Source: Glaciozyma antarctica PI12
Taxonomy: Eukaryota > Basidiomycota > Microbotryomycetes > Kriegeriales > Camptobasidiaceae
Length of the DNA stretch: 63,827 nt
Assembly: GCA_002917775.1 (NCBI GenBank)
Contig: KZ627151.1
Location: 187,541-251,367, forward strand
Direction: 5' to 3'
Shown: positions 1 through 63,827 of the stretch, piece by piece
Layout: each line of letters starts with the position of its first letter
Numbering within the stretch: the stretch's first letter is position 1
Notes under the pieces: model-generated
Told to the model about the DNA's origin: nothing
The model's input: the letters and a program-made list of their open reading frames with translations, nothing else
Database searches by the model: none
Position numbers and translations under genes: made by a program

Positions 1-717
1 TNTTTTACGGAGCAGCGAGTTTACGACTACGAAGCGGTGGTGGAGAACGGCGAGGAGGGCCTGTACGATCCATTTGAGCGGCTCACGCCCAAGGCGCTCA
101 CGACGCTCCTCCGCACGAGTTCGCTACTCGAAGAGCTCAACATGGCGGACATTAGCCTCACGAACTCGCACCTCCTCGCTCTCTCCTCCGCGACAGCTCT
201 CACCTCCATCACTGCCTCCATCGACTCGACCCTCCTCCCCTCTCTCCCCTCTCTCCCATCTTTGACGACTCTCAATCTTCTCACCTCGCTCTCCTCCATT
301 CGTCCCTCGCACCTCACGCACCTCATTCCTCGCCTCCCCGCCCGACCTCTCACCATCCTCGCACCCCTCCTCCCCACAACTCCATCAGCCACAACTCTTC
401 GAATGGAGCTCCGCAACCTCCTCCTCTCCCTCTCCCCAACTCAAATCCTCCACCTCCCCACCTCGCTCTCCCTAGATGGCCCGCCGAACGCGCTCAGCTT
501 CGAAGTCGTCAAGCAGGAGATCATCAGGCTCGCTGCGCCCGAGCTCGGGGGAGGGACTTTGGGAAGCGGGAAAGTGGGAGCGAAGGTGCAGGCGGCGAGT
601 CAGGAGGTTGTTGAGGCGGCGGTGAGGGCGATGCAGAAGTGGCAGAGGAGGAGGGAGGACGATTGGGCGATGGAGTGGTTTACGGCGCTGGAGGGGGTGG
701 AGCTGAGGGGGGAGTGA
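1..717 (+). CDS. Leucine-rich (F-box/LRR-like) protein, 5'-truncated by the scaffold end
   Basis: An open frame enters from the scaffold edge and ends at TGA 715-717, giving about 225 residues of C-terminal sequence. The first 120 residues are Leu/Ser/Thr-rich with an irregular leucine-rich-repeat look (SLLEELNMADISLTNSHLLAL). The tail is charged with a Trp-rich end (MQKWQRRREDDWAMEWF). No catalytic motif is seen. The true start lies outside the window, and the Met at 37 is merely the first in frame. A near-identical inverted copy lies at 15370-15972. LRR-type F-box proteins elsewhere in the window (16717-17770, 61982-63144) make a similar adaptor role plausible, but no F-box is visible here. 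Confidence 0.5.
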   Translation, partial: XFTEQRVYDYEAVVENGEEGLYDPFERLTPKALTTLLRTSSLLEELNMADISLTNSHLLALSSATALTSITASIDSTLLPSLPSLPSLTTLNLLTSLSSIRPSHLTHLIPRLPARPLTILAPLLPTTPSATTLRMELRNLLLSLSPTQILHLPTSLSLDGPPNALSFEVVKQEIIRLAAPELGGGTLGSGKVGAKVQAASQEVVEAAVRAMQKWQRRREDDWAMEWFTALEGVELRGE

Positions 718-1062
718 GGCAGGGGGTCTCGCGCAGATGGTGCATTTTTGTTCTTTCTTCTGCGGCGATGAGAGAGATCGCTTTGGTGCAGACTTGTGCA
801 GACGCAGAGGACGAGTGCACCACCGAGAGACATCTCCGGCTGCTGGCGAAGTTGGGGAGATGCTCGACTGTCTCGCAGGGAACGGAGCACGTCTTTCAAG
901 GAACCGACCCTTGACCTGGCGGAGAGAGGTGTGTCCCTACCGGAGTCCGAAGATAAAATATATATTAATCTACCCCGCTGGATTAAATTGAATTAACTAC
1001 TATGGGCGACGCGACGGGAGTCTTCACCCTTCCCTCCCTCCTCCTCCCCTTTCTCTATCTCG
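718..1062. other. Intergenic region upstream of POL2
   Basis: No coding feature is seen. An AT-rich stretch (about 951-1000, rich in ATATATTA and AATTAA) stands out from the GC-rich surroundings and lies 65-110 nt upstream of the POL2 start. A CT-rich tract (1020-1060) precedes the ATG directly, as is common for fungal core promoters and 5' leaders. No confident transcription-factor site was identified. Confidence 0.4.
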
Positions 1063-4000
1063 ATGCCGCCCTACAAGAGCAACAACCGCGGGCGAGGTGG
1101 TGGAGGAGGCGGCGGCGGCAGAGGCGGACGCGGTAGCTGGCGAGGGAGGGGACGCGGTGGAGGAGGAGGCGCGCGAGGAGGCAAGGCGGGAGCTCCTGTT
1201 CTCAAGACCGAGGCCGAGGGAACGCGGGAGGGAGACCGATTAGAAGACGCAAAGGTGAGTTGGCGCGGTGCCAGGCTGGTGGGCTTGGAGAAGGCGGGAA
1301 TGGGGGGGAGCTGACGCGAGGTGATGGCAGGCTTGGGACGACTTGGACGAGAAGCTCGGGTTCCCAAAGTACCAAGAAGGACCGGCAAGGACGGGTTGGC
1401 TGGTTAACATGATTCAGGTGAGTTCGGCGCGTGTGGAGGAGAGCTAGGGCGAGGGCGGGAGCTGACCTCGGAGGCGCCGTGCAGACGCTTCAACTCGACG
1501 AGTCGACCAGCTCTGGGCGGATGGGAGTCGACTATTACTTTATTCAGGAGGACGGAGGCATGTTCAAGAGCACGATCTGCTACGAACCGTACTTTTATAT
1601 CGTCTGTCGAGTACGCGACTTCATCTCCTCCTCCCGGCGCTATTCAGCTCACCACTTGTCTCCTGCAGAAAGGCCACGAGGGTCAAGTTGAGGAATGGAT
1701 TATGCGCAAGTACGAGGATCTCGTCATTAAGATTGAGCGAGTGCGGAAAGAGGATCTCAAGCTGGTGAGCACCTCTGAGCTCTCCTTTCACATCTTCGCT
1801 AACTCCTTCGCACCAGCCCAATCATCTCCTCGGCTACCGGCGCGAGTATATTCAGCTGTTCTTTCGCAACCAGAACGACCTCTTCAGCGTACGACGGGAG
1901 CTCCTCCCAATCGCCACGAAGAATCGCGAGAAGCTCGACGCGGTGGACACCTACGCCGAGGTCATCAGCGGGGAGCAGCAGTTCAACATGGATTACGAGA
2001 TGAGCGAAGGAGAGAGGAAGGGCCAGTCGTTCGCGCAAGTTGGAGCTGGAGCAGGGGCGGCGGGGAGTCCTTCGGATTCGATTCTCGACATCCGCGAGTA
2101 CGACGTTCCTTACTACCTTCGTGTAGCCATCGACAAGGGTGCGTTCGTTTCGCTCTGTTTTTTGGCTTCGTCGCTGAATGCCACTTCGCAGACATTCGAG
2201 TCGGACTCTGGTACGAGGTCGCAGCGCTGCACGGCGACATCACCATTACCCTCATCAAGGAGCGAGTTAGTCGAGCCGAACCCGTCGTTATGGCGTTCGA
2301 TATCGAGACTACCAAGGCGCCTCTCAAGTTCCCCGACCAGCAGACGGATCAGGTCATGATGATCTCGTACATGATCGACGGGCAGGTGCGTTGCTTGCAT
2401 TCAACTCAGCAGGAACCACGCTCATGCCTCGACGCAGGGATTCCTCATCACCAATCGCGAGATCGTCAGCGCCGACATCGAGGACTTTGAGTACACGCCG
2501 AAGCCGGAGTACGAAGGGCCGTTCACGATTTTCAACGAGGCGGACGAGGTGCGCTCCTCCCTCCCTCTCACCGTCCTCTCTAACCCTTGCCCTCCACGCA
2601 GCCCGCCACTCTTCGTCGCTTCTTCGAGCACGTCCGAGAAGCCAAACCGACCGTTATCGCGACCTACAACGGCGACTCGTTCGACTTCCCCTTCCTCCTC
2701 GCTCGGGCGACAGTCCATGGGATCGACATGTACAAGGAGACGGGATTCACGAAGGACCAAGAGGAGGAGTTCAAGAGCCGTGGATGCGTGCACATGGACT
2801 GCTTTCGGTGCGTTCTGGCTTTCGCGAAGCGTGGAGACGGTCACTGAGATAGTTCGCAGATGGGTCAAGCGCGATTCCTACCTCCCTCAAGGATCGCAAG
2901 GCCTCAAAGCTGTCACCGTCGCCAAGCTGGGCTACAACCCCATCGAGCTGGATCCCGAGCTCATGACTCCGTGCGTTCCTTTTGTCAGCTTCGCGCTCAA
3001 ATTGAGCTAATCGCTCGCGCGCAGGTATGCCGTCGAGCAGCCGCAGATCCTCGCGCAGTACTCGGTTTCCGACGCCGTTGCGACCTACTACCTCTACATG
3101 AAATACGTCCACCCTTTCGTCTTCTCGCTCTGCAACATCATTCCCCTCAACCCCGACGAAGTCCTTCGGAAAGGCACCGGAACGCTCTGCGAGACTCTTC
3201 TCATGGTTCGTCGCTTCCTTCCTCTCCACCACTCCTGAGCTGACTTGAAATAACGCAGGTCGAAGCTTATCGCGGAGAAGTCATCATGCCGAATCGTCAC
3301 GTCGAGACGCAGACGAACATGTACGACGGCCACCTTCTCGAGTCGGAGACGTACGTCGGAGGTCACGTCGAGGCGCTCGAGGCGGGAGTCTTTAGGAGCG
3401 ACATCGCGGCCGACTTCAAGATGAACCCCGACGCAGTTCAGCAGGTGCGTTCAGCCTCTCCGTCTCGTTGTTGTCGCTCGAGCTGACCTCCCGGTTTCCT
3501 ACAGCTCATCGACGACCTCGACGACGCTCTCCAGTTCAGCATCACGGAGGAGGGCAAGCATTCGCTCGACGACGTCGTCAACTACGACGAAGTCAAAGCC
3601 AACATCACCGCCATGCTCGAAGAGCTCCGCGACAACCCTCTCCGCTCCGACACGCCCCTCATCTACCACCTCGACGTCGCCGCCATGTACCCCAACATCA
3701 TGTTGTCGAACCGGCTTCAACCCGATTCCGTCGTCGACGAAGCGACGTGCGCGGCGTGCGACTTCAACCGGCCAGGAAAGCAGTGCCAGCGCAAGATGAA
3801 GTGGGCGTGGAGGGGCGAGTACTTCCCCGCCAAGCTCGACGAGTTCAAGATGGTTCGGAACGCGCTCGAGCAGGAGTTCTTCCCGCCCAAGTGGCCCGGG
3901 AAGCCTCAGCGACGGTTCGTAGACCTCTCGCCGACGGAGCAGACGTCGCTTCTTCATAAGCGGCTCGGCGACTACTCGAGGAAGGTCTACAAGAAGACGA

Positions 4001-7000
4001 AGGAGACCAAGATTGAGACGAAGGAGGCCATCATCTGCCAGCGCGAGAACCCCTTTTACGTGAGTCGCTTTCGACCGTGCTCGTTTAGATCGCACTGACG
4101 CCTTGCTGTCGAACGCAGATCGACACCGTCCGTACTTTCCGAGATCGTCGCTACACCTACAAGGGCCTGCACAAGACCTGGAAGAAGAACCTCGACACGG
4201 CTCAGCTCGAAGGCTCGGTACCGGAGATCGTCGACGCGAAGAACATGATCGTTCTCTACGACTCACTCCAGCTCGCTCACAAGTGCATTCTCAACTCGTT
4301 CTACGGCTACGTTATGCGCAAGGGCGCTCGTTGGCATTCGATGGAGATGGCCGGCATCACCTGCCTCACCGGAGCTTCGATCATTCAGATGGCGCGCAAG
4401 GTTCGTACCAGCTCTCAGCTGGGTCCAACTCAGCTGACGAAAGGTTCTTCGCAGCTCGTCGAACAGATCGGACGTCCTCTCGAGCTCGACACGGACGGCA
4501 TTTGGTGCATGCTCCCCAGCGCCTTCCCCGACGGCTTCGACTTCAAGCTCGCCAACGGCAAGAAGTACGGGATCTCGTACCCCTGCACGATGCTCAACCA
4601 CCTTGTCTACAAGGACTTCACCAACGACCAGTACCACGAGCTCGTCGACCCGGCGCGAGGAACGTACGAAGTTCGAAAGGAGAACTCGATCTTCTTCGAG
4701 CTCGACGGACCGTATCGCGCGATGATCCTCCCGTCGTCGAAGGAGGAAGACAAGCTCCTCAAGAAGCGGTACGCCGTCTTCGACACGGACGGCAGCCTCG
4801 CCGAGCTCAAGGGATTCGAGGTCAAGCGGCGCGGAGAGCTTCAGCTCATCAAGACGTTCCAGTCTCAGATCTTCGAAAAGTTCCTCCTCGGATCCGACCT
4901 CAAGGAGTGCTACGCCTCGGTCGCCTCCGTTGCCGACAAGTGGCTCGACGTCCTCTTCACTAAGGCCGCCAGCCTCCCGGACGACGAACTCGTCGAGCTC
5001 ATCGCCGAGAACCGGAGCATGTCCAAGACCCTCGCCGAGTACGGAGCGCAGAAGTCGACCTCGATCTCGACCGCCAAACGACTCGCCGAGTTCCTCGGAG
5101 AGCAGATGGTGCGCGACAAGGGACTCTCGTGTCGGTTCATCATCTCGACCAAGCCGCATGGAGCGCCCGTCACCGAGCGAGCGGTCCCCGTCGCCATATT
5201 CTCCGCCGAGCCGAGCATCAAGAAGCACTTCCTTCGCAAGTGGCTCAAGGACAACAGTCTCGCCGACTTTGAGCTTCGGTCCATCCTCGATTGGGACTAC
5301 TACATCGTGCGTCGTCCTTCCTTCTCCCCTGAAGACGAGATCTAACGTTCTTCTTCGCAGGAACGTCTCGGCTCCGTCATCCAGAAGCTCATCACCATCC
5401 CCGCCGCCCTCCAAAAAGTCTCCAACCCCGTCCCTCGCATTCGCCACCCCGACTGGCTCTTCCGCCGAGTCGCCAACCTCGAGGACAAGTTCAAGCAGCA
5501 CAAGGTCGACGAAATGTTCGCTCGTCAGAAGCCCGTCGTTCGGGAGGAAGGCGACGTCGACGACCTCGAGGACTTTGGACGACGCGCGGAGAAGGCTCGA
5601 ATCGTCGAGCGCAGCCCCACTCCTCCCCCCGCCCCCGCTCCCGACATGATGGTCAACTACTCGGGCTGGATCGCCCACATGAAGCCGATTTGGCGCGAGA
5701 AGCGCAAGCAGATCGCAGCGGCTGGTCGAGCAGGATTCGGATCGAAGAGCGGAGCGCTCGGCTCGATGCTCGCGCAGCAGTCGAACTTGCTCTCGTCGCA
5801 GGTCTGGGACATCGTCCAGATCACGCCGGTCTCGGAGCGACCGGGCGAGTTCAAGATGTAGATGCTGATCGGGGACACGCTCCAGAGCGTTCGCCTCAAG
5901 ATCCGGCGGGAGTTCCTCGTCAACTTCGTCGAGCTGCCAACGGCGGACGACGCGTGGCCGAAGACGTGCATGGTCGAAGCCCTCACGCGGACGCTACCTC
6001 GCTCGCAGCGATGCATCAACCTCGTTCGCGTCTCGACTCCCGAGGAGGACTACATCAAGGACGAACCGATTTACGGCGAGCTCCTCAACGGCCCCGACGT
6101 CGATGGCGTCTACGAGATGCAGGTTCCGCTCATCGTTCGAGCTCTCCTCCGCCTCGGATCGTCGTGCGTTCCCGACGCGAGTCGGGGAATCACCCTCCAC
6201 ACCGGTCTCGACCGCCACTTTGAGCTCGACGACCTCAAGCGCTCTGGAGCCACTCTCAGTCGACGACGCTACCTCGACCGCGGTCAGAAGCTCCGCTACA
6301 CCTACCTCTTCCACACCACCAGCGACTCTCGCCACATCTTCGGCCTCTTCCTCCCCGACGGCACCGCCAAGGTCTACGTCGTCGAGCGCGGCAAGTCGCG
6401 CGAGGTCCCGAACCTGGAGCGCTACTACGCCGAGCAGCTTCAGAAGCGGAAGGACGTCGAGCAGCAGAAGGCGGCGAGCGAGCGGGAGGCGGGCGTCTTC
6501 GCCTACGCCGACACGATCAAGGTCGAGGTTACGTTCCCGAGCAGCGAGGACGTCGCCTTGCGCGCTCTCTCGCGGGAACTGGCAGCGCTCGCGTCTCAAA
6601 AGTCCGCCTCCTCCCTCCTCATCGTTCACTCGCCTAAACCCCGCGCCTACTTCGACGAACGCGTCGCCGGCTCCTCCCAATTCCCCTTCATCGTCATCCA
6701 ATCCTCCAAAGCCGACAACACCTTCCCCGCCCTCCTCTGGCAAGCCCCCGCCTGTCGCCGTATGGTCCAGCACTACCTTCGCGCGTCGGTTTGGATCAAG
6801 GAGCGGATCGAGCTCGCAGACAGGTTCGACGTCCCCATCTGCAACCTCGAAAGCGACGTCCCAGTCTTCCTCGCCGACATCGACTTCGCCCGCCGTCTCG
6901 TCAAGGCCGACCTCGTTCTCTGGTGGTCGCCCTCCTCTCGTCCCGACCTCGGAGGTCGAGAAGCAGACGCCAACTCTCAGCAACTCGCGGAGGAGCTCGT

Positions 7001-8685
7001 CAACCCCGAGATTGGTCGAGCGGGCTGCTACTCGAACGCCTGCCTCGAGGTCGACCTTCGAAACCTCGCCATAGACGCAGTCCTCCAGTCCTCGTTGGTC
7101 TACGAGCTCGAAGGCGGAGAAGGAGGAGCGTCGATCGGATTCGAAGCGGCGTCGCACAACCTCGACGAGTACGCGAAGGGAACGGCCCACGCCGCCGTCT
7201 CGCTCGGCGACGCCATCCTGCCGACGCAGACGTTCAACATTCTTCGTTCGATGGTCAAGGCTTGGTCGACCGAGGCGTCGAAGCCTGACGGAGCGCACTG
7301 GCGCCTCATGATCGATCACTTTTGGCGTTGGATCAGCTCGCCCGCCGCCAAGCTCTACGATCCCGCCCTCTACCGCTTCGTCCACGGCCTCATGCGCAAG
7401 ACGTTCTCGCAGCTCCTCGCCGAGTTCCGACGACTGGGATCCGAGATCGTCCACGCCGACTTTGGGCGCATCTTCCTCCTCACCAGCAAGCCGTCTTCGA
7501 GCAGCGCATACGCCTACGCCAACTGTGCGCTTTTCTCTCCCTCGCTCTTCTATAACTGCAGCTAACGAATGAACGACTTGCAGACGTTGTCTCGTCGGTC
7601 ACCTCCCGAGAGCTCTTCCGCTACATCCAGCTCGACATCGTGCGGTTCTGGGACCAGCTCGTTTGGATGGATACCGCCAACTTTGCCGGCGTGATCTGCC
7701 ATCATCCAGAGGAGATCGACCTTCCCGACGCCGAAGTCGAGATCGAGATGCAGTGGAACGTCGCGACCTTCCTCCCCCCGGCCGTACAGGAGGACTTTGC
7801 CGTCGTCGTCGGGCGCTTCGTCCACGGGATGCACATGGCGAAGCGGCAGTCGAGCGATTCGATTCGGACGCCTCTTCGGATCCTCCAGAACGGGAGCGGA
7901 ACGGCGGCAGATCCCAACAAGGCCGATGAGCTCGAGCTCGCAAGGACGTTCGTCTCGCAGACGCTCACGCGCCAACTCCTCAAGGTCGTCACTTCCCTTC
8001 GCGACCGCTACGCCGACAAGTCGCAGCGTGAGGACTTCATCTTCCCCCTCCTCCCCGGCTCGCACCTTAAGATGAAGAACCCTATCCTCGAGTTTATCAA
8101 GACGACCTGCGCCATCCTCTCTCTCGCCAAGGACGTCTCCGCCGAGGGCATCGTGCTCAAGCGCAACCTCCTCGACTTGATCGGCGTACGCGAGTTCGCC
8201 TCCGAAGCGGCGTTCCGGAATCCCTGCCTGCCGTTCAAGGTGCCGATGGTCGTCTGCAAGAACTGCAACACCGCGCGAGGTACGTCTCTCGCCACCTTCC
8301 GCAATCGCAGCCTCACTGATGCGTGCGTCTTGCAGATCTCGATCTCTGCCGCAACGTCGACCTCCTCGTCCAAGGTCGCGCCTGGTCCTGCGAACGCTGC
8401 GCGACCGAGTACGACCGGAACGCCATCGAGGCCGTCATGATCGACGCCATTCAGCGTCGAGCCGTCTCGTACCAGCTTCAAGACCTTCGCTGCGGTCGAT
8501 GCAAGCAGATCAAGTCGGATAACCTTCGCGTGCACTGCGAATGCTCGGGCGAGTACGTTATGGCGGAGACGAGGGCCGATCTCCTGCGGCGACTGCAGGT
8601 CACGGGGAACGTGGCGGACGCGCATGGGTTGGAGACGCTGGGGGCTTGTATCGAGGAGCTGAGGGAGGCCATCGGGTCGGCTTGA
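1063..8685 (+). CDS. POL2: DNA polymerase epsilon catalytic subunit, interrupted by an in-frame TAG
   Basis: Leading-strand replicative polymerase. I read 17 exons (1063-1254, 1331-1417, 1485-1610, 1669-1764, 1817-2138, 2192-2385, 2438-2548, 2602-2807, 2860-2970, 3025-3205, 3259-3444, 3505-4059, 4119-4400, 4455-5306, 5361-7524, 7584-8279, 8336-8685), giving 2,236 codons before the final stop, the usual family length. Exonuclease motifs are FDIE (about residue 310), [10 protein letters not shown] and [12 protein letters not shown]. Polymerase motifs are [13 protein letters not shown] (A), [12 protein letters not shown] (B) and LDTDGIW (C, about 893). Two C-terminal Cys pairs sets (CKNC/CERC about 2113-2141, CGRC/CEC about 2173-2189) match the family's metal-binding CysA and CysB. 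The first 40 residues are an Arg/Gly-rich RGG-like tail. Codon 1334 (5859-5861) is TAG where the family has Trp (FKM*MLI against F-K/R-L/M-W). As written it separates the catalytic half from the C-terminal half. Confidence 0.95.
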
Positions 8686-8946
8686 GAGGGGGGTACGTGC
8701 TTCGCTGTGCCAGCTGCGATGTTGGGCTGACCTCGCCTCTTCTCCAGGTTTCGTTCGCATGGGCTTTAGTTTAGGGTAGCATTGTGTTGTATTGTAGAGG
8801 CTGCATTCTCGTACTGGCTGTGAGGGGATCGATCTTCTCTTCGCTTACTTCAAGACCGACTCCGAGCTGCTTTCTCTCCTCGCTTCCTCCGAATTCCGTA
8901 CGAGCAAAACGAGATGCAACATAACCATGCAAGGCATATCTACGAT

Positions 8947-11900
8947 CTACAAGCTATTCACGATATCCCGCATCAAGGGCTGGCTGAGAACGAGGTTCTC
9001 CGGTCCCTTCCTCCTCGCTGACTCCGACCCCCTCTTCCCCTCCATCCCACTCGCAAGCGGTTCCAGTGCGCGATGAAGCTCGTTCGCCAGCGCGGGAAGC
9101 TCGTAGATCCACCCTCGCTCCTCGACGATGCCGAAGAACATTTGGAGGAGCGGGAGTTTGGCGAGCGTCGATCGCGAGCCGAAGACGATGAGCTTCGACT
9201 TTGCGCGCGTGAGGCACACGTTGATGCGGCGCCAGTCCTTGAGGAGGTCTCCGACCTGCAGGCGCAAAATCAGCATCGGCGAAGGAAGAGGAGAAAGCGG
9301 TGCGCACCTGTCCTTCCGTGTTTGAGCGAGTGAGCGACATCAGGATGCACTCCTTGTCTCGTCCCTGACTTCGGTCGGCCGTGAGGACTTCGACTTCGGG
9401 GTACTCGACAAGCTTGCGGGAAATGAGCTTGATCTGCTGGCGGTAGAGAGCGATAACGCCGATATCGACTTGAGGAACACCGCAGGCGACGAGAGCTTCC
9501 GTAGCCTGTCCTCAACTCGTCAGGACTGAGTGCTAAGCCTGAGATGGTAAAACGCACCTGGAGAACGAGCTGCGCCTCAACCTCGTTCTCGATGAGCGGG
9601 CCGTACTTGCGTTCCCGCGCAGGCAGGAGATCCGTATTGACGAAGACGACCCTTCGACTGCACGACGCGTTAGCCTGGTTTCCTTCTCATAACGTGCGCA
9701 ACACTCACTCGGCGTCGAGCAGGTCAGCGAGCCAGCAAGTCTCTCCACCGTGGAGGCATCGCTCTCGAAGCTCCGCCAATCCGTCAGGTCGAGGAAGCTC
9801 GAGCTTCTGCGTCGCGACGGCCTCCGAGCCAGCTTGTAGTCGATCGTTGTAGATGAGTTTGTTCGAAAGCAGCATGATGTCGTCGTTCATGCGGTACTGG
9901 AGGGTGAGGTCGACGAGCGATTCCGGGTGGGCGTCGGAGAGGCGTTTAAAGAGGCTGACGTCGAGACCGCCTCGTCGTGCGGCGGGGTTGCGGACCTGCG
10001 AGCAATGTTCAGCTTGGGAATCTGTGGCGAGGAGGAGAACTCACGAGAGGAGGAAGCTGATTGTGGTCGCCGACGAGGACGAAGGTCTTTGCGAAGCGGA
10101 GAGGTCCAAGGCACGTCGGAAGCGTGACTTGCGACGCTTCGTCGACGATACAGACGTCGAACTGGCGGCGAGTGAAGATGGGACTGGTGCAGGTGTCAGC
10201 GAAAGTCGCGAGGAAGGAAGCGAGGAACGCACTCGTTGATGGAGAGGCACGTCGTGGCGACGATCTGAGGCTGCATGAGCTGCTTGTCGAGCTGCTCAAG
10301 CGTCTCGGCTTTGTTCTCGGGGTCCAGCGTATAGCGATGCAGCACCGGCATGATCTGTTCGCGTGAAAGTCAGCAGTAGCCCACGTCGCTCACCAAGCCC
10401 AAACTCACCTTGTCCCGATTCCCAAGTCGCAAGATGCTCAGCTCCGAGTCCATGACCTTGAGCAAGATGTTGTCGACCGCCGAATGCGTGTACGAAGTGA
10501 GCAAGACCGACTTTCCCGCCGCTGCGAGCGCCTTCAGAATTTCCGCAATCGTCGTCGTCTTCCCCGTCCCCGGCATCCCCAGCACGAGCGCGTAATCCCT
10601 CGCCGAAAGAACCTTGTGCACCGCGCGCACCTGGTCCGGATTGAGGTGCGGCGCAAGGAGCTTCGCCCTCGACGCCACCTCGTCGAATTCCGGCGCCTCG
10701 AGATCGACGACGAGTCGACGGCGCTTCTCGTCTCCACCAGCGACGAAAAGCTGGATAAGGCTATCCCGAATCCTCCCCATGCCCGCTGAGAGCTCGTCTT
10801 TGTCGATTCGGAAGACAAGGTCGGTCGGAGCGAGACGCGGGACGGCCTGTGCTGCTTGAGGGCTGTCGACGAGGGAGTGATCAAGGCCGAGGACGATGTC
10901 GTGTGGAGTGACTTCGAGGACGAAGCCGCGGGAGATGGAGAGGACAGAGGGGTGCTCGAGGGAGACGACGACGGGGTCGTTGGCGACGATGTTGCCGCCG
11001 ATGAGAGAGCGAGCGGCGCGCTGGCTGCTGGTCGCTTGAGTGGCGAGAGGCTGGGCGTGCTGGAGGCGGTAGGTGAAGCGGTGGATCTTCGAGCCAGGCT
11101 TGCTGAGCGGCGGTTCGTAGGAGTCGTCAATCGCCATGTTCGCAAGGCACCTGTCGATGGATTAGCGAAGGCGTCGAAGGAGCTGAGAAAGGCTCGTACC
11201 TCCCGACCTTCATCCTCTCCTCGGCGCCCATCGTCCAGATCTCTTTCTTGAACCGCACGAGCTCCTGCTCCTCGAGGCTGATCAACTTCTCCCAACTCTT
11301 GAAGAACGTCGCCTGCTCGTCGGTGAGGAAGCCCGTTCTGTTCTCGAATGAGACCTGCAGCGAATCGTCGTCGTCGAACGAGATCTCTGTCTCGCCTTCG
11401 ACGGCCTGCGCGCGAGCGAGCGTCAATTTCTGCCTCCTAATCATGGACGAAAACGAAAGCACGCACCCGACGAAAGAGCATGCACGCGTCCGCAACATAG
11501 CACCACTTGCAGCTCCTCGCATCGTCAATCGGTGGCGGTAACAGCGGTCGTCCATCGTCGTCCTCCAAATGCGCGTTCGTCGGAGGCTCGACGACCTCGA
11601 CGAAGGAAGAAGCGACCGGCAAGTTCGGCATCGGTTCGTTCTGCGCCGTCGATCCCTGCGTAGACCAGGATCCGCTCGTGTGCGAGAGGTTCATGCGACG
11701 GTGGAGGTAGGTCGCGAAGTCGTTGCGGGTGATGAGGAGGCTGCGGATCTCGTTTCGTGCGGCTTTGACGCGGAAGACGACGTTGGCCTGTGAGTAGTAG
11801 AGGAGTCCCGATTCGATGGTTTCGTCTGTCGTAGTCATAAGTATGGTATTCTGGGAGAAGGGAGAGGACGAACCGTATCGATCGCTCATCAGAAGCGTGT

Positions 11901-13495
11901 ACAGCATCGTCTGCGCGCGATGCTCCATCCCCGCATGACTCTTGCCCGTCTTGATTTCGAACGGCAGCGTTCCCGGCTCGCCCTTGATACCTGCCTCGTC
12001 GATCTTGCCAGTAACGGAGACGTCGATCTTGCCCTTGAGGCCGTACTTGGGCGACCAGATGTCCTCCTCGATGTCGAGCGTCTTGGTGACTGCGAGTCGG
12101 GCACGAGAGGTGTCGCTCGTGCGAGCGTCGGAGAGGAACGAGTCGGGCTTCCAACGATCTCGTTAGTGGGTGCTAGCATCGTCGGAGCGAGAGAAGGACT
12201 CACTCCAGGAGCCTCGCCGACGAACTGATCCTTGAATGCTCCGAACTCCTTGCTCTTGTCCATCATCTCCTCGCGCGCCTTGTCGATACTCAGATCCATG
12301 CTCCAGAGCGTCTGCACCTCCCGCTTGAGGATGTCATTGATCTTCTCCTTCCTCCACTCGTCGTCCCACCTCTCCTCGCTCAAGCACGCCTGCATAAGCT
12401 CATGCAGCATGTTCCCATAAACGAGCGGAGGCGCCGCTCCTCCGACCGTGCGAATGAGCTCCTGAAGAAGGGCTTTGCGAGCGCAGTGGAAGCTGTCGGC
12501 GACTTTGGTGGAGGAGACGAGGATGTCGGGATGCAGAATGAGGAGGTTCGAGAGGCGGTCGATCGTGAGGGAGGGGGTCGAGGAGGACGAGAATGGACCG
12601 ATGAGGTTGACGGTATCGCCTGTGCAAGAGTTAGGAAGGTGTCAAGGAAAGTGGGAGAGGGAGCGAACCGATTTCGACCGGCGTATCGACCCAGTCATCG
12701 CAGAGGAGGACGGTACGCAGACCTTCGACGTCCTTGCTTCTGATCGAGAGAGTCTACGTTTTAATATCAGCAACAGCTCTCTCTCAGCACGAGAGGAACG
12801 CACCTTGATAGGTCTCTTGGATCCCTCCGAGAGCGACGGCACAATTTCTTCGACCGTGCATCTGAGGTACCTCTTGCTGTGCGGGACCTGTAAGAATCGT
12901 CAGTCCTGATCTGGATTACCCTAAGCGAGTCACTCACCACCACAGGCTTCTTCACCTCCTGCGACATCGGCATCTCCTTCTCCCAGTCCATCCCGTCAAA
13001 CAACACGTCAAAATCCACCTCGTCCTCCTCGACCTTGATGCGCCCTACCGGCTCCTCCATCTTAATCTTCTTCACTACCTCCTTCCCCCTCCCCTTCATA
13101 TCCTCCGCCGCCGGAGGAGGGTTCTCCTTCCCCTCCACCGCGACCACAACATGCCGCACGACCCTCTTGACCGGCGACGCCGCGCGCGCCCTCTTCTCCC
13201 CCAGCACGCCCTCCTGCGGGCCTCGTAGTACACTCTTCTTCCCTCCACGACCGAGAGACGCGGGGTTCCAAAACGGTTTCGGCGCGGCGGGACGCGCTTT
13301 GCTCCCGCTCGCAATGGGGCGAACAGGTTTCGACTGGGACGGCGGCCGGGATTGGGGTTGGGAGGAGTGGGGAGGGCGGGGGATTCGAGAGGTGGGGAGA
13401 GGAGGGGAGGAGGGGAGGTCATCGAAGGTTGATGAGTCGAGGCCGGCGAAGAGGGAGGCCATGAAGGCTTCTTCGGTGCTCGCCGCTGCCGCCAT
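8947..13495 (-). CDS. DNA2: DNA2 replication nuclease-helicase
   Basis: Endonuclease and 5'-3' SF1 helicase that trims long Okazaki flaps and resects DNA ends. The ATG at 13495-13493 opens a disordered Ser/Pro/Lys-rich N-terminus. About 14 exons give roughly 1,270 residues. The RecB-like nuclease core is seen in [19 protein letters not shown]...[13 protein letters not shown], with an iron-sulfur type cysteine cluster ending [13 protein letters not shown]. Helicase motifs follow in order: Walker [11 protein letters not shown], Walker [34 protein letters not shown] and [12 protein letters not shown]. All exons join in frame under canonical GT-AG splicing, so unlike its neighbour the gene looks intact. 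It converges on POL2, with 261 nt between the stop codons. Confidence 0.95.
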
Positions 13496-13735
13496 GGCTG
13501 GGTACTTCACGAGGGGGGAGGGATCTCGCGTAGAGAAGGAGAGAAGGTGTCGCGGGAAGGAGGTGAGGAAGGAGGGAGAGAGAGAGAGCAGTCGGTCACA
13601 ACAGCAAAACACGTCGCGTCCTCTTCGTTTTCGAGGCAATTTCCAGATCTCTTCTGCGAACTGTACGATGCAGACGATGCATGCCGATATAATTACTGCT
13701 AATGCAACCAAGAACCCCTCCTCCTGAACGCCCCC

Positions 13736-14956
13736 TCAAAAGCTCCCATCACTCCAATCCCCTCCGCCCTCGGCCTCCAGAGCCTCCAACTCCCTCTTCG
13801 CCATCTCCTCCATCTCCTTCCCTCCCGCTCCACGAATGACGACCTCCTTCTTCGCTGCCGCAGCGAACCGGAACGCCGGGCCTTTCGCGACGACGACGGC
13901 AGGGCGGGCAGCGGGGACGGGAGGCGCTGGGACAGCCGCTCGAGGTTGGGGAATTGCCGAACGTGCTGGGATTAAAGTGGCGGTGGTTCGAGGGGCTACT
14001 AGTCGTGGCGCAGCAGGTTTGGGCGGAAGGACTTTGGGTGCGGGACGAGGAGCGAGGCGAGGAGAAGCGCGGGTCGGGGGCGCGACGACGCGGGGGAGGG
14101 AGGGAGTCGAGAGTTTGGGGACAAAGATGGCGGTGGGCTTGATGCGGGAGAGGGAGGGGACGGGGACGGCGGCGAGGACGTCGAGTTGGGATAGGGCGAG
14201 GTCGAACGAGTCGTCTGGAGGGTAGAACGAGTCGAACTCGTCCTCTTCCTCTTCTGCCGCTGGTACTGGTGCCGAGTTGATTTTGGACAGTACAGGGGCA
14301 GCGGCGAGAGGGGTGATGGGCGAGGGCAGTTTGGAGTGGTTGTTGACGAAGGGCTTTGAGCGCGAGAGGGCGAGGAGGGAGGTCGAGCGAGAGACGGGAG
14401 TTGGGAGGCCGCCGGGAGGAGGCAGAGATCGCTGAGCTCCGAGTGTAGTTGAGCGAGAACCTACGCCAGCACACCATCAGCTCCACCTCACACCTCGAGA
14501 GAGAGACCATCACATACCTTCCCTCCCACCTTGAGGTCCCCGATCCACCTCCTTGCCCTTCCCCTTGTCCCCGGCTATCCACACCAGATTCTTGTCCCCC
14601 GTCTTGTCCCTCAGCACCTCTCCCCTACCCAAACTGCCCCCACTAGAGCTCCTCCCACTCAGCCGCGCCGCCAGTACTCCCATCGTCTTCAACGTCGCCT
14701 CGTCCATCCCCTCGCTCTTCTCACTCTTCAGCGCCGGTCTCCTCCTCTTGCTAAACCTCGCCGGCTTCGCGGTAGTCGTAGAAGTTGACGGCGAAGGAAG
14801 CGCCGCGATGGTGGTCGAGCGCTTGGTGGGCGTTTGGGCGGCGAGCGAAGGAATGGGAAGAGAGGCGGAGGAGTTGGAGAGGATGGACTCGGTCTTCCAG
14901 AAGACGTAGCAGGTGTCTTCGTTGTCGGAGGAGCGGGAGGGCGACGAGGGAGCCAT
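13736..14956 (-). CDS. Unrecognised Ser/Pro/Ala-rich protein
   Basis: Two exons with one 58-nt intron (about 14460-14517) give about 387 residues. The ATG at 14956-14954 was chosen because the upstream in-frame codon is only GTG. The N-terminus (SSDNEDTCYVFWKTESILS) looks structured or motif-like. The middle is low-complexity Pro/Ser/Lys/Arg, an acidic patch (EEEEDEFDSFYPPDDSFDLALS) follows, and the C-terminus is charged (EALEAEGGGDWSDGSF). No enzymatic motif is seen. It lies divergently from nothing obvious and is transcribed in the same direction as DNA2, 240 nt upstream of it. A cell-cycle or chromosome role would be a guess; I do not assign one. Confidence 0.6.
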
Positions 14957-15369
14957 CACTCAACTCGAGCGCGCGCCGACGAAAGGGGAGAACGCTGGGC
15001 GGGAGGGAATGGGCTGGGTGGTTGGGGATGTTGGGAGGTGTTTGCCGTGGTGGGTAGTCGAGTTGGCACAAGGGAGAGAGGCGGGGGAGGAAGGAAAGAG
15101 AGGTGTGGCCGACTCGAGGCTGCTCAGGAACGCGAAACGGCTTGGACCTTTGGACCTGCTCCCACCACTCCAACGTGAGGCTTGTCTGCTTTGGTTCGCT
15201 GCTGAATACGGAGCAACTACACTGAGGCTAGCACGACGGCGCTGAAGGAACTGCTGGAACATCGGTCTCGCTGGAGCTGGCTCCTGCACTACCCAGCCTC
15301 CAGTCCGCTTCCCAGCACGAGATCTCCGCAACGACAAATCAAATAACTGCATTCATCCCCCGCTCCCTC
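14957..15369. other. Intergenic region
   Basis: No coding feature is supported. Open frames here are Arg/Ser-rich shadows without conserved motifs. The stretch probably holds the promoter of the 13736-14956 gene and the 3' flank of the inverted leucine-rich copy. Homology to the first copy ends near 15370. Confidence 0.4.
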
Positions 15370-15972
15370 ACACCGCTCCACCCCCTCCAGCGCCGTAAAC
15401 CACTCCATCGCCCAATCGTCCTCCCTCCTCCTCTGCCACTTCTGCATCGCCCTCACCGCCGCCTCGACCACCTCCTGTCCCGCCAGCTGCGTCTTCGCTC
15501 CGACCTTTCCGCTCCCCAAGACTCCTGCCCCGAGCGTGGGCGCAGCGAGGTTGATGATCTCCTGCTTGACGACTTCGAAGCTGAGCGCGTTCGGCGGGCC
15601 ATCTAGGGAGAGCGAGGTGGGGAGGTGGAGGATTTGAGTTGGGGACAGGGAGAGTTGCGGAGCTCCATTCGAAGAGTTGTGGCTGATGGAGTTGTGAGTA
15701 GTAGGAAGGAGAGATGCGAAGATGGTAAGAGATGAATGCAGGTAGGCGAGGAATGAGGTGCGTGAGGTGCGAGGGACGAATGGAGGAGAGCGAGGTGAGA
15801 AGATTGAGAGTCGTCAAAGATGGGAGAGAGGGGAGAGAGGGGAGGAGGGTCGAGTCGATGGAGGCAGTGATGGAGGTGAGAGCTGTCGCGGAGGAGAGAG
15901 CGAGGAGGTGCGAGTTCGTGAGGCTAATGTCCGCCATGTTGAGCTCTTCGAGTAGCGAACTCGTGCGGAGGA
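15370..15972 (-). pseudogene. Inverted second copy of the leucine-rich gene, 5' part lost in the gap
   Basis: The reverse complement matches positions about 108-700. A block covering LRTSSLLEELNMADIS through HLIPRLP is identical. About 50 nt are then strongly diverged and 8 nt longer than in copy 1, and a second patch is 7 nt shorter, a net +1 that throws the downstream sequence out of the frame used by copy 1. After this the DNA is again nearly identical (QKWQRRREDDWAMEWF is still encoded, but in another frame). The 5' portion disappears into the run of N. Either this copy is a pseudogene, or an intron or assembly error hides the correct frame. Product type as for 1-717. Confidence 0.55.
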
Positions 15973-16667
15973 NNNNNNNNNNNNNNNNNNNNNNNNNNNN
16001 NNNNNNNNNNNNNNNNNNNNNNNNNNNNNNNNNNNNNNNNNNNNNNNNNNNNNNNNNNNNNNNNNNNNNNNNNNNNNNNNNNNNNNNNNNNNNNNNNNNN
16101 NNNNNNNNNNNNNNNNNNNNNNNNNNNNNNNNNNNNNNNNNNNNNNNNNNNNNNNNNNNNNNNNNNNNNNNNNNNNNNNNNNNNNNNNNNNNNNNNNNNN
16201 NNNNNNNNNNNNNNNNNNNNNNNNNNNNNNNNNNNNNNNNNNNNNNNNNNNNNNNNNNNNNNNNNNNNNNNNNNNNNNNNNNNNNNNNNNNNNNNNNNNN
16301 NNNNNNNNNNNNNNNNNNNNNNNNNNNNNNNNNNNNNNNNNNNNNNNNNNNNNNNNNNNNNNNNNNNNNNNNNNNNNNNNNNNNNNNNNNNNNNNNNNNN
16401 NNNNNNNNNNNNNNNNNNNNNNNNNNNNNNNNNNNNNNNNNNNNNNNNNNNNNNNNNNNNNNNNNNNNNNNNNNNNNNNNNNNNNNNNNNNNNNNNNNNN
16501 NNNNNNNNNNNNNNNNNNNNNNNNNNNNNNNNNNNNNNNNNNNNNNNNNNNNNNNNNNNNNNNNNNNNNNNNNNNNNNNNNNNNNNNNNNNNNNNNNNNN
16601 NNNNNNNNNNNNNNNNNNNNNNNNNNNNNNNNNNNNNNNNNNNNNNNNNNNNNNNNNNNNNNNNNNN
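15973..16667. other. Assembly gap (695 N)
   Basis: A run of 695 undetermined bases begins inside the duplicated leucine-rich gene. The scaffold also starts inside the other copy of the same gene, so the duplication itself probably broke the assembly. The gap should contain the 5' end of the inverted copy and the promoter of the F-box-like gene at 16717. Confidence 0.98.
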
Positions 16668-16716
16668 CTCTCCCCCACAACCAGCATGACCGTCCACCGC
16701 CCCCCTTCCCCTCCAC

Positions 16717-17770
16717 ATGGCGACCATCAATCCCGCCGAGATCCTGGCACGCATTATTTCGTTATCAAACAACGAGGGATTGTGGAATGGGAGGCCTTGG
16801 AAGGCCCACTGCCGTGCGATGTCTCTCGTGAGCAAGTCGTGGCGGTGGCTTGCTCAGAAGAAGCTCTGGAGCAACGTGCAACTGGACGGCACGCATCACG
16901 TCGACAAACTCTGTGCGAGTCCGATGAAGGGCCGCTTCGCGACGCGCCAGCTAAGCATCGTGGTGTATGGGTGGTTCCCTCTGGCGTCGAAGGAGCGAGC
17001 GATCGAGGCGTGCAGGGGGGTGGAGGTTCTGCACTCTTGTGGAGGTGTGCTTCCCGCGAGCATTTTTGAGCTCGCAGCCCTGAAAGGTGAGTAGGGTCCA
17101 GCGGTAGCCTTTGGTGCGGGTCCGACTGATCCCCGCTTGTTCTCTGCGTGCAGGTCTCCGTGAGCTTACACTGAAGGAGCTTGAGATCCAGGAGCCGTTT
17201 CCCCCTTCATTTCAGTTCTCCTTCACTTCCCTTTCGTTCAGCGAGGACGAGCAGACTTTCCCTCTTCCCTTCATCGACGCTCTCATCGAATGCTCGCGCG
17301 ACACGTTCACATCTCTCGACCTCCGAAGGTGCGGCAGGAGGAAAGCCGCCGTCATCGAGCGTTTCATCTCCTGCCTCGAGCGCTTCGAACCTCTCGCCCC
17401 TCGCCTCCTCCACCTCTCCATTCCCTTCGACACCCTTACTCAACTCGCGCCCACCGTCTCCTTTCTCCGCCACGCCACTCAGCTAAAATCTCTCAAACTC
17501 TACCTTTGGAACACCGCCACTCAGCTCGTCAGCTCAATCTTCCAGGTCCTCCCATCGACGCTCGCCGTTCTTCACAAGGAGCGCTTCTCGTGCGACGCGA
17601 CGAACGCTGACGTTATTCGATCGACGTTTGAGGCGCAACCGCAGCTTCGGCATATTGTGCTGGCGGGCTTCGGACGGATTGAGGCGGGCGAGGATTACTT
17701 GCGCGCCGAGGAGCGATTGCGAGAGGAATGCGAGAAGCGAGGCGTGGAGCTCCGCCTCGACTCTCTTTAG
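16717..17770 (+). CDS. F-box-like protein
   Basis: Two exons (16717-17086, 17154-17770; 67-nt intron with a CTGAT-type branch and CAG acceptor) encode 328 residues. The N-terminus (INPAEILARIISL...CRAMSLVSKSWRWLAQKKLWSNV) fits the degenerate F-box of basidiomycete F-box proteins: a helix with Pro, an LVSKSW segment, then an aromatic LW pair. The rest is leucine-rich with LRR-like spacing (LRELTLKELEIQ, FTSLDLRRC, LKSLKLYLW). Such proteins usually act as substrate receptors of SCF ubiquitin ligases; that role is inferred. It starts 50 nt after the gap, so its promoter is mostly unseen. Confidence 0.65.
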
Positions 17771-18300
17771 TTCCATTCGAAGGTGCGCTCTTTCTCTTTG
17801 CTCTTGCAAAGGTGTACACCTGCTGACCGCTGTTCCAGTCCAACTCGCGACTGAGCTGTCATTCGGAGGACGCGTGAGGAGGAGCTTGAGGTCGAGAAAG
17901 GGGTGCTGGATCAGTGCTTTGCGGTGGAGTTGCTCTGCGGGACAGCTCGTGCAGATAGCAGTAACCCTTTGTACTACAACACATCAAGGGAAGCGCACAA
18001 TCGAGCACAGCAACGCACCTGGATTGCTGGCGTTGCGTCTTCCTCCTTTGTCCTTCTCCCCTCAGCGGACACCTCCCTCCCTCCCCTTACCTATGCTTCT
18101 AGCTCGCCCGTCTTCACTCTCCTCAAGACCAAACAACGCCGAGCCTCGCGCGATTCGCCCTCCTTCTGCTGCTCTCGCTCCCTCGAGACTTTTGGAACAC
18201 ATTCTCGGCGGTGAAGAAAGGAAGACGAGAAGCGGCACTGCGATGGAAGAGGAGAACGGTAGCGAACTTCGCTCAAGCACCCCTTCGCTACATTCCACCA
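17771..18300. other. Intergenic region between convergent genes
   Basis: The 3' flanks of the F-box-like gene (+) and UBA2 (-) meet here. I see no conserved coding stretch, tRNA or repeat. The last part (about 18230-18300) is included in the region duplicated in inverted orientation near 23590-23640. Confidence 0.4.
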
Positions 18301-20904
18301 TCAATCCAGCACAATCACATCGTCATCCTCCTCCACCTTCCCCCTCTTCCCCGCGCCACCCTCCTCCAGCTCTGCATCTTCCGCACTCCTCTTCGTCCCC
18401 TTCACCTCAAGCATCTCATCGGGATCGCTATCCGGCTCCGGAACCTCGACAGGCGCCTTCATCGGGATCTCAGGAATCGGTGCTCCAAGGCGGTACGCGA
18501 TCGTCGAGTCGGGCAGCGGTCTGCGCACGAACATTAGTCCCGAACGAAAAGGATAAGAAGAAAGGACGCACGCGGAGATGGAGAACGAAACGGGGTACCT
18601 CGGCTCATCGTCGTCGAGCACGACGACGAACGATCCCTCTCCCAGCCCGAGCTCACTCATCGTCTTCGCCTCATTGTCCTCGAAATCCTCCGTCTCAAAC
18701 AGCACCCTCGCCCCCTCCTGCACCGTAACGTGTCCCTCCATTCCCAGCTCGCCCACGACGACCTTCTCGACGAACTTGCCGAGCGTGAGCGAGGGGTCGA
18801 GAGAGATGGGGAGGTAGACGACTCGACAGACGGGACAGTGCGGGTTGGGCGAAGAGAGGTTTGAGACGGAGAAGATCTTCGTGGTGGTGCGAGCCAGGTA
18901 GACGAGCGACGCCTGCTTGTAGGAGTTGCGCAGGATATGTAGAGCCTGGAGGACGAGAACGCCGGCGATGATGGCGTTCGTGGTGGCGATGGCGGGGATG
19001 ATGTTGCCGGCGTACTCTGGCGAACGAGGTCAGCGAGATGCCAGAGGGGAGGTTGGGGAACGAACCTTTGACTTGGAAGCGAGTTTGAGACTCGATGTCG
19101 AAGGCAGAGGCGCGCAGGTTGGCGGCAGCGACGACAAAGTCGAGAGTGTCGTCGTCGTCCTTGTCGAAGGCGATCGGGTTCCCCTCGTCAATGCGAAGTG
19201 CGAGTCGTTCAACGCTGCAGTCGTAGATTTAGCTGAGACCACTCGCGAGGAGGAAAGCTGACTTGCCTGGAAACGAAGAGAGCGAAGGAATCGGCGAGGC
19301 TGAGAGTGCGCTGGTCCTTGATCCCTTGCGCCGCAGCGGAGCTCTCGGCGACCGGCGGCTGAGGCTTGACGAGCTCGTCGTAGGAGAGCGGGTGCGGCGG
19401 CTTGCGGTGCTTCCACATGTCCTCCATGAGAAGGAGACGCAGAATGTCCTGAGAGTAGACCTGTGCACGGGAGTCAGCAGCGGTCAGGCGCCAGCCAGGA
19501 CCGACCTACCTTCTCGAAGATGCGCTGGGCTGCTCCGGGAGCCGAGATAGTCGAACGTAGCTCCTTGATAGCCGCAGTTTCCTTGCGTAGCGACTGGATC
19601 TCGTCGGCTGGTGATTGTGGCGTTAGCAGGGGGAGTGAGGGGGAGCGAGCAAGCAGCTCACCATTCTCGCCGTTATTCTCCGCATCGTCGAGGTCCTGTC
19701 CATCCGCCCCGTCATCGGCTCCAAAGAGTTGACTGCAGAAAGCTGTTAGCAAGTCAAAACGCGAAGGAAGAGAATGAGCGCACGGAAGGAGGTAGCTCTT
19801 CGCCCACGCAATGCAGTGATGAGCCGTCGATGGGGTGCTGCGAATAGTGCACACAGCAAAAGTCTTCGGAACGGGCTTTCCTGCTCGCGACACGTCAGCT
19901 CCACTCTTGTACTCCAATGAGGAACGCAGGAACGTACCAGTGCAGTCGAAGCACTCGGTCACGTCCTTCCTGATCGGCTGAACCTGGCCAACGTATCCCA
20001 TTGTACCGGATTCGATGAGAGGGATGTTGGCGGCAAGGCACATCGTTGTTGACATGGCGGCGAGCATCTGGGGAAGTCAAGGAGTCAGCTCCAGCTTGCC
20101 TGACCGGGCCCTCCTCTGGCTTCTCCTGGCTTCCCCCAACCTCCCCCACACGGATAACTACTCACCCAGGTTATCGAGAGCGTTCATCACGAAGTCAAAG
20201 GACTTGAAGTAGTCGACGTTGAACTCTGCGTCCTGCCGTCCGCGCGCGTCAGTCGCGTCCGCGTCGACTCTCCCAGAATCGGCGAGGAAGCCTGTGCACC
20301 TTGATGTTCCGGTGCAGAGCCTTGATGTTGATGTTTGGGTTGAACTTGAGCGCAGTCTCCTTCGCCACCTGCGCGTCTCAACGCCATCAGCTCGCGCTCA
20401 GCTCTCGGACCCCAAGCTCCCACCAGAAGCGACAGACGCACCACCGCCTTGGGCCGCTTGACGTGCTGCTTCTGGAAGAGGAATTGCCTGTTGAGGTTGC
20501 TAAGGTCGATCGTGTCGAGGTCGAGCACCTCGATGCTTCCTGTCGCGTTCCCTCCGAAACCAGTCATCACTGCAGGAGCGCGTTAGCTAGCTCCACCAGT
20601 CCCGCGATCACCCAGCTTAGCGCACCCATGTTCTTGATGAGCTCGCATCCGATCCCACCAGCGCTGTACGAGCTGGTTAGCAAGAAGCAGCCGGGAGCGG
20701 AGGAGGAGACGAACCCGACGACAAGGACGCGAGAGGACTGGACTTTTTCGAACAGCTCAGCGCCGAGGATGGCTCGGCTGCTGGCGTAGCGCGCAGAGTA
20801 AGGGGCTGCTGTGGACGACAGGGTGGGCAAAGGCGCTCTGTGGAGGTGGGGAGCTGAGAGAGGGAGGTCACGCCAGAACGCGACTGAGCTCTTCCTCCTT
20901 CCAT
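18301..20904 (-). CDS. UBA2: SUMO-activating enzyme E1 subunit 2
   Basis: Catalytic half of the SUMO E1. It adenylates SUMO and carries it on a cysteine before transfer to UBC9. Visible elements are the nucleotide-binding [57 protein letters not shown], catalytic cysteine in [10 protein letters not shown], zinc pairs CFDC and CPVC, a ubiquitin-fold region and the C-terminal DDDVIVLD, which resembles the human UBA2 end DDVIALD and looks like a SUMO-interaction motif. There are about 11 exons and about 680 residues. The start is uncertain: ATG 20904-20902 is the nearest candidate but needs a small intron to reach the [14 protein letters not shown] frame, and ATGs near 20984 and 21020 are alternatives. 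One extra base at 20044-20047, between DARRHVN and MCLAAN, breaks the frame. Confidence 0.9.
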
Positions 20905-21053
20905 CGCCTCGCTCGCCCGACTCCCTACGCACGCCCCCCAACGCACCTTAGGAACGCACAAGGAGCGACTAGACCCAGGAAGCTTAGCCAGACCGAGCTC
21001 ATCAACCGCCGGCACCTCGCCATCGCCCCTCCGAGCTCCACTCCCCTCCCAGC
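20905..21053. promoter_or_regulatory. Shared divergent promoter of UBA2 and ULA1
   Basis: About 150 nt, depending on the true UBA2 start, separate the two divergently transcribed E1 subunit genes, so core promoter elements must be shared or overlap. The region is pyrimidine-rich toward ULA1 (CTCCACTCCCCTCCCAG just before its ATG). No TATA-like box is evident. Confidence 0.45.
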
Positions 21054-23191
21054 ATGGACATCCTTCCCTCGCCAGTTCAGGACTCGGTGCCTCTTCCAGC
21101 CGTCGAGGAAGTTGCCCCCTCTAGCCGACCAGACGCCCACACCCAGCGTTACGACCGACAGCTCCGGTACGCCTTCCCAAGGACCTCCCCTCGAGCCCCC
21201 GCTCCCCAGCTGACTCCACGCGCAGGCTCTGGGCTTCCACCGGACAGAGTGCACTTGAGAATTCTTCCCTCCTTGTCGTGAATGGAAGCGCCACCGCTGC
21301 TTCGACCTTGAAGAACCTCGTCCTACCAGGTGCGTCCAGCTCGGCTCTCTGGCCGCTTTGACGCGCTGACTCCAGGAGCGCAGGGATCGGCAAGTTCACT
21401 GTCCTCGACCCAGCGCTCGTGGAGGGCTCAGACGTCGGGAACAACTTCTTCCTTGAGCACTCGAGCATTGGCAAGCCGCGTGCGGAGGAGGTGACGCGGT
21501 ACTTGTCGGAGCTCAACTCGGATGTCAAGGGTGTCGGGCTGGTCAAGGTAGGCTCAGAGCTTTCTAGGGGAGGGAATGGAGCTGACAGTGACTGCAGGAC
21601 CTCGCCGACATTCTCGCGCAGTGCCCTGCCTCTCTCGCCGAGTACTCCCTCATCATCGCCGTCGATGTTCAGCCCTCCCATGCGCTCCAACTCGCCGACA
21701 TTGCCTGGCAGCACTCGATTTCGTTCATCAAAGTCAGGAGTTGCGGATTCTACGGGTCGCTGCGGGTCCAGTTGCGCGAGTTGGCCAGTGCGTCTTTTCG
21801 AGCTCATGAGTGCGGAGGGAGCTGACTTCGTCGCAGTTGTTGAGACGCACCCGGAGAGCTTGATCGATCTTCGAATTCACACGCCGTTCCCAGAGCTGGT
21901 GGAGTACGCGAGAACGTTCGACTACGCGACGATGGATAGCAAGGATCACGGCCACGTCCCTGCGGTTGTTATTCTCGTCAAGGCGTTCGAGGAATGGCGA
22001 GCTGCTGTGAGACTTTTCACCTTCTGGACGTGTAATCGAGCTGATCCGAGACGCTGTAGCACGGAGGGAAGGGACCCGAGACGGCGGCCGAGCGCAAGGA
22101 GTTCGCGCAGGCCGTGATGAAGCAGAAGCGCAACAGCGACAAGCGAGAACTTTGACGAAGCCGTCACTCTCTTCCGTCGTGCGGGAACGAAGAACGCCGT
22201 ACGCTCTTTCCTTCCTGGCCCAAGTCCCAGCTAATCGCCTCATAGGTCCCCTCCGAGATTCAAGCCCTCTTCGACGACCCCTGCTGCACCTTCATCTCCT
22301 CCTCCGTACGCCCTCCCTCTCGCCTCTCCTAAAGCTGTAGTCACCCTCCTTGCAGTCCTCAAACTTCTGGCTCCTCCTGCACGCCGTCAAGACCTTCTAC
22401 GCTTCCTCCTCCCCACCCCTTCTCCCCCTCTCCGGCGCCCTCCCCGACATGAAAGCCGACACCTCCCGCTACGTCGGTCTCCAAACCCTCTACCGCGCGA
22501 AAGCCAAGGCGGACCTCGCGCGCGTCGAGGAGATTCTCGCAGCCGTCTTGGAGAGCGTAGGGTTGCCTCGCGAGACGGTGGGGAAGGAGGAGGTCGAAAC
22601 GTTCGTTAAGCATTCGGCGTTCTTGAAGGTGGTGAGGGGTCGGAGTCTGAGGGAGGAGATGGAGGTACCAGCGCTCAAGGGCCAAGTCGGTGCGTTTTGT
22701 TTCAATTGGCATCTGTGGGCGCGCCACTGATCTTCGGTGCAGAGGCGATCATCGCTGCTGCGGCGTATAGCGAAGTCCCCGACGACTCGCTGAGCATCTA
22801 CATCGCGTTCCTGGCCTCTGATCTCTTTTTCGAGAAGGAGGGTCGGTACCCCGGTACGGCGGAGGACGACGTGAGCGGGGAGAAGGACGTCGAGGCTTTG
22901 ACGGCTCTCGCGGCGCACGTTCTGCGAAGCCTCGAGGGGGGAGAAGTTTCCGAGGAGCTCGTCAACGTTGTTCAGGAGGTGTACGTCTTCTCTCCCTCGT
23001 TCGGTGTGCGGAGCTGATGGATTTGTCGCAGCTGCCGAAGCGGAGCGTCGGACCTCCCGCAGATCGCGGCTCTTATGGGAGGACTCGTCGCGCAGGAAGC
23101 GATCAAGCTCGTTACGAAGCAGTACGTTCCGCTCAACGGGACGTGCATCTTCAACGGGATTCGGTCGACGACGAGTGTGGTCAAGGGGTGA
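21054..23191 (+). CDS. ULA1: NEDD8-activating enzyme E1 regulatory subunit
   Basis: APPBP1/NAE1-type partner of UBA3 that helps activate NEDD8/Rub1 for cullin modification. The protein begins [11 protein letters not shown] and continues with [20 protein letters not shown], the inactive-adenylation-domain start, followed by [14 protein letters not shown] and [19 protein letters not shown]. It lacks a catalytic cysteine, as the family does. [14 protein letters not shown] and the C-terminal [20 protein letters not shown] are family hallmarks. There are about nine exons and about 530 residues, with a stop at 23189-23191. An extra base at 22141-22147 (GACAAGCGAGAACTTTGAC) puts [14 protein letters not shown] out of frame with the preceding [11 protein letters not shown] see no intron that could repair this. 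Confidence 0.9.
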
Positions 23192-24357
23192 TGAGGGGAG
23201 GGGAGGTAGTGCTTGATACTCGCAGACGCTTTCATAATGTTCCATTGATGCCGCCCTTGCGCGACGACGACGAGTGCTCCGTTTTATTTTCGTTCCAATC
23301 TCGGCGTTCCCTCTTCTCTCCCTTTTCTCACAACGTCGCGCGGAGACCGGTGCCCGACTCGACGATCGCATACCGCCGTGGAGCGCCGATTCCTGAGATC
23401 CCGATGAAGGCGCCTGTCGAGGTTTCGGAGCCGGGTAGCGATCCGCCGAGGTGCTTGAGGAGAGGGGGACGAAGAGGAGTGCGGAAGATGCAGAGCTGGC
23501 GGAAGGTGGCGTGGGGAAGAGGGGGAAAGTGGAGGAGGAAGACGACGATGTTATTGTGCTTGATTGTGGGGCGGAAGAAGGAGAAGTGTAGCGAAGGGGT
23601 GCTTAAGCGAAGTTCTCTGCCGAGATCTGCACCGTTGCCGGCTCCGTTATTCTTCCCCTCCTTCGCAATCTCGCTTTATACTCCTTTTCTTCGACGTGAG
23701 GAGACGTTGCTTAGTATCCTTGAGAGGGCGGAGGACCGAAACGGCTCAGTCTTCACGAGGTAAGGGGTCAAACGTACAGAGTAGGGGGTACCAAAGTGCT
23801 CGCTGGCTTTGAATTCTCCTTCGTTTATCGTGTGAACCGCGTGATAAGCGCACAGCGATTGAGAAGTGCTCTTTTCTGCGTAAACGCCCAAGTCTTGCCT
23901 AGGGAGAGAGTGTTGGGGTGCGCTGGAGGTAGCGAGGGGTGCCGAGATCGCTTTTTCTGGGAGAACGGCGCGACGACACCTGCGGGGAGCGCAGCCTTTG
24001 GGTGCTAGATTCAAGACGACGCGTCAAGAGCGTTTCTGAGGTGTTTCCAGCGCAACAAGCGCCGCCATCGTAATAAACAGCAGTGCCTTCCTCGAGCGCT
24101 CGAGCTGCGACCCTTCCATTGTCGTGCAAGCTCTCTCTCGCTCCAGCAGTTCTCGCCATCGGGGTCCTGTGAGACAATTCCTGGTTGCATATACGAAGCT
24201 ACGGAGACCACCAGGCTACTCTGTAAGTGCCAACCTACGCAAGGTCGATGGGGACAAAGGTAAATCCCTGTGCGGAGTTGAGGTCAGCTTGGGCAGGCAG
24301 AAAAATCTGGGTACGCACAAGGAGGCGTGGATTTAAGCCTTCGTTGAGATCCTCTAG
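23192..24357. other. Intergenic region holding a UBA2 fragment
   Basis: Apart from the inverted UBA2 3' fragment at 23335-23640, nothing is recognised. Open frames on either strand are short and lack conserved motifs. Positions 24222-24357 read as a possible 3' extension of the Cys-rich gene: after its TAA the same frame gives LEDLNEGLNPRLL and, across a GT-AG intron, GFTFVPIDLA followed by TAG. Confidence 0.45.
23335..23640 (+). pseudogene. Inverted fragment of the UBA2 3' end
   Basis: The segment encodes [20 protein letters not shown] and then KAPVEVSEPGSD, matching UBA2's last exon ([32 protein letters not shown]). DNA similarity continues past the UBA2 stop into its 3' flank (GTAGCGAAGGGGTGCTTAAG against the reverse complement near 18270-18285). 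Small deletions shift the frame after EPGSD, so no functional protein is expected. It lies just after ULA1 on the opposite strand to UBA2, so the pair UBA2/ULA1 is bracketed by inverted copies of this segment. Confidence 0.8.
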
Positions 24358-26710
24358 TTATCGCCGCACGGCGTCGAAGTCCGGCGCAACAAAGAAATTC
24401 TGCGCGCGTGAAAAGAGTCAGAACGTCCTGCAGAGCAAAGTACAGTTGAAAGAACTCACCGGCCCCCCGTATTCGGACGTTTCAGCTCTTAACGGAACGA
24501 GAGGAGTCTCCACCCCATTCACATCACCGTAAGCACGATAAAAGGGTGTGAGCACGACGGCCGGAGCCGAGTCAGCGCAGGATGCGCGCCACATCTTCGT
24601 GACCTGCTCCACGTCGCCAAATCCAGCAAGGAGTCCTAGTTAAAACGATCAGAAGTCGGTTTCCAGTTCAGCGAGCGAAGCAAAGGCTCACCTGGTGCAG
24701 CGAAGTGGATGGCAGCGCCCCAGCCGAGTGATTCGAGGGGATAGTCACGCATGACTACGATGCCGAAGAGTGCTTGATGTGGCAGGGAAAGAGAGGGCAA
24801 CAGACTAAAGGAAGTGGTCTGGAGCTGCGAGTCAGCGAGGAAAGGGAAGAGAGCAGTTATAACTCACCTCCAGATCATCAGCGGTGCCTGAGATGGTGAA
24901 CGTAGACGCCGCGTTGAAGGGCAAGAATACAGCAGTAGCCCAATCGGTATCTGCATCTGGGGCGATGTAGCCTAGGACAAGACCGTTGGCGATCTGCGTA
25001 ATGCGGACTTTGCCAGCTTTACTAGTATAAGAAGGTCCGTGAGGATTGTCAAACGGAAGCCAGGCACGTACGTTCGGGCAGCGAGAAGCAGCACTGTGGA
25101 GGAATGTCATCTTAACGCGAGCTAAATGAGAGTCGAACGTACAAGGGCAACGGCTCATACACTTCCCGTCGACAAGCTCCGCCTGACTCGTCAAGTTGCA
25201 GGCCAACGACTCAAGCCTGGTGCAAGCTGATGCCAGGGGATCGTAGCATCGCACGCAGGAAGACGCTGTGGTGGCTGATCAGCGATGTACAGATTGGGAA
25301 GAGGAAGAACGCACTGAAGGAGTCGATGAATTGAGCGCCGTCGCAGACCGCAGTGATCTTGCAAGCGCCAGCGACGAGGGAGAATCCGGGCGAGCAGGAG
25401 AGGATGGTCGAAGGCGAGCAGGTCGCGACGTTGGCGCCAGCACAAACGCAGACGTTGCCTGCGCGGTGAGATCGTCAGCGACGAGCTTCGCAGGGAGAGA
25501 CGAAAAGGGACCGCACCGAGAATGTCGAGCTTCTCAGCCACTCCGCAATCTGTCGCCACGAGGGTCGTTTTGCAGGCGCCAGAGATGAGGGTGAATCCTG
25601 GAACGCACTTCGTCGCCTCCGTGCTGGTGCAAGAAATGGCGTTCTTGTTGGCGCAGTCAACACAGCGATTATCTGTCCGCCCGACAAGAAGAGGTTCAGC
25701 AACGATCCATCGCAAGGAAACAGCGCGACATACTCGGACTCCTCAAGTATTGACGCCCCGTGCAGACCGGCGCCAACGCTTCGCAGACACCCTTAACGAG
25801 CCTGAACGCAGGAATGCAGCTCAAGGCCTTCCTCCTTGAGCACGTAAGAGCGTTCTTATCGGCGCAGGTGAGGCAGCGATTCTCTGACGAGGAGCGAAGT
25901 TAGCAACTGGGACTTCGGAAGCGAGGAAGGAGAGACGCACTCTTGGTATCGAGATGTCGAGGACCAGTACACTTCGCGAGCGGCACTTCGCACACGCCTG
26001 TGACGAGCTTGTAGATGCCGATGCAGCTCAGTGACTTGGAGCTGGAACAAGTGAGCGCCCGCGAATCGGGGCATGCGACGCAGCGATTTACTAATGGGAA
26101 GAAAGAGCGGGGTGAGCAAAGTGGAGTGATCCAGACGGAGGAATGGACGCACTCGTCGTGTCGATGTACTTGGCGCCAGAACAGCTCGAAGCGGAGAGAG
26201 GGACTTCACAAACACCCCTCACGAGCGTGAACCTCGCTGAGCAGTTCAAAGCCTTCGAAGCCGAGCAAGTGAGGGCGTTCTTGTCCGCGCAGGCGACGCA
26301 TCGGTTCGCTGACAAGGTGCGGGTCAGCGGGATAAGCGGAAAGAAGGAGGAGGACGCACTGGTGTTCTCGACGTATTGCGCGCCGGCGCAGGTAGTAAGG
26401 GGCACCTCGCACGCACCACGAACAAGCTGGTACGCAGCGGCGCAGCTCAAGGATTTGGAGCCGGAGCAGGTGAGGGCGTGGACGTCGGGGCAGGGGACGC
26501 ATTTGGGCCCTGCGGAGTAGGAATCAGCACGGCGGCAGGGTCAGAGTAGAGTCGCAACGTACTGGCGTGGACGTTCTGATACGTGCCGGATGGACAAACT
26601 GCCGCTCTGGCGACGAGCCGTGCGCTTCTCCCCACACGGGCGGAGGCCGAAGCGACGAGACAGCTGAGGAAGAGCGCAACTCCCGCAGCGGTTGAGAAGA
26701 ATCCCGGCAC
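24358..26710 (-). CDS. Secreted protein with seven exon-encoded Cys-rich modules
   Basis: A hydrophobic leader (STAAGVALFLSCLVASASA) is followed by seven Cys-rich modules, each on its own exon, and a C-terminal region of about 150 residues (KAGKVRITQIANGLVLGYIA, DYPLESLGWGAAIHFAAPG, AETSEYGGP, NFFVAPDFDAVRR). The modules follow NRCVxCxDKNALTC, then KxLxC, LVxGxC and EVPL. They resemble furin-like or Giardia-VSP-like repeats in pattern only. The start is uncertain: the frame at 26710 begins with GTG and has no in-frame ATG before a stop, so a short upstream exon is likely (acceptor-like CCGTAG about 26718). The written stop is TAA 24360-24358, but conserved-looking sequence continues behind it in the same frame. 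I do not recognise the C-terminal domain. The protein is probably a cell-surface or secreted factor. Confidence 0.75.
25143..26509 (-). repeat. Tandem phase-1 exons encoding Cys-rich modules
   Basis: The module exons are 26360-26509, 26153-26308, 25941-26090, 25734-25883, 25517-25672, 25315-25458 and 25143-25265. The first six are 150, 156, 150, 150, 156 and 144 nt, all multiples of three and all bounded by phase-1 introns, so each can be gained or lost without changing the frame. Cys spacing is C-x2-C-x7-C-x7-C-x10-C-x6-C in the first modules. It degrades in modules 6 and 7, where the first spacings change. The most similar are modules 1 to 4. Confidence 0.85.
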
Positions 26711-27528
26711 ACGCGTTGCTACGGATGCGTGGCGAAGGATTAGGATTAGGGAAAGAGAGAGCAGAAGAAGAGGAGTCAGGACCTTGTCAAGGGAGATACG
26801 CGTTCGTGGTAGGGGACGCCCGGCCCTTCAGTTCGGAGAAGCGACCATTGCTGGCGAGCTGTGGGGGGAGCCGGTGAGTAGAAGAACCCACCGACTGAGC
26901 GACGGAACTGCGAACTTCTCGAAGAGATTTAGTGGCGTGCCGGCACGGAACAAAGGGAGCGTTCCGACGATCTAGGTCGTGGGGAGCAATCGCAGAGCAG
27001 CCACCCGCCTGTGCAGGTAGGTACGGTCAGCACGAGAATAGGTGCTGATGGTTTGAGCAGCGCTGAGGACCGTGAGCTGAGGAGAGTGCTCCGCTACTCG
27101 GTGTCAGTCCGAGGCGACCGACGCAGAACAGCTGAAAGGAGGAACGGCAGGGGACACCCACGGGGGAAAGAAGCATCAGCACGCAGCTAGCAAGCTGGGA
27201 GGAACGCCAACCGTGCCTTGAGGTCTTGAGGTCGGGCCTGACCCTCCCTCTAGACCTGCTCGCCGATTCCGGAGTCCGCCCCAATCTGCCAGCTCGCAAG
27301 CAGTCCCGAATTACCCTCCACCCTGCGAGGTCCTGCGAGCGTCAGCTTCCACCTCACGAGCGACCGCCTCGCGTCGAAGAAGCGAGAGCGAGTCGAGATC
27401 GACGCGCCAGTGCGCACAACGAGCAGTCCCAAGCTTCCCGCCCAAAGTCCAGCACGCCTCGCTCCCCAACCTCCGTGCGAACCGAACCAAGTCAACTCCT
27501 AAATTACCTCACACACGCCAACTCGCCT
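26711..27528. other. Intergenic region between two minus-strand genes
   Basis: Roughly 800 nt without a convincing gene. It should hold the promoter and probably a short 5' exon of the Cys-rich gene, and the 3' flank of the GGA-like gene. Open frames are short, Arg/Ser-rich and motif-free. No tRNA, repeat or transposon end was seen. Confidence 0.4.
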
Positions 27529-29623
27529 CTAAAAATCTCCCAACAAATCCCCAAACGGGTCCTTCGGCTTCTCCTTCCCCTTGCCCACCATCGGCGCCTG
27601 CTGCCCGTTCCCAGTCGCCCTCGCCGAGCCTCCGAGCTGAATGACTCCCGGCGTCGACCCTCCCGCAGCCGGTGATGTTCCCCAATTGACCGCTGCGGGG
27701 GAGGAGCTGGCGGAGCGATAAGCTGGCGAAGAGAAGTAGCTCCCGGCGCCTGAGGTGCTTGATCCGGTTTGGGGAGTGTGAGAGGGTTGAGGCACGTAGG
27801 AAGATTGGGGAGCGTAGGAGGGGACGGAATGGGCAGAGGCGGAGGAGAAGCTGTTGGGGGAGAGGTCGAAGAGGGACAGGGAAGGTTGGGGAGGTGGGGG
27901 AGAGGGGCCGAGGGAAAGGGAGGAGAGGGCTGAGAGGTCGTCCATCGGGTTTGTGGGAGCGCCGGAGGAGGGCGAGGGGAGGTCCTCGTCAAAGTCGAAG
28001 TCGATGAGGGAGACTTGGGCGGCGGCTTTTTGGGCTTTAGACTTGGAGTCGGTCGTGGCGAAGCTGTGAGAGATAAGATAAGAAGGGAGAAGGAAGGGAG
28101 AAGGGTAGACGCACGTCGCATCCACTTCGGCGACGGCGGTGCGGTCGCCCGACTTGAAGGCGTCGTACCGCCGAACGACGTTGTTGATCAGGTCGTTCAT
28201 GAGCAACAGCCGATCTGCACGAATCGTTAGCTCAGATTCCATGCGTGCAAGCCGACCAAGACGCACCCATCGCATCCGGGTTGTTCTCCGCGCTCTCCTC
28301 GATCCACTTCTGCAGCTTGGGCTGCACTTGCCGACTCTTCTGCGCGATTTGCTGCGACGTTCTCGTCAGCTCCCGTCCTCCTCGTCGCACCAGTTCCTCG
28401 ACTCACATCGTACGCATCTCCATCCGCGAATCGCTCGTTTGGCTTAGCGTTGTTGAGCATCTCGTTGAGGAGGAGAATCCGCTGCTGTATCCGATCGAGC
28501 TCCTTCTGCACTTGCTGCTCGTAGTCCGGTCGCTTCTCAGGTTCCTGATTCGCGTTGTTAGTGAAGAAAACGCCGTGAGAGGGAGGGAGGACTCACGGCG
28601 CCAGACATGACCTTCATGAGCTCCTGCGCCGCTGCGAGGTCCTTGGGAGTTCCTCGACGGATAAGCTCTTGCAGTTTCTGAAGACGAGGGATAAGTGGAG
28701 GAGAGTGTTGCGAGGGACAGGACGTACGGCGGCTTGAGCAGCTCGATCCTCCTCCTCCAGCTCGTCGGGGGTTTGCAGATTCTGCTCCGCTCGTCAGCAC
28801 CTCGTATTTCCGCCGCATGAAACAGCACGCACATCGGAAGGGTTCAACACCGACCCAGTGCGCTTGTCATAGTCTGGGAAGCGGTACCCTAGGCGCCTGC
28901 ATCAGCTCCCCTCCTCTCCCCTCCTCGGACGCACTCACCCTTGTAACTCAGCAGCCGATGCATGTCCCGAATGTGTACCAAATCCTCCTTGTGCTTGCTA
29001 TGAACGCAAAGCGTGTTCTTCCACTCGTGAATGAGCTCGAGGATCTTGGCCATGGGCGGCGGGGGGAACGTCGGCGGCCGCTCGGGGAAACGTCGCACGA
29101 GCTCGTTCAAGAAGTCCTTGGTGCTGATTTGGAGGTGGAAAGGGTAGCCGCAGTTCTTGACGAGGATGTCGAGGAGCTGTAGGAATGGGCGTTAGCTGCG
29201 TGGGACGCGATGGGCTTGGGAGGGCCGAACGTGAAGCGCAAGCATGGCGACGTGGGTGTTCCGGTGATTGACGAGGCGGATGACTTGGACTGCTGCTTCG
29301 CGTGGTCTGTAGAGGACAGGGCGAGTCAGCGCGCGTTAGGCTGGGGAGGAGACTCGGATGGAACGGACGTGTTGGCCTTCTTCTGGTTGATGAGGTCTGC
29401 GATCTCGAGATCCAGCGCCATGTTGGGTTCGTGCAGAGAAGGATCGCATGCTCGTTCTGCGAGTGGAAGGCGAGGTGAGCTGGAGCGGTCGGAAGGCGTG
29501 GCAGCGCGTAGGCGAGTGGGACTGACCGATGTAGGTGGTGAGGTTGTCTCTCGTGCTGCCAAAGCTTGGGCTGCTTCTCCCGTTCCCGTTCTGGAGAGCG
29601 TTACGAAGGTGGTGGCTTGCCAT
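27529..29623 (-). CDS. VHS-GAT domain adaptor (GGA-like)
   Basis: ARF-dependent clathrin adaptors of this type sort cargo at the trans-Golgi or endosome. The ATG at 29623-29621 gives MASHHLRNALQNG. About 12 exons encode a VHS domain (ERACDPSLHEPNMALDLEIADLINQKK through LLDILVKNCGYPFHLQISTKDFLNELVRRFP to YRFPDYDK) and a GAT-like helical region (IRRGTPKDLAAAQELMKVMSG, QQRILLLNEMLNNA, LLMNDLINNVVRRYDAFKSG). The tail is Ser/Pro-rich with acidic LIDFDFDEDLP, which resembles a clathrin/adaptor-binding box, and the end reads DPFGDLLGDF. I see no gamma-adaptin ear (GAE) domain, which yeast GGAs carry. An alternative is an LSB5- or TOM1-like protein; the order VHS-GAT is clear. Confidence 0.8.
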
Positions 29624-29723
29624 CGCGGCTGAGTGAGAGGTCGGAGGGAGAGCTGCCGTCCTCGTCGACTCGACGACTTGCTGCAGGCTCGCCGCTTGCC
29701 CTCTCTCCCTTCACCAACCTCGG
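29624..29723. promoter_or_regulatory. Short divergent promoter
   Basis: Only 100 nt separate the start codons of the GGA-like adaptor (-) and the SDR-like protein (+), so the two must share promoter sequence. No TATA-like element is visible. Confidence 0.4.
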
Positions 29724-31192
29724 ATGGTCCTGGAAGCTGTAAGCCATGTAGTGGCTCAGTACGGCCCCAATCGCTACCTTGCCTGGGGACTCTCGCTCGT
29801 CGCCATCTACGTCCTCCGAGTCTATTCAGCGGGCTACGTCTGTCGCGAGGAGCGCAACCTGAACAACAAGACCTGGATCCTAGTCGTGCGTACTCTCATA
29901 GCCTAATAAAGCGCCAAAGCTAACCACGACTGCACGCAGGGAGGCTTCTCCGGCCCAGGTCTTGCCCTCTTCCACTCCCTCGCCTTGCGCGGCGCTCAAG
30001 TCGTCGCACTCCACCCCTCCCCCGCCTCTCCAGAAATCCTCCAGCTCATCCTACTCCTCCGCTCGACAACGGGGAACGAACGACTCTACGCCGACGAGTG
30101 CGATATGACTTCCATCGGGAGCATTCACGCGTTCGTCAAGCGGTGGGAGAAGGACGGGCGCGTAGGGATGATGCAGGACCTCGAAGCTCGTATTGAGGGG
30201 ATCATCTTCTACGACGGCGAAGGCGCGGGTCTCGAAGGCGTAGGCATGGGCGTCGGACGACTCGCCACCCCTGCACCTGCGGAAGCAGAGCTCTTCCATT
30301 CCGCACTCCTCCTCTCCCGCCACGCCCTCGTCCAACTCCTCCTCCCAACCCTCCTCAAATCCGCCACCACCTCTCCAGTCCGAATCATATCCCACGCCTC
30401 CCCCTTCTACGCCGCCCGCGCACTCGACCTCTCCGACCTCGACTACTCCACACGAACGTACCCGCTCTGGGAACCTTGGCTCGCCGAAGGCCACGCGAGC
30501 TTGGGAATTATCGCCTTGCTGCGAGAGCTACAGGTGCGCGTGGACGAGAGCCAGAAGTCCGAGAGCGGAGGGCTGGTCGTCCTGAGCGTGTGCGGGGGGT
30601 TCACGCGCGCGTGGTTCCGCCGCATGCTTCGTGCAGAGCGGACGCACCCTCGTTTCTCCTGGTGGGGGTTGCTGGCGTACCTCGTGCTGTTCCCGTTGAT
30701 TTGGGTGTTTGGGAAGAGCGCGGAGGAGGCGAGTCAGGGGATGCTGGGGGCCGTGTTGGGGAGCGTGAGGGGGTGGGACGGGCCTGTGATGTTGGAGGAG
30801 GAGGGAAAAGAGGAGAAAATGGGATTGGAAGCGAAGATCAAGAAGGAGAAGGAGAGGGAGGCGAAGAGGCTTCGAGGTGGTGCGGTGTATCGCGAGGGGA
30901 GGGAGGTTAGGTACGTCGCTTCTTCGTTTCTCTCCCTCACCGACGGCGCTAATTCTCTATTTTGCGCAGGATCAAATCGCTGGAAGATGCTGGACCGTAT
31001 CTCGCCACCGAGCTTTGGACGATCGAGAGCAAGCGCGTAGAGAAGCTCGTTGCGATCGCGGTGGCAGCGGCTGCGAAGGCGCAGAAGGAGAAGGACGAGA
31101 AGCTGAAGCGGGATAAGGCGGCTGGGAAGTCGACGACGGCGACGGCGGTACCGGAGGCTCAGGAGGGGAGCCAAAGGACGAAGGACGATTAG
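29724..31192 (+). CDS. SDR-like membrane protein
   Basis: Three exons. Residues about 14-32 form a hydrophobic segment (YLAWGLSLVAIYVLRVYSA) likely to be a membrane anchor. It is followed by a Rossmann-like start GGFSGPGLALFHSLALRGAQ, then aspartate- and hydrophobic-strand patterns of short-chain dehydrogenases (IEGIIFYDGE, PVRIISHASP). The catalytic Tyr-x3-Lys is not where expected (LAEGHASLGI instead), so enzymatic activity is doubtful. A second hydrophobic stretch WWGLLAYLVLFPLIWVFG is followed by a Lys/Glu-rich coiled-coil-like C-terminus (KIKKEKEREAKRL, KAQKEKDEKLKRDK). It may be a membrane-bound, non-catalytic SDR homologue; the function is unknown. Confidence 0.65.
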
Positions 31193-31358
31193 ATGGACAC
31201 TCACGAGGTGCCGCAAGGGCACTTTCTTTCATTCTCGGAGGTGGCTACTACTTTTTTTTGCTTCTCTTTGCTCGCTCAATCTGCTCTCCGATGGCGCAGC
31301 GCACAAGCAACGAACTGAATCACATTCTGACCGCACTCAAGCACTCCATCCGCTCTCC

Positions 31359-32320
31359 TCAAGCCTTTTCCATAACCTCCTTCAACCCCATCGGCTTCCA
31401 CTCCTCCCAAAGCCCGTTGCTCAACTCGCTCTGCTCTCCAACAATCCCCTCCCCCTTCTCCCAGCTCGCCAACAAGAACTTCCCGAAGTGCCCCTCCCTC
31501 CCCTGCTTCTCAGCCTCCTCGAGACTCTCATGCATGACCGTGAGCTCCGAGCGAGGGTGCGAATGCCCGTAGAGGTGGAGCGCCTCGCGGAAGGTCTTGC
31601 GGTCGCCTTCGAGGCGGAGGACGGCGTTGGAGAGGCGCGAGGGGTCGAAAGTGGTGAGAGCGTGGACGAGGAAGCGAGCGACGTCGGTGCGGGTCGTGAA
31701 GCTGATCTGAAGGCTCGAAAGATCAGCTGGGATGGCGGGAGGAGGGGGAAGGACGTACGGGAGTGTTCCCAGCGCCTACAAGATGCGCTTGAGCTTGAGC
31801 GAAGTCGAAGCCGAGGGCTCTGCGAAGAGGGTTTAGCTTCGCTTCGCGGGTTGGAGCAAGTTGGAGAGGGAGGGACTCACGGACAGAAAGTCATGTCGGC
31901 GAACGGGCCGTTGCAGACGACTAGGTAGGACATCCCCATCGCCTTGAGCGAGTCCTGGACCTTCTTCTTGACGAACAGCGGCGAGCTCTCGTCCTTGATC
32001 TCGGTCGTGGGATTGCCAAACTCGCTCGGAACGAACAGCTGGACTCTGGCTTTCTTGCCGGCTTGAGCGAGGGAGACTTGCGATTCGAGCCCGCTCGCGC
32101 CGACCGTCGAGATGATGACCTGGATTCCCTTGAGGGCGTCCTCGAGCTCCTCGGGCTTGCTGTAGTCGATGATTTTGAGGGAGGCGCCCTGAGGGACTTC
32201 CATGGACTTGCGCGAGAGGATCGTGATGCGGGCGTCGGGGCACTTCTTGAGCTCCTCGAGGATGAAGGTGCCGAGGTTGCCAGTGCAACCTACGAGGGCG
32301 AACGAGGTGTAGTTTGGCAT
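31359..32320 (-). CDS. NmrA-like / isoflavone-reductase-like NAD(P)-binding protein
   Basis: The ATG at 32320-32318 gives MPNYTSFALVGCTGNLGTFI with the nucleotide-binding G-x-T-G-x-x-G of the atypical SDR NmrA/isoflavone reductase group. It continues ILSRKSMEVPQGASLKIIDY, VIISTVGASGL and LFVPSEFGNPT, all typical of the family. Three exons give about 285 residues, with the stop at 31361-31359. Members are either reductases of small aromatic substrates or redox-sensing regulators. No Tyr-x3-Lys motif is needed, and a lysine (VKKKVQDSL) sits in the usual catalytic region. Downstream on the same strand as the old yellow enzyme gene, it may share its redox theme. Confidence 0.8.
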
Positions 32321-32466
32321 GGCGTGAGCTGCGACGAGATGGGTGAGTGTCGGAGGACAAGAGAAGACTCGGCCAGCGAACGAGAAGCGACCCTGCGCCT
32401 CGGGCAACCCTTCTTCCTCACAGGGTCCAGTTCGTGCATTGCTTCTATATAATCTATAATCTACGT

Positions 32467-34017
32467 TCACGCCTCCACCTGCCCTGGGTGGACCGTGTAG
32501 CCCAACTCGTTATCCTCAAACGGTCCGTAAAAGCGTGATCGGTCTGCGCAAGGTTCCTCATCAGCGTTGCCGGCGGAGAAAGACGTAAGACGTACCATAG
32601 TGATGAAGCTTTTTCCCTGTGCGAAGACGCTCGACCAGATCTCCGTTCGAACAAAAGTAGCGGCCGAAAGCGACCAGCTCGTGCTCGCCCTTCGCAAGGC
32701 CTTCGCTATGGTTTGTGTCGTTGTATAAATCATAAATCGAAAAGCAGCATCAGTCACGCTCAGAAACGACGAACGAGGGTGACGAACCAGCTGCGATGAC
32801 GGTTGTTGAGCCCAAAGCAGCACGGAATGGAGCGAGACTGATCTTGTCGGCCTCAATCTGCTCCTTCCCCAGCGCCTCGAGCTTCTCGTTCTCGCTCGAA
32901 ATCTCATCAAAGCGAGGCTCAATCAAATGGCTGCGAAGCAAAAGTGAGCAAAGGCTCGAGCGAAGGAGGAAGGGACTTGCACGTAAGCGAGGTTGAGCTT
33001 CGCAAGCTCCGCGCAAAGATACGTCCACTGCTCCAGGCGCTGCTCTCCACGAGTTTGGTTGAAGTAGCCGAAGGGAGCAAGTCGTATGCCTACTCGAGTC
33101 GACCCGATGGCGGCGCAGATCTTCTTGATCGTCTCGAGAGTGAAGGTGCAGCGTTTTTGGAAGGAGCCACCGTAGGCGTCGTTGCGTTGGTTGATGTTCG
33201 AGTGGTGGAATTGGTCGATTAGGTACCTGCAGCTGAGACTCAGTTGTGAAGGAGAGAGCAGCTACGAAGGACGCACCCGTTGGCCGCATGGATCTCAATC
33301 CCGTCGAAGCCCACCTCGCGCGCTTTGAGAGCCGAGTTGACAAAGTCGTCCTCGATTGCGAGAATCTCCTCAGCCGTGAGAGCGTGAGGAACCTCGTAAG
33401 GTTCGTCGGGCATTCCGGCCCCCTGGTGAGGGTAATCGTTGATAGGAACGGTTGAGGAGGAGACAGGAAGGGAGCCAGCGAGTCGGGAGTGGGCATTGCG
33501 ACCCGGATGCCACACTTTGGAAGAGACAGCGTCAGTTTGAACTATTAGCATGGTGCAGAGAAAGAATGGAGCGTACGCTGCGAGAAGAACAGGCCCCCTT
33601 TCGCGTGAACCGCATCGACGACCTTGGTCCAGCCAGCTTGCTGCTCCTTGGAGAACAGCCCCGGCACGCCGAGCGTTCCTGAGGCCGCAAGGGAGACTGG
33701 AGTAGCCTCTGAAATGATCAGGCCTCCTGGCGTCGCCCTTTGCGAGTAGTACAAGCACATCCTGCCACGAAGGACGCCAGTCAGCTTCCCTCCTTCGACC
33801 CTCCCGAGGACAGCAGCTCACATATCGTTCGGTACCCAGGTGCGCTCGAGTGTAGTGGACTTGGTCCCGCGGTTTCGCGTAAGCGGAGCCATCACGACGC
33901 GATGGCTGAGGGGGGGATGAGCAGCTGCTTTCGGAGGTCAGGGGCAGCGGCTCCTCACCTCAGTTCGAGCTCGCCGAGTTTGAGCGGACTCCAGAGGGTT
34001 GCAGGTGCGGGAGACAT
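32467..34017 (-). CDS. Old yellow enzyme family NADH:flavin oxidoreductase
   Basis: FMN-dependent ene-reductase. The ATG at 34017-34015 gives [19 protein letters not shown] and [12 protein letters not shown], the classic start. Next come [27 protein letters not shown] and [11 protein letters not shown], where His-x-x-Asn binds the substrate carbonyl, then [20 protein letters not shown] and [10 protein letters not shown]. The C-terminus ([33 protein letters not shown]) matches the barrel end that binds the FMN phosphate. About eight exons give about 390 residues. All joins are canonical and in frame. Such enzymes reduce alpha,beta-unsaturated carbonyls; the physiological substrate cannot be told. 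Confidence 0.9.
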
Positions 34018-34376
34018 CTTGTGTAGCTGTCGAGGTCGGTGTGCGAGGTGGAGAGCAGCTGCAAGGCGGGAAAGAAGTTGGACCTCCGACTCGATCTCGG
34101 AGTGACTGCGCACAAACTCGCCCGAAGTCGACGGATCCTCTCTCTGATCCGACGCGATCGAAGGATCCGACGAAGCTCGCTAGCCGACCGTACTTATCTA
34201 TGCCTGCGCTCACTCTGCCGATAGCGGGACCTTCGGCGGGCGCGTAACGAGGCGGCGCCCACCTCTGGCTCGCTCCTTCCTCCTGCTCTCCTCCGACCAT
34301 ATCTGGCCTCCTCCGCGCACGCCGACACCTCTCCACTCTTTCTCTCAGCAAGCCCGACCTAGATTCCTGCTTTACC
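34018..34376. promoter_or_regulatory. Divergent promoter region
   Basis: This 359-nt region lies between the old yellow enzyme (-) and the deacetylase/allantoinase-like gene (+). A GCCGATAGCGGG stretch (about 34210-34222) contains CGATAG, a possible GATA-factor site. Nothing else is recognised. Confidence 0.3.
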
Positions 34377-35489
34377 ATGTCTTCCGAACCCCTCGATTCC
34401 CTCGACTGGCTCACGCGTGATCTCGCACGCGCCGTTCTCTCCCCCCGAGCTCGAGAGCAAGCTAACGTACCTCTGAAATAAGATCGGATACGCCAACAAC
34501 CCTCCCAATCCAAACTGGCCTAAGGGTGCCAAGATCGCCGTCAACTTTGTCCTTAACCACGAGGAGGGAGGCGAGAGAACGGTCGAGGATGGGGACGAGG
34601 CGGGCGAGACGGTGCTGCACGAGTTTGGCCCTGTAGGACACGTGCGTTCCTCCCTATCCTCCGGAACGTTGGCTTAAAAGCTGACGGAGTTTATCGTCGT
34701 AGCTCGTCGCTGTTCCTGGAGAGCGAGATCCTGCGACGGAAACTCAGTTCGAGTACGGCTCAAGGGTTGCGATCTGGCGGTTGATGGCGCTGTTCAAGAA
34801 GCACGAGTGCGTTACACCCTTTCAGACTACTTGCCTTAGCTGACGATCCCCCACAACAGCATCCCCATCACCTTCTACGCCGTCGCCCGCGCCTTCGAGC
34901 GCAATCCTGCTATCGCCCAATACGCCGAAGAGAACGCCCTCTCGTCGCAAAGGTATACAAAGAGCTCGGGTGCGTCCTCCCCAGCGTCGATTGCGAAGCT
35001 CGCTAACTCGGCTTCGCAGTCATGAGCTACTGTATTGGGCAGATACGTATGCCGACGACCTTCCCTACTGGAGGAAGATCAACGGCGAGCCTCTCGTGAT
35101 GATGCCCTACACGCTCGACTGCAACGACTTCAAAGTCCGTCTCTCTCTCCCTCCCTCCTCTCCCCTCCTAACCCCTTCTCGCAGTTCTGGCTCGGCCAAT
35201 TAGGCAGCGACGACGCCTTCGCCCAGCACTGCATCGACGCCTTCACGTACGCTCCTCCCCTCTCCTCTCTCCCCCGCTAACCTCCCGCAGAACGATTCGC
35301 GAAGAAGGCCTCGAAGGCAGTCCGGCCTATATCACCGTCGCACTCCACTCGCGCTGGATCGGGAGACCAGGTCGCTTTCAGGCGCTCAAGAGAATTGTGG
35401 AACACTTTGCGAGCTTTGATGATGTGTGGTTTGCGACGAGGGAGCAGATTGCGAGGCATTTTGCGAAGGAGGTTCCGTTCCCGGAGTAG
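34377..35489 (+). pseudogene. Polysaccharide deacetylase / PuuE-allantoinase-like gene missing its core
   Basis: The N-terminal half (IGYANNPPNPNWPKGAKIA, NFVLNHEEGGE) and C-terminal half (LLYWADTYADDLPYWRKING, MMPYTLDCND, YITVALHSRWIGRPGR) match the NodB-like enzymes annotated as chitin deacetylase or PuuE-type allantoinase. At about 34934-34942 the sequence jumps from QYAEEN to PLVAKVYKELG, skipping the segment that should carry the His-x3-His metal site and the RGWY/GR region, and the two halves are in different frames. The first intron (GTTCTC donor, GCTAAC branch, TAAG acceptor ending before IGYANN) joins MSSEPLDSLDWLTRDLARA to the core. As assembled it cannot make an active enzyme. A collapsed or deleted assembly segment is possible. 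Confidence 0.7.
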
Positions 35490-35961
35490 TAAGGTCTTGA
35501 GGGCTTTTAACGTTGAGGGTATGCGTTGAAAGAGGTGTTTGACTGTGCGATTGCTGAGGCGAGTGTTTCGCTCCTGCTTCTCGAACACCCAACTCCCCTC
35601 CGGCATCTACCCTCGCTAGCGAGGTGCGAAAGGCGCCGTCGGCGCACTCTGCACCCGCCAGAAGCAGTTTGTCAAACGCAGTGCCTCAATCTCGTAGACA
35701 AAAGCAGTACCTCAGCTCCGTAGCCAACCAGCCGCATCCAAGATCAAGCTCAAGCAGCGACTTCGCCACCGAACACTCGAGCAGTTCCCTCGAGTCCCCG
35801 AACAAGTTTCAGCGCAACAACGCAATCAGAGTTTCATTTCCAAAAGAAAATCCCAAGCCTTTGCTCCCTCCTCCCTCTCGCCAGAGAGCGAAAAAGCCTA
35901 GTAGCCCGCCTCCCTAGCCCTCGCCGGACTCCTCTCAACCTCCCTCCTAGGGCTCCTCTCC
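35490..35961. other. Intergenic region between convergent genes
   Basis: The 3' flanks of the deacetylase-like gene and the SR-type gene. An additional SP/RER-coding-like extension lies just past the SR gene stop (35900-35961 encodes further Arg/Ser/Glu-rich residues in a shifted frame), so the SR tail may once have been longer. No other feature is seen. Confidence 0.4.
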
Positions 35962-37561
35962 CTAACGGGGGCTCCTCTCCCTCTCGCGCCTCGGGCTCCT
36001 CTCCCTCTCCCTACGGGGACTAACGCTCCTCCTCCTGTACTCGTCCCGACGACGATCGTCGCGCTCCTCAGGTCGGCGAGACGAGTACCCGTCGTCTCGG
36101 CGGGAGGAGTAGCCGTCATCGCCGCGCTCTTCGCGGCGGGGTGGGTAGCCATCGTCGCCGCGTCCTCCTCCTCCTCCTCCTCCTCCTCCTCCTCCTCCTC
36201 CTCCTCCTCCTCCGGCGTTGGGCTGCAGAAAGGTTAGTGGGGAAGAGGAGGAGGGGGGGAGGGACGTACGGCCTCCTCGACAGTGACGCGCTGGCCCTTG
36301 AGCTCGATGTTGCCGAGCGTGCGGATCGCCTCGTCGGCATCAGCGCGAGAGGGGTACTCGATGAACCTGTTCGCGAGGTCACTGAATCAGCATCGCACTC
36401 GAGGCGAAACGAGGGAGAGGGACGCACCCGAGGTTGGGGTTGTTGCGGTCCACGTCGGCGAAAGTGACGGTTCCGGCGGCGCGAGCAAAGTCCTTGAGGT
36501 CCTGAAGGGCGCGGGTCGAGGTGATTAGTGAGGTTCCTCCGTCGTCGCGCATGATCCCCGTATCCGCCGCGCGTTTCGAGTCCACGACCTCGCTCCCGTT
36601 CGACCCGAGTCCTACGCGTTCGACTAAGACGAGGCGCCATCCGAAATCCTGAGAGTCGAACGACGCCGCCTGCCTCGAACCCGTCCTCGCCCCGTCGTTT
36701 CAGTCCCGTCCCGTTCCCCGAGCCAACGAATCGACCTCGTCCGTGCAGCGAGCGAGTCCAGGGGCCGACCAGCCAACACGCCATCTTGAGTCGCGCCACG
36801 CCAATCCTTCGGATCCCGCGAAACTTCCTCGACCAGCGCGCCATCCCGACGTTCCACCCTCTCGACCTAAGCTCCAACTGATCGACCCAAGCTCCAACGC
36901 GCGCACCTCACGACACTGCAAATCAGCGCCTCAGAGAGATCCACGTCCACTCACCTGCCAGCTGCAGCCGTCAGGAACGCCGTTAACGACGAGCCTGTGT
37001 ACCTCGATGGACCGCGAGGTCCTCCGAACGAAGGGCGGTCGTAACCTCCTCCTCCACCGTAGGGAGCTCCTCCGTAAGGTCCACCACGAGGGGGAGGGGC
37101 ACCGTATCCTCCTCCTCCTCCGAATCCTCCGCCGCGGCGGTCGTCGAAGCGGCTGTGCCAGGCGTATCAGTGGACAGAGGGATGGGGGAGAGGAGGGGGG
37201 CATACCGGTCGGGGTCGACGTTGCGAGGAGGCTTTGCGAACTCGACGATGAGCCTTGACAGGGCGCGGTCAGCTGGTGCTTGGGCGCCAAACAGAAGACA
37301 CTAACCTCTCGCCCATGAACTCCTTTCCGCTGAAGTCGGCGACGGCCTGCTCGGCGTCCTGCAATTCCAGAGCATAGTTAGCTTCTGCAAGCCACCGCGT
37401 GACGGCGCGAAACGCACCTTGAGCTCCTCGTATTCGAGGAAGCAGAAGCCGGCCATGAGCCTAACGTCGACGATGGGGCCGTGAGTACCGAAGTAGGCCT
37501 CGACGTCCTGCCTAGTGGCATCCTGGGAGAGACGACCGATGTAGAGACGGCGACCAGACAT
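35962..37561 (-). CDS. SR-type splicing factor with two RRMs
   Basis: The ATG at 37561-37559 opens RRM1 (RRLYIGRLSQDATRQDVEAYF; RNP1-like AGFCFLEYEE), then a Gly/Tyr/Arg-rich hinge (RFDDRRGGGFGGGGGYG). RRM2 is of the pseudo-RRM type, with SWQDLKDFARAAG (family hallmark S-W-Q-D-L-K-D) and VTFADVDRNNPNLGFIEYPS. A 17-Gly run encoded by (GGA)17 leads to a C-terminal RS domain (RRRSVSPRRERERSPRRER). This order matches SRSF1-type proteins and fission-yeast Srp2/Npl3-like factors. One base seems to be missing around 36994-37002: GGPRGPSRYT and RLVVNGVPDGCSWQ are in different frames. The intron at 36502-36954 is 453 nt, eight times the window norm. Confidence 0.85.
36163..36213. repeat. (TCC)17 trinucleotide microsatellite
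   Basis: Seventeen uninterrupted TCC units on the plus strand encode polyglycine (GGA codons) in the SR-type protein between RRM2 and the RS domain. Length variation here would change the linker without shifting the frame. Confidence 0.95.
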
Positions 37562-37929
37562 CTGAGGGATGGGGAGGAGTGAGTAGGGCGTGGCAGGGAG
37601 GAGGCTGAGCGAGACTGACGATGATTGAGTTTGAGGGGGGACTGAGGGGCGGAGGAGGCAGGAGATAGAGTCAGTGGAGTACGGGCAGGTGGTGGCGTTT
37701 AGCGGGACTCACGGGGGGTGTTGGGGTGGAGGGAAGAGCGCCAGGCGATGCTCTGCTCGATATTATTCGGGACATTTAATTGTTTACGGCCAGGTGACCT
37801 GAGTCAATATACTCATTTAATTCTCCGCACCTCCTTCGCAGGCACGGTTGGGGCAGCGACGAAAGCGAGTTATCTCGCTCGCTCTTTCTCCCACAAACAG
37901 GAATCATCCGACGTTTACAGCGAGCCACC

Positions 37930-39696
37930 TCAAAGCAACGACTCCCACCCTCCTCCCGCCATCCAAACCCGCCCGACCGCCTTCGCAGCTCGCAAAAGAG
38001 CCTGATCATGAAACCTCGCCCCGACGAGCGTGAGGCTGATAGGAAGGCCTGCAGGACCTTTGAAGCCGGGAACATTGACGGCTGGAGTTTGAAGGACGGT
38101 CCTGCGAGGAGGGGTGAGCGGTGGCGGTGGAGGTAGCAAGAGGGGAGGAACGCACCACATTGAGCAAAAGGACTGCGAAGAGTGTGTGAGCTTTGTATAC
38201 AAAGAAGAGAGGGAGCACGTACGGCGTCACCCGTAAACCGCAGAGGCTCCTCGAGGATTGGCGCCTCGTCCGTCACGGAAGGCGTAAGGAGCGCAGTATA
38301 ACGACTTGCGATCTCGTCAATCACTGGCCTGAGCCGTGCGACGCCGTCGTAGCTGTCTGTCTGCTCCTTCCTCGTCAATTTGGTGTGGTTCTCGACGGCG
38401 GTGATGATGAGAGGGTCGAGGAGAGCCTTTGAAGTCATGTACTCGGGGAGGAACGATCCGTGTCCTTCGCCTTGGAGAATGTTCCTGCGATAAAGAAATC
38501 AGCTCTGGTGCAGCAAGACGGCGAGGGGAGAGACGTACGCATGCCACTGAGCGATGTTGGCGAACTCGGTGGGAAGGTCGACCTCCTCCACGATGGCGCC
38601 TTCTGCCTCCAGCAGCTTCGCAGCGAGTACCCAGGCATCTTGAGTCCCCTTGGTCGCTTTCGGCCACACGGACGTCTTGACGAACCCGAACCTAGCGCCT
38701 TTGAGGGAGAGAGGCGTGGAAGGAGGAGGGACGTCGTCACGCAGCTCAAACAGATTGGCGAGCATTTCCAGGTCGTCGACGGAGCGAGCGTAGAGTCCAA
38801 CAGTATCGCAGGTGAGCGAGTCTGCGCCGAGAGGGTAAGCGAAGGAGCTCCGAGTTTCAAACTGCGCACGCACAGATCTTGAACCCCTCCCTCGAGATCG
38901 CGTTCCAGGTGGGCTTGAGCGCGTAGATGCCGTTGTAAGCTCCGGGTCGAATCGTGCTACCTCCAGTCTGGGCTGCAGAGAACGACGTGAGCGAGCGCGA
39001 CTGAGCCCTAAGAAGCGAACGTACTGCCGAGAGCGATCGTGCACTGGAAGTCCGCAACCGCCGCGCCGGATCCAGACGAACTGCCTCCGGGAGTACGAGT
39101 AGGATCGTGAGGGTTGCAGGCGGGAGAGCCCTTCTGGCAAGTGGCGAACTCGGTGGTGTGTGTCTTGCCGAAGATCTGCGTGCGAAGGAGGGCTCAGAAG
39201 TCAGCGACCTGAAGATCTCACAGACGCCTTCTTCAACTCACCAAAGCACCAGCCGACCGCAACGCTTGCACGGAAGAAGCATCGACCGTTGGAGAGCTGT
39301 CCTTGTAGATGGGCGAGTTGAACTGAGTCGGCTGATCCTTGGTGTAAAAGACGTCCTTGACGCCGACGCAGATCCCATGGAGCGGTCCTCTCTCAGCAGC
39401 AGGAAGAGCATCCAGTGCTCGTGCGGACTTGAGAATCAGCTCGGGATCAAAGAAGGCCCTGCGCACGAGCTCGTCAGCACGGTGGCTCCCTCCTCGTCTC
39501 CTCCGACGCACCAGGCATGGACGACTGGATCCCGTTCCTGCACGCGCGCGATGAGAGCTGAGGCACTGGAAAGCAGCTCTGTCAGCTCACGCAGCGAGGA
39601 GGGCGGCAGCTGAGCTCACTAGGTCTCGACGGAGACGGCTCCGGAACGAAGGAGGGGGCCGATTTCAGCAGCGGAGAGGCGAGTGAGGTCGGTCAT
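37930..39696 (-). CDS. Amidase signature family hydrolase
   Basis: Hydrolyses an amide to acid and ammonia. The ATG at 39696-39694 gives MTDLTRLSAAEIGPLLRSG. Catalytic Lys lies in GICVGVKDVF, cis-Ser and nucleophile Ser regions in TPGGSSSGSGAAVADF and GTQTGGSTIRPG, with the rest of the fold in GIYALKPTW and DTVGLYARSVDDLEMLA. The C-terminus shows FCSMWTVLQTPAVNVPGF and GLPISLTLVG. About 10 exons, all with workable GT-AG joins, give about 440 residues, with the stop at 37932-37930. The substrate is unknown; acetamide, formamide, indoleacetamide and ureido compounds are all possible in the family. It shares a 262-nt divergent region with the MFS gene. Confidence 0.9.
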
Positions 39697-39958
39697 CGTG
39701 GTGCTAGTAGCTACAGGTAGAGCTGGGAGACAAGGCGTGTCGGTTGAGCCATCTCAGCGCGGGCGTCGGAGGTCGAAAGGCGCAGCGCGCGGGCGTCGGA
39801 GCTTCGGGTGCTTCGTCTCCTACCGATCACTCGCGGGACTGCTATGCCGCTCTATGCCACTACATAGGCTAGCTCCGAACTGCTGACAGAGGAGCGCGGT
39901 CGTCCTTCGCGCACGGAAGCTCTCACGACGTCCTCCCTCACTGAGCACCCTCAGCACG
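39697..39958. promoter_or_regulatory. Divergent promoter of amidase and MFS gene
   Basis: A 262-nt gap between start codons of divergent genes. A 16-nt direct repeat is visible (CGCGGGCGTCGGAG at 39758 and 39788, near-identical), which could be a paired regulator site or simple duplication. No TATA-like box is seen. Confidence 0.35.
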
Positions 39959-42072
39959 ATGGCAGCACCGCCGCCAGTTCTCCACGACCAGAGCTCTCGA
40001 CTACCTAAAGCGAAACTCGAAAGTCATCTTTTTCGGCCTTCAGCTCGCCCTCTTCCTCTCCTTCCTCGACTCAACCAGCGTCTCGACCGCAGCTCCCATC
40101 ATCGGGAGGGACCTCAACGCCTCCGACTCGATCTCCTGGGTCGGTACCTCGTTCCTCGTCGCCAACACGAGCTTCCAGATCGTCACATCGAGGCTGTCCG
40201 ACATTTTCGGGCGCAAGATCGTCCTGGTTGGCTCGCTGGGGTTTTTCGTGGTCGGGAACTTGCTCTGCGGGTTCGCGCAGAGCGCCGTTTGGCTGTATTG
40301 CTGTAGGGCGATTGCTGGAGCGGGAGGAGGAGGGATCAACTCGCTCTCGATGATCATCATGAGCGACGTTGTGGCGATGAAGGATCGAGGAATGTACCAA
40401 GGGTGAGTTTATCGTCCTGCTCGCTTTGCGATGATGTTACTGACGGTGTGCTTTAGACTTTTGGGGATCGCTATCTCGCTTGGATCAGCCGCGGGTCCTT
40501 TTATTGGCGGAGTATTTGCTCAGCGAGTTTCCTGGAGGTACACGTTTTGTGAGTTGGTTCCTGAGATGCGAAGTGAAGCCTCGCTAACTCTGCTGCTTCT
40601 GCCAGGGATCTCACCGCCTCTTGGAGTGTTTACGATGGCGATTATCTGGATTCTACTTCCCCTGTCACCAATCCCAGGTGGCCTGCTCTCGAAAATCAAG
40701 CAGATGGACTGGCTCGGCACAGTCCTCTCGCTCGCGATGACGGTGTGCTTTCTCGTACGTTCATACCCTTCAATTCCAGTAAAGCCAGCGCCTAACAACC
40801 TCGCCCAGGTCCCGCTCGCTGGAGGAGGAAGCACCTTTGCATGGGCAAGTCCCGTTGTGATCGCTCTATTCGTCGTCGCAGGAATGTCGCTCGCTGCCTT
40901 CTGGTGGGTCGAAGCACGCTTTGCTTCATTACCACTTCTCCCACCTCATTTGTGAGTGGTTTTCGCTAGTATCGCCTCTTTCCTCTGACGTTCCTGTAGA
41001 TTTCGATCCCGCAACGTCAACCTGCTGCTCTTCCAGACCTGGCTCGTCGGGATCTGCTTCTACGGCAACAGTGAGCGAGCTCGCTGCACATTTCAACGCC
41101 ACACACGCTTACCAGCTTCTGCCGCAGTCTACTTCGTCCCTCTCTACACCCAAAACGTCCTCGGGATGAGCCCAATCGCCTCCGCCGCCATCCTCCTCCC
41201 TCTCGTCCTCGTTCAAACATTCACGACGGTCATCAGCGGACTCGTCGTCAAGCGGACGTGCCGAACCAAGTCGTCGTTCCTCGTCGGTTTCTTCTTCTGG
41301 CTCGCGGGACAGGGAGCTCAGTTGTGCTTTGGAAGGAGCACGTCGGTCGGGGTTATTGTAGGAGTTCTGCTCGTGCAGGGAATGGGCATCGGTTCGTCGT
41401 GACGGCCCAGTTATGGCGCTTGTGGATCACTGACCTCCTTTTCGCTGTCCAGGTGCGACGCTGCAGAGTGAGCGAGCTCCAAGCGCTGATCTACGCACGT
41501 ACTAACGCCACTGCAGGCACTCTCGTTTTGGCGCAGGCGTCGGTCGCTCCGGAAGATCGTGCGGTCGTTACAGGTGCGAGAAAGTACCTCGCTTCCTCCG
41601 ACTTCACGTCTTCGGTGCGCTAATCTCGCTTCGCAGCTTCGCTCGTACTTCCGGAGGAGCGATCGGACTCGCCATCTCCAACACTCTTCTCAACAACCTC
41701 TTCTCCGCCAACCTCCCGACCTCGCTACCGAGCTCGCTCCGAGAGCAACTCAAGAAGGACTTCAGTCTTCCCGGAACTCTCTCCCTCGCGGCAAGAAGCG
41801 CGATTCTGGGCGCCTACATGACCGGCATGCAGAGCGTGTTTATTTTTTTCGTCCCCGTCGTCGCCGTTTGCTTCGCAATTTGTTTTTTTCTGAAGGTGTG
41901 TCGATTCGCTCCTCGCTTGCTCCTTTTCGTCGCTGACGCCGTTTTTTCGTACCAGGACCTCTCGCTCGACGTTCCTACACTTCCGTCGAGCGGTTCTCAG
42001 ACGCCCTCAGACGACTCGATGGACGATAAAGAGCTGCGGAGGGAGTCGCTGGTGCTTCCTGTAGCGAGATAA
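39959..42072 (+). CDS. MFS transporter, DHA2 (14-TM drug/proton antiporter) type
   Basis: The plasma-membrane exporter signature is present: FFGLQLALFLSFLDSTSVS in TM1 and SRLSDIFGRKIVLVG as the loop 2-3 motif A. It continues with CCRAIAGAGGGGINSLSMI, LGSAAGPFIGGVFA (motif C) and WISPPLGVFTMAI, and further TMs run to VFIFFVPVVAVCFAICFF. About eight exons give about 560 residues. The ATG at 39959 (MAAPPPVLHDQSSRLPK) is one base out of frame with the TM1 exon: removing one A from CTAAAG (40006-40010) would join RLPK to RNSKVIFFG. Either a base is wrong or the true start lies on an unseen upstream exon. Substrate unknown; it may export a drug or metabolite linked to the amidase. Confidence 0.85.
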
Positions 42073-42438
42073 TTCAAAGCCGGTATGATTATGCGCGTCA
42101 CCTTTCTTTCTCGCGGCGTTCGTCTCAATCTGTCTCGGCCAGCAGGTTCGGAGGCAGTCCCAGCGTTCGCAGGCGGTCGCAGGCAGGCATATCTCGGCCG
42201 AACGACGAGGGACGATCTTCCGTCGGCTACTCCCATCTCACCCTCCGACCCGATACTCCTTAGACCAGCTTGGATCCGACGCACGCGGCTGATAGCTCTC
42301 GCACCGATAGACATCAATCTCGCTGCGCTCCAGGCGCTGCGGCTCCGATGCGTCTTCTGCTCCCTCCGACTCCTCCAAGAACCAGGCTCCTCGGCTCTTC
42401 TGCTCTCCTTCTCTAAACTCTCTTCTCGCTATCTCGAC
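42073..42438. promoter_or_regulatory. Upstream region of the NCS1 permease with GATA-type sites
   Basis: Three matches to HGATAR, the binding site of fungal nitrogen-regulatory GATA factors, lie here or at the edge: AGATAA 42067-42072 (overlapping the MFS stop), TGATAG 42290-42295 and CGATAG 42305-42310. The last two are 15 nt apart, about 130-150 nt upstream of the permease ATG. Short sites occur by chance, so this is suggestive only. Confidence 0.35.
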
Positions 42439-44974
42439 ATGGGCATTAAGCAAGTCTACGAGAAGTGCCTCGTGCCTGCCGAGGCAGGAGCCATCACCGG
42501 AACGAATGAAGTACGTTGTCTCCTCCTTCTCCTCCTTCTCGTCCCTCCTCCTTCCTCCCTCCTCCTCCCTCCTCCTTTCGCCCCTCCCGCCCTCCTCCCC
42601 TGATCTCCCGCACACCCTCAATCCCTCTTCCTCTTTAATCCTTGGCTCGATAAACGGCGCTGACTTCATCCTGCTGGCAGGATCTACTCCCTACTCCTCT
42701 TGAACGACGCACCTGGTCTCACTGGGACTACATCACCACATGGACAGGACCGAGTTTCGACGCGAATCAATACTTGAGTCATGGCTCTCCGCTCGCCAGC
42801 ACAGAGTTCTAACGCGACTCCACAGAACACCGGCTCGTCCTTCATCAGCGTCGGCCTCACGGTCACCCAGGTCACTTGCCCGGTCATTGTCAGTCATCCC
42901 AAAGAGCTCGCTTCCTTGAATATTAGCTGAAGAAGTCTCGCAGGTCGGCTCTCTTATCGCTGCGTGTGCCATCACCGCCATGGGAACTTACGGAAGTCGC
43001 TACGGTGTCGGATTTCCGTCGCTGGTTCGCAGTACTTTCGGGGTGGGAGGTACGCCAGTTTCAGTGCTTGCTGCTCTTGACCAACCTCCTTACACTATTC
43101 CTTTCCAGGATCCAAATGGGTCGTCACACTTCGCGGACTTGTCGGCGTCATCTGGTACGGAGTCGAAACGCTCTACACCGCGCAAATGATGAAGGTGGCG
43201 TTCCGTTGCGTCTTCGGCCACAAGGTACGCTCGCTCACTTACACCGTTTCGATCCTTTTAAATCATACTCGTACGCAGTGGCACGAGTGGGTCCCGGCAC
43301 TCCCAGAGGGAACCGGAGCCTCAGCACAGCTTCTCCTCGCCTTCTTCCTCACCTGGGTGTGCGTTCGTTCCTCTCCAGCGCTACTCGGAATCATCTAACT
43401 TTGCGACCAGCTTGATCTTCCCCATCACTCTCGTGCATCCCTCGAAGCTCAGGTGGTGGTTCACTGCTCGCTCAATCATCGGCCCAATAGTCTATATTTC
43501 GATGTTCGGATGGGCCGCCCACCTTGTACGCCTCTAATTAGTCTCGCTATCGTCTCGTGCTAACCGCTTGGCTCGCAGGGACTGACCAAGTCGGGAGAGT
43601 CTTTCCCTGGCTTTGTTAATCTGCAGCCTTCTACTCTCGAAGGCGCCAGCCTCGCCTGGGCAATGCTTTCAGCAATCAACGCGGTACTGGCATCAATTGC
43701 GCCGCAAGTTACGAACGTCGTGCGTAGTCGACATCTTCCTTCTGTTCTCCCTCGCTGATACCTCGCTCAGTCCGACATTACTCGCTATGCGAAAACGCCC
43801 AGCGCCGCTGGCTGGCTCCAAGGAGTCACGTTTTTTGGCACGAAGGTGAGTCCTCGCATCAGTTGGAGTATCGACATTTTCTCTGGAGGTAGCTGAAGCC
43901 TTCACGAAACCCAGGTCCTCTCTGTTTTCCTCAGCATCTTCGCAGCGTCGTTCTTGAAGTACCGCTACAATCAGGAGATCGCGCTATGGAACGTAAGCCC
44001 GCTTCGACGCTGCGTCTTCCACCTCGAGACCGCCATCTGACGTTTCTGCAGATCTGGGATCAGCTGAATCTTATTCTCGACAACGAGTGGAGCGCCAAAT
44101 CTCGTTTCGGCGCCTTCTGCATCGCCGTTGGGTTCGGATTCAGCACCGCCATGAGCAAGCCTCACCTTCTTCCTTTGAGGAGCAGCTACTGACTAGAGTT
44201 CTCTCCTCCACAGCCAACACCTACGCCAATACTGTTCCTTTCGGAGCGGATGTGAGTGCGCTCGCTCCCAAGCTCTTCACCATCGTCCGCGGTCAAATCC
44301 TCATCGCCGTTCTGAGTCTCGCCGTGGTTCCTTGGAAGCTCTTCGCATCGGGCGCCGAATTCGTGAGCTCAAATCTCGAGTGCCTCCTTCGCAACACTGT
44401 CGCTGACTTTGACCTCTCGCTCAGCTCACCTTCCTCGGCTCCTACACCTTCTTCATGGCGTCTCTCACGGGTCCCTTGCTCATCGACTATTACCTCCTTC
44501 GACGCGGCAACATCCACGTACCTTCGCTCTACAACCGCAACACGTCCGCAATTTATTGCTTCAACTCGCGCGTGCGATCCAACTGGCGTGCCGTTGGAGC
44601 CTTCATCGGAGGAGTCGCGATGGTCTTCCCAGGCCTCGTGCAGGCGTACATGCCCGACAAAGTCGGTTCTCCGGCGTCGCGAATGTACAGCTTCGGTGAG
44701 TTCACTCTCCCCTTCGCACCTCACAGGAATGCTGACCCTTCTTCCGCTTCGCTCAGGCTGGGTCATCTCCCTCGCAGCGTCCGCATTCGTGTATTGGGGC
44801 GCCAACATGATCTGGCCTGTCCCACTGTTGCCTCCCGGCAACGAGGTGCTCGCCAAGTCGCTCAAATACCACGAGATGAGCAAGACTCGAGGCTGCTTGC
44901 CTTCCGAGGCGTTCAACTCGTCTAGATCTTCGGTGCCTGATGATGGGGACTCAGAAAAGAAGGGAAACTATTAG
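42439..44974 (+). CDS. NCS1 family nucleobase/allantoin-type permease
   Basis: Proton symporter of the Fur/Dal4/Fui1 group. The ATG at 42439 gives MGIKQVYEKCLVPAEAGA. Hallmarks are LERRTWSHWDYITTW, GSSFISVGLTVTQ, the GTYGSRYGVGFPSLVRSTFGV loop, VWYGVETLY-like VIWYGVETLYTAQ, ASIAPQVTNVSDITRYAK and GPLLIDYYLLRRG. About 12 TMs in about 16 exons give about 560 residues. Substrate could be uracil, allantoin, uridine or thiamine; the sequence alone does not decide. The exon ending PSFDANQY must splice to NTGSSFISV, but its donor reads TTGAGT (42774) instead of GTGAGT; no other GT nearby preserves the frame. Confidence 0.88.
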
Positions 44975-45218
44975 ATGGGCGTCTGTGGGAGGCTTTACGG
45001 TGGATAGAGGGAGCGATTTCTCAACAGAGTGCGCAAGGAATGCAATTTGGGAAGCCTGGTGATCAAGTCTAAAGTTGCTCCGAGCTCGGTACGTGAGAAG
45101 TGCGCGCTAAAAATAGTATACTCGTATGCCTGGAGGAATCAGGAGGAAGCGGCGCCGCGAGAGGAGGGGAAGCACACCGCGTTCGTCGCGCCCCTCGCTC
45201 GCCCTTGCTGGGATCCCT

Positions 45219-45542
45219 TTACTCCCCTTCGTCGTCGACATAGATGTCATGCTCTATGTCGTCGAGGTCTTTGAGCTCGAGAGGTTTGGCAGCGCGAGAG
45301 CGGCGAAAGGTCAACGACGAGGAGAGGGGGATTGGTCGCGCCTTGCCAGTTGACGCCTTCAAGAGAGAGGCGGAGAGTTGGGCCTTGTTGATAGGCTGGG
45401 TGCGTCCCTTAATCAGGACAGTCTTTCTCTGAGCCTCCCCGGCGTCGCTCAGAGCGCTCAGACGCCGGGGCTGAGACGAGGCTGGGAGCTTGAAGCTTGC
45501 GCGTCGCTCTTGTCTCTGTCCACATCTTCTCGCTTCGACCAT
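45219..45542 (-). CDS. Small basic-to-acidic protein of unknown function
   Basis: A single-exon 107-residue frame from ATG 45542-45540. The N-terminal half is basic (CGQRQERRASFKL, RKTVLIKGRTQPINK), and the C-terminus is strongly acidic (LELKDLDDIEHDIYVDDEGE). It starts 24 nt from the divergently transcribed acidic protein at 45567. I do not recognise a family. Support comes from its codon-like composition, clean ATG and separation from other genes; a random frame of this length is not unusual in GC-rich DNA, hence moderate confidence. Confidence 0.4.
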   Translation of the reverse strand: MVEARRCGQRQERRASFKLPASSQPRRLSALSDAGEAQRKTVLIKGRTQPINKAQLSASLLKASTGKARPIPLSSSLTFRRSRAAKPLELKDLDDIEHDIYVDDEGE

Positions 45543-45566
45543 TACTCGGTCGACTCCTCAGACAGT

Positions 45567-47064
45567 ATGTGCACGCATCCTGCAGGCCACCCAGACCCGA
45601 AGGAGCCGTCAAGCGACGCGCAACGCCGCCTCCCCTCACCGGGCCCCTCCCCCTCCGCTCTCCCCGACGCGCTTGAGCGCCAACGACCCGACCTCTCCAA
45701 CGCCCCCCTCAACGTGAACCCTCCCTACCGGCACGTCGACTCCTCCAGCACTCTCTTCGTGTCACCCACGAACCGCCTTTCGAACGAGAACGATTCGATT
45801 AGGACCGGGCGCGACGACGAGTCGGGATCGATCGAGGCGAAGAGGGGAGACGGGAGGGGTCGGAGCGCGATGGACGTGTATGAGGACGAGGAGGACAAGG
45901 ACGAGGATGAGGAGGACGAGGATGAGGATGAGGACGAGGAGGGACTGGGAGAGGAGCTCGTGTTCACCGTCGGCATGGAGAAGGAGTGGTTTGAGAATGA
46001 GGCGAAGGTGCGTATCCGTTCTGCTCTCTCTCCAAGCCCAGCTGACCTTCCGTGCAGCTCGCACGCGGCTATGCTTGGGAGGCTCGCCCCATTCGCAAGG
46101 ACGAGGTCTACCACGAGTTCTGCTCCAACATTCACTGCACGCAGCGCGTCTTCGGTGAGTTCCCCGTCCTGCGGTACCTCTCGTTTACGCGTACCGATGC
46201 GTCCTTCCAGGCGTCAGCTTTCCGGTCATGGTGGTCAAGACCGAATCGGAAACATCGTCGGGATGTTCTGCCTCCCGTCGAAGTGCTTCCTCAGGCGTAC
46301 GTCCCATCAGCCCTCTCAAGATGATCCTACTGACGACTTCTTCGCAGGAGACAACGTCGCGCTGGCGTTCTCCTTCGAGTCCAGCCGCTACTTCAACCGT
46401 TTTTTCGACGGACCAGACAAGTTTGTTCTCGAAATCTGCGCCGACGTCGTCCAGATGGGACTGCTCAAGCTTATCATCGGTTGGCATTGTCCCTTCGTCT
46501 CCTATTTTCGGTGATCCTGACCCGTTTCACGCAGCCGAAATGAACTCGCGTATCCCTAACGGGAAGATCGAACCGCTGGATCTCTCGGAGCTCGACGACG
46601 ACGAGAGCGACGACGGTGAGAGCGATTACGACGAGAGCGACGAGAGCGACTACGACGAGAGCGACGACGATGAGGACGACAGCAAGAGTTCCCGCATTTC
46701 CCCTGCCGAACAGGACGGCACTCAAGGCGGCCAGTCGTGGGAGGAGCTTACGGTCGACCAGCGCGAGGAGATTACCGAGCTCGAAGGAGCGCACGACACT
46801 TTCCGCAAGGTGGGTCGTTACTTTCGAAGTGGGGACTTTGCTGATCCTTCACCTCGCAGGAAAACGAAAAGCTCTACGTCGACCTTCTTCGCTCCAACAC
46901 GATCACCTGGAGGCAGAGCTTCGCGAGCAGGCCGGCGGTCGCGAGCATGCTCCCGCGTCTCGCAGCGCTCGAAGTCAAGGTGCGCTCTCTCGCACGCTAC
47001 TCTCGTCCTCGCAAGCTGACCCTCTGCCTAGCTGTTTGACACCCCTGGCATCTTCGTTGACTAG
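45567..47064 (+). CDS. Unrecognised acidic protein
   Basis: About six exons from ATG 45567 (MCTHPAGHPDPKEPSSD) to TAG 47062-47064. After a disordered Ser/Pro part comes a long Asp/Glu run (VYEDEEDKDEDEEDEDEDED). A conserved-looking core follows: LVFTVGMEKEWFENEAKL, GYAWEARPIRKDEVYHEFCS, NIHCTQRVFRQLSGHGGQD, NIVGMFCLPSKCFLRRDNVA and FESSRYFNRFFDGPDKFVL. A second acidic stretch (DDDESDDGESDYDESDESDY) precedes a helical end (RKENEKLYVDLLRSNTITWR). The Cys/His residues (CSNIHC) hint at metal binding. No family is recognised. Exons join in frame through GT-AG introns of about 50-60 nt. Confidence 0.65.
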
Positions 47065-47662
47065 CTCCCCGCATCCATATCACTGACTCTGCTTTCGGTA
47101 CGCTTCCGTCGCTGCCGCTGTAACTTTCCTCCCCCTCCCCCCCTCCCCCCTCCCCCCTCCCCCCTTCCCCTTTTAACATAGCTGTTCTCCCCTGTCTAGC
47201 CGAGGAATGGATCCCCCCTGGCTCGAGCTTGAGCTCAAGCGCCTTTTGCGCAGCAAATTCCTTGCAGGCTCTCACCTGCTCAACAGCAAAGCTTTCTTTC
47301 AGGATCTTCACTTCGCTGGTTCTCCCAGGACCGATTCATTTTCTGCTTCACATCTGCTTTCGTGGGCGTAGGAAACCGACCTCAGAGAGAAGCGGCGCCG
47401 TGAAGAAGGCGAAGAACGGAAGAGATACGCCTTCGTTGCCCTCGCTCCACCTCGCTGGGAGCTCTCTTCGCCTTTCTTGATCTTCTCGTGCTGTAAAAAG
47501 CTTGTGCACCCTGTGGAAGTATCGACGTAACCCTCTTCTTCCCTTCGAGGCGTTCCCCTTGCGCCCAGACGATTTGAATAGCCCGGGACCCGCGCGTTCT
47601 TATCGTTATGCTCTCGCTCACAATCTTTTGGACCCGCTACACCTCCCGCAACTGCCTCGACA
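47065..47662. other. Intergenic region with a C-rich tract
   Basis: No gene is supported. It holds a pyrimidine tract (47126-47174) and otherwise unremarkable sequence that should include the promoter of the Zn2Cys6 regulator. Short frames on both strands lack recognisable motifs. Confidence 0.4.
47126..47174. repeat. C-run tract (G-quadruplex-capable on the minus strand)
   Basis: Seven or so runs of 4-7 C separated by single or double T; the minus strand reads GGGGGAGGGGGG repeatedly. This meets the usual G4 pattern several times over, and the plus strand could form an i-motif. Confidence 0.8.
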
Positions 47663-50624
47663 ATGTACAGCGTTCCTCAGACTTATCTCTCCAACTCCCC
47701 AACGGATCCGACTCCGCAGTCCGGCACCTCCGGAGCACAGCTGCCGCTCAAGAAGCCACCCGTATCGCGCGGCTCCCACGCCTGCACGCGGTGTCGCCGG
47801 CGCAAGCAGCGCTGTAACGGAGAGCTGCCTTGCTCTAACTGCCAGCATGCTTTGGTTGACAAGGACTGCGTCTTTGTAGCGCATCCAGAGCGACGGAAGA
47901 GGCGCGCTTCCGAGTGAGTGTCAAGCGGGGACCTGGAGCGCTGGGGACTAGAGCTACTTGTGAGGGTCGAGTAGGGAGGGCGCTGACGAGTATTGCAGAG
48001 CACTGGGAGGACAGAAGAACCCTCTCGACATCCCAACGACCTTCACCCCCACCGCGCACCGCTCGACAAGCTTCTCCATCGCCGAGCTGCCGGGCGTCAA
48101 CCAATCCTTCGACGCCTACTTGCAGCGCCATCCTCAACCGATTGTTCATCAAGGGTCCCCCTCCTCAGCGTCCTTCGTGAGAGAAGCGGCGGCTGGGAAT
48201 GCAACGCCGACGCTCTTTCCTCACCAGGCGCACGGGTCTCCTGATGGAGCCATGTCGAGCAATCGAAGCGTCGATAGCTCCGAAGATGCGTGGTCGGACG
48301 AGGCAGCGAGGGGAGTAGCTTTTTTGTCGCTCAACGCCTCTGGGAATCCAATGTGCGGGCCCCCTCCCTGCTCCCACTTGCTTTCGAGTTAACGTGCTTC
48401 CTCCCAGCTACGTCGGACCGAGTAGCGGCTTCAGCTGGGCGCGAGTGATTCTAGGGTGTGCTCCTATTTTCTTCGCTCTCGAGGTTCGCTAATGCGTCTT
48501 GTAGAGGAATGGCAGCCGACGCCGAAGGAGCTACCAAGTCCGCACGCCACTTCTCATCTGAGGTCATCAACCAGCCTGTCCTCCCGTCACACTCTTCAGC
48601 GCCCCACGCCACCCTTTCGAATAGCGCTCTCGAAGACATCTCGCACGAGCTTGCGGATCTCGTCCTCAGCAAGTGCTTCCGCCACATTCAGGTTCGCTCC
48701 ATCCTCGCTCTCGCTCCTCATTTAACACTGACAATTTTCTTCTCAGCCGAGGGTACGGCTGAGCTTGTCCGTGTTCGCTCGCCTTCTTTCTGACTTCTAC
48801 CTTCGCAGTTCGCATTCCTGGACTGGATCATGGTACACGAGTACTGGGAGCATCGCAACGAGATCATGCTGCGCGCTTCGCAGCCCAATCCCACGAAAGA
48901 CGTGTCCACTGGTAAGGAGCTCTTTGGCTTTCGCTGTGAGCCCCGGCTGAAACACCACTCTGCAGCGGCGTTCTTCATCTGGATGCTTTTTGCGATAGGC
49001 GCGCGTCTTTGCCAGAAGAGCTCGGTGGCGGGCTTGGCCACTCCGGAAAGCTACTACGCAAAAGCTATGGAGCATCGTGAGCTCGCTGTTCTCCCGCAAA
49101 CGAAAGCTGACGAAAGCTCCTTCGCAGTCGAAGTCATTGTTGGTCTCCATGACCTTAAGAACGTCCAAGTAAGCTTTCTTTGCACCTTTTCTTCCTTCCG
49201 AGTTGCTGATTGATCTGCAGGCCCTGATGCTCATTGTCGTGTACTCTTTTCAATCGCCGACCGCTCCGTCGGTGAGTTTGCGAGCTTCACGACCTTTGTG
49301 CAGTTTGCTGATCACACGGCTTGTGCAGGTCTGGTTCCTCGTCGGTATCATCGTTCGTGTTAGCGTCTCGCTCGGTCTACATCGTCAACTGCGGGAGAGC
49401 AAAGCGCGCGACGTCAGCCCTTACACGCGCGAGCTTCGCAAGCGCATCTTCTGGACGTGCTACACTCTTGACCGCATGTGCGTTTCGTTCCTACTTTCTG
49501 CGATACTGGAACTGATTCGGCGCGAATACAGGATGGCGAACAGCCTTGGTCGCCCGGTCAGCATCTCCGACCGCGACATTGACGTCGAGCTTCCTTTCGA
49601 TGTCGACTGTGTCGAGGCCAACCCCACCCTCGGTCCTTCCTTCAACGGCTGCACGAGCATGACTTCCGCAATTCATGTTGTTCGGATGTGCGTGCAAACC
49701 TTTCTTTTCTCCTCCGCACTGCGATTGATGATTTTTTGCAGCCAACGCATCCAGAGCCTGATCCTAAAGCAATCCTATCGCGTCGACCGCCCTACGAACG
49801 ATATTCCAGATGCCTTGCTTGCCCAGATCGATGCTTGGGAGGCAGCTATTCCTTCGGAAGCGTCGACGCCGGCGTGCGAGTCGATTCCCTGCTGCGAGCG
49901 GGACTGGTTCCTCATCAAAGGCGCGGAGGCTAGGATGTACCTCCTTCGACCTCTGACGGTCAACCGTACCGCCCAGCCTATGCACGTCGTTCTTCTCGCG
50001 CAGTGCGCCGCATCGGCTTGCGACACCCAGTTCGTTTTTTTCGCGTCCCTCCTGCCTCCTTTTCGCTGACTTTCTCCCAGCAAACGCCTTCATCAATCTT
50101 TCGGAACCGCCCACTCCATCGACTCCCTCCGCTCCACTTTCCTTTGCGGCCTCACTCTCCTCCACGCCGTTCGCCTCGACCATCACGCTCTCCCCCAGTC
50201 AACTCTCCAGCGCGCCATTTGCTCGTGCAGCAACACGTTATTCGCCTACTCGCAGCTCTTCCCCGCGGCGCAAGCGTTTCACAACGCTTTCGAGGACCTT
50301 GCGAGCAACGTCCTCGAGGCGGTTGCGAGCTCGACCAGCTCGAAGGAGGTGGCGCCGATGATGCCGCAGGAGTCGACGGGGATTTGGCAAACACTGTTGA
50401 ACGACAATGCGCATATGTTTGGTGCGTTCTCGTTTCCCGCTGGAGCGAAGCTCTGGACTGCTCGTTGACTTCGCTCCGCAGATGTCTATACGCCAGACAA
50501 TTACGCGAGCTTGCTGCAGTCGCTGGGGATTCCGATCGACTCGTTTGCGGGGCAGCTGAGCGAATCTATGGGAGCGGACGAGGGGTACGATCCTATGGCG
50601 TTTGGGAGTGGGTTGCTGTTTTAG
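47663..50624 (+). CDS. Zn(II)2Cys6 transcription factor with fungal-specific regulatory domain
   Basis: The ATG at 47663 is followed by a binuclear zinc cluster at about residues 40-70: HACTRCRRRKQRC then NGELPCSNCQHALVDKDC, spacing C-x2-C-x6-C-x5-C-x2-C-x8-C. A Ser/Pro-rich linker leads to the fungal_trans middle homology region (FFIWMLFAIGARLCQ, SLGLHRQLRESKARDVSPY, TRELRKRIFWTCYTLDRM, NSLGRPVSISDRDIDVELP). The end is DPMAFGSGLLF. About 12 exons give about 760 residues. Position near the permease, amidase and butanediol-dehydrogenase-like genes makes local regulation possible, but no binding sites (CGG triplets) were identified with confidence. Confidence 0.9.
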
Positions 50625-50942
50625 AAGGGAGGACTCGGAGTCCGGTGGCGCAGAGTCAATTTATCGCGAGTCTTGTCAACTTTGCGTAGCTCGCACGTTC
50701 TCTGTAGAGCTGAGAAGCTCCTCACCAGCGTCCAGTCGACGCCTGGGGGCTCGATACCTCGAAGAGAACTGGCCGGAGAATGGGCGTCCGGCGTCGATGT
50801 GGGGGAGAGTTCGGCTCCTCCTTCTCTTGCTCCTTCACCTCACCCCTAGCAGCTCGGTCATCCTCTAGAACGACGTCTGCGTTGACTCCCGAACATCTTC
50901 GCATCTCCTCAAACTCATCTCCACCGACAGCGCCTCTTCCGA
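50625..50942. other. Intergenic region upstream of the dehydrogenase
   Basis: A 318-nt region with no gene. It should hold the promoter of the dehydrogenase gene. I see no distinct regulatory element. Confidence 0.4.
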
Positions 50943-52296
50943 ATGGCACCCAACACCATGCTCGCCGCTCGCTTCTACGCAGCCAAAGACCTCCGCGTCG
51001 AGGAAGTAGAAGTCCCTGAACTTCGGCACGGTGAATTGAGCGTAAAGGTAGCCTTTGCAGCAATCTGCGGTAGCGACTTGCACGAGGTACGCTTTCTTCC
51101 TCCCAATCTTTTGGCGCAGCTCACGCCGCCCGTCCACAGTACTTTGGGGGGCCCATCACTTGTCGCGCAGTAGGCTTCCCGCATCCTGTCACGGGAGAGA
51201 CGGTTCCTGCGATGCTGGGACACGAATTCTCGGGCACAATCAGCGAAGTGAGAGAGGGAGTGGATGGAGACCGCTTGAAAGTCGGGATGAAGGTGGTCAT
51301 ATGAGGGCTCTGCAAATGAAAGAAGAAGAGCTTGCTGATGCTAACAACGAGCTAGCGAGCCTGTCGTCTCCTGCTTGGAATGTCGTGCATGCCTCGAGGA
51401 GAACCGCGCTCTTTGCGAGAAGGTGATGCTGCTTCTCTCCCTTTTCAGACTGCCGCTGATGACTCTTCAGGCCCTCGAATTCTTTGGGTACAACCGTCCT
51501 GGAGGTCTTGCGCCATATGCCAACATCACTCAAGCAAACGTGCACGTCGTTCCCGACTCGGTCCCTCGTATGTCCCACATTCCTCCTCAAACGACCTCGC
51601 TGACCCTTCGCAAAGTCGACGTTGCAGCCCTGGTGGAGCCGCTCTCGGTTGCTTGGCATGCTGTGCGTCGCAGTGGTATCAAACCGGGCGAAACAGCTCT
51701 CGTGATTGGCGCAGGCCCAATCGGAGCTCTCGTAACTCGGTTCGTCCCTGACATTTTCGTAGCGTGCTGAAAGCCCATGGAGCCTCTTACGTCGCTGTCT
51801 CTGAGCCCACTTCTATTCGAGCTGCGATCGCTACCGCCTGCGGAGCCGACGAGGTCTTCAACCTGCTCGAGACGGACGTCGTCGCTGCCGTGCGAAAAGC
51901 GACGAACGGCGGTGTCGATATTGCGATCGACTGCGCGGGGAACCAAAGAACTTTCGACGCGGCGATGGGAGCAACGAAGGCGAGGGGGAGGATCGTGATG
52001 GTGGCGTTGTGGGAGAAGCCTGCAAGCATCAGTCTTCAAGTGCGTCCTCTGATCCCTTTTTCTCCTTTTTCTGACGCACGCAGTCCCTCATCTCGACGGA
52101 ACGCTCTCTTACTGCGAGCTGTTGCTTCACCTCGCAAGACATCGTCGAAGTTATCCAAGCCCTCGAGAGCGGCCTCATTCGGGTGGACGACTTGATCACC
52201 TCGCGAATTCCGCTCGTCGACGTCGTCGCGAAAGGTCTGCAGGCTCTTGTGGACGAGCAGCACCACATCAAGATTCTTGTAGACTTTTCTGCATAG
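50943..52296 (+). CDS. Zinc-dependent medium-chain dehydrogenase, (R,R)-butanediol dehydrogenase-like
   Basis: The ATG at 50943 gives [20 protein letters not shown]. Catalytic zinc ligands sit in ICGSDLHE and GHEFSG, the structural zinc cluster in [15 protein letters not shown], and the NAD site in [24 protein letters not shown] and [12 protein letters not shown] are typical of BDH1/sorbitol-dehydrogenase types. About seven exons give about 370 residues, ending [21 protein letters not shown]. At 51297-51310 the exon ending MKVV should run into (I)EPVVSCLEC, but the sequence (GTCATATGAGGG) offers no canonical GT donor that gives the family sequence; a few bases of the original ATCGAG-GTGAGG look lost. 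Stop 24 nt from the convergent URB1 stop. Confidence 0.85.
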
Positions 52297-52320
52297 CCCA
52301 ATACATTCCAGCGCCACCAC

Positions 52321-55300
52321 CTAATCCGAGAGACTCTTGAGCGTCGCAACCCTGACCTCCTCCACGCCCGCTGCGAGCGCCGCCGAGATTCCCGCATTGA
52401 ACAACTCTTTGTCCAACCTGCTCTCCTCCCACCCAGCCGCATGTCCGGTGAACCCCACCACCAAAACAGCGCGGTAGAAGTCGGCCTGGACCTTCGCGTC
52501 GGTCGAAAGGCGTCCGGCGACGAGCGCGAGGATGGAGCGCGATCGGTCGAGAACGAGGCGCTGGGCTGAGGATGGGGAGGTGGTGAGGCGCGCGGCGAGG
52601 GTCGAGACGATAAGGCAGATGGTGGAAGCCTCGGCGGCTGCGACTGAAGAGAGGAACGTAAGCCAACGCAGCTGGCGCGGCGAGAAACGACGTACCATCG
52701 TTCGGGCCCATGATCGCAGAAAGCGCATCGAGAGCGTCTGCAGCGCCGGCGAGCCCGTCCTGAGCGAGGACAGCGACGACGTTGCTGATGACTGAGATGA
52801 GAAGGCGGCGTTCGCTGACGTCCACGGGGGTTTGGGCCGAGAGCCAGCCGAGGAGGCCGTTCCGCGAAAGAAGCTCGCGAGCGGCTTGAGGGATCGACGT
52901 GGCACGGATAAGGAACTGCGAGACGGCGTTAGGACGAGGTGGAGAGCTGAGCTTCGATAGACGTACCTGGAGAACGAGCTTCCGGGTCGTGGGCTCCTGA
53001 CGGCTCGTCTGAAGGAGACTGGCGAGGAGCTCGTACGTTTGACGACGGCGGTAGATCTTCCAGTCCTAGCACGCGTTCTTCGTCAGCTTGCAGTCCTCGA
53101 TGGGAGGAGGCATGCGACGAACCTGAGTCCTGACCAAGCCCTCCGCAAGGAACTTCAGCAGCCAGCGGTGGTCCTCGACCGGCTCCTCACTCGTCGAATA
53201 AAAGAGGAGGTAGAACATCGGCACGTCGCGCTGGTCCAAGACGGGTCGCTGGAGGAGGAAGCGGCTGAAGGCGGGGTACAAAACCGACTCGGGAGTACCC
53301 ATGATCGCGATGCAGTTGGCGAGGAAGAGGGCGATGACGGCAGGGATGGGCTCGCCGGCCTGGCTGAAGATGCAGTTGCGGGCGTGCGTGAGAACCAGAA
53401 TGATCTCGTCCTTCTCCCGGAACGAAAGCGGCTGCGACGTGATGTCAGTTTGAGAGCGAGAGAGGGTTCAAGAAAAGCGACGTACCTGCAGCTTCACTAA
53501 CGCGCTCGCGAGAGCAGACCGTGCTGTTCCTCGAACGCTCGGTGCTGTGGACGCCAGGGCAGCGATCGCAATTCCAAGAACGCCCGAGTCGAGCATGTTG
53601 ATCCAATCTTGCGCCTTGAGTTCGTCCTCGGCGATTGTGTGGGCGACGAAGGATAGGAGGAAGTGAGGATCGTAGGTGATGTCGGCGTGCTCCTTCGGGA
53701 ACTGCGTCCTAGTCGAGGCGCAGACTCGGAGCCAGCTTCGACGGACGTAGCCCGGCTGGAGGACTGCGAGAGACCCTGCGCGAGTCGCTTCGATGGGGCT
53801 CTGGTCGAGGGAGGGGTTCCAGTGGCGGAACGAAGCCGAGATGGATCCACCGGCGACGAGCTCGGCCCGCTGGAAGAGGTCGACGAGGGCCTTGTCGTCC
53901 GACGAGAGCGTTCCTCCGTAGAAAGGCATGAGCTTCTCGACAATCTTGGACGAGGCGGCAGCGGAGATGGAGGACTTGGCGAGCGTGAAGACGAGGCTGA
54001 CGACGGCCGACTGGACCTTCTTGCCGACGACCTCCGACTCGGGGTACGGGTGGAAGTGGGCGCTGGCGAAGACGTTGTTGAGGTGGCGAGTGACTTCGTT
54101 GTCCTGTAATGCGAAGAACATAAGCGACCTGCTACGAAGCTCGAACGTGCGCCACGACTCACCTTCCACTGATGCTCACGGCACAGAGCAGCAGCCATAG
54201 CGACAGGCTCCAGCTTATCGAGGCGGCGGGTGATCGCAGCCGTAATGAGAGGATCGAGGAGATGGCTCTTGAGCGTCAAGCCGTCGTGCTTGACTGCGAC
54301 GCGGTCTAAAGGAAGGTCAGCGCCAAAATGAAGCAGGGAGCAAGGGACGTACGGAGTTCCTGAACGAGAAGGAGGACCGCAGGCGTGTCTTCCTCGTCCT
54401 CTGCGAATCGCCTAACCAGGCCGCTAAAGCTGGAGTTGACGAAGAGGTCGAGATGCTCGCCAAAGGAAGGGGAGAGGGTGGCGAGGTCGGAGAGGAGGCG
54501 AAGCACGATGGGAGTGAAGCTGTCGCGGTCGATGGACGGAATGCGTTCGGCAACGAAGGTGCTGACAGCCGAGGAAATCGTGGGCGAGGAGCACATGAGC
54601 TCGACGACGCAACGAAGGTCGGACTCCGACGCCGAGGGAGTCGTGGCGGCGAAGAGGCGTTCGGTGAAGTGGATGGCGATCGACTGGGGGATGGCGATGT
54701 TGTTCTTGTGAACGGCGCCAACTTCGAGAAGCGCTCGAATCGCGGCCTCGGCTCCGTCGAGAGCTGCGTTGCCTTCGTTCGACCTCGCCTCGACCCACGC
54801 TGCGAACTGATCCCTCGTCGCGGCGGAGCGAGACATGAGCGTCGCAAGGACCTGCGACTGGTCGAGACCGAGCGACTTCTCCTCGAGGAGCTCCGTCGTC
54901 CACTCGGACGCGTGCTGGCGCCAGGAGAGGTCCGACGATCCGTGACGGAATCCGGCGAAAGGTAGCGCGGCTCCTTCTCCCGAAACGCCAGCGATGACGA
55001 AGGGAAGGAGAGCTTGAGCTCCTTGTGCCAGGATCCTGCCTGCCGAAGCAAGTCCTCCCTTCGTCGAAAGGCGGTGCAGGGGGACGAAGTTGGTCGTCCA
55101 AGTCGCCCTGAACGCGGCGCTGCCGGATAGGTGGCCGGCTCGGGTGAGCGCCGCGTCGAGAAGGGCGGTGGTCGGAGCATCGAGGGCGGCGAGGGTCGCG
55201 AGAGGGACCTTGGCGAGAAGGGTGTCGAGGAAGGATAGCGTCGTCTCATCGTCGAAGAAAGGGAGGAGGGGTGCGCTGGCGATAACGCGCGTAGAAAGTG

Positions 55301-58300
55301 CGATAGCAGTCTCCTGCAAAGGCAGAGTTAGCTGGCTATTGCTCAAATTGAACGAGCAGCTCACCTTCTTCGACTTCTTGGCTTTGACCGGCGGGATGTC
55401 CGCAACAACAACGGCGCAGTAAGGCCTAGCAAGAGCGAGGTCGAATGCAGCGGCGGGCGGAAGAACCTTCGCGACAAGTTCGGCGATGCCTGAGGGAAGA
55501 ACGAGGTGAGCCGTGAAAGCGAGAAGAGCCAGTCAAGGTACGCACCGGCGACAGGAGTAGCGGCCTCGGCGGCAGCGAATGCGCGCAATAGACCCTGCTC
55601 TCCGACAAGGATGACTTTCATCCGCTGCTGAACTCGCTCGTCGCTGCAGTCAACCACGAGCGATCCCATGAACGCCGCAAACGCCTGGCGATCAGCCTCT
55701 GGCCATGCTCCGCCGAGATAGCGGTGGAGGAGGACCTGAAGTGCGACGGGTGCAGCGCCGCGTTTGAGGAGAATCTGGGCGAGGATCGCGGTGGTCGCGG
55801 GGTTGACGAGGTCGGCAGGGCGGACGTGGAGGAAGACGAGCTCGACGGGCATGGCGGTCAAGAATCTACGAACGAACAGGCGTCAGTTTTCGGAGCAAGA
55901 CTGAGAGGGAAGAACGCACTGCTCCAAAGTCGCAACATCCTCCCCAGCCGCAGCGAACACGTTCGCTTTCCTCGGGCTCAACGCCGCCAGCTCTCCTCTG
56001 AGAACGTCGGCCTCTCCAGCGACCTCTCTAGCCTCCTCGACCGCCGCCACGCACTCCTTGAGGAACTTGAGCGCATCCTTCGTCGCCTTCCCCTTTCCAA
56101 ACGACTCTCCCAGCGCAGCGACGACCTTCTTCGGCCCCTCCATTCCCACCGACTGCCCAATAAATCCCAAGACGAGCTGCCTCACGAACGCCAACACCTG
56201 CCCCGCCTCCTTCGCCGCCTCGAGCTCGGCTTTGAGCCCCGCGAGAACGGTGACCAGCAGCGGGCTAAAGTCGGCCTAGACGACCTCGACTACGTGACCG
56301 TCTTGATCGGAGCCGTGAGGGTCTTTTGGACGCTGCGCTCGAAAAAGTCGAGCACGGCCGTCGAGGCTGGGTCGGATGCGAGTTGAGAAGGAGTGGGGAG
56401 GGCGGAGAGCCAGATGGATACTTCGGTGGGGGTCGTGCCGAAGAGAATCGGAGTTTGAAGAAGGCGAGTGAGGATGGAAAGTAGGAGGTGGAGGTTCGAG
56501 GGAGTAGAAGGAGTGCGGTAGAGCTGGAAGAGGGGGAGGAGGGTGTTCTTAAAGTGATCGCCTGGGGTGAAATCCATCAGTACATGCTCAGCCATTCGAG
56601 GAAGAAGCCAACACACCTGGCCTGGACCAAGATAGTCCCGAGCTGTGAATCGCAGCGAGTCGAAGCGCGTATGCCGACGAGATCGCACGAATTCCTTCCG
56701 CATCAGACTTGGCGACGTGTGCCTGCGGGAGCCTCGCGAAGTCGAACCGTAGAGTCGAGATAAGGGACGGGACGACGCGGTGGTAGAGCCAGAGCAAGCG
56801 AAGCGCGACGTTCGTGCGAAGGTGTCGTCCTCCGTCCTCCTCCTCCTTCGCCGGCGTGTCCTCGACCTTGTCGACGTCCATCTTGACCGCCTTTTCCTTC
56901 GACCTGCTCGACTTCTTCTTCACCTCGACCTTGGGAACACCGACGGCGGTCTTCTGCATCAATGCGACGACGATTTGAGGGTCGGGAAGGGTGATCCTGC
57001 AGTGCTCCCTCACGCGCATCGCCAGCGCCGCCCACCTCCCCGTCAAAGGGTTCTCCTCCAACCTCCTCGAGCTCTCCGCCAGAGCCTCGAGCACCCCCGT
57101 AGCCTTCTGAAGACCAGCGAGGATGAACAGCGAGGCGAGGAAGGAGACGAGCGGAGCTTCGTGCTGGAGCGCTTTCGAGTACCAGACTTTGGTGAGCGAG
57201 GGAGGGAAGATGGTGTCGAGGACTGAGGCGAGAGACGGAGGGGCAGTGAGGGGAGAGGGGGAGAGGGGGAGAGTGAGGTGAGGGGAGACGGGGAGGGAGA
57301 GGACGAGGGTGGCGAAGGTGATAGCGGAGATCCAGCGGCTAGAGAGTCGGGGGTCGAGGGAGGAAGGGAAGCGGGCCCAGAATCTGTAACACGGGATGGG
57401 TCAACGTCGGCAGAACGGCGCGAGCGGAGAAATAGCGCACAGGCCGGCAAGAATGGGGGCTCGCTCCAGGATGTGTAGTCCAAGCTCGCGCTGCTCCGAA
57501 TCCTCCGTGACCTTGAGCGTCCGAAGAACGGTGCCGAGAACCTTTTGTGGGCCAAACGAACGCGTCTGCGAGTCGTTGATCTGGGTCGCAAGCCACTCGG
57601 TGAGGGCGTAGAGGAAGCGATGGGTCGAGAGGCGGAGGGACTGAGAAGGGTTCTCCTCGTTATCGGGGACGTCGTAAAGCTTGACGAGCTTTGAAAAAGA
57701 GTTAGTGAAAGCCGCAGAATGAGAGGAGATGAACGTACTTCGATAATGCAGGGTTCGTCGAAGATGGATCGACGGGACTCGAGACCGACTGAACGGTCGG
57801 CGACGACGTCGCGGTAGAGTCCGACGAGAACGTGGTTGACGACGGTGTCGGGATCCTCAGAAAGGCCCTTGACCATGCCCGAGACGAGTCCCTTCGTATC
57901 GATGACCTCGCCCTTGAGCCTCGAATCTCCGGCGGAGAGGAACGCCAGTACTAGCATCGACAGGAGAGTTCGGATGTCGGGCTTGAGAAGGGGATCCCTC
58001 GAAGTATCCCTCAGCCTCGTCTTGAACAGGCGAGTTACGATCTGCACACGCGTGGTCAGCTCTTCCTTTCCGCTCTCGTCTCAAAAATTCGGCGTACCTT
58101 GGGAGACCACTGCATACATCCAAACAACCTCCTCGCAAACCTTCCCGATCCGAATCCGACCACCACATTGCACAACTTGAGCGCCGCGACTGTAACATCG
58201 TTCCTGCCGGGGTTGAGAGCCCTGTCAAGGTGGGTGCCGTACTGAGTAAGAAGGCGGCGGATGATCTCGGGCTCGCTGGCGAAAGGGTCGGTGGAGACAA

Positions 58301-58755
58301 GGCGGATGAGGGCGGAGAGGGCGGAGAGGACGGCGGTGGAGAGCTGCGAGTTGTTGCTCTGTGGAGGTTCCTCGTCAGCTGGACTCCGACCTCCGCATGA
58401 GACAAAGAGCGCACCTTGTGGGCAGTGTCCCAGGCGCTGAAGACGCCATCCACGGTCGGATACTTGGCGAGGTAATCGAGGAGAGGATCTGCGACAGCTC
58501 GAGGAGCAGCTTTGCCGACGAGTGCTAGTCCTCGCTTCTCCACCTGGAGGAGACCTGCACACTCTTGTCAGCTACTGTGTACACTCTTAGCTTCCTATGG
58601 AGTCACATACCTGCGGTGAGGACGAGCGTCTCGCGGCTTGCGAGTGCCTGGACGATGGATTCAGGCGAGTCGAAGGGCGCGAGAACAGGGAGCTTCAGCG
58701 CTGCTGCTGAGCGGATTGGGAGAGGCGCGACCTCGCGGTCTTCTTGGGGTGCCAT
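52321..58755 (-). CDS. URB1: URB1/NPA1-like nucleolar pre-60S ribosome biogenesis protein
   Basis: Large alpha-helical protein for early 60S assembly in the nucleolus. The ATG at 58755-58753 starts MAPQEDREVAPLPIRSAAAL. The N-terminal part corresponds to the Npa1 domain (GLLQVEKRGLALVGKAAPRA). The C-terminal part shows the family's best signature: MGTPESVLYPAFSRFLLQRP, VLDQRDVPMFYLLFYSTS, RWLLKFLAEGLVRTQ and DWKIYRRRQTYELLASLL. I estimate about 1,780 residues in about 20 exons; yeast Urb1 has 1,764. At 56276-56292 the segment between TAPIKTVT and ADFSPLLVTVLAG is damaged: a TAG occurs in each of the two frames and the frames differ by one base. Confidence 0.82.
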
Positions 58756-58983
58756 CCTAGACGTGCTGGAGCTGTCGGCGGGGGCGTGTCGAAGCTGCGT
58801 CGGACTTCAGCGTAAAAAAAGGTGGCAGCGCGGTAAAGTCGGCGCTTTCGTTTCGGCGCTCCTCCCGACTTCCCCTCGACGATGCTCGAGAGACGGGGAG
58901 CGCGAGACGAGTGTGTGAACGCGCTTGAACGAGCTCGCAAATAACCACTTGAAAAGATACGTCGCAGGAATCCACCTTGCAGT

Positions 58984-61760
58984 TCACCCACCCCCCGCCT
59001 CCCTCCTCTTCCTCTCCCTCTCCAACTTCCTCTCCACGATCCCCACATACCCCTTCATCCCCTTCTCCAGCTCCTTGACCTTCCCCGACCCAACCCTGTA
59101 CGTCTTCCCTCTCCTACTCTCCTCCTCTTGCTCCTCGCTGCTGCTCTCGTCCGACTCGCCTTCCTCCGCCACAGCGCGCGGAGATTGGCCTTCGATGATA
59201 ACGCGGCTGAACCACCGGTCGTGAGTGATGACGATGACGCCACCGGTATAAGATCTGAGAGCTTTCGCAAGGGCTTGGATCGTAGGAGCGTCGACGTGGG
59301 TGGTCAGCTCGTCGAGGAGCCTGCGAACGGGTCAGCGAGATTGCGAGCGGAGAAGTACGGGACGTACAGTAGTGACGGTGGTCGAAAGACGATTAATGCG
59401 AATGTCAATCGAACCTGCGACGGAGTCAGCTCCCGAGGTGGGTGAGAAGCGCGGCGAACGCACCTTTTGCCCTCCACTAAGCTGCGACAACGGCGTATCA
59501 CTCGCCACCTTCCCTTGCAGCCCGAACGACCCCAAACACCCCCTCGCCTCCTGCTCTACCACCGTCTCCCCCTTCTCCTCGAAATGGTTCAGGAAGTACG
59601 AGAGTGCCGTCGGTGGAGCTCGCGAGGCGGGGACAGGTGAACTGGGGGCGACGGTGAGTTCCTCGACAGAGTGCTGAGAGAAGTAGCCGATGCTGAGGAG
59701 GGGGTGTCGAGTAATCTTGCCCTTTGTAGGAGCTAGAGTACCGAGAATGAGCTTGGCCAGCGTCGATTTACCTTGACCATTCTGCGCGAACCGTCCGGCG
59801 TCAGGGAACAAGTCACCGAGTGCGATGGAGAAAGACTTACCGCACCGACGAATGCACACCGACCGCCCTGCTCGACCGTGAACGCCACCTCCTCCAAGAG
59901 GGGCTCCTTCGCCTTGGGGAACTTGAACGATACGTTGTCGAAATGAATCAAGTCGCCCAGCGTTCGCAGTTTCGGCGGGTCGGCAATCTTGATCTTAACC
60001 GCTGCTTCAGCGCCCTCGATCGCCACGTCCGCACGGTTGGTGAGATGGTAGCCGGCCATGTCGCGGTTGAGCTTGAAGCGAGTGCCTTTGGCGGAGGTCT
60101 CGGCTCCCCAGCGTTCGTCGAGCCTGTGGCGAAGGGTTAGCGAAGGCGAGGAGGGCGACGGGGTGCGGAACGCACTTTTTTTGTCGACTCTTGACCATTC
60201 GTTGCCTGGGAAACAAGTCAGCGGAGGCAGGAAGGGAGTCAAGCAGAAAGCGCACCGGTTCTCGTCTCCCGTCTTCTTCGCACTCGCGATCCCCTGCTGA
60301 ATCGACTTTTCGATCTGCGCGCCACCAATCAGCCCCAACCTTCCCAGCACAAGAAGACGACTCACATGCTCCTTCTTTTTATCCAAAGCTTCCCTCGCCC
60401 CAACAGCTCTCCGTCGCTCCTTGCGCTCATGCACCTCGAACGCACTCGGCGTCCCCTCGAAATACCGCAAGGTCTTGTTGCGCAAGACGATAGTCTCTTC
60501 GACGACGTTGTCGAGGAAGTCGATATCGTGGGAGATGAGGACGAGGGAGAGGGGAAGTGAGGTGAGGTAGCTCTCGAGCCAAATCGTCGCTTCGAGGTCC
60601 TGCCGATTCGTCGTTAGCCGCTGCAACAAGGTCGGCGTAGTAAGGACGTACGAGGAAGTTGTTGGGCTCGTCGAGGAGGAGTAGGTCGGAGCGAACGAGG
60701 AGAGAGGTAGCGAGGGAGCATCGGGAGCGCCACCCACCGGAGAGAGAAGTGTACGGGCTGTCCATCATCGCTTGAGAAAAGCCGAGGCCGGAGAGAATGA
60801 CAGCGGCGCGGGCGTCGGTGGTGGAGGTTTCAAGCTGCGATTCGAAATATTAGCTGAGAAGGAGAACGGAAGGAGGAGCTTCGTACGAGATCGAGCGTGA
60901 CTTGAACGTCTTGATGCATCTCTAGAGCTTCGGCGACGATGGAGGCATCTGGATCGGTGGCGCCAACCTGTGCGAGTCTAAAAAGACTGTCAACTGCGAC
61001 AAAGCCAAAGATAAGAACTGTACGCACGCTTCTTCAGCCTCTACGACCCTCTCCTCCGCCTTGATCTCCTCCAACCTCGCCTCCTTCCCTCGCGTCCCTG
61101 ACCTCCTGCTCGCAATCTTCCGCGCCTCCTGCAGCTCCTGAGCCCGTTTGTCCAGCCGCAGTCCCAGCACAATCCGCTGCGTCTCAACCAGCGAGGTGGA
61201 TTCAATCGCCTTCGTAAGAACTGCTCACTCGTCAGCTCCCGAAACCCCTGCGAGACCCTCGTACGCACCCTCGAGCTCCTCTACCGCCGCCAGACGCTCC
61301 TTGTCCCCCCGTACCACATGCTCCAGCACGCTCAGCGGCTTCCCACCCGCCTTGACGTCCTCCGCCGCACGAGTGCTGTCCTCGACTTGCGAGAGCAGCA
61401 AGATCCGTATCGAAGGTCCCAATCCCGGAATGAGCTTGTCTGCAATCGCAGTGAGCAGCGTCGACTTTCCCGTCCCGTTCCTGCCGCCCTGAGGCATCAG
61501 TCGCGCGTCTCCCAGCTCCGAGCAAGGACGCACCTTCCGACGAAGCCGTACTTGACGCCCTCCTTGAGCCGCAGGTGGCTGGACGAGATGAGCTCCCGCT
61601 CGCCAATAGAGATGCTCACGCCTTTGAGGTCGATCTCGAGGGAGGTGTCGAGGGTTTCTGCATGAAAGCGGGATTGTTGGGAAGTAGCTACGATGAGCGG
61701 GGTCGAGCTGGCGCTGCTGGACGCTTTTGCGGGCTTGGCAGCTGAGGATCTGGGGGCCAT
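58984..61760 (-). CDS. ABCF-type ATPase with two nucleotide-binding domains
   Basis: A soluble ABC protein without membrane segments, of the class that acts on ribosomes (GCN20, ARB1, New1). The ATG at 61760-61758 gives [17 protein letters not shown]1: [35 protein letters not shown] and VLISHD. A charged linker follows ([17 protein letters not shown]). NBD2: [39 protein letters not shown] and IVITHDRWF. An acidic-basic tail ([20 protein letters not shown]) ends the protein, about 720 residues in about 12 exons. The canonical DEPTNHLD is altered in both halves ([16 protein letters not shown]), placing it outside the common ABCF groups. A ribosomal role is inferred from family only. Confidence 0.85.
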
Positions 61761-61981
61761 GAGTCCTGGTAGCGGCGGCTCTGAGCGGAGAGCTGAGCGT
61801 CGCGTGCGAGAAAGGAGGACGACGCATGTATGCATGAGTGCTGAACGCCTCAGCCCGAAGACTCGTCCTCTTCAACTTGCACGCGCTCAACGGTGCAACG
61901 CTCACGACCACAAGGTGAGTCTATACCCAGGCGAACGCGCTGTGACCCTGGAGCTGACAGAGACGCGCTCCTGCAAACGCG
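61761..61981. promoter_or_regulatory. Divergent promoter
   Basis: 221 nt between the ABCF gene (-) and the F-box/LRR-like gene (+). No TATA-like or other element is recognised. Confidence 0.35.
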
Positions 61982-63144
61982 ATGGATTCCCTTCCTCCTG
62001 AGATCAAACGCCAGATCGTAGGCTCCCTCGCAGCTGTCACCCGGCAGGAGGGAGGTCTGGAGTTCTACTCAGCCTTCAGAGCTCTCTCCCTCGTCAACCA
62101 CGAGTTCGCCAGCCTTGCAGAGCCCTTCCTCTGGGCGGTACGCACCTTTCCTTCCAAGTCGAGCAACGCCCGCTCACCCAGCTCCACAGTCTCTTGCATT
62201 TGGATCAGACTCACGTGGGCGACTTCTACGCTATTTCCACCATCATCCCGCGCCACGCGGAACACATCGTCTCTCTCAACCTCAACACCTCCCGCCCCGC
62301 CGTCCGCAAGTCGCGCCAGGCTCTCCTCGCCCCCGTCCTCCCTTCCCTTATCGCCCTCCGTTACATCGAGTTCCAAACTGGCGAAGCTACCGTCGTCTCA
62401 TCCTTCTTGGCCGCACTCCGATTCTGCCCCCTCATCTCCCTCACCCTATCCAGTCGCGTCCCCCTCGACCCCATCCCTCTCGCCAACTTCCTCTCCTCCT
62501 TCCTCTCCCTCTCCAACCTCTCCCTCAGCAAGGTCTCCCACGACCCCTCCGGCACTCTCCTCTCGACTCTTCGTATCCTCCCCCTCATGTCCCTCTCTCT
62601 CCACCGCGTCCTCGCCCTCGACAACAGCTGGATCTCCGCCCCCTGGCCCACTCCTCTCCTTCACCTCGTGTTAAACCAATGCGACTGGTGCCTATTCCCC
62701 ACCAACTACGCCTTTGCCGCCCTCTTCGCCTCCTCCCTCGCCGTCTTCTCTTTCGTCGACATTTGGAACCGTGAGGTCCCGCCCGGCCTCCCCCGCGTGC
62801 CCTTCCCACACCTTTCTTTCCTCCAAGCCACTACGCCCATCGGAACGCCCTTCATTTCCCTCTTTGCCGATTCGCCCATCGAGAGGCTGGAATTGACGAC
62901 GTACGCGGGGTACGAGTACGATTGGGAGAATGTTGACGAGGCCGTCAGGGCGTGGAAGGGGCTGAAGATGCTGAGGATGGCGGTGGGGAAGAATTCGGGG
63001 GGCGAGGAGGAGATCGTGACTGGGATTTGGACGGGGTGTGTGGACAGAGGGGTCGATATGGCGGTGAACACGCACAATACGCCGTGCGTGTTTAGTGAGT
63101 CTGCCGCCGAGGACGAAGAAAGCGAGGAGGACGAGGAGGAATAA
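61982..63144 (+). CDS. F-box/LRR-like protein
   Basis: Two exons joined across a 42-nt intron (62139-62180; GTACGC donor, CAG acceptor) give about 373 residues. The N-terminus MDSLPPEIKRQIVGSLAAV and ALSLVNHEFASLAEPFLWA have the shape of a basidiomycete F-box: L-P-x-E-I, S-L-V-N, then PFLW. Leucine-rich repeats follow (HIVSLNLNTSRP, LRYIEFQTGEA, LISLTLSSRVPL, LSNLSLSKVSHD, LMSLSLHRVLAL), and an acidic tail (SESAAEDEESEEDEEE) ends the protein. Probably a substrate receptor of an SCF-type ubiquitin ligase; the target is unknown. Confidence 0.75.
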
Positions 63145-63827
63145 GGAGTGCATGTCTGGCGAGGAGGGATAGCCTTGCTGGTGGATTGTGACGTGGGTAT
63201 ACATGGTACTTGTGCAACTGCTTCAGCGACGTCGTGTGCGAGCCGAAGCCTTCAAGGCGTGAATAGTCCAACTGCTCAACGTTGTTAAGACACGACTGCC
63301 TGGAACTTGAGCGAGGATGCAGGTGTAAAGCGCGCGTTGCGCGTCGAGAGTTGGAGAGCGAGAGCGAGCAAGTGACGGACGGCAAGGCTGATTGGCCCTT
63401 GTCCAGGGGGTCAAATTCTTTCTATTGCATACCTTTACCTTTCTTCGTGAGTGATAACCACACCGGAGGCGGCGGTGGCGGATCTGGAGCAGAGCGACGG
63501 TGCCGCCAGTTCGCTCTCGACCTGCTTCTCGCCGTATCTCTCCCGGGAGGCCACCGTATCAACCTCGCGCGACGGCTACGTCAAAAGAACGAGTACACTT
63601 TTGCTTGCCGAGCGCAGAGAAGCGCCTGAGAGTGATGCAAAGGGCGAGATCCAAAAATCTGTACGGCGAAACTGCACTGGTTCTGAGGTCGCCCAGGAAA
63701 CACTTTTTGCTCCGGCGTACCAATGTTCTTTGAAATGAGCTAGGATTCTAGCCGTACAGTTCTATGAAGTGCTTGAGTGAGTTGTAGAAATCTGAGCGCT
63801 GGGCGAGTCGANNGNCTTCGCGAAACC
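63145..63827. other. Scaffold end, no gene recognised
   Basis: No conserved coding sequence, RNA gene or repeat is seen in the last 680 nt. Ambiguous bases at about 63812-63815 indicate low-quality sequence at the edge. I see no telomere-like repeat. Confidence 0.4.

Follow-up and report, generated by a model that had tools for sequence, protein, structure and literature searches.

We have found, on the minus strand of the 63.8-kb stretch of DNA analysed here (the window), a gene at 24358-26710 with 13 exons and 12 predicted introns of 43-62 nt, the product of which consists of a hydrophobic leader, seven Cys-rich units carried by seven exons, and a tail of about 175 residues. The gene looks genuine and uncharacterised. 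We regard it as an evenly balanced proposition that this is a secreted fungal protein in which seven furin-like units act as a disulphide-stiffened spacer for the C-terminal domain, and in which the array of units grew by tandem exon duplication.

Results

The lengths of all seven repeat exons (exons 2-8) are multiples of three (Table 1). On the predicted joins, exons 2-7 each lie between phase-1 introns, as class 1-1 modules do, and exon 8 does so too if intron 8 is spliced; the initial annotation, which had the first six modules at 144-156 nt, divisible by three and bounded by phase-1 introns, was right in each of these respects. If intron phases were independent and phase 1 had a frequency of about 0.3, eight phase-1 introns in a row would be expected with a probability of about 7e-5, where 0.3 is an assumed round figure and the phases are not in fact independent, since duplicating one exon would copy its phase. 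Because every repeat exon is of class 1-1 and a multiple of three, an exon can be duplicated, lost or skipped without disturbing the reading frame. Between 25142 and 25022, introns 8 and 9 are either both spliced around a 22-nt exon or both read through, and the frame is open either way. Six of the 12 introns (1, 2, 6, 7, 8 and 9) hold no in-frame stop when read on, and intron 2, at 51 nt, keeps the frame if it is retained.

Table 1. Exons of the gene, with the splice donor and modelled phase of the intron that follows each.
Exon	Positions	Strand	Content	Donor of following intron	Phase of following intron
1	26563..26710	-	signal-peptide-like leader ...FFSTAAGVALFLSCLVASASA, then VCPSGTY, the opening of the repeat array	GTACGT	1
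2	26360..26509	-	Cys-rich unit 1, 150 nt	GTGCGT	1
3	26153..26308	-	unit 2, 156 nt	GTGCGT	1
4	25941..26090	-	unit 3, 150 nt	GTGCGT	1
5	25734..25883	-	unit 4, 150 nt	GTATGT	1
6	25517..25672	-	unit 5, 156 nt; donor downstream of non-enriched type	GTGCGG	1
7	25315..25458	-	unit 6, 144 nt	GTGCGT	1
8	25143..25265	-	unit 7, divergent and truncated, 123 nt; 3' end varies with splicing of introns 8 and 9	GTACGT	1
9	25072..25093	-	22-nt micro-exon (two-intron model)	GTACGT	2
10	24868..25021	-	C-terminal domain begins (KAGKVRITQIANG...)	GTGAGT	0
11	24692..24824	-	C-terminal domain	GTGAGC	1
12	24460..24635	-	C-terminal domain	GTGAGT	0
13	24358..24399	-	final residues ...NFFVAPDFDAVRR and stop

The units are related to one another. 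Their alignment contains eight invariant columns, six of them cysteines, and the position and phase of the intron are identical in every unit. Units 1-4 share 44-59% pairwise identity as protein and 56-63% as DNA, on which grounds the duplications look old. A profile made from units 1-2 and run against the six-frame translation recovered units 3-6 at E values of 1.4e-21, 9.6e-18, 2.5e-10 and 2.1e-09, and gave nothing better than about E 0.7 in the rest of the window. Unit 7 is not significant alone (E 5.1 with the profile of units 1-2 and 0.4 with one of units 1-4), and we would count it as a member by the order and spacing of its cysteines and by its position. The initial annotation's seven Cys-rich modules on seven exons are accordingly retained, units 1-6 being related by profile and unit 7 by Cys spacing and position, while the motifs it described as common to the modules are shared more loosely than claimed: LVxGxC occurs in six of the seven units, KxLxC in four, EVPL in three and the exact NRCVxCxDKNALTC in one. 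There are 44 cysteines before the C-terminal domain, one of them in the leader, leaving 43 in the array; the C-terminal domain has one.

The majority of the gene's splice donors match the window's own intron pattern. GTGCGT occurs 72 times in the window, against 25.6 expected from dinucleotide shuffles, and 43 times in an intron-like context (followed by a branch-point-like and an acceptor-like stretch), against 2.7 expected over 20 shuffles. The same context holds 24 copies of GTACGT (1.2 expected), 20 of GTGAGT (3.0), 14 of GTGAGC (4.8) and three of GTATGT (0.4); GTGCGG, the donor of intron 6, is about as frequent as expected (4 against 3.9). Scoring by codon usage, with 542 codons as the training set, gave no clean split between exons and introns, and exons 5 and 12 were not best-scoring in their own frame.

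The 12 introns contain 33.4% C and 21.1% G, a composition that resembles that of red yeasts. The mean C/G asymmetry of introns across fungi is given as 1.8%; the same paper reports an extreme excess of C in Rhodotorula graminis (42.7% against 23%), with Sporobolomyces roseus (29.5% against 22.2%) second, and describes R. graminis donors as carrying a C-rich extension (PMC4585186). Among 67 intron-like stretches in the window, C stands at +7 in 48% and at +8 in 60%. On these grounds the source would be a red basidiomycete yeast, probably one of the Microbotryomycetes. We note that the strong over-representation of GTGCGT and GTACGT donors across the window, together with C at +7/+8, offers a signature by which contigs could be assigned to red yeasts. 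Similarity between introns of the gene (21 pairs) reached z scores of at least 3.0 in two pairs (3.3 and 3.0), with a lowest value of -1.5, and is too weak for introns to be traced by sequence.

No other 19-mer of the protein is as hydrophobic as that of the leader, in keeping with the signal-peptide-like leader that had been noted initially, and the leader exon terminates in VCPSGTYQNVHA. The protein is probably secreted. It carries three N-glycosylation sequons; it has no strongly hydrophobic C-terminus, nothing at that end being comparable to the leader, which suggests that there is no GPI anchor. The leader exon lacks an in-frame ATG; position 26710 is a GTG, which we do not propose as a start. 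Between 27500 and 26710 the minus strand holds only two ATGs, at 27176 and 26848, and no convincing join to a candidate 5' exon upstream was found; an acceptor-like CCGTAG ends at 26719.

By sequence on its own, the unit is not placed in a family. Scanned whole, the protein gave a single weak Pfam match, to Ephrin_rec_like, which scored 19.4 bits (cut-off 23.1) across the join of exons 1 and 2. With the array divided so that each unit starts at CxxGxY, unit 1 alone reached 24.7 bits for Ephrin_rec_like (cut-off 23.1), which matched none of the other six units; TNFR_c6 stayed below its cut-off in one of the seven (16 against 29.4 bits), as did Furin-like_2 in unit 5 (16.2 against 28 bits), with no match in the other six, and five of the seven units gave BRINP below its cut-off or no match. 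Divided at the exon boundaries, four of the seven units matched BRINP weakly, which was the commonest result, and Furin-like_2 and IGFBP matched one each. NCBIfam gave no match to the protein, and a profile of the units against PDB sequences gave no R-spondin at E values up to 10. Two PDB sequence hits were taken as chance, one being a BRI1-like kinase (E 0.12) and the other a racemase (E 0.67), and an EGF or VSP-like repeat was weighed as the identity of the unit and set aside.

The C-terminal domain, described initially as unrecognised, stays so: it has no match in Pfam, NCBIfam or PDB sequences. We take it to bear a faint likeness to an uncharacterised basidiomycete family. Pattern searches gave 12 matches to this domain and two to the array in viral contigs, and 41 and 19, respectively, in genome contigs, with none confirmed in any of the four cases; no homologue was found in plasmids by near DNA match. 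The collections searched are viral, plasmid or prokaryotic records, which have little bearing on fungi, and the pattern method detects close relatives only. The initial annotation's view of the gene as a candidate for an undescribed extracellular or cell-surface system therefore claims more than such searches can bear. Among the papers listed by literature searches, none announces in its title an account of this protein or of a fungal array of 1-1 Cys-rich exons.

Structure prediction hints at a furin-like repeat. An AlphaFold model of unit 2, for which the remaining six units supplied the alignment, has four strands, a mean pLDDT of 73.3 and a pTM of 0.49, and two of the five models scored below 50; two units modelled with intron 2 read through gave a mean pLDDT of 37.3. 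In a Foldseek search of the PDB with the unit model, 24 of the 25 matches were R-spondin Fu1-Fu2 chains, all of them R-spondins 1 and 2 and hence one family, and all weak (best E 1.6, none at or below 0.001), the better ones superposing with an rmsd of about 1.1-1.9 A over about 30-35 residues. Against a library of viral structures there were 13 matches, all weak (best E 3.4). The module fold prediction advocated in the initial annotation has yielded a one-unit model that resembles Fu domains, with fold matches that are weak.

Profile alignment to Fu2 of R-spondin-1, the sequence of which was confirmed letter by letter against PDB chains, matches five cysteines of the unit in order and leaves two Fu2 cysteines without a counterpart. 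Fu2 scores 13.4 bits against the profile, whereas shuffles with the cysteines fixed average 5.7 bits and reach the Fu2 score in 16 of 2000 cases; Fu1 stands barely above its shuffles, 182 of 2000 of which reach its score. Presumably the two unmatched cysteines of Fu2 are bonded to each other. On this alignment, one R-spondin disulphide pair appears to be missing from the unit, and each exon unit has six cysteines, against the eight cysteines and four disulphides that mark an R-spondin-type repeat. Taken together, fold model and alignment make the unit resemble a furin-like repeat, and the weak Pfam matches to Ephrin_rec_like, TNFR_c6 and Furin-like_2 lean in that direction too. The Fu domain is described as three hairpins with four bridges, in a ladder, and the limits of the two domains of Rspo1 (39-94 and 97-142) were set from the bond pattern (PMC3905715).

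Should the units be furin-like, their boundaries would differ from those of the exons. By analogy, the last cysteine of each exon would pair with the first cysteine of the next, so that each intron would lie inside the loop so closed, and the cysteine of VCPSG in exon 1 would pair with the first of exon 2, an arrangement that would leave one of the 43 array cysteines over. The exon would then be a shifted repeat and not a self-contained module, since the introns would fall inside a disulphide loop. The initial annotation's one module per exon is to be read in this light: each unit does sit on its own exon, but with furin-like geometry the exon becomes a shifted repeat unit, and the statement depends on the register chosen.

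The gene is flanked on one side by a plus-strand gene ending near 23190, which we take to encode a ULA1-like protein, and on the other by a minus-strand gene with a sub-threshold match to GAT (17.1 against 31 bits). Just downstream of the plus-strand neighbour lies one copy of an inverted repeat (18257-18590 and 23288-23622; 348 columns, 82% identity) that looks like a dispersed element. A second inverted repeat (107-703 and 15375-15972; 605 columns, 92% identity) directly adjoins, by its copy at 15375-15972, an N gap at 15973-16667, and may be an artefact of assembly or of haplotypes. The low GC at 16-18 kb is apparent only, being due to the N gap, and the open reading frames there (445 and 439 aa) run through N. 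Elsewhere in the window, the plus strand at 1702-7565 encodes a DNA polymerase B exonuclease domain (E 2.7e-11) and DUF1744 (E 8.1e-125), a domain pair that we take to indicate the catalytic subunit of DNA polymerase epsilon, and the minus strand at 57043-58047 encodes an Npa1 60S biogenesis domain (E 4.4e-16).

Discussion

The closest likeness among known systems is to the R-spondins, which share with this protein tandem Cys-rich repeats, and probably hairpin structure and secretion as well, with a Cys order and a GxC turn that appear to align, and whose Fu domains are likewise reported to lie on separate exons (PMC6089978, PMC3532313). R-spondins, however, have two units of eight cysteines each, whereas this protein has seven units of six cysteines by alignment; it is fungal, it lacks a recognised thrombospondin domain, its C-terminal domain is unrelated, and its units fall below Pfam cut-offs. 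Ephrin_rec_like (PF07699) and TNFR_c6 (PF00020) share CxxGxY followed by CxxC, seen across the join of exons 1 and 2, but only one of the seven units matches, and Ephrin_rec_like exceeds its cut-off only when that unit is scanned alone. Like metazoan class 1-1 modules, the units are Cys-rich repeats of extracellular type between phase-1 introns, although here the introns are probably inside a disulphide loop and not at the edge of a domain. Fungi do have secreted or wall-associated Cys-rich domains, CFEM and WSC, reported in Rhodotorula graminis (PMC4585186), but neither family appears in the Pfam scan of this protein at E values up to 5.

We suggest that removal of the signal peptide would leave a protein that opens with seven tandem six-Cys furin-like units, and that these units may fold, to judge from the one-unit model, as an extended ladder of disulphide-bridged hairpins. 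Such a ladder would stiffen and space the mostly Cys-free C-terminal domain, which might be the part that binds, either at the cell wall or outside the cell; this last is the weakest step of the proposal. The array would have grown as one exon was duplicated in tandem along with the phase-1 intron attached to it, the order of events being our reconstruction.

It is also possible, if somewhat less probable than not, that the units are a small Cys-rich repeat of fungal or protist type that has converged on furin-like spacing and that belongs to a family for which fungal proteomes already carry an annotation, and the gene product may indeed already be annotated as a hypothetical protein. The whole protein is without a family match above cut-off and without a PDB sequence match, the units have six cysteines and not eight, and the fold matches are weak, all of which convergence would accommodate. 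The weak evidence nevertheless points one way, with 24 of the 25 fold matches being R-spondin Fu chains and Fu2 scoring above most of its Cys-fixed shuffles. How the array arose is a separate matter. The initial annotation saw in this gene the exon-shuffling architecture known from animals; the symmetric 1-1 exons stand and the comparison with animals is fair, but shuffling itself does not follow, since one gene with seven related units amounts to tandem duplication. True shuffling, in which the 1-1 Cys-rich exon would also occur in other genes of the lineage, strikes us as improbable: symmetric exons would permit it, and class 1-1 modules are the type that animals are reported to have shuffled (PMC8001218), yet the 63.8-kb window holds no second copy of the unit, the best match outside the array having an E value of 0.58.

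There is, in our view, only a small chance that the gene is a non-functional or mis-assembled remnant, with a genuine exon structure and a lost start codon. The leader exon without an in-frame ATG, the mere two ATGs upstream before the next gene, and a 695-base assembly gap elsewhere in the window would fit such a reading. The exons, however, are free of stops and the seven sets of cysteines stay in frame across 12 introns, some of which decay would be expected to have broken, and a commonplace alternative to a lost start is a further 5' exon, separated by an intron that went unrecognised. We retain as our preferred reading a secreted protein whose furin-like array expanded by tandem exon duplication.

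One review treats the shuffling of class 1-1 modules as confined to Metazoa (PMC8001218), and intron-containing secreted fungal proteins were at one time reported to be too few for statistics of intron phase (PMC1626468). Against this background we put forward, as a doubtful extension, that in red basidiomycete yeasts a furin-like extracellular repeat came to form a symmetric 1-1 exon and was then multiplied by exon duplication, in which case an exon-based way of building extracellular repeat proteins that has been described as restricted to animals would work in fungi too, possibly with frame-preserving skipping that gives surface proteins of varied length. Exon-built extracellular repeat proteins are usually seen as an animal invention (PMC8001218), and a clear example from a fungus, if it came from a yeast amenable to culture and editing, could serve to test how symmetric exons arise, multiply and come to be used.
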